Shown one piece after another: positions 1 through 20,194 of a stretch of 20,194 nt of DNA (the first letter of the stretch is position 1; each line of letters opens with the position of its first letter). This stretch comes from a virus. The stretch is from the IMG/VR virus record IMGVR_UViG_3300030090_001713, positions 1 through 20,194 of that record. One strand, given 5' to 3'. Position numbers and translations under genes: made by a program. A model generated the notes under the pieces. It was not told the DNA's origin. It saw nothing but the letters and a program-made list of their open reading frames with translations, and did not search any database.

Positions 1-380
1 AAGCAAGTATTGGCTCCATCTGGACATACGAGATCTTGTGACAGTGTTTCTCCCCTAATACTACTGCCGCCTTTTGTTCCAAAGTCTTTGATTTCATCCC
101 AGACCTTGTCATGCATTTCTAATTGATTATGAATGCCGTACTTGACTTTGATTTTACCATTATCAATTTTGTAAGCCAATGGCAATCCTATTGGTATTTC
201 TTCATGTTGATATGAATAGATACCATACTTCATGTAGAAATCCATAGACTCTTCTAATACATTAGTAGGAATTAAATCATTCTGTTTATCTATAATTGGT
301 GAATTAATGTATGTTTCCATTACCCGATCGTTGTACCATTCTTTTCGATAAACTTTCCAGTCACTGGATTTGGCTTCCAT
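1..380 (-). CDS. XkdF-like prohead (head maturation) protease, 3' end cut by window edge
   Basis: I translated this by hand from ATG at 380; 126 residues are visible before the window ends. It resembles the XkdF-like serine protease family (Peptidase_S78_2), which cleaves scaffold and capsid precursors during head maturation. His59 in YQHEEIPIG and Ser106/Ser107 in GGSSIRGE sit where the catalytic His and Ser of this family lie, and the stretch between them (LAYKIDNGKIKV...DKVWDEIK) matches the family's beta-strand core. It is the last gene of the head unit after the gp10-like gene (47 bases between them), as expected for a head operon. The start is uncertain: AGGAG lies 17 bases upstream of the ATG, next to in-frame ATA and GTA codons but no other standard start. 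The major capsid protein would be expected just beyond the left edge. Confidence 0.72.
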   Translation of the reverse strand, partial: MEAKSSDWKVYRKEWYNDRVMETYINSPIIDKQNDLIPTNVLEESMDFYMKYGIYSYQHEEIPIGLPLAYKIDNGKIKVKYGIHNQLEMHDKVWDEIKDFGTKGGSSIRGETLSQDLVCPDGANTC

Positions 381-427
381 ATTAGGATTTACTATTGCTC
401 CTATTTATTTGTAACTGTAAAGTCGGC

Positions 428-805
428 TTACAAATTCTTGACAAAAAATTCTGCTACTCGTTTTTTATTATTCTCCAAAGCTGTTCTCAAATATGGTGAA
501 GGGCCGCCATTTGGCCCAGTACCTTCTGGCGATCCGTACTCTACATATGCAGCATATTCTACATTCGTACCAATTACTTTAGACAGATACTCTCTTTTGA
601 CGTTAATAGAGGCCCGTAAACGGCCTGTATCTACTGGGACAATACGTTGGGCCTCCAAAGATATTGCGTCTGCTGTATCATCCAATGCCATATCTAACAC
701 GTCTGGATATTTGTCTTGTAATTTTCTTAAATAATTTTTAAAAGCTATTGAACCTTCTATTGTTGTTCTATTCCCTGATTTGTCTTTTATTGTAAATTTA
801 GTCAT
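428..805 (-). CDS. HK97 gp10-like head-tail connector/tail completion protein
   Basis: 125 residues, the usual size of the HK97 gp10-like family (PF04883 type), which helps complete the head-tail junction of long-tailed phages. The signature is clear: an N-terminal helix (KNYLRKLQ...DMALDDTADAISLEAQ), then PVDTGRLRASI, then VIGTNVEYAAYVEYGSPEG and PYLRTALENN. The start ATG at 805 overlaps the stop of the preceding zinc protein (TAATG), which suggests coupled translation. Its place between the Mu F-like and protease genes is unusual, since gp10-like genes more often follow the capsid and connector genes. The family assignment is from motifs I can read; the exact structural role is inferred. 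Confidence 0.85.
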   Translation of the reverse strand: MTKFTIKDKSGNRTTIEGSIAFKNYLRKLQDKYPDVLDMALDDTADAISLEAQRIVPVDTGRLRASINVKREYLSKVIGTNVEYAAYVEYGSPEGTGPNGGPSPYLRTALENNKKRVAEFFVKNL

Positions 806-1038
806 TAGTAACCTAGAACTTCATCTACAGTAGCATCGCCATACTTCTCTTTCCACTTCTTCTTAATTACCTTTTCACCTTGCTTAAACATTGCTACACG
901 CTGTCTCTTTGCCATCTGTTCCCTAGCTACTCTTTCCCCTTGCTTCCATGATATTTCATTGGTACAGGCTTGACAGAACCCATTACTTAGAATGTGTACC
1001 GACATTGGCCCAGCTCTACATTTTTTACAACTACTCAT
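805..1038 (-). CDS. Small zinc-ribbon protein with basic C-terminal helix
   Basis: 77 residues. CKKC at residues 4-7 and CQAC at 22-25 form a four-cysteine zinc knuckle. A long, very basic helix follows (KQGERVAREQMAKRQRVAMF, then KVIKKKWKEKYG). GGAG lies 7 bases upstream of the ATG at 1038, and the start overlaps the stop of the 28-residue gene before it (ATGAGTAG). A nucleic-acid or scaffold-binding role would fit the charge, but no specific function is recognisable. It sits between the Mu F-like and gp10-like genes, so it may be a minor head component or a regulator carried in the head operon. Confidence 0.75.
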   Translation of the reverse strand: MSSCKKCRAGPMSVHILSNGFCQACTNEISWKQGERVAREQMAKRQRVAMFKQGEKVIKKKWKEKYGDATVDEVLGY

Positions 1039-1117
1039 TTAGTATCTCCTGGTCGATCGGCTGAAAACAAGTGCATCCTTCATGATCGTCACCATCCCAT
1101 CCACAGTAACAGATCAT
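1031..1117 (-). CDS. 28-residue cysteine-rich microprotein
   Basis: Hand-read ORF starting at ATG 1117, which overlaps the stop of the Mu F-like gene (ATGA), and ending in ATGAGTAG, so its stop overlaps the next gene's start. It fills the gap between those two genes exactly. The sequence MICYCGWDGDDHEGCTCF has two CxC pairs with an intervening His, a plausible metal-binding knuckle. The same ATGAGTAG junction is used by another zinc microgene at 10073-10080, which supports it being a real coupled gene. Function unknown. Confidence 0.6.
   Translation of the reverse strand: MICYCGWDGDDHEGCTCFQPIDQEILNE
1049..1064. repeat. CGATCG-centred element, partial palindrome copy
   Basis: CTGGTCGATCGGCTGA: the left 11 bases match the palindrome CTGGTCGATCGACCAG exactly, the right half diverges. 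It is inside the 28-residue gene, just before the start of the 77-residue zinc gene. Confidence 0.3.
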
Positions 1118-2106
1118 GGAACCCTCGTTAAAACCGTTCTTTGATTTGGGTGCAATAACGAGTTCCCCCGAAGGGTAAATCCATAAGTTGCTCCAATCCT
1201 TTGTTGAAGAGCTATGAGGTCATCAATTAACATTCCATCAGGATGTGAAGCTAGTTCACTTGCTATGTCTTTATGTGCCGCACAAGTTCTTGCACCCGAA
1301 GCTACAACGAGCGTGTATCTAAAAGGTTTTTTGCGTAGCTTTTCTTGTTTTTTGTAAGAAGCTAACCTGCCTTCATTTACTACATTTGTAATCTCGGTTC
1401 TTGCAATTCTTGTTAGTTTGTAAGTTTCTGTGTTAATAACTTTCTGCATTTCAGCTACTGTATTAGGAATACTACGGCCTTCTATTATTGAATCTCTGAT
1501 CGTTTGATTTAATTTTGTAGATAATACTGTAGATAATTCATTGTAATTATTTGTTTGTACTTGACCAGATTGTAATATTAATATTGCTTCTTCATCAGCT
1601 TGGTCAAAGTCAATTTGAACTGTTTCTTGTTTATTTAACGATTTTTTCTTATCTGCTGCATTTACTTGCCTGACTCTTGCTCTTGCCCAAGAATAACCAG
1701 CGTCACCACCCCAAAGTAAATGAGCAACATAGCCTGCACTAGGGTTGTTTTCATTTCCCCAGTCTTTACCTTGCCTATCTACTTGATGGCGATCAAAGAA
1801 TGCTTTCATGCGTTTTACAGTCCTGGGTGATAAATTTACCCTGTTCTTAATATCTCTAGCTCTAGCAACTCCTACTTCTGTACCGCCTCTGCCAAATTCT
1901 CTACGATATTTTAATCCTTTAGCAGCTTCTTCTGCCATTGCTTTAGTAGGTTTAAAGTTAATATGTGAGTATTTATCTTGTTTCTCTAATACTTTAACTC
2001 TGTCTTCATCTGCCGCTGATTTAAACCCATGTAAATACGCAGACTTCATTTCGTCATTTACTAAATTCTTAAGATCTGCTACTAACCTAAGCATAATGTT
2101 TGGCAA
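1114..2106 (-). CDS. Mu F-like head morphogenesis protein (minor capsid)
   Basis: 330 residues from TTG at 2106. The C-terminal third matches the phage Mu gpF/SPP1 gp7 domain: YKLTRIARTEITNVVNEGRLASY at about 229-251, TCAAHKD at 274-280 and LLHPNQRT at 318-324. The usual HPNCRC cysteines are replaced by HPNQRT. Residues 92-148 hold a second conserved-looking block (RMKAFFDRH...NPSAGYVAHLLWGGDAGYSWARARV) that I recall from phage head-gene regions. Mu F-like proteins are minor head proteins encoded beside the portal, as here. The start is doubtful: the frame is open far upstream into the portal gene, with convincing-looking sequence (LDRNLAVTIKREVNRLRAAK) before the TTG but no ATG, GTG or TTG. 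An in-frame ATT at 2271 has GGAGAG 5 bases before it. Confidence 0.82.
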   Translation of the reverse strand: MPNIMLRLVADLKNLVNDEMKSAYLHGFKSAADEDRVKVLEKQDKYSHINFKPTKAMAEEAAKGLKYRREFGRGGTEVGVARARDIKNRVNLSPRTVKRMKAFFDRHQVDRQGKDWGNENNPSAGYVAHLLWGGDAGYSWARARVRQVNAADKKKSLNKQETVQIDFDQADEEAILILQSGQVQTNNYNELSTVLSTKLNQTIRDSIIEGRSIPNTVAEMQKVINTETYKLTRIARTEITNVVNEGRLASYKKQEKLRKKPFRYTLVVASGARTCAAHKDIASELASHPDGMLIDDLIALQQRIGATYGFTLRGNSLLHPNQRTVLTRVP

Positions 2107-2186
2107 TCTTTCGTTAAGCTCAGAAAAGGATTTAGCAGCCCTAAGTCTGTTAACTTCTCGTTTGATAGTTACTGCTAGGTTTCTAT

Positions 2187-3593
2187 CTAAGGCCGATACA
2201 AGTCTGCTTGTTCTTTTTGCTCCTCTTCCGCCTGCGACGTTGGCAAACTTCCTGAGTCTGTTTCTGGTAATATTAACTCTCCTTCTTCATCTAAATCTAC
2301 TGTAATTCCTACACCCTGGAACGCTGCAATAACATCAGCTTTAGTTCTTAGGTTAGCTAAGTGTTGTTGTTCATTACGTTCGTCAATGTCGTTGAATACA
2401 ATTTCCCAATCCGTAATCTTAAGAATATCTAATAACGGTTGAAAGAATCCTTTAACTAAAACATTCTGTGTTTCTGTTATTGTCCTGTCCATCATAGACA
2501 ACTGCTCGCCTTCTGCATTCAATCCACCTACTCCAGATACGTCTCCAACTGCTAATGGCATAACTCCATAAGCTGAGTTAATATCTTGATTTATTTTATC
2601 CATATATGGGATCATACCTGCCTCTCCTTGACTTGGCATGATTGTAACAAACTTAGCTCCAGATTGTCCTTCACCAGAAGATATGATCGGCACAAAATTA
2701 GGATTTCTTCTTGTTTCTTCTGCAATGTATTCTCCCAATCTGTTCAATGCCGTTTCATCTAGGTTAGGAATATCTAAGAATCCTTTTGGCGGTCTTTCTA
2801 ATCTAAACAATTTGTTCTGATAATTTTCTATTGCTAATGCAGTTTCTATTTTTTTACTTAATCCTATAATTGGTGATTCTCCATACAACCTAGCTGTAGA
2901 ACTGTATTTGTTAAAGTGTATAATCTCATCTCTTGCAAACGGAATGTCTCCTTCATTATCTTCAAATGTGTATGCTATAGGAACTAATTTAGAACCACAC
3001 TTTGGATCTGAGCAAGCTGTACCGCTCATTGCCTTTCGACAAGTTGGACAAAACTTATCATCTGTTTGAAACTTACCAAACCTGTCTGTATTGTATCTCA
3101 TCTGTTTAGAATCTTCAACCCATATTTGAGATACTTGCTTTCCTAGAATATTACCTGATTCATCTTTTACATAATCATAAACTATAGATGCCCAGGCATC
3201 GTCAAACACTTCAAGCTGTCTTATCAGTGCTTTACAAAACTCTTCACCAGTAATATCGCTGTCTCCATTGCTTGGGTCTTTCAATATCTTTTCTAAAATT
3301 GTTTTTTGGTCTTCACTAGGATTCTCAACTGTCTGCTCTAACCTGTAACCTTTAGCAACTGTCTGTGATGCAATTCTATTGATCACTGTTTGCAAATGAG
3401 AATAATTTGTTGCAAGATCTTCTAAGTGATGTAAATTGTAAATTGGATCTATACGCATTGGCCCTGAGCTGCCCATAGCAGGAGCCATATCGTAAACGGG
3501 TGTCCTGGCTTCCTTCTCTAAATTACCATCTAAGAATGTTTGTAAATTAGATGTTTGTTTGGGCTTGCTCCTAAATCTGTCTAAAAATCCCAT
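2187..3593 (-). CDS. Portal protein with internal zinc-finger insert
   Basis: 468 residues, a usual length for HK97-type portals, the dodecameric channel at the capsid vertex through which DNA enters. Supporting features are the early helix HLQTVINRIASQTVAKGYRLE, the EIIHFNKYSSTARLYGESPI block (residues about 224-243), the FRLERPPKGFLDIPN region and the late segment DINSAYGVMPLAVGDVSGVGGLNAEGEQLSMMDRT, a typical portal signature. Unusually, residues 182-199 carry CPTC and CSDPKC, a four-cysteine knuckle inserted just before the GDIPFARDEIIHFNK block. The start overlaps nothing but lies only 1 base after the stop of the ribbon-helix-helix gene. The C-terminal tail is E/Q-rich. It overlaps an open stretch in the Mu F frame. 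Confidence 0.9.
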   Translation of the reverse strand: MGFLDRFRSKPKQTSNLQTFLDGNLEKEARTPVYDMAPAMGSSGPMRIDPIYNLHHLEDLATNYSHLQTVINRIASQTVAKGYRLEQTVENPSEDQKTILEKILKDPSNGDSDITGEEFCKALIRQLEVFDDAWASIVYDYVKDESGNILGKQVSQIWVEDSKQMRYNTDRFGKFQTDDKFCPTCRKAMSGTACSDPKCGSKLVPIAYTFEDNEGDIPFARDEIIHFNKYSSTARLYGESPIIGLSKKIETALAIENYQNKLFRLERPPKGFLDIPNLDETALNRLGEYIAEETRRNPNFVPIISSGEGQSGAKFVTIMPSQGEAGMIPYMDKINQDINSAYGVMPLAVGDVSGVGGLNAEGEQLSMMDRTITETQNVLVKGFFQPLLDILKITDWEIVFNDIDERNEQQHLANLRTKADVIAAFQGVGITVDLDEEGELILPETDSGSLPTSQAEEEQKEQADLYRP

Positions 3594-3594
3594 A

Positions 3595-3774
3595 CTACCA
3601 GTCTGGGTCAGACCTCTTAGCTCTAATAAGCCTTTCTCTATTATCGGCTTGATATATGTAACTTTTAATCGCAGGCTCTAAGAATTTAGCGACAGTGACT
3701 CCATGCGTTTTAGCTAATACTTTAACATCTTCTCTGATTCGGTTGTCAATGCCTTTTAATTCGAGACGAGCCAT
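3595..3774 (-). CDS. Small ribbon-helix-helix DNA-binding protein
   Basis: Hand-read 59-residue ORF, MARLELKGIDNRIREDVKVL..., filling the gap upstream of the portal gene. A short beta-strand (ARLELKGI) is followed by two helices (NRIREDVKVLAKTHG and TVAKFLEPAIKSYIYQ), the layout of Arc/MetJ/CopG-type ribbon-helix-helix repressors. The C-terminus is basic (RERLIRAKR). Its start overlaps the stop of a 24-residue ORF (TAATG), and its stop lies one base before the portal start. As the first substantial gene after the promoter at about 3877 it is a good candidate for autoregulating the head operon. No homologue is named. Confidence 0.72.
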   Translation of the reverse strand: MARLELKGIDNRIREDVKVLAKTHGVTVAKFLEPAIKSYIYQADNRERLIRAKRSDPDW

Positions 3775-3848
3775 TATGATGACAAGCCCTTTACTATTTG
3801 AAAGTTGAAAAATTTCTCATGGATAATTTCGTGCCCCGAACTTGTCAT
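3774..3848 (-). CDS. 24-residue leader ORF at start of head operon
   Basis: Hand-read ORF MTSSGHEIIHEKFFNFQIVK... ending in TAATG, overlapping the ribbon-helix-helix start by one base. It has no ribosome binding site, but its ATG lies 29 bases downstream of the centre of a TATA box, which is where a leaderless archaeal transcript would begin. It could be a leader peptide that couples translation into the operon, or merely the 5' untranslated region. The position is the only support; the sequence is not recognisable. Confidence 0.4.
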   Translation of the reverse strand: MTSSGHEIIHEKFFNFQIVKGLSS

Positions 3849-3871
3849 CGGTATTAACAATGCCCAGTGGC

Positions 3872-3881
3872 CTTTATAAAT
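3872..3881 (-). promoter_or_regulatory. TATA box of the head operon
   Basis: Minus strand reads AAATTTATAAAGG, with TTTATAAA at 3880-3873. Its centre is 29 bases upstream of the ATG at 3848, close to the 26-27 base TATA-to-start spacing of archaeal promoters. It lies just after the stop of the preceding gene (3888) and next to a CGATCG palindrome at 3888-3903. Confidence 0.55.
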
Positions 3882-3887
3882 TTGTTT

Positions 3888-3903
3888 CTAGTCGATCGAC
3901 CAG
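3888..3903. repeat. CGATCG-centred palindrome, copy beside the head-operon promoter
   Basis: CTAGTCGATCGACCAG, 15 of 16 positions matching the palindrome CTGGTCGATCGACCAG. It spans the stop codon of the 109-residue gene and lies 8 bases upstream of the TATA box at 3880, so it could be an operator. Confidence 0.4.
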
Positions 3904-4217
3904 GTAAAGTATGTATCTTCAGCCTTTTTTCTCATCTCTTGAACTGCCTTAGATGACTGGTGCATTTTTAATTTGTTTTGTATTCTACGTCTAGATCTCT
4001 GAATAGACTCATCGCAAGGAGCAAAATGTAGCAGATCATATAAATCTGATAAGAACTTGTCTTCTTCACATAGTCTGCCTTTAGAGCTTGTAGCTCTGTA
4101 AAACTCTTGAAGCACTGAGTAATACAAGAACTTAGTATTATCTCTGCAAACGTCATGTTCTTTTAAATGACGAAATACCAGATCTTCTACCTTATTAAGC
4201 TTCTTTGTTAAACCCAT
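3888..4217 (-). CDS. Hypothetical phage protein (ESI-R-RRRIQ type)
   Basis: 109 residues with no membrane segment. The N-terminal half is helical (KLNKVEDLVFRHLKEHDVCRDN). The most conserved-looking part is DESIQRSRRRIQNKL at residues about 75-89. A similar 'SI-R-RR-IQ' stretch recurs, as I recall, in a common uncharacterised family of siphovirus proteins. GAGG lies 9 bases upstream of the ATG. It is the last gene of the unit that starts at 4876 and ends just before the head-operon promoter. Function unknown; a DNA-binding helix is possible from the arginine-rich segment. Confidence 0.6.
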   Translation of the reverse strand: MGLTKKLNKVEDLVFRHLKEHDVCRDNTKFLYYSVLQEFYRATSSKGRLCEEDKFLSDLYDLLHFAPCDESIQRSRRRIQNKLKMHQSSKAVQEMRKKAEDTYFTWSID

Positions 4218-4266
4218 CTTGTATGTCCTCTTTTATTTCATTCTGCCATTCTTCTGTTGTTAACAC
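4195..4266 (-). CDS. Possible 23-residue microprotein (GTG start)
   Basis: A GTG at 4266, two bases after the stop of the 30-residue zinc protein, opens a frame reading MLTTEEWQNEIKEDIQDGFN. It overlaps the first 23 bases of the next gene. The sequence is acidic and helical and would close the only gap in this run of overlapping genes. There is no other support, and it could equally be spacer. Confidence 0.3.
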   Translation of the reverse strand: MLTTEEWQNEIKEDIQDGFNKEA

Positions 4267-4268
4267 TT

Positions 4269-4361
4269 CTATTCCTCGCATACTAAACATTTCCACCCTG
4301 ATTCCATTAGAATCTTGGGACTATCACACTGATCACAAGAATATAAAACTAATTGTTTCAT
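4269..4361 (-). CDS. 30-residue zinc-ribbon microprotein
   Basis: Hand-read ORF MKQLVLYSCDQCDSPKILME followed by SGWKCLVCEE. CDQC and CLVC, 15 residues apart, make a minimal rubredoxin-like zinc knuckle with almost nothing else. Its ATG overlaps the stop of the 52-residue gene (ATGA). The cysteine pairs and tight overlap are the evidence that it is a gene. Function unknown; a protein- or nucleic-acid-binding zinc ribbon. Confidence 0.65.
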   Translation of the reverse strand: MKQLVLYSCDQCDSPKILMESGWKCLVCEE

Positions 4362-4516
4362 CTTTGCTCCTTTACTTGAGCCATTGTATGTTTAGCATTT
4401 ACATAGCTCATTGCTTTATTGAGTGTCTTCCAAGCTTCCCACAAATCTTTTTCTGTATCTAAACGATCTGCTAGACTAATTATATCGTCTGCTATGCTAT
4501 CACTTGTTTTATTCAT
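4358..4516 (-). CDS. 52-residue helical hypothetical protein
   Basis: Hand-read ORF MNKTSDSIADDIISLADRLD then a helix DLWEAWKTLNKAMSYVNAKH. It has no cysteines or membrane segment and is predicted mostly alpha-helical. Its start overlaps the stop of the zinc protein before it by 8 bases, and its stop overlaps the next start (ATGA). Unrecognised; the coupled position is the main evidence. Confidence 0.55.
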   Translation of the reverse strand: MNKTSDSIADDIISLADRLDTEKDLWEAWKTLNKAMSYVNAKHTMAQVKEQR

Positions 4517-4664
4517 CTATCTTAAACTCCTTGTGACAATCTAAGCAAAGTATTACATTTGATCGCTCAGAAAGATAATCATCTGTAAGATCGTAATTAA
4601 CTGCCTCACAGTGTGGGCAGAATGCGTAGTACGCTTCGTATTCTATTTTAGGTGATGATTTCAT
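4509..4664 (-). CDS. 51-residue zinc-ribbon protein
   Basis: Hand-read ORF MKSSPKIEYEAYYAFCPHCE... with CPHC at residues 16-19 and CLDC at 40-43, a classic zinc ribbon with beta-strand-rich flanks. I chose the ATG at 4664 over the in-frame ATG at 4670 because GGGAG lies 8 bases upstream of the former and only 2 of the latter, and because it forms the TAATG junction seen elsewhere in the window. Function unknown. Confidence 0.68.
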   Translation of the reverse strand: MKSSPKIEYEAYYAFCPHCEAVNYDLTDDYLSERSNVILCLDCHKEFKIDE

Positions 4665-4876
4665 TACCATTTCTCCCTGACGTAAACTCCCCAGCGGTTT
4701 CCTGGTAGTCTTGCAATTCTTGCAAATCTGCCTTCTAATCTGTTGAAGTATGCTTCGGTTTTAGCCAAATGTTTTTCTGTAAAATCATTGGTATAGTGGT
4801 AGACCATGTGGTCAAATTCCATCCAGTCGTATCTGGAGTCGTAGTCAGGTTCAGTTGTTGAGTTATCTTTGCTCAT
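4664..4876 (-). CDS. 70-residue hypothetical protein, leaderless start
   Basis: I start this gene at ATG 4876 (MSKDNSTTEPDYDSRYDWME) rather than the TTG at 4930: a TATA box (CTTATATA, 4905-4898) is centred 25.5 bases upstream of the 4876 ATG, the spacing for a leaderless archaeal mRNA, and the TTG extension would run through that TATA box. The protein is acidic at the front, then has a helix (DFTEKHLAKTEAYFNRLEGRFARIARL) and ends NRWGVYVREKW. The end is faintly like that of the 191-residue coiled-coil protein at 9054 (NDWGFWLKERRVI). It is the first gene of a unit that runs to 3888. Function unknown. Confidence 0.62.
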   Translation of the reverse strand: MSKDNSTTEPDYDSRYDWMEFDHMVYHYTNDFTEKHLAKTEAYFNRLEGRFARIARLPGNRWGVYVREKW

Positions 4877-4894
4877 ACTATAGTATTTGTGGTA

Positions 4895-4907
4895 GCATAT
4901 ATAAGCT
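4895..4907 (-). promoter_or_regulatory. TATA box, leaderless promoter of the 4876 unit
   Basis: Minus strand AAGCTTATATATGC, the same 14 bases as the plus-strand promoter at 11970-11983. Its centre is 25.5 bases from the ATG at 4876, so transcription should begin at or next to the start codon. Confidence 0.65.
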
Positions 4908-4975
4908 TTTACTTTGGAAGTTAAGCACAAATCTTACGATCGCCTAGAAATTTAGCTCTAAAAATAATTCCGAAA

Positions 4976-4986
4976 GCATATATAAT
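4976..4986 (-). promoter_or_regulatory. Possible second TATA box
   Basis: Minus strand AATTATATATGC, overlapping the stop of the small membrane-protein gene. A transcript from here would start near 4955, 25 bases before the TTG at 4930, so it could make a longer form of the next protein. It shares TATATATGC with the box at 4900. Confidence 0.35.
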
Positions 4987-5087
4987 TACAACCTTTTTAG
5001 AGTTGCAAGCGAGTATAATGCCCAAGCTACCATTGTAATTAAAACTGCCATTAAAAATCCTGTAATTATTTCAAGAACGATTTCCAA
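4986..5087 (-). CDS. 33-residue single-span membrane microprotein (TTG start)
   Basis: Hand-read ORF MEIVLEIITGFLMAVLITMV then AWALYSLATLKRL. Nearly the whole chain is one hydrophobic helix ending in a basic tail, so it should insert in the membrane with the C-terminus inside. The TTG start has GGAG 6 bases upstream and overlaps the end of the preceding zinc-ribbon gene. Tiny membrane proteins in viruses may act in lysis, exclusion or entry; none can be assigned here. Confidence 0.5.
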   Translation of the reverse strand: MEIVLEIITGFLMAVLITMVAWALYSLATLKRL

Positions 5088-5262
5088 CCATATCTCCTAC
5101 TATCGGTGTATAGATAGATTCTATTTTGCATTTGTAGCAATCAACCACAGGTCTGCCTTCTTTCTTATGATCTGCGCTAAACATAAAATGATGTTTCTCC
5201 AGGTGGCGATGTTCTTCTTCCCAACGCTCTCCACAAACAAAGCAATCAAATCTCCACCTCAT
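5071..5262 (-). CDS. 63-residue zinc-ribbon protein
   Basis: MRWRFDCFVCGERWEEEHRH begins with CFVC at residues 7-10, with CYKC at 42-45. Between them lies a His-rich segment (EEEHRHLEKHHF) that could add metal ligands. Its start overlaps the stop of the 45-residue zinc gene (ATGA). Function unknown. It is the third of three consecutive zinc proteins downstream of the promoter at about 5604. Confidence 0.72.
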   Translation of the reverse strand: MRWRFDCFVCGERWEEEHRHLEKHHFMFSADHKKEGRPVVDCYKCKIESIYTPIVGDMVGNRS

Positions 5263-5396
5263 TTAATTAACTCCAGACATTTCTTGCAATTAACAAAACT
5301 AATATGCCTATGTTTCATGATTCTGTATTCCTGTTTTGTGCAGCTATATCCACAGAGTGTTGTTTGTTCACTGTATCCTGCCTTGTGACGCTTCAT
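5259..5396 (-). CDS. 45-residue zinc-binding microprotein
   Basis: Hand-read ORF MKRHKAGYSEQTTLCGYSCT... with CGYSC at residues 15-19 and CKKC at 37-40 (FVNCKKCLELIK). The spacing of the first pair is CxxxC, not CxxC. It is basic, with several histidines (KHRHISF). It begins in the stop of the previous gene (TGATG) and ends in the start of the next (ATGA), filling the gap between them. Confidence 0.62.
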   Translation of the reverse strand: MKRHKAGYSEQTTLCGYSCTKQEYRIMKHRHISFVNCKKCLELIK

Positions 5397-5581
5397 CAAT
5401 CTATCGTAATAACTGACCCTTGAAAACAGTTGTTGATGTCAGACACTCCATATTTTAGTTTGTTATAACAATGTTTGCAACGCTCTTTATCGTCACCCAT
5501 ATTGCTATGTTTTCCTATTGGGTCGTTACATTCTATGCAAGCTTTCCATTCGTCTTTTGTTAAAGTATTCCCTTTATTCAT
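5396..5581 (-). CDS. 61-residue zinc-ribbon protein
   Basis: MNKGNTLTKDEWKACIECND has CIEC at residues 15-18 and CKHC at 35-38, separated by a segment with one His (GKHSNMGDDKER). A zinc ribbon of unknown partner. It is the first gene of a unit with a TATA box (minus TTATATAA at 5607-5600) centred 22.5 bases upstream of the ATG, slightly short for a leaderless start; the box sits within an inverted repeat. Confidence 0.7.
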   Translation of the reverse strand: MNKGNTLTKDEWKACIECNDPIGKHSNMGDDKERCKHCYNKLKYGVSDINNCFQGSVITID

Positions 5582-5584
5582 ATT

Positions 5585-5610
5585 GGGTTATATGTGCTGT
5601 TATATAACCC
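5585..5610 (-). promoter_or_regulatory. Inverted repeat containing a TATA box, after the terminase gene
   Basis: Two perfect 9-base arms, GGGTTATAT (5585-5593) and ATATAACCC (5602-5610), flank an 8-base spacer. The right arm contains the palindromic TTATATAA box. It lies between the end of the large terminase gene and the start of the 61-residue zinc gene. It could be an operator overlapping a promoter, a hairpin ending the terminase transcript, or both. Confidence 0.55.
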
Positions 5611-5617
5611 TTTTACG

Positions 5618-7081
5618 TTAAAAATTATCCCAGCTTGTTACTCGTATTCCACGCTTGTCTATATCTTGTATTGCCAACTCACACATCCACAATGATATTA
5701 CTGCATCTGATGTATGGCCATCTAGTCTACCATTCTTACCCCACATCAATCTAGACAATCCTTCTACTAGCTTTCGAGATCCTACAGGTCCTGATTTGTT
5801 CACTTCTTTATTCCAGGGTATAATGTATTTGCCTTGTTCTAGAGCCAAAGCTATTCTAGGAATACCAATTTGTGCGTGATGTTTTTCAGAGCCAGTTCTG
5901 TGGCCTTTAACTGGTAAAGAAGCTAAATCCTTAGCTGCATGAGCCACAAGCCTCTGGAACCCATTAGTCTCTACCATAATCATTGTAGGATTGTATTTCT
6001 CTGCTAATGATACTAGATTATTTACTTGTGACGTAAGCCACCCTGCTCCTTCTGCTTTGACCTTCCCACACCACTGGTAAAGTACATGACGAATCTTAGT
6101 GTCTCGATCATAAGATACTACAGAATAAGCAGTTTCATCATTTGCAGTATCTAAGCCTACCGCTAGATCTACTCCAATAACAATGTCAGTCTTTTCTAAA
6201 GGATTACCAAATCCTATTGAAGTATCTAAACATGGCTCAATTACAGCCCAGGGAACAACGGCCGTTTCTGGGTCTAGAGGATTTAACAAGTACTCTGATT
6301 CAAACGCTCTGGTTCCCATAGAATGTCTTTCAGCTTCTAGGCGATTTGTAGTCCAATACTCAGGCCATCTGGGCGTTCCATCTTTTTTCAAGGCAGGATG
6401 CCAAACGTGCGCCCAGTCTGTACTTTGCCTTACCCAGTCTGTGGCATCACCTATTCTTTTCTGAGTACCAATCAAGAGTATCTTGCCCTCTGGTAAACGC
6501 ATTGGCATTACAACTCTTTTAATGTAATGAATAGTACGATCATCAGGCATTCTAGCAAATTCCTCTAGAATGTCATCCATAATAATTAAATGAACGTGAG
6601 GGCCTTCTAACGCTTTTCCTGTAGATGCTGCTCTTATTCTGCTACCATTACTAAAATACTTTGCTCCTTTTCTCCAAGAACCACCGTCTTCTTTTCCTTT
6701 AATATAATTACTTAATCTCCAAGATCGTTTACACAACTCCTCAAATTGTTCCATTTTATCTATCGCTTGATCTAAAGTTGCAGATACATACAAAGCCCTA
6801 TAGTTTGGATACTTATGCATCATGTATGCACAATATGTTAAAGTAAATGTAGTTTTTAAATGACCTCTTGCGCACATTATTCCTACATACCTTTTATCTG
6901 AATTAATTGTATCGTACCACAAATTGTGCATATTTCCTAATGGTACAAACTCACTAGGCTCTTGACGCATGAAATCACCCAATACATCATTAGCAAAGTC
7001 AATAAAATCTAGCTCTTGTTCTAACAATCCTTTAGCTAGTAAATGCTGTGTAAACTTTTCTAAATCCTCGATTTCCGCCAT
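5618..7081 (-). CDS. terL: Terminase large subunit (DNA-packaging ATPase and nuclease)
   Basis: 487 residues, full length for the family. It pumps viral DNA into the prohead and cuts the concatemer. The ATPase domain has a Walker A-like CARGHLKTT at 70-78 (an adenine-binding/arginine type rather than GxxGKS) and Walker B LIIMDD at 165-170 followed by Glu173/174; LLIGTQKR at 202-209 fits the coupling motif. The RNase H-like nuclease domain has Asp305 in IGVDLAVG, Glu371 in MVETNG and Asp459 in HTSDAVIS, the expected acidic triad. It starts at ATG 7081 inside the end of the 51-residue gene and is the last gene of the packaging operon. All key residues are present, so it should be active. Confidence 0.95.
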   Translation of the reverse strand: MAEIEDLEKFTQHLLAKGLLEQELDFIDFANDVLGDFMRQEPSEFVPLGNMHNLWYDTINSDKRYVGIMCARGHLKTTFTLTYCAYMMHKYPNYRALYVSATLDQAIDKMEQFEELCKRSWRLSNYIKGKEDGGSWRKGAKYFSNGSRIRAASTGKALEGPHVHLIIMDDILEEFARMPDDRTIHYIKRVVMPMRLPEGKILLIGTQKRIGDATDWVRQSTDWAHVWHPALKKDGTPRWPEYWTTNRLEAERHSMGTRAFESEYLLNPLDPETAVVPWAVIEPCLDTSIGFGNPLEKTDIVIGVDLAVGLDTANDETAYSVVSYDRDTKIRHVLYQWCGKVKAEGAGWLTSQVNNLVSLAEKYNPTMIMVETNGFQRLVAHAAKDLASLPVKGHRTGSEKHHAQIGIPRIALALEQGKYIIPWNKEVNKSGPVGSRKLVEGLSRLMWGKNGRLDGHTSDAVISLWMCELAIQDIDKRGIRVTSWDNF

Positions 7082-7215
7082 TTGTCAACGTGTTCCTCAT
7101 TTATATTAACTGTAAAGTATTTAGGTTTGCGATTGTACAAATAATCTGCTAGCTCATGTATGTTGTCTGTTTCAATAATTACTTTACCTGTTTCGCTATC
7201 GCAAATTCTAAACAC
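7060..7215 (-). CDS. 51-residue hypothetical protein between C5-MTase and terminase
   Basis: Hand-read ORF from GTG 7215 (MFRICDSETGKVIIETDNIH...). GGAG lies 7 bases upstream, the start overlaps the methyltransferase stop, and the end overlaps the terminase start by 22 bases, so it fills the gap completely. The fold looks beta-hairpin then helix (GKVIIETDNIHELADYLYNR, then PKYFTVNINEEHVDKW). No family recognised. Confidence 0.55.
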   Translation of the reverse strand: MFRICDSETGKVIIETDNIHELADYLYNRKPKYFTVNINEEHVDKWRKSRI

Positions 7216-8377
7216 TTTCAATCTCCATAATCATTTCTCCGATTTGTTTTGCGACCTGGGGGACAACTGCGTTTCCAAGTGCTTTAAGTCTGTCCACCCT
7301 ATTGGGAATCCCATGAGCCACTCTACCCACGTCGGGTTCAACGCTCCACTGGTCTTCGATACCGACTGTGAAAGCATTATCTGTTTGCCTTTCTCCATAC
7401 GTCTCTGAACAGCTCCACTTCCTAGATGTCCCCTGTCTCTGTTGTCCGAGGCGTTTGGAGTTGGCCACATTCTTTTGTGAACCTCTGCTGTTAATGTTGG
7501 AGTCTTTCGTTTGAACTCTGCTGGATACCCTGCTTCCTTTGCTATGTGTGCTGTCGGTGTCGGCCACTGCATCACTCTTCCTGCTAACCTTACTTGTTGA
7601 TTTTTGCTGTCCGCTCGATCTGCTGCTCCTTTGGAAAGGTGACGATGATCCTTCTCTGTCGGTGTTGGCCATTTTGTTGGATTGTCTCTTACTGCTTGAT
7701 TGATTGTGTATTGTGCGTGATGACCGCTTGGTCTTTTCCTTTTCCAATTTGGTTGTGTCCCCCTGTTCCCCATGTTTGCATCTGGTGTTGGCCATTTTTG
7801 AATGTACTCTGTTTGAGTTTCCCCTGTCTTTTTCCAGGGTGCATCGCTTCCCCCTTCCAACCCATTTGTCGTTGGAGTTGGTAATCCTTTTTGCAACAAT
7901 GAAGATTCTTTCCCTTTTATGCGGCGCACCAACGCCACCCTGTCCTCCTGCTGGAAACACATTCCAGACCGCATCATACCCGCTCTCGGCCAAGTCCCTG
8001 AGAACTTCTGCAAATGCCCTTCCAGAGTTTGCTGATAACAACCCTGTGACGTTTTCAGCCACAACCCATCTTGGTTTAACTTGGCGAATGATTCGTGCAA
8101 ATTCTCCCCAGAGCCATCTTTCATCAGAGGTTCCACCACGTTTTCCTGCAAGGGAGACTGGTTGGCAGGGGAAACCCCCACAGATAAGATCGACTGGCTC
8201 AAGTTCTTTTCCGTCGATCGTGTAGATGTCTCCGTAGATTTCTGCTTCGGGCCATTGGTGTTTGAGGATTTGACTGCCAAACTTATCTACCTCAACCATC
8301 CAGGAACATTCCATTCCTGCCATTTCAAGGCCCAAATCCAATCCTCCAATACCTGAGAATAAACTACCAAATCTCAC
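7208..8377 (-). CDS. C5-cytosine DNA methyltransferase with disordered central region
   Basis: 389 residues from GTG 8377, which forms GTGA with the stop of the small terminase gene and has GGAG 5 bases upstream; this is better than the TTG at 8404. It should methylate C5 of cytosine in viral DNA. Motif I is FGSLFSGIGG (3-12), motif IV GGFPCQP with catalytic Cys71, motif VI AENV (107-110), motif VIII HKRERIFIVA (153-162) and motif X GNAVVPQVA (368-376). The stretch from about 165 to 340, where the target-recognition domain should be, is S/R/K/N/D/Q-rich with MANT at 195 and 236, VADT at 271 and VANS at 304, and looks unfolded. The same DNA is open in another frame for 349 codons. G+C is about one half near motif IV-VI, higher than its neighbours, suggesting transfer. 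Confidence 0.88.
   Translation of the reverse strand: MRFGSLFSGIGGLDLGLEMAGMECSWMVEVDKFGSQILKHQWPEAEIYGDIYTIDGKELEPVDLICGGFPCQPVSLAGKRGGTSDERWLWGEFARIIRQVKPRWVVAENVTGLLSANSGRAFAEVLRDLAESGYDAVWNVFPAGGQGGVGAPHKRERIFIVAKRITNSNDKWVGRGKRCTLEKDRGNSNRVHSKMANTRCKHGEQGDTTKLEKEKTKRSSRTIHNQSSSKRQSNKMANTDREGSSSPFQRSSRSSGQQKSTSKVSRKSDAVADTDSTHSKGSRVSSRVQTKDSNINSRGSQKNVANSKRLGQQRQGTSRKWSCSETYGERQTDNAFTVGIEDQWSVEPDVGRVAHGIPNRVDRLKALGNAVVPQVAKQIGEMIMEIESV
7231..8280 (-). CDS. Overlapping alternate-frame protein with WPTP repeats and WVEWLMGFP tail
   Basis: 349 residues on the same strand as the C5 methyltransferase in another frame, wholly inside it. It starts at TTG 8280 with GAGGT 8 bases upstream; a later ATG at 8124 (MKDGSGENLHESFAKLNQDG) is also possible. 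It reads TWPRAGMMRSGM, then WPTP four times (7794, 7671, 7566 and 7467, 33-41 residues apart) plus LPTPTTNG near 7880, and ends LNPTWVEWLMGFPIGWTDLK. I recall database proteins with this pattern beside phage C5 methyltransferases. In the central region a hand count of about 45 codons gives more A/T at third positions in this frame (about 62%) than in the methyltransferase frame (about 52%), as an A+T-rich genome predicts for the true frame. No function known. It could be a conserved shadow rather than a protein. Confidence 0.5.
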   Translation of the reverse strand: MAVKSSNTNGPKQKSTETSTRSTEKNLSQSILSVGVSPANQSPLQENVVEPLMKDGSGENLHESFAKLNQDGLWLKTSQGCYQQTLEGHLQKFSGTWPRAGMMRSGMCFQQEDRVALVRRIKGKESSLLQKGLPTPTTNGLEGGSDAPWKKTGETQTEYIQKWPTPDANMGNRGTQPNWKRKRPSGHHAQYTINQAVRDNPTKWPTPTEKDHRHLSKGAADRADSKNQQVRLAGRVMQWPTPTAHIAKEAGYPAEFKRKTPTLTAEVHKRMWPTPNASDNRDRGHLGSGAVQRRMEKGKQIMLSQSVSKTSGALNPTWVEWLMGFPIGWTDLKHLETQLSPRSQNKSEK

Positions 8378-8862
8378 TCCATCTCCTGAACCATCTCTAT
8401 CCAATTCCTGATCGTAAGATTTATCTTGTCTTGGGAGATCTCCGCTTTCTTCATTGCTTCAGGCAACTTTTCAGCAATCTCTTCTATTAGTGTGTCTTTG
8501 ACATTTTTTGCTCCTTCTAACTGTAACATCATTCGTATGACATTAACCATCTCAGTTGCTCTAACTTCAAAGTGACCAGTAGCTAATTGTTCAACAAATT
8601 TGTCTTGAACTGCTTGAAGGGTACGAATATGCTTTTCTACTGTTTGGGTTGTAGAACTGTTTGTATTTGTTTGTATAATCTTACGTTGCTCATCTAATAC
8701 TTCTGCCCAGTTATTAGCTAATGACCAATCTCTTACAGTAGTATGAACTAGCTTAATGTCGTGTTGTTCTCTAAGTTTATCTGCTATTTTTTTGTAACCC
8801 ATACCTTGTAAATATAGAGATCTTGCTTCTTCTTTTAAATGATCGTTATACCTAGAAGGCAT
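8374..8862 (-). CDS. Probable terminase small subunit
   Basis: 162 residues. The N-terminal part is a helix-turn-helix: KEEARSLYLQGMGYKKIADK then HTTVRDWSLANNWAEVL, the resolvase/terminase-like DNA-recognition fold. Residues 70-160 are long helices (KHIRTLQAVQDKFVEQL, then ATEMVNVIRMMLQLEGAKN and EEIAEKLPEAMKKAE) suited to ring assembly. Small terminases bind the packaging site and deliver DNA to the large subunit. It lies in the same operon, upstream of the large terminase, with the C5 methyltransferase and a small gene between. The start overlaps the ribbon-helix-helix gene (TAATG). The call rests on domain layout and context rather than a diagnostic motif. Confidence 0.7.
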   Translation of the reverse strand: MPSRYNDHLKEEARSLYLQGMGYKKIADKLREQHDIKLVHTTVRDWSLANNWAEVLDEQRKIIQTNTNSSTTQTVEKHIRTLQAVQDKFVEQLATGHFEVRATEMVNVIRMMLQLEGAKNVKDTLIEEIAEKLPEAMKKAEISQDKINLTIRNWIEMVQEME

Positions 8863-9032
8863 TATTCCTCTTCATTCTTCCAATGCTTGACATAGGATTT
8901 AATTACTTGTCTAGCAAGTTCTGATACTGGTCTACCTTGTTCCTGAGCGATCTTACTAAACTCATCCCAACTATTCTTAGTTCCTTTGGGAAATGTTAGC
9001 AAATACTGATACGGTCTGTTTTTGTATGCCAT
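8862..9032 (-). CDS. Small ribbon-helix-helix-like protein, first gene of packaging operon
   Basis: Hand-read 56-residue ORF MAYKNRPYQYLLTFPKGTKN.... A strand (YQYLLTFP) is followed by helix NSWDEFSKIAQEQG, a turn, and helix VSELARQVIKSYVKHWKN, the ribbon-helix-helix layout, like the 59-residue protein at 3595. It is probably a dimeric DNA-binding regulator. The ATG at 9032 is centred 25.5 bases from a TTATATAA box, so the mRNA should be leaderless. Its stop overlaps the small terminase start (TAATG). It could repress its own promoter. Confidence 0.7.
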   Translation of the reverse strand: MAYKNRPYQYLLTFPKGTKNSWDEFSKIAQEQGRPVSELARQVIKSYVKHWKNEEE

Positions 9033-9050
9033 GTTAATCTATCCGACTAG

Positions 9051-9063
9051 AGGTTATATAACT
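9051..9063 (-). promoter_or_regulatory. TATA box of the packaging operon
   Basis: GGTTATATAAC (plus strand 9052-9062), with TTATATAA at 9054-9061. The centre is 25.5 bases upstream of the ATG at 9032. The box overlaps the stop codon of the upstream coiled-coil gene. GGTTATATAAC recurs at 11932 and, inverted, at 5609-5599. Confidence 0.7.
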
Positions 9064-9629
9064 CTCCTTTCTTTTAACCAGAAGCCCCAATCATTCTCTG
9101 GATACTTCAACGCAATCCAAGCCATCTCAGTTTCAGTAGGATTCATATTATCCAGGTAGCTTGTTCTTTCTTTTACTGTATCAATGCTAGGTAATAGTCT
9201 AGCAAAGTTATCACCTTCTTCTACCCATCTACCAAAACTACGTTTAAGTGAATGAAACTTATCTTCCTTATACGCTAACATCCAATCATTATCTCTAGAT
9301 GCTTGTACTTCTCTTGCTTTGTCAGAAGTTCTAATCTCAGTAAGTCTATCTTCCAAGACAGCTAAATTATGTTCCTCATTCTCTAACTCTGCTTGTATTT
9401 TCTTATATTCAAATCTCTTAGTAGAAATCTTAGTTCTAAGTTCTTCCGTTTGTAGTGTTAGAGACATAACATCATTCTTTTCATCCATCAATCTAATAAT
9501 TGACATCTCTATCATTTCAGACATAGATCTACCTCTGCACCAGCTCTTAAACCTCTCCCATAATTGTGGAGATACTGATATTCCTCTGACGATTCTAACC
9601 TCATTGTTATTCTTTCTTTTTCTACCCAT
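9054..9629 (-). CDS. Ribbon-helix-helix/coiled-coil DNA-binding protein
   Basis: 191 residues. The N-terminus is very basic (GRKRKNNN), then a strand VRIVRGISV and two helices (SPQLWERFKSWCRGR and SMSEMIEMSIIRLMDEK), a ribbon-helix-helix domain at about 10-52. Residues 55-105 form a heptad-rich coiled coil (LTLQTEELRTKISTKRFEYK, then KIQAELENEEHNLAVLEDRL). The C-terminal part is W-rich (SFGRWVEEGDNF, AWIALKYPENDWGFW). It is probably an oligomeric DNA-binding regulator or a partition-like protein. GAGGTT lies 6 bases before the ATG, and the gene stands alone behind a strongly A+T-rich region. Its stop overlaps the next promoter. Confidence 0.68.
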   Translation of the reverse strand: MGRKRKNNNEVRIVRGISVSPQLWERFKSWCRGRSMSEMIEMSIIRLMDEKNDVMSLTLQTEELRTKISTKRFEYKKIQAELENEEHNLAVLEDRLTEIRTSDKAREVQASRDNDWMLAYKEDKFHSLKRSFGRWVEEGDNFARLLPSIDTVKERTSYLDNMNPTETEMAWIALKYPENDWGFWLKERRVI

Positions 9630-9649
9630 TTTCCAACCTCTGGAAACTT

Positions 9650-9719
9650 TGGATACTATAACCCATTAAATACTTATTTGTTATATATCTTATATAATTT
9701 CTTATATATAATATATAAT
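9650..9719 (-). promoter_or_regulatory. A+T-rich promoter region of the 9629 gene
   Basis: Almost pure A/T with several TATA-like boxes. On the minus strand GGGTTATAGTA (TTATAGTA at 9661-9654) is centred 28.5 bases upstream of the ATG and shares GGGTTATA with other promoters of the window. TATTTAAT at about 9671-9664 would leave a short leader that includes the GAGGTT ribosome site. The further run of TATATA repeats (9679-9719) may be DNA that melts or bends easily. Confidence 0.5.
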
Positions 9720-9727
9720 AAAAAAGG
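9716..9727 (-). terminator. T-rich terminator of the small-gene operon
   Basis: Directly after the stop of the 25-residue gene the minus strand reads CCTTTTTTATTATAT, a T6 run of the kind that ends archaeal transcripts. There is no hairpin. The next gene has its own promoter region. Confidence 0.5.
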
Positions 9728-9805
9728 TTAGTATTCCTCCTCTATTCTTTTCTTCATTTTAGCTATATAAGATTCCCATTTAGCTATTACTTTATCTGAA
9801 TCCAC
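9728..9805 (-). CDS. 25-residue charged microprotein (GTG start)
   Basis: Hand-read ORF MDSDKVIAKWESYIAKMKKR ending IEEEY: one amphipathic, charged helix. It starts at GTG 9805, inside the end of the preceding membrane microgene, with GAGAGAGG upstream, and ends directly before the T-run terminator. Its place at the end of a run of coupled genes is the support. Confidence 0.45.
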   Translation of the reverse strand: MDSDKVIAKWESYIAKMKKRIEEEY

Positions 9806-9896
9806 TGTTAATCCTCTCTCTTAGCCAGTTAACACCTGTCCAGAATCCTACAATAAAAGATACAATACAAAAGAATAAAGCTAGTACATTACTCAT
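9792..9896 (-). CDS. 34-residue single-span membrane microprotein
   Basis: Hand-read ORF MSNVLALFFCIVSFIVGFWT followed by GVNWLRERINSGFR. One hydrophobic helix (residues 4-20) and a basic tail give an N-out, C-in topology. The start overlaps the preceding gene by 8 bases (ATGAGTAA). It is similar in plan to the 33-residue protein at 4986, though not in sequence. Role unknown. Confidence 0.5.
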   Translation of the reverse strand: MSNVLALFFCIVSFIVGFWTGVNWLRERINSGFR

Positions 9897-10080
9897 CTTT
9901 CTTTTCCTCCAATATATCTCGCATCATATTTTTCATTAATATCATCATCATTCCTAGACCTGTTTCAAATGCTTCTAATTCTTTGTCTTCATATTCCATT
10001 ACATTCTTAGCTCCAAAGTTTCCTGCATGAACTATTAGGTCATTAAGTAAAACAACCCACGCATCTTTTACACTACTCAT
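9889..10080 (-). CDS. 63-residue helical hypothetical protein
   Basis: I start at ATG 10080 (MSSVKDAWVVLLNDLIVHAG) instead of the upstream candidate at 10119, because the upstream zinc gene ends there in the overlap ATGAGTAG, the same junction as at 1031-1038. The extension would be the zinc gene read out of frame. The protein is amphipathic and helical with a methionine-rich face (GLGMMMILMKNMMRDILEEK). No family recognised. Confidence 0.6.
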   Translation of the reverse strand: MSSVKDAWVVLLNDLIVHAGNFGAKNVMEYEDKELEAFETGLGMMMILMKNMMRDILEEKKDE

Positions 10081-10165
10081 TTCTGCAATCAGCACAAAAA
10101 CATCCATGCTCCTCCACATCTATTGGTGTAATAATAAATCCGCAGCTTTTACATCTCCAGGTCAT
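10073..10165 (-). CDS. 30-residue zinc-ribbon microprotein
   Basis: Hand-read ORF MTWRCKSCGFIITPIDVEEH then GCFCADCRNE. CKSC at 5-8 and CADC at 24-27 form a zinc knuckle. It begins in the stop of the preceding zinc gene (ATGA) and its stop overlaps the following start (ATGAGTAG). Function unknown. Confidence 0.65.
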   Translation of the reverse strand: MTWRCKSCGFIITPIDVEEHGCFCADCRNE

Positions 10166-10260
10166 TCGTAACACTCTCCACATCTTAAACAACACATATG
10201 CCAGTCTAGTTCTGCCCCACACTGTGGACAACCTTCTTCATCGTATTCTGTAATACTCAT
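10162..10260 (-). CDS. 32-residue zinc-ribbon microprotein
   Basis: Hand-read ORF MSITEYDEEGCPQCGAELDW then HMCCLRCGECYE. CPQC at 11-14 is followed by a cysteine-rich end (CCLRCGEC), enough for a four-Cys site with spare ligands. The GCPQCGAELDWHMCCLRCG layout is that of double-zinc-ribbon sequences. Overlaps on both sides (ATGA) place it in the operon. Confidence 0.65.
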   Translation of the reverse strand: MSITEYDEEGCPQCGAELDWHMCCLRCGECYE

Positions 10261-10535
10261 TGTTTACTCCTAATATACATATTCACTAATTCATTCTTAT
10301 CTAAGTCATTCAGTAGTTTCGCAGCCAAGTCATCAATCAAAGGAGCAATAGATCTGTAAATATCATCTGACAATTCCTGATCTTGAGTTGCGTTAGCTAA
10401 ACCAAATCCCATAGCATTATCAGCAACAACCTGTTCTTCTGCTATATCATAAGCCATAGAGTTGTACATATCTTCTTCAGTTTCCCAGCGATCGCCCAGT
10501 AATCCATTTATTAGGATTCTAGTTTCGTTCTTCAT
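10257..10535 (-). CDS. 92-residue acidic hypothetical protein
   Basis: MKNETRILINGLLGDRWETE... is acidic and mainly helical (EEDMYNSMAYDIAEEQVVAD; DIYRSIAPLIDDLAAKLLND). It has no cysteines, membrane segment or known motif. Its ATG overlaps the stop of the preceding gene (ATGA). An acidic small viral protein might mimic DNA or bind a host protein, but that is speculation. Confidence 0.62.
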   Translation of the reverse strand: MKNETRILINGLLGDRWETEEDMYNSMAYDIAEEQVVADNAMGFGLANATQDQELSDDIYRSIAPLIDDLAAKLLNDLDKNELVNMYIRSKQ

Positions 10536-10765
10536 TGTTTACCTCTTGACAAAGCGGCTGCTTCTTTAGCATCTGCCACAGCTTCTAAGACTTTTAGTTT
10601 AACACTCTTTCGTAATTGTCTAAAACTAAAGTCTTGGATTTTGTCATCTACTTTTTCTCTAGCATCTAGGGTGACAGTTTCACTAACGTCAACTCTAATG
10701 GATTCATATTGTTGCGATCCTGCAACTGTGATTCCCATCTTTACAGTATATCCTTCAGTTTCCAT
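10532..10765 (-). CDS. 77-residue hypothetical protein, strand-then-helix
   Basis: I start at ATG 10765 (METEGYTVKMGITVAGSQQY), which forms TAATG with the preceding stop, rather than the GTG three codons earlier. The front half is beta-rich (GYTVKMGITVAGSQQYESIRVDVSETVTL) and the rear half helical. The pattern 'QYESIRVDVSETV' resembles, as I recall, a widespread uncharacterised phage protein that begins with Y-x-S-I/V-R/K-V strands. Function unknown. Confidence 0.62.
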   Translation of the reverse strand: METEGYTVKMGITVAGSQQYESIRVDVSETVTLDAREKVDDKIQDFSFRQLRKSVKLKVLEAVADAKEAAALSRGKQ

Positions 10766-11286
10766 TATGCGCACCTTCCTATTTTTTCGATAGACCAGAG
10801 GCCCATGTTTGATGTGATTTCAATCTGATAAACAAAACCATCTTTGTATTCTACAATATATGTGTAACCTGTCTTATCATCGTTAGCATCTAATTCAGCG
10901 TACGAGATTACATTATCAGCCGTGCCGTGCCAAGCTGCGTGCAATAACATTACCATGATAATACCATCATCTCTTGTAACTTCTTCTAATGTAAAAGACC
11001 AGGGTAGTAAATCTTCATCGCTACCGTCATAGTAACCATCACCCTCTAACAAATATTTACCAAACAAGATGGCCTCATCACTACCTCCTAAATATTTAAG
11101 ATCGCCTAAAGTAGTAGGAAGCTTTCTTTCTGACTCTTCAAAGTACCTGGTTATTTCTATAGGAACTCGTGCCTCTTCTTTACAGTCTTGACAAACCCAT
11201 AGCTCATATTCTACACCATCACCATCTTCTAATTCCCAGTTGTTTGATTTACATCTACATTCTAAAGCCGAACCAAATGATACCAT
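10765..11286 (-). CDS. 173-residue protein with N-terminal zinc ribbon
   Basis: I start at ATG 11286 (MVSFGSALECRCKSNNWELE), the TAATG overlap with the preceding gene, not the earlier in-frame start at 11319. CRC at 10-12 and CQDC at 32-35 form a zinc ribbon. The rest is acidic alpha/beta with a strand-rich C-terminus (YTYIVEYKDGFVYQIEITSN). The middle part (DLLPWSFTLEEVTRDDGIIMVMLLHAAWHG) is distinctive but not a motif I know. It is the largest gene of the anonymous leftward operon. Confidence 0.65.
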   Translation of the reverse strand: MVSFGSALECRCKSNNWELEDGDGVEYELWVCQDCKEEARVPIEITRYFEESERKLPTTLGDLKYLGGSDEAILFGKYLLEGDGYYDGSDEDLLPWSFTLEEVTRDDGIIMVMLLHAAWHGTADNVISYAELDANDDKTGYTYIVEYKDGFVYQIEITSNMGLWSIEKIGRCA

Positions 11287-11429
11287 TATGCTACCTCTAC
11301 GTTTGATTTCTTCTTCCAAGTCTTGTCAACGATCGTATGACATCCACTACATTGAATTACACAGCAGTCATATCTTTCATGTTCTATTACTTCTGCTTTC
11401 AATTCAGAACCACACTTTCTACAATTCAT
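11286..11429 (-). CDS. 47-residue zinc-ribbon protein
   Basis: Hand-read ORF MNCRKCGSELKAEVIEHERY... with CRKC at 3-6 and CSGC at 29-32, plus an adjacent CC at 22-23, and a basic tail (DKTWKKKSN). A typical zinc ribbon (CRKCGSEL...IQCSGCHTIV). Overlapping junctions on both sides (ATGA and TAATG). Function unknown. Confidence 0.68.
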   Translation of the reverse strand: MNCRKCGSELKAEVIEHERYDCCVIQCSGCHTIVDKTWKKKSNVEVA

Positions 11430-11560
11430 TTGCCACCGCCTTTTGATAATCTAAATATCTCAGATTCTACATATACTTGCAAGTCTTGATGCGCATGATT
11501 TTTTAGGATTTCAACGCACATTAATAGGTACTTCTTACGATCGACTAGTATTGTATCCAT
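11426..11560 (-). CDS. 44-residue hypothetical protein
   Basis: Hand-read ORF MDTILVDRKKYLLMCVEILK then NHAHQDLQVYVESEIFRLSK. It is helical with a glycine-lysine tail and no motif. It begins in TAATG and ends in ATGA, so it fits the coupled operon. The CGATCG palindrome at 11538-11543 lies near its start. Confidence 0.55.
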   Translation of the reverse strand: MDTILVDRKKYLLMCVEILKNHAHQDLQVYVESEIFRLSKGGGK

Positions 11561-11727
11561 TACTTTACCTCGTTTTCTTTAAGAGTATCTAAGGTATGCC
11601 ATATAGCATCCCAGTCTTCTACCCTGGCGTTCCATTCCGAAAGAATCGATCCGTCAGAATGATTAACAATTATCTTACCGTTTGACAGTTGAGTAATAGT
11701 TATCTCAGCAGTTGCGTATGACATCAT
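11560..11727 (-). CDS. 55-residue hypothetical protein
   Basis: Hand-read ORF with tandem ATGATG start (MMSYATAEITITQLSNGKII...). AGAGGTG just upstream is a good archaeal ribosome site and is better spaced for the second ATG (11724). The chain has a beta-hairpin (EITITQLSNGKIIVNHSDGS) and then a Trp-rich helix (SEWNARVEDWDAIWHTLDTL). Unrecognised. The overlap with the preceding zinc gene (ATGA) supports it. Confidence 0.58.
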   Translation of the reverse strand: MMSYATAEITITQLSNGKIIVNHSDGSILSEWNARVEDWDAIWHTLDTLKENEVK

Positions 11728-11891
11728 GCACCTCTAGAGTATAGCTCTGCCATTCTTGCAGGTATTACACGGCTTATGTTGCATACGTTACAGCATTTGA
11801 ATGCTGGATGTTCTAAAGGCTCAGGGTTGTTTCCCCAGCCAGTGTACTCCTCTTTGCAGAGGACACAGGTCTTGAATTTTTCTTGATTCAT
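11724..11891 (-). CDS. 55-residue zinc-ribbon protein, first gene of the leftward operon
   Basis: Hand-read ORF MNQEKFKTCVLCKEEYTGWG... with CVLC at 9-12 and CCNVC at 33-37. It is the first gene of the twelve-gene leftward operon. GGGTAGGA lies upstream, and the transcript from the TATA box at 11934-11941 would have a leader of about 20 bases. A zinc ribbon of unknown partner; its promoter-proximal place suggests early and abundant expression. Confidence 0.66.
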   Translation of the reverse strand: MNQEKFKTCVLCKEEYTGWGNNPEPLEHPAFKCCNVCNISRVIPARMAELYSRGA

Positions 11892-11930
11892 ATTTTTTCC
11901 TACCCTTTGTGGGCAACCTTAGATAGACTA

Positions 11931-11942
11931 GGGTTATATAAC
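11931..11942 (-). promoter_or_regulatory. TATA box of the leftward small-gene operon
   Basis: GGGTTATATAAC (plus strand), the box TTATATAA being a palindrome at 11934-11941. For the minus strand, transcription would start near 11911, leaving a short leader with a ribosome site before the ATG at 11891. Because the box is symmetric it could also fire rightward. Confidence 0.55.
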
Positions 11943-11969
11943 AGTTTTGCCTCTAATCCAAACAGCCAA

Positions 11970-11983
11970 AAGCTTATATATGC
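11970..11983 (+). promoter_or_regulatory. TATA box of the rightward methyltransferase operon
   Basis: AAGCTTATATATGC, identical over 14 bases to the leaderless promoter at 4907-4894. CTTATATA is at 11973-11980, so transcription should start near 12003. That leaves a 27-base leader containing GGAAAGGAG 5 bases before the ATG at 12030. Confidence 0.6.
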
Positions 11984-12029
11984 GCACCCATTGTAAGAGT
12001 ACCACCAAAAGATGTGGGAAAGGAGAAAC

Positions 12030-12149
12030 ATGAAAACCGAAAACATGAAAACCGAAAAACAGTATGAGCAAGTCAAAGTTGGCAAAGTTTACGATCTTGG
12101 CGGAAACGGCAAGTGGATGGACATTTGGGAATTAAGAGAGGTCGAATAA
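12030..12149 (+). CDS. 39-residue microprotein, first gene of rightward operon
   Basis: Hand-read ORF MKTENMKTEKQYEQVKVGKV then YDLGGNGKWMDIWELREVE. GGAAAGGAG stands 5 bases before the ATG, the clearest ribosome site in the window. The front carries a direct duplication (MKTEN MKTEK). The fold looks like a small beta-hairpin with a Trp-rich end. The stop is followed at once by the next ATG (TAAATG). Function unknown. Confidence 0.6.
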   Translation: MKTENMKTEKQYEQVKVGKVYDLGGNGKWMDIWELREVE

Positions 12150-12239
12150 ATGAAACCAATGTATTGTTCAGTATGTAAGACTAACTTGCCTCAAAAAAAA
12201 CATTTCTGTGTGCCACTTAACAAGGTGGTGAATGGTTAA
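12150..12239 (+). CDS. 29-residue cysteine microprotein
   Basis: Hand-read ORF MKPMYCSVCKTNLPQKKHFC ending VPLNKVVNG. CSVC at 6-9, His18 and Cys20 give a possible CCHC zinc site. It starts directly after the previous stop and ends directly before the next start. Too short to assign a role. Confidence 0.55.
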   Translation: MKPMYCSVCKTNLPQKKHFCVPLNKVVNG

Positions 12240-12398
12240 ATGGCTAGAAAATTTAAATGGATTTACTTTACAATAGGTGGTGAAAGATACAAATGGACTT
12301 TACCTTTCTCACCAAATGAAGCTCGTGAAGACAGAGTTTGGAAAACTTTGTTTCCAGATGAACAACCAGTATTCGAAAATGATAGGTACAATAAATGA
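12240..12398 (+). CDS. 52-residue basic hypothetical protein
   Basis: Hand-read ORF MARKFKWIYFTIGGERYKWT then LPFSPNEAREDRVWKTLFPD. A beta-hairpin rich in aromatic and basic residues followed by a helix. GGTG lies 11 bases upstream, and the stop overlaps the adenine methyltransferase start (ATGA). The small fold could be a nucleic-acid binder acting with the methyltransferases, but this is inference from position only. Confidence 0.55.
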   Translation: MARKFKWIYFTIGGERYKWTLPFSPNEAREDRVWKTLFPDEQPVFENDRYNK

Positions 12399-12874
12399 AC
12401 GAGTCTACTCGTAAGACTATGTTTAGCTCGGCTACTAATGAGTGGCCTACTCCTATAGAGTTCTACAATAAGTTAGACAAGATGTATCGCTTTAGTCTTG
12501 ACCCTTGCTGTACAAAAGAGTCTGCTAAATGTCCGCATTTTTTTACTGAAGAAGATGATGGATTAGCTCAATCCTGGCAAGGTCATACTGTATTTATGAA
12601 TCCTCCATACGGTTCTGAGATTAAACATTGGGTCAAGAAAGCCTATGAAGAAAGTCAAAAGCACATGACCTTAGTTGTAGCACTTATACCTGCTAGAACA
12701 GATACACAATATTGGCATGATTACTGTATGAAAGCTTCTGAGATAATGCTTGTTAAAGGCAGATTGAAGTTTGGAGATGGAACAGGTTCTGCTCCTTTTC
12801 CGTCAGCCGTTGTAGTCTTTGGAGATAAAGCTATATTGAACCCACCAGTATTGAGTGCAATCGAAAGAACATGA
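12395..12874 (+). CDS. Phage-type DNA N6-adenine methyltransferase (Dam-like)
   Basis: 159 residues, the normal length of the phage DNA N-6-adenine-methyltransferase family (PF05869 type), which transfers a methyl group to adenine N6. The family signature is present: NEWPTPIEFYNKL at 15-27, FSLDPCCTKESAKC at 33-46, GLAQSWQGHTVFMNPPYG with the catalytic NPPY at 69-72, then ALIPARTDTQYWHDYCMKAS and KGRLKFG. It would modify viral DNA, perhaps to avoid host restriction. The target could be GATC as in related enzymes, but that is not shown by the sequence. Its stop overlaps the next methyltransferase start (ATGA), so the two are made together. Confidence 0.88.
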   Translation: MNESTRKTMFSSATNEWPTPIEFYNKLDKMYRFSLDPCCTKESAKCPHFFTEEDDGLAQSWQGHTVFMNPPYGSEIKHWVKKAYEESQKHMTLVVALIPARTDTQYWHDYCMKASEIMLVKGRLKFGDGTGSAPFPSAVVVFGDKAILNPPVLSAIERT

Positions 12875-13542
12875 ATATCTTAGAACTGTTTGGCGGATCG
12901 TGTAGCTTTAGTAATGTAGCTAAAGAAAGAGGACATAACACATTTACTTCTGATTGGAAACAATATGGCAAGATCGATTACGTTACTGATATTATGGACT
13001 TTGATGTTAACCAGGTTCCTTTTGATGTAGATTTTATCTGGGCAAGTCCGCCTTGTACTTACTTTAGCGTTGCATCTATTGGCCACCATTGGTATCCTAA
13101 CCATACTCCTAAAAGCGACAAAGCCTTAGAAGGAGTAGCGATCGTAAGAAAAACCTTAGAGATTATTGAAAAGATAAATCCACCATTAGGTTGGGTTATT
13201 GAAAATCCTAGAGGTAAGCTTAGAAAGCTTGGATTGATTAACAACGATTATCTTGATACCGTAACTTACTGTAGATATGGAGATACTAGAATGAAACCTA
13301 CAGATCTCTGGAATACAATATCTCCACCCTGGAAGCCACGCAAGATGTGTAAGAATGGCGATAGCTGTCATGTATCTGCACCTAGAGGAAGTAAAACTGG
13401 TACGCAAGGATTGAAAGGAGCGTACGAGCGATCTAAAGTTCCTAGTGAACTTTGTGATGAAATTATTAAAGTTTTAGAATCTGTCCAGTCGATCGACCAG
13501 AATTACTTTGTCAAGGAGCAAACTTCTCTTTTAGATTTCTAA
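12871..13542 (+). CDS. Short C5-type DNA methyltransferase
   Basis: 223 residues. Motif I is NILELFGGSCSFS (2-14). Motif IV is WASPPC with Cys62 as the candidate nucleophile. Motif VI is IENPRG, so the usual ENV is ENP. MKPTDLWNT at 141-149 resembles a block found in short viral cytosine methyltransferases. A cysteine pair near 160-166 (CKNGDSC) may bind metal or shape the substrate site. It is shorter than cellular C5 enzymes, with a small recognition region. It is the last gene of the rightward operon and converges on the tail module with a 4-base overlap and no visible terminator. Its target may be cytosine, but the altered motifs leave this open. Confidence 0.78.
   Translation: MNILELFGGSCSFSNVAKERGHNTFTSDWKQYGKIDYVTDIMDFDVNQVPFDVDFIWASPPCTYFSVASIGHHWYPNHTPKSDKALEGVAIVRKTLEIIEKINPPLGWVIENPRGKLRKLGLINNDYLDTVTYCRYGDTRMKPTDLWNTISPPWKPRKMCKNGDSCHVSAPRGSKTGTQGLKGAYERSKVPSELCDEIIKVLESVQSIDQNYFVKEQTSLLDF
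13485..13500. repeat. CGATCG-centred palindrome, copy in C5-type methyltransferase gene
   Basis: CCAGTCGATCGACCAG, 14 of 16 positions matching the perfect palindrome CTGGTCGATCGACCAG. Related copies lie at 3888-3903 (15 of 16) and 1049-1064 (left half and core). It is inside coding sequence here. Confidence 0.4.
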
Positions 13543-14621
13543 AGTTGTAGTTGTCTTACGAAATCCTTTAAGTTTAGTTCTGGTTCGCCCAGGGTTAACT
13601 TAGTAACTAAAGAATCGCCAATATCAGTCTCGTAAGCCACCACTGGTAGGATTACATCTTTTTCTAACATAGGAACGTCTAAACGCACTAAATCGCCTAA
13701 TCCTACCCACTCTGCGTTGTGCATAGTTATAGCATAGCTGACTGTAGGAGTAGAGAATGCTTGCAGTATTTCATAAGCTGTATTTTCTAAGATTCCACGA
13801 TTTGTAGTATCCAAAGTAATTAAGGTAGAACTTGGGCCATATTGATTAATGCTACTGTCATCATTCAACGTTACAAAAATATTAGCATCAGATTTACTCT
13901 GAGCAGTTACAGAATTAAATAATCTAGTAGTATCTATTTGAGCCACAATGCCTTGCCCTGTTATGTTTGCATCATCTTCCGATATACTAAACACAGGTTG
14001 TGCAGCTTTGTTTTTATGATCTGCTAAATACAAATCAAACTTATTACCTGAGCGAATTGCATATCTATATCTTACAAAATCGTTGTTATCATGAAAATCA
14101 TCATTATAGGAACGTAACATAAACTCCATACATTTATCAATAAAGTCTTTACGTTTTTGCAAACCTGCTAGGTTCATATCTGTGTTAGCAATTATGCCTG
14201 AACCACTAAGTGCATCAGATACATCTATATCTCTGTAATTAGCTGCATCAGTTACTAAGAAATACAAATCCTGACCAACTATGTCCGACTGCTTAAAGTC
14301 TCTAAACTCGGAGGTAGCTAACGAGGTTATCCTGTCCATAGCCACGATTGTGTGAGTTTGATTACCTGGTTTAATTACTTTTACTATTCCTTCAAAGTCC
14401 AGATTATGAATGGTGTCGCCTCTACCAATATTTAATTTTAACACAGCTCCTAGTCTAGCCTTAAGCAATGATTCTTTATCTGATACTTGTATAGTCACGG
14501 ATCGTGGTTCGTTTACTGTTGCTTTATACAACACTTTACTGATTGTAAGAAACTGGTTATTATCTATTGTTGCTTCTATTTCTACTTGGTCTGCAAGCTG
14601 GTCTGAATTTGTCAGACTCAT
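13539..14621 (-). CDS. Baseplate hub-like tail protein
   Basis: 360 residues, beta-rich. It looks like the tail hub/gp27-like family (siphovirus gp37-like or tail-endopeptidase-associated proteins): an N-terminal domain with ISKVLYKATVNEPRSVTIQV and a swapped strand KLNIGRGDTIHNLDFEGIVK, a middle insertion (FIDKCMEFMLRSYNDDFHDN), and a C-terminal part with VGLGDLVRLDVPMLEKDVIL and VAYETDIGDSLVTKLTLGEP. Such proteins form the trimer at the tail tip that connects the tube to the host-contact parts. It is the last gene of the tail module, after the 1025-residue protein (TAATG overlap). The family call is from overall pattern, not from a single motif. Confidence 0.65.
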   Translation of the reverse strand: MSLTNSDQLADQVEIEATIDNNQFLTISKVLYKATVNEPRSVTIQVSDKESLLKARLGAVLKLNIGRGDTIHNLDFEGIVKVIKPGNQTHTIVAMDRITSLATSEFRDFKQSDIVGQDLYFLVTDAANYRDIDVSDALSGSGIIANTDMNLAGLQKRKDFIDKCMEFMLRSYNDDFHDNNDFVRYRYAIRSGNKFDLYLADHKNKAAQPVFSISEDDANITGQGIVAQIDTTRLFNSVTAQSKSDANIFVTLNDDSSINQYGPSSTLITLDTTNRGILENTAYEILQAFSTPTVSYAITMHNAEWVGLGDLVRLDVPMLEKDVILPVVAYETDIGDSLVTKLTLGEPELNLKDFVRQLQL

Positions 14622-17600
14622 TAAGTAACATCCTCACCAAGAATTACAAAGTTTAGATTTGCTAAATACACGTTAGGATCTGTAGTATCTTTGGTAAGAT
14701 TACCAGATTCTAATCGCATTCGCAATGTTCTATAAGATGTAGTTGGCGAGTCTAACTTTTTACTGTCTAAGAAAACATAATCATATCTGTTACCTTCAAC
14801 TAAACTAAACAATGCCCTGTATCCTGTTTGGTCAAGAGCTTTGGCTTGCACTGTTACTTTAGGGATACCTAGCTTGGTTCTAGTAACGCCAACTGGATAA
14901 CGCCTGATACCTAAAGGCATCTGTGCAGTTATACCGCCACTTCTTGCTATTGCAACCTTTTCGATTGCTATATTACTATTACTTGCTAAAGTGTCAAGAT
15001 CAAGAGTTTCAGGAGCAACTGCTCTTATTTCTACATCATCTTCTGACCAATGAAAACTTAACGAATGATTGTTAGTTGTAGTTCCTTTGTTAGTTGCATT
15101 AAAGCGTGTTGTTTCATTGTCAAACACTGCCATGTAAAACCTTACAGCGTCATCATTTCCTGCTGAATTATGGATTGCAGCCGTAATACTTGGTTTAGAT
15201 GTAGAGTCATGTCTTAAGATTTCTACATTGGTCTCATCAGTATCTGCAACTAGTGTGGTAGATACATAACTTCTTTCATCAGCAGTTAAATTTGAAGGAT
15301 TTGTTTCAATATTTATTTCATTATAAAAATCACCATTTCGGTTGAATGATGCAATCTTGTAAAATTTAGGAGATAAAAATGTACCGTTGTCTGAGGTAGA
15401 TGATGCAACTTTAATTATATCACCAACATAAAATCCATTATCCATCCAACAATTCTGGTCGCTTGAGGATCTTAAAGTATCTATGTTTCCTGTAATATTA
15501 ATTACTCCTGCTGCTGTAAAATTAATGTTTGTACCAATTACTCTAGCATATCCGCCCCACTTATATCTGTTAGCAGTTCTGTATTCAAAAATGTCAGTGC
15601 CGTTTGCGTGTTCAGTTGGAGTTGTGCCGTTGTAACCTCTCATGACTAAAAAGTCATTACCGCTTTCAACATGAACAAACATATCTTCACTGCCTACTTT
15701 AATAATGTCAGGTTCTTTAATATCATTATCATCCGCTGCTGTATGAGTCATAATCTCATCATCTGCTGCAAATGGGCTTTCATTTACTGTAGTATTTGCA
15801 TTTGGTAAACTAGCGGTAGTATTACTTGTGTAAAACAAATTAGTATTAATATTTTGATTTGGACTTTCGTTTGTAACTAAAATATATCTTCTGCAACTAA
15901 ATATAGTATTATCTTCATTAGCAGCTTTTGTTGTACAAACTACACATTCTATTTCTTTAAAAAATACAGCGTTACCTGCTGCGTCTACTGCTGCTGCTCC
16001 TATGTTAGGTCTTGCATCTATATCAAAAGCTAAAGGTGAAGCTGTAGCTGAAGTGTAAGCATAATGGTCAAAATTAGTATTATCTGTATCAGCAACGCCT
16101 ACACCTGCACTAGTAAAAGAAGCTAAACCAAATATCTTGAATACAGTATCATCATTATCAACTGCCGACAACGCTCCAATTTTAACTTGTTTACTACCGT
16201 CATCAAATACAGTATTGTCATTGTCTAAAGCGTTAGAAGTACAAATTGTATTTGTTAAATCTGTTGGTGTATATGCCCAACCATAATGTTGAATAAGTTT
16301 GTCAGAACCGCTTGTTCTGGATTGCTGTCCTGACAATGTGATTGCTGTTGTTCGGTCTCCATATTTTGCTTGAGTAACTTTAGTTGTTGATGGTGAAAGT
16401 ATAGCCGTTGGCAAACCGACTTTAACGTCTGGTTGATTACCAGTAATATTACCTTTGTCAGACCTAAAACCATTTTCATCTTCTACTTGTACCTTTACAA
16501 CTTTAGCACCTGATGTGTGATACACATGACTAACAACAACGTTTGAAGAATTATCAAGCACAGGGCTAAGATCTTGCATTTCGTAAACTGCATAGTCTTC
16601 ATCCGTATCGCTAGTGCCTGAGTCCCAGTTTACTCTTATCTTAGTAAACTTGTTACCTGTGGATGCTGCACTTACAGCAGAGTTAGTCACCTTAAGATAC
16701 AGCTTTTGACCTATGGTAGAGTTCTCTTTTCCTGATCCTAAAGCAGAAGAAAGAGCAGAGTCGGTATGTAATACTGCTGCGTTTATTGCAGGTCTAAATA
16801 ATACAATTTCATTGCCAGCAGTTGCAGTTGTATCTGTAAACTCGTCATTTTCTGTAAACACTCTGACAAACTTATTTGCACCTTGAGTAAGTGTAGCGAC
16901 AGATGACATTGGCACAACTTCAGTAGCACCTAAGTTTGGAGTTGCTTGACCAAAATCCTCACTAGCCGTTGCACTTATTCCTGCTGAACTTGCACTCTCA
17001 AGATAGTACTTGTCAATTGAATCATCATTTGGTAAAGTTACACTTAGGTTAGCAGATAAACCGTCTGCGGTGATTGCAGAAGCTAAAGTAGCTTGGTCTG
17101 GTTTTTTTTCTTTAGTCAACAAAGTAGCACTACTGTTTGGATTACTTATCGAAACTACGCTTGCTCCTGTTGCATATAATATTAAAAATATAGTTGAACC
17201 AAAATCATAACCTTGAGTTTTACATTCTATTTCAGTAATATCTAAATTCTCAGTGCCTGTACCGCCACTTAAAAAATCATCAAACCTATCTCCGCCTACA
17301 CATATTGGCACAGTGTGTGTAGGATCAATGTGTGCAGGGTTAGCTGGGTTCCATTTAATGTTAGAAGAGTTACCTTCTCTATTAGGTGTTGAATATGTAA
17401 GCTCTTCAAACTCAATAGTGTTATTAAAAGATGAACTCATTGGATAACAAAAAATACTGCTTCCTGCTACAGATACATTTACACTTAATCTAATTTTATG
17501 AATGTATGCTTTATTTGAAATAGTTAAAGTATCTCTATCAGGTATTCTTATTTTTAAAAATAAACACTCAGTGGTACTGCTTGAACCAATTAATGGTTGA

Positions 17601-17698
17601 ACACCAGCTCCTGAGCCAAATGAACCATTAGCGTTTGTGTCTGCATTTGCACTATCTGCACGACCAGTTTCAACATCTAATGAAGTGCTTACCGTCAT
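14621..17698 (-). CDS. Large tail/baseplate protein with Ig/PKD-like domains
   Basis: 1025 residues, rich in S, T, N and A and in beta strands, with no membrane segment. Residues about 335-415 look like a PKD or Ig-like domain (KIRVNWDSGTSDTDEDYAVY, then VVSHVYHTSGAKVVKVQVED). Residues about 490-600 hold four spaced copies of a D-N-D-N-T-V-F motif (NDNTVF, NDDTVF, TDNTNF, NEDNTIF). The last 130 residues (RRYPVGVTRTKLGIPKVTVQ, YRALFSLVEGNRYDYVFLDS) look like a tail-assembly end domain. It lies between tape measure and hub, where baseplate or receptor-binding proteins are usual, so surface contact with the host is likely. It starts at ATG 17698 in a TAATG overlap. Confidence 0.62.
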   Translation of the reverse strand: MTVSTSLDVETGRADSANADTNANGSFGSGAGVQPLIGSSSTTECLFLKIRIPDRDTLTISNKAYIHKIRLSVNVSVAGSSIFCYPMSSSFNNTIEFEELTYSTPNREGNSSNIKWNPANPAHIDPTHTVPICVGGDRFDDFLSGGTGTENLDITEIECKTQGYDFGSTIFLILYATGASVVSISNPNSSATLLTKEKKPDQATLASAITADGLSANLSVTLPNDDSIDKYYLESASSAGISATASEDFGQATPNLGATEVVPMSSVATLTQGANKFVRVFTENDEFTDTTATAGNEIVLFRPAINAAVLHTDSALSSALGSGKENSTIGQKLYLKVTNSAVSAASTGNKFTKIRVNWDSGTSDTDEDYAVYEMQDLSPVLDNSSNVVVSHVYHTSGAKVVKVQVEDENGFRSDKGNITGNQPDVKVGLPTAILSPSTTKVTQAKYGDRTTAITLSGQQSRTSGSDKLIQHYGWAYTPTDLTNTICTSNALDNDNTVFDDGSKQVKIGALSAVDNDDTVFKIFGLASFTSAGVGVADTDNTNFDHYAYTSATASPLAFDIDARPNIGAAAVDAAGNAVFFKEIECVVCTTKAANEDNTIFSCRRYILVTNESPNQNINTNLFYTSNTTASLPNANTTVNESPFAADDEIMTHTAADDNDIKEPDIIKVGSEDMFVHVESGNDFLVMRGYNGTTPTEHANGTDIFEYRTANRYKWGGYARVIGTNINFTAAGVINITGNIDTLRSSSDQNCWMDNGFYVGDIIKVASSTSDNGTFLSPKFYKIASFNRNGDFYNEINIETNPSNLTADERSYVSTTLVADTDETNVEILRHDSTSKPSITAAIHNSAGNDDAVRFYMAVFDNETTRFNATNKGTTTNNHSLSFHWSEDDVEIRAVAPETLDLDTLASNSNIAIEKVAIARSGGITAQMPLGIRRYPVGVTRTKLGIPKVTVQAKALDQTGYRALFSLVEGNRYDYVFLDSKKLDSPTTSYRTLRMRLESGNLTKDTTDPNVYLANLNFVILGEDVT

Positions 17699-18372
17699 TA
17701 TCTACCTCCCAGCGTATTTAGAACACCACTAACTGGCCCAAAGGATAGTGCATCCCCTAACTCTGCTGCTCTAGTAACTGTGCCTGTTATTGAATTATTA
17801 ACTCTATCTATCAAATCTGCCAACATCTCAAACCCATCTTTTAATCCTTCAACTGCTCTAGTAACTAAACCAAACTTAGCTTCTAATGCTATTAATGCCA
17901 GTACAAGCAAAATAATACCCATAACAATCATACCAACTGGATTTGCTTTCATTGCTAAATTAAGTCTAGTCTGAGCAGTTGTTGCCATGTTAGTTACACT
18001 TATCTGACCAATCTTAGCTTTAACATCTGCTAAAGATACTACCGTGCTTAATTTTTGTACTGCCACATATACTTCCATTGGCCCAGCAATAATTTCAAAC
18101 GCAAATCTAGCTTTCATCAAAGATTTAGCTTGCTCTTCATTTACAAAGTTTAACTCTTGAGCTGCTGTAATTGTCTTAGCATAACCACCAGATATCTGAT
18201 TTAAACTGCTAACCATAGCTTCTTGCTTTGCTATATTTTCCATCATAGCTAAACTAGCTGCTGCTTGACTATCTTCAAACTCTTTTGTCTTTTGGGTTGC
18301 TTTGTTTAAGCCATCTTCAAGTCCTGACGGGTCTGCTTCTAAAACTATACCTAGTTCTTCTACTACGGCCAT
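17698..18372 (-). CDS. Short tape measure-like tail protein
   Basis: 224 residues, far shorter than usual tape measures (often 600-2000). The fit is by composition and position: LGIVLEADPSGLEDGLNKAT at the N-terminus is a common tape-measure opening (a strand, then D-x-S-x-x-x-x-G-L-x-x-A), a helical/coiled region follows, then LAMKANPVGMIVMGIILLVLALIALEAKFG with one hydrophobic stretch and the typical 'NP-G-I' motif. Tape measures set tail length at about 0.15 nm per residue, which would give a tail near 34 nm. It is preceded by the chaperone-like gene and followed by the large tail protein. No frameshift or stop explains the short length. Confidence 0.7.
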   Translation of the reverse strand: MAVVEELGIVLEADPSGLEDGLNKATQKTKEFEDSQAAASLAMMENIAKQEAMVSSLNQISGGYAKTITAAQELNFVNEEQAKSLMKARFAFEIIAGPMEVYVAVQKLSTVVSLADVKAKIGQISVTNMATTAQTRLNLAMKANPVGMIVMGIILLVLALIALEAKFGLVTRAVEGLKDGFEMLADLIDRVNNSITGTVTRAAELGDALSFGPVSGVLNTLGGR

Positions 18373-18944
18373 TATGCTCCTAACTCCATCTTTACATCTC
18401 GTTGCATTTGATTTAATTCCTCTAATCTTTCCTGGTTAATTTTATGAGCTATTGTAGCTTTCTCTGAAGTTAAAGTATTTACAAAAGACAACAAAGTCTC
18501 ACGATCATAATCATCAAGAGCATCAAGCAGTAAACTAACATCTTCATATTTTAGTTTTGGCTCTTCTATCATAAGCTCTAACATTGCAGTATAGATTGGC
18601 ATAGATTTACTATGAGCATTGCTTAAGACTCGCATTTCTTTAGCACTTAAGGTCAATCCTTTTGCGTTTTTGTCATACAACTTACGAAGCATTGGCAAGT
18701 TCTTAGCCATACCTTCCTTAGTTTGCCAAAACCTCTCGTTTATAGATCTCCACTCTTCTTCAGACAGTCTTCGTAAAACGATCATAGGTTTCTGCTCTAC
18801 TTCTTTAAGACCAAACCACACCTTCTTCTTAGGCATAAACTTAGCTACCGATGGCAAAAATACTTCTTTACGCTGCCAATACTCCTCTCGGATATGACTC
18901 ATGTCAATTAGGGGCGTGTCGATTTGACCTTTGACCTTTACCAT
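18372..18944 (-). CDS. Probable tail assembly chaperone
   Basis: 190 residues, helical and basic, with no motif I recognise. It lies between the major tail protein and the tape measure, the place of tail assembly chaperones, which bind the tape measure and load tube protein. The long helices (LSEEEWRSINERFWQTKEGM; LDALDDYDRETLLSFVNTLT) suit a chaperone. Many such genes make a longer product by -1 frameshift, but I see no good slippery heptamer near the end, and the next gene begins at once in the TAATG overlap. AGGT is close to the ATG at 18944. Function is from position. Confidence 0.55.
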   Translation of the reverse strand: MVKVKGQIDTPLIDMSHIREEYWQRKEVFLPSVAKFMPKKKVWFGLKEVEQKPMIVLRRLSEEEWRSINERFWQTKEGMAKNLPMLRKLYDKNAKGLTLSAKEMRVLSNAHSKSMPIYTAMLELMIEEPKLKYEDVSLLLDALDDYDRETLLSFVNTLTSEKATIAHKINQERLEELNQMQRDVKMELGA

Positions 18945-18952
18945 TTACCTAC

Positions 18953-20194
18953 CTAAGTTGTGTTAAGTGTCCAATCTGCCGATATTGCAAATGCACTGAA
19001 GTTCTTGTAATCGCCTGCTCCTCGGAACTTGATTGTCATCGTATCTACTATTTCACCTGCACCAGTCATTGGTCTTGTGAAAGATGTAATAGTTCCGTTA
19101 GTCAAAGCGATTGAACCGTAAGATGCACCGAAGTCTAACCTGATTAAAGGTATTGTTGCTCCGTCTACATATTTGTCATAAAATGTTTCGTCTTCAGCAG
19201 TCATAGATATTTCTAATGTTATGTCAGCTAATCCTCTGCTTACCTTGTTGTTAGCTAAAAACTTAGTGATTGAGTTTCTGGTTGTAGTTCCAGCGATCGG
19301 CACATTGTTGTTAGTAATCGTAAGTTTTACAGTTTTAAGGTTATCAAATGTAGTACTCATATCATCTACTGCGTATATTGTCCTGGATGACTCAGTATTA
19401 TAAATTCCTTTTAGTAAATTTACTGAAGTAGTATCTGCTCCTGCTCTAGTGCATGACCAGTTTGCATCTGCATGAATTAAATCTTTTATTTCTTCAGTTG
19501 TATCTTCAGCTCCTGCCGTAAGGTCTAGAACTCCATCTGTTGATATAGATGTATCTAAAGTATCTTCACTTGCAAATATTCTCATATATCTTTCACCAAC
19601 TTCAATGTAACTGCCTGCTGGGCCGTCAGGAACAATTCCTTTGGTTGATGCTGCCAAACCTGCCGATACCGTAAGATCGGTAGGCAGTAGGGGATCTGCT
19701 GTAGGAGCTGCTGGGAAAGTAGATGATGAAAAGTTATCATTCAAAAATTTACTGTCATTAGAAAAGTCTGCATTTGTTTCTGTAGAGTCTTGAGTAATCA
19801 AAGCTGTACATTGTGCATCTACTGTAATAAATCCTCCAGTAGTATAATCAGCTTCAAGTGTAACAACATTAGGAACTACGCCTGTTGCTAAAGTAAAATC
19901 ATTACTTGCATTATCTCTAACTAACAATGCCAAACTATCTACGTTATTAGTCAATGCGTGAGGTATTGGACTGCCAATAGTTGTACCGCCAATCGCTCTG
20001 CCAATTAGTTCTTGCCATCCTGTGCTAGTGCCTTGACAGGCTACTTTTATTGGTACATTAACTGCAATCGGTCCGCCTGCATGAAAGCTCTCTGTAGATT
20101 GTCCAATAGACGCTACAGGAGCAATATTCATTTCTACCGATCTTGGGTCAAATGTATCCAATAATCCTAAGTGTACCAATGCTGAGTTAGGTGT
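18953..20194 (-). CDS. Major tail (tube) protein, 5' end outside window
   Basis: At least 413 residues: the frame is open to the window edge (TPNSALVHLGLLDTFDPRSV), so the TTG at 20179 is not a reliable start. It is beta-rich with many S, T, D and A residues. The C-terminal third (TVKLTITNNNVPIAG, then ADITLEISMTAEDETFYDKY and IPLIRLDFGASYGSIALTNG, ending MTIKFRGAGDYKNFSAFAIS) has the look of phage tail-tube proteins of the phi13/major-tail type. It is followed by the chaperone-like and tape measure genes, the usual order. Residues about 160-270 (SAGLAASTKGIVPDGPAGSY and beyond) could be an inserted surface domain. Confidence 0.72.
   Translation of the reverse strand, partial: TPNSALVHLGLLDTFDPRSVEMNIAPVASIGQSTESFHAGGPIAVNVPIKVACQGTSTGWQELIGRAIGGTTIGSPIPHALTNNVDSLALLVRDNASNDFTLATGVVPNVVTLEADYTTGGFITVDAQCTALITQDSTETNADFSNDSKFLNDNFSSSTFPAAPTADPLLPTDLTVSAGLAASTKGIVPDGPAGSYIEVGERYMRIFASEDTLDTSISTDGVLDLTAGAEDTTEEIKDLIHADANWSCTRAGADTTSVNLLKGIYNTESSRTIYAVDDMSTTFDNLKTVKLTITNNNVPIAGTTTRNSITKFLANNKVSRGLADITLEISMTAEDETFYDKYVDGATIPLIRLDFGASYGSIALTNGTITSFTRPMTGAGEIVDTMTIKFRGAGDYKNFSAFAISADWTLNTT

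Follow-up and report, generated by a model that had tools for sequence, protein, structure and literature searches.

Does a phage gene for a C5-cytosine DNA methyltransferase encode a second part of the same enzyme in another reading frame? The question is raised by a 20,194-base stretch of DNA, referred to below as the window, which is an IMG/VR phage record carrying terminase, portal and head genes. All coordinates of the locus are on its minus strand. The methyltransferase frame (alpha) is open from a TTG at 8404 down to 7208; its probable start is the GTG at 8377, which is preceded by AGGAG and overlaps, in GTGA, the stop codon of the gene upstream, a weak match to terminase small subunits. 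Within the alpha gene (7208-8377), the +1 frame (beta) is open on the same strand over 349 stop-free codons, from a TTG at 8280 to 7231. Database searches with both proteins assigned alpha to PF00145 (E=8e-55) and beta to phrog_1008 (E=6e-35), and beta is nested in this way in nearly all relatives.

A sequence-only reading of the same DNA had described this open frame inside the methyltransferase gene, and its coordinates were exact. Correct too were the positions of four WPTP sequences in beta (7794, 7671, 7566 and 7467), written over MANT, MANT, VADT and VANS of alpha; a further LPTP at 7884 gives beta five (W/L)PTP units. The two peptide pairs read from common bases were recovered as described, beta WVEWLMGFPIGWTD (7329-7288) over alpha VGRVAHGIPNRVDRL and beta SPANQSPLQENVV (8172-8134) over alpha FPCQPVSLAGKRGG. 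GAGGT is found 8 bases 5' of the putative TTG start of beta, as the reading had it, and this context is conserved: four close relatives of the window keep the TTG with GGAGGT upstream. An RBS-like sequence precedes 21% of the ATG codons in the beta frame versus 11% in frame +2.

Probable division of the enzyme between alpha and beta

Alignment of alpha with M.HhaI covered residues 8-172 (E=2e-25) and went no further; the next motif of alpha is motif X. Alpha contains motifs I to VIII, among them motif I (LFSGIGG, 8342-8362), motif IV with the catalytic Cys (FPCQPVSLAGKRG, 8135-8173), motif VI (ENVTG, 8042-8056) and motif VIII (KRERIF, 7901-7918), together with motif X (GNAVVP, 7259-7276). Motif IX and the target-recognition domain (TRD) are absent from its frame, and its centre (7457-7880) reads as a linker rich in Ser, Lys and Arg. 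The N-terminal part of beta (7885-8164) runs over motifs IV to VIII of alpha and includes TWPRAGMMRSG (7995-7963). It is followed by five PTP modules and by a motif IX-like segment, LNPTWVEWLMGFPIGWTD (7288-7341), which is near-invariant in the family. This C-terminus of beta, LNPxWVEWLMGxPxGWTDL, directly precedes the bases of motif X, and canonical enzymes place motif IX likewise; in the single-chain relatives motif IX reads RECARLMGFP.

A natural in-frame fusion was found in the mycobacteriophage Silvy (L303), whose gp53 is one chain of 550 residues with motifs I to VIII, four LPTP units in the same frame, EWMMGWPAGW and GNGVCP; its residues 1-219 match the alpha family and its residues 391-549 the beta family. 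The order of motifs I to VIII, PTP units, IX and X in a single chain indicates that the PTP modules and the WLMG sequence sit at the place of the TRD and motif IX. At 2828-3344 of L303, frame 2 also contains a +1 ORF that encodes TWPTSGMTRNG and PTP units and resembles a leftover of the nested state.

No relatives of beta were present in Pfam, NCBIfam or PDB, the search of the latter returning one chance hit, and profile-profile comparison of beta with the single-chain enzymes gave no match. The AlphaFold model of beta with 86 relatives was of low confidence (pLDDT 55, pTM 0.25); in that of the read-through alpha-beta chain of L007, taken as a proxy for the complex, the catalytic domain was good and the PTP/IX part poor. 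Because databases, profiles and AlphaFold gave no support, the motif IX and TRD calls draw on position, on short resemblance and on the Silvy fusion. On this basis, beta supplies the motif IX-like segment and, we infer, the TRD, and is very probably the second, DNA target-recognising subunit of the enzyme. The sequence-only reading had called the second protein unrelated to the methyltransferase, which is not the case, since motif IX lies on beta and Silvy has beta joined to the enzyme in one frame. Its suggestion of a dual-coded partner is supported by the nesting and by the reversal of the codon-position rates described below. It had also suggested that the second frame may be the missing TRD; the alpha frame does lack a TRD, and beta would contain it.

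We consider it highly likely that the two nested genes of the locus code for a C5-cytosine DNA methyltransferase of two subunits. One message with two starts would yield both subunits, beta being initiated at an internal site in +1 relative to alpha. Alpha would form the AdoMet-binding and catalytic domain from motifs I to VIII, closed by motif X, with a weakly constrained linker in its middle, and beta would form a small DNA-reading domain from the PTP modules, the proposed TRD, and motif IX. In the assembled heterodimer, alpha would bind AdoMet and the flipped cytosine while beta would read the sequence, and the target sequence(s) would be set by how many PTP modules there are and of which kind. 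Such an enzyme would methylate the phage DNA, most likely for protection from host restriction, and the nesting would keep both halves co-inherited.

Programmed +1 frameshifting might instead join motifs I to VIII of alpha to the beta centre and give a fused enzyme, not two subunits, as motif VIII is followed directly by a PTP unit, the first one, and the fused order exists as a single chain in Silvy. However, the nested loci, which are the majority, keep motif X in the alpha frame, so that a second shift would be required. Furthermore, a shift at motif VIII gives no reason why the beta frame is conserved and devoid of stops well upstream of the junction, and the beta-frame ATGs are enriched in RBS-like sequences; we regard frameshifting as quite improbable. 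The fact that beta has no recognised relative outside its own family would suit a complete methyltransferase overprinted by an independent protein, with an anti-restriction or regulatory role for instance, but alpha of this clade is without motif IX in its own frame, the alpha and beta families form one chain in Silvy, and the second ORF of phage Kristoff and of L130, L168 and L178 also carries motif X. An independent overprinted gene has thus only a slim chance and was rejected, as were a chance overlap and a homing-endonuclease insertion, both considered below.

Selection on the overlapping frames

In the window, 0/300 synonymous shuffles of the alpha codons left the +1 frame open between the beta start and motif IX, and the openness of the +1 frame upstream of motif VIII had a p value of 0.01 by synonymous shuffling. 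A first stop-count test over many genes was partly circular because beta was defined as an open frame; it was replaced by a test of the upstream length and by a test of stops in 47 genes. Upstream of motif VIII, the +1 frame was open over 137 codons (54 genes) versus 35 in the synonymous shuffles. The stop and conservation tests were performed on 47 non-redundant alpha proteins of less than 60% identity. Before the beta start, the numbers of +1 stops were close to the null (46 versus 44 and 41 versus 46 expected). In the next block 4 stops were observed versus 37 expected and, from around motif VI to past motif VIII, none versus 68, 26 and 13 expected by block; overall, the +1 frame over motifs VI to VIII had 0 stops versus 108 expected. 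Frame +2 showed no loss of stops up to about motif VII (74 versus 69) and a mild loss beyond.

The beta residues over motifs VI to VIII, for instance T-W-P-x-x-G-M-x-R-N-G, were far more conserved than synonymous resampling permits. This excess increased from motif IV to motif VIII, and no effect was seen ahead of beta. Some excess over the synonymous null was also observed in frame +2, and some is expected there because both shifted frames share the third positions of alpha. If the +1 frame were only a shadow of alpha, kept open and similar by accident through the conservation and codon bias of alpha, such an excess in frame +2 would be in line with it, homologous alpha genes being necessarily somewhat alike in every frame. 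This explanation retains hardly any probability, since the loss of stops is restricted to frame +1, the +1 frame upstream of motif VIII is four times longer than in the synonymous shuffles, and the rate of change in the centre is highest at alpha position 1 and lowest at position 3.

The codon-position mismatch rates behind the last point were obtained from 752 pairwise alignments, alpha position 1 being beta position 3. At alpha positions 1/2/3, these rates, which are descriptive because the alignments are not independent, were 0.14/0.06/0.31 before beta, 0.21/0.12/0.37 over motifs I to VIII, 0.35/0.15/0.11 in the PTP centre, 0.23/0.09/0.17 over motifs IX and X, and 0.15/0.05/0.42 after beta. 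The reversal was present in the window's own pairs, with mismatches of 6/40, 1/40 and 0/40 against L005 and of 9/41, 1/41 and 1/41 against L006. The fact that alpha position 1 is the fastest in the centre indicates that selection acts there on beta. The rates suggest that motifs I to VIII evolve mainly as alpha, with beta as a passenger, and the centre as beta, with alpha as a passenger; the alpha linker would be dictated by beta, and its sequence seems nearly free.

At 7450-7880, the third-position A+T content is 0.63 in the beta frame versus 0.46 in the alpha frame; the alpha frame reaches 0.57 at 7881-8280, and two other phage genes 0.72-0.73. The codon-position signature of the phage is found in the beta frame at 7450-7880 and in the alpha frame at 7881-8280. 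The hand count of the sequence-only reading, which had given a higher third-codon A/T in the second frame, therefore holds, and its proposal that the centre is selected mainly in that frame is borne out by the reversed rates. It had named two observations that would speak against a dual-coded centre. Selection confined there to the alpha frame is not what the rates show, position 1 being the fastest, and no homologue of the window's clade with an intact alpha and a broken beta was found among the relatives.

A mobile insertion of the centre, with an out-of-frame homing endonuclease, has next to no chance: out-of-frame HNH genes do occur in phage methylase genes (PMC11855218), but beta gave no match to HNH or another family, this clade has no insertion-free relatives, and beta reaches far beyond the centre.

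Exchange of the PTP modules

The modules of the window have close counterparts in other loci. Module 1 (LPTPTTNGLEGGSDAPWKKTGETQTEYIQK, 7795-7884) is identical in L005, in which module 3 (WPTPTEKDHRHLSKGAADRADSK..., 7567-7671) is 97% identical. Module 2 (WPTPDANMGNRGTQPNWK..., 7672-7794) is 81% identical to modules of L031, L034 and L039, the alpha proteins of which are 43-48% identical to that of the window. Module 4 (WPTPTAHIAKEAGYPAEFKRKTPTL..., 7468-7566) is 82% identical in L029 (alpha 42% identical), and module 5, the last one (WPTPNASDNRDRGHLGSGAVQRRMEKGK..., 7348-7467), is 88% identical in L029 and 85% in L035, with alpha only 41-42% identical. Among 242 alpha/beta pairs, beta carries 0 to 6 modules, mostly 2 or 3, with a median length of 37 residues. 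The four closest relatives of the window have alpha catalytic parts that are 90-94% identical, yet they contain 2 to 4 modules, partly or wholly different. Moreover, 245 pairs of modules that are 70% identical or more link enzymes whose alpha proteins are less than 50% identical. The PTP modules show the pattern of exchangeable target-recognition units, and we infer from it that each may read its own target. The multispecific C5 methyltransferases of Bacillus phages are single chains with tandem, exchangeable TRDs of about 40 residues. Their TRD units would work as the PTP modules would, with the difference that the modules of the window, coded out of frame, have (W/L)PTP at their start.

Spread of the nested pair and related enzymes

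A tblastn search with beta retrieved 87 phage records. Beta was nested in +1 in every complete phage, plasmid or viral locus examined except those of two actinophages (L018, L020), and in 71 of the 80 bacterial and archaeal loci; in nearly all loci the WPTP protein is thus encoded within a methyltransferase gene, a point that the earlier reading had asked to be tested. Three of the nine remaining bacterial and archaeal loci (L130, L168, L178) have a short alpha with motifs IX and X on a second ORF, and in the other six alpha is interrupted, truncated or undetected, the arrangement being the same. In L166, L167, L174 and L186, beta is open and alpha is broken by a stop or a frameshift, through decay or assembly error. 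For a sample independent of beta, 80 viral loci were fetched with no criterion other than alpha motifs I and IV. In 78 of them the +1 frame contained motif IX; because the loci are the nearest hits to the window alpha, this figure holds for the clade rather than for C5 enzymes in general. The other two were contigs ending soon after motif VIII. Single-chain C5 enzymes encoded in the same genomes as 12 of these loci showed no +1 motif IX.

An unrooted tree of the catalytic part was built with 84 rows, including 16 single-chain enzymes. The genes with a +1 beta and their rearranged variants were split from the 16 single-chain enzymes by one branch with a support of 93/97, slightly below the customary 95 mark. 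Rearranged loci are seen in phages Kristoff, NiebruSaylor and Jamun, with a short alpha and a second ORF holding the modules, IX and X, and in Rhodococcus phage ReT1v-2, with the modules in +1 and both IX and X in the alpha frame. We lean towards one old C5 clade, distributed over viruses, bacteria and archaea, in which the target half lies out of frame within the catalytic half, specificities change by gain, loss and swap of PTP modules, and the single chain of Silvy and the other cuts are secondary. If this is true, each module swap must leave both frames open. One sub-branch (L003, L021, L022, L299, L300), from phages of enterobacteria and other proteobacteria, has LNPxxSRWLMGxPxAWD at the beta end and FFAGIG as alpha motif I.

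The window shares the catalytic part, motifs I to VIII and X, with single-chain C5 enzymes such as M.HhaI; it differs in having no TRD or motif IX in the frame of these motifs and in a centre without alpha-type selection. Kristoff gp77/gp76 and Silvy gp53 have the same beta family (phrog_1008) and the same PTP-IX order as the window, but beta of Kristoff also holds motif X next to a short alpha, and Silvy has one chain. Two-polypeptide enzymes are represented by M.EcoHK31I, with the target YGGCCR, and by M.EaeI. The small subunit of M.EcoHK31I is reportedly coded in +1 inside the large one. As outlined in a paper on M.SssI fragments (PMC3404938), which cites Lee, Kam and Shaw 1995 for the motif split, motifs I to VIII, X and the predicted TRD of M.EcoHK31I are on the large subunit and only IX is on the small one. 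In the window, the large subunit likewise has motifs I to VIII and X without IX, motif IX is on the second polypeptide (LNPTWVEWLMGFPIGWTD, by position and short resemblance), and the gene of the latter is nested in +1. Compared by description, the pair fits the M.EcoHK31I type by motif split and nesting. The difference concerns the TRD, which the prediction quoted in PMC3404938 puts on the large subunit, whereas the centre of the window evolves as beta with several exchangeable PTP modules. M.AquI (CYCGRG) is also split between motif VIII and the end of the variable region, but its small subunit has IX and X according to the same outline (PMC3404938), and motif X of the window is on alpha (7276-7259). 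An M.AquI-like cut is present in the relatives L130, L168, L178 and Kristoff.

The sequence-only reading knew of no published description of such a partner; M.EcoHK31I, with motif IX on its small polypeptide in the account of PMC3404938, is a precedent. Beta families named DNA methyltransferase already exist in PHROGs, and both genes are called by several phage annotators, so that some parts of the arrangement are familiar to annotators. In the limited open-access literature, we found no description of the wide spread of the nesting, of a TRD in beta or of module exchange; the extent of the nesting, the TRD in beta and the module shuffling look new. To our knowledge, few cases are documented of genes that overlap by about 1 kb and whose two products belong to one enzyme. 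The nested arrangement looks old and common; its usual annotation is a plain methyltransferase, or even a pseudogene. Such an annotation hides the half that is expected to set the specificity, and anyone predicting methylation targets from the annotated chain by itself would be working with the wrong protein. Dual-frame selection and modular target recognition could be studied on the many natural examples in the clade.

Several loci deserve mention in their own right. In L299 (E. coli Ec1117), RefSeq lists an "incomplete pseudogene" in two pieces where the alpha and beta frames are intact (2443-3655 and 2555-3584), and nested genes may be mislabelled in this manner. Archaeal nested pairs occur on a Methanomethylovorans plasmid (L027) and a Poseidoniaceae contig (L169). 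One viral contig (L105) carries two nested alpha/beta pairs (2313-3192 and 4386-5565) about 1.2 kb apart, and one Roseovarius sp. chromosome (L139-L143) carries five apparently identical pairs, possibly in repeated prophages. Finally, the window contains on its plus strand two more methyltransferase-like genes (12395-12874 and 12871-13542) with a 4-base overlap, one matching phrog_111 (DNA methyltransferase) and the second being a divergent C5-like gene (phrog_757).
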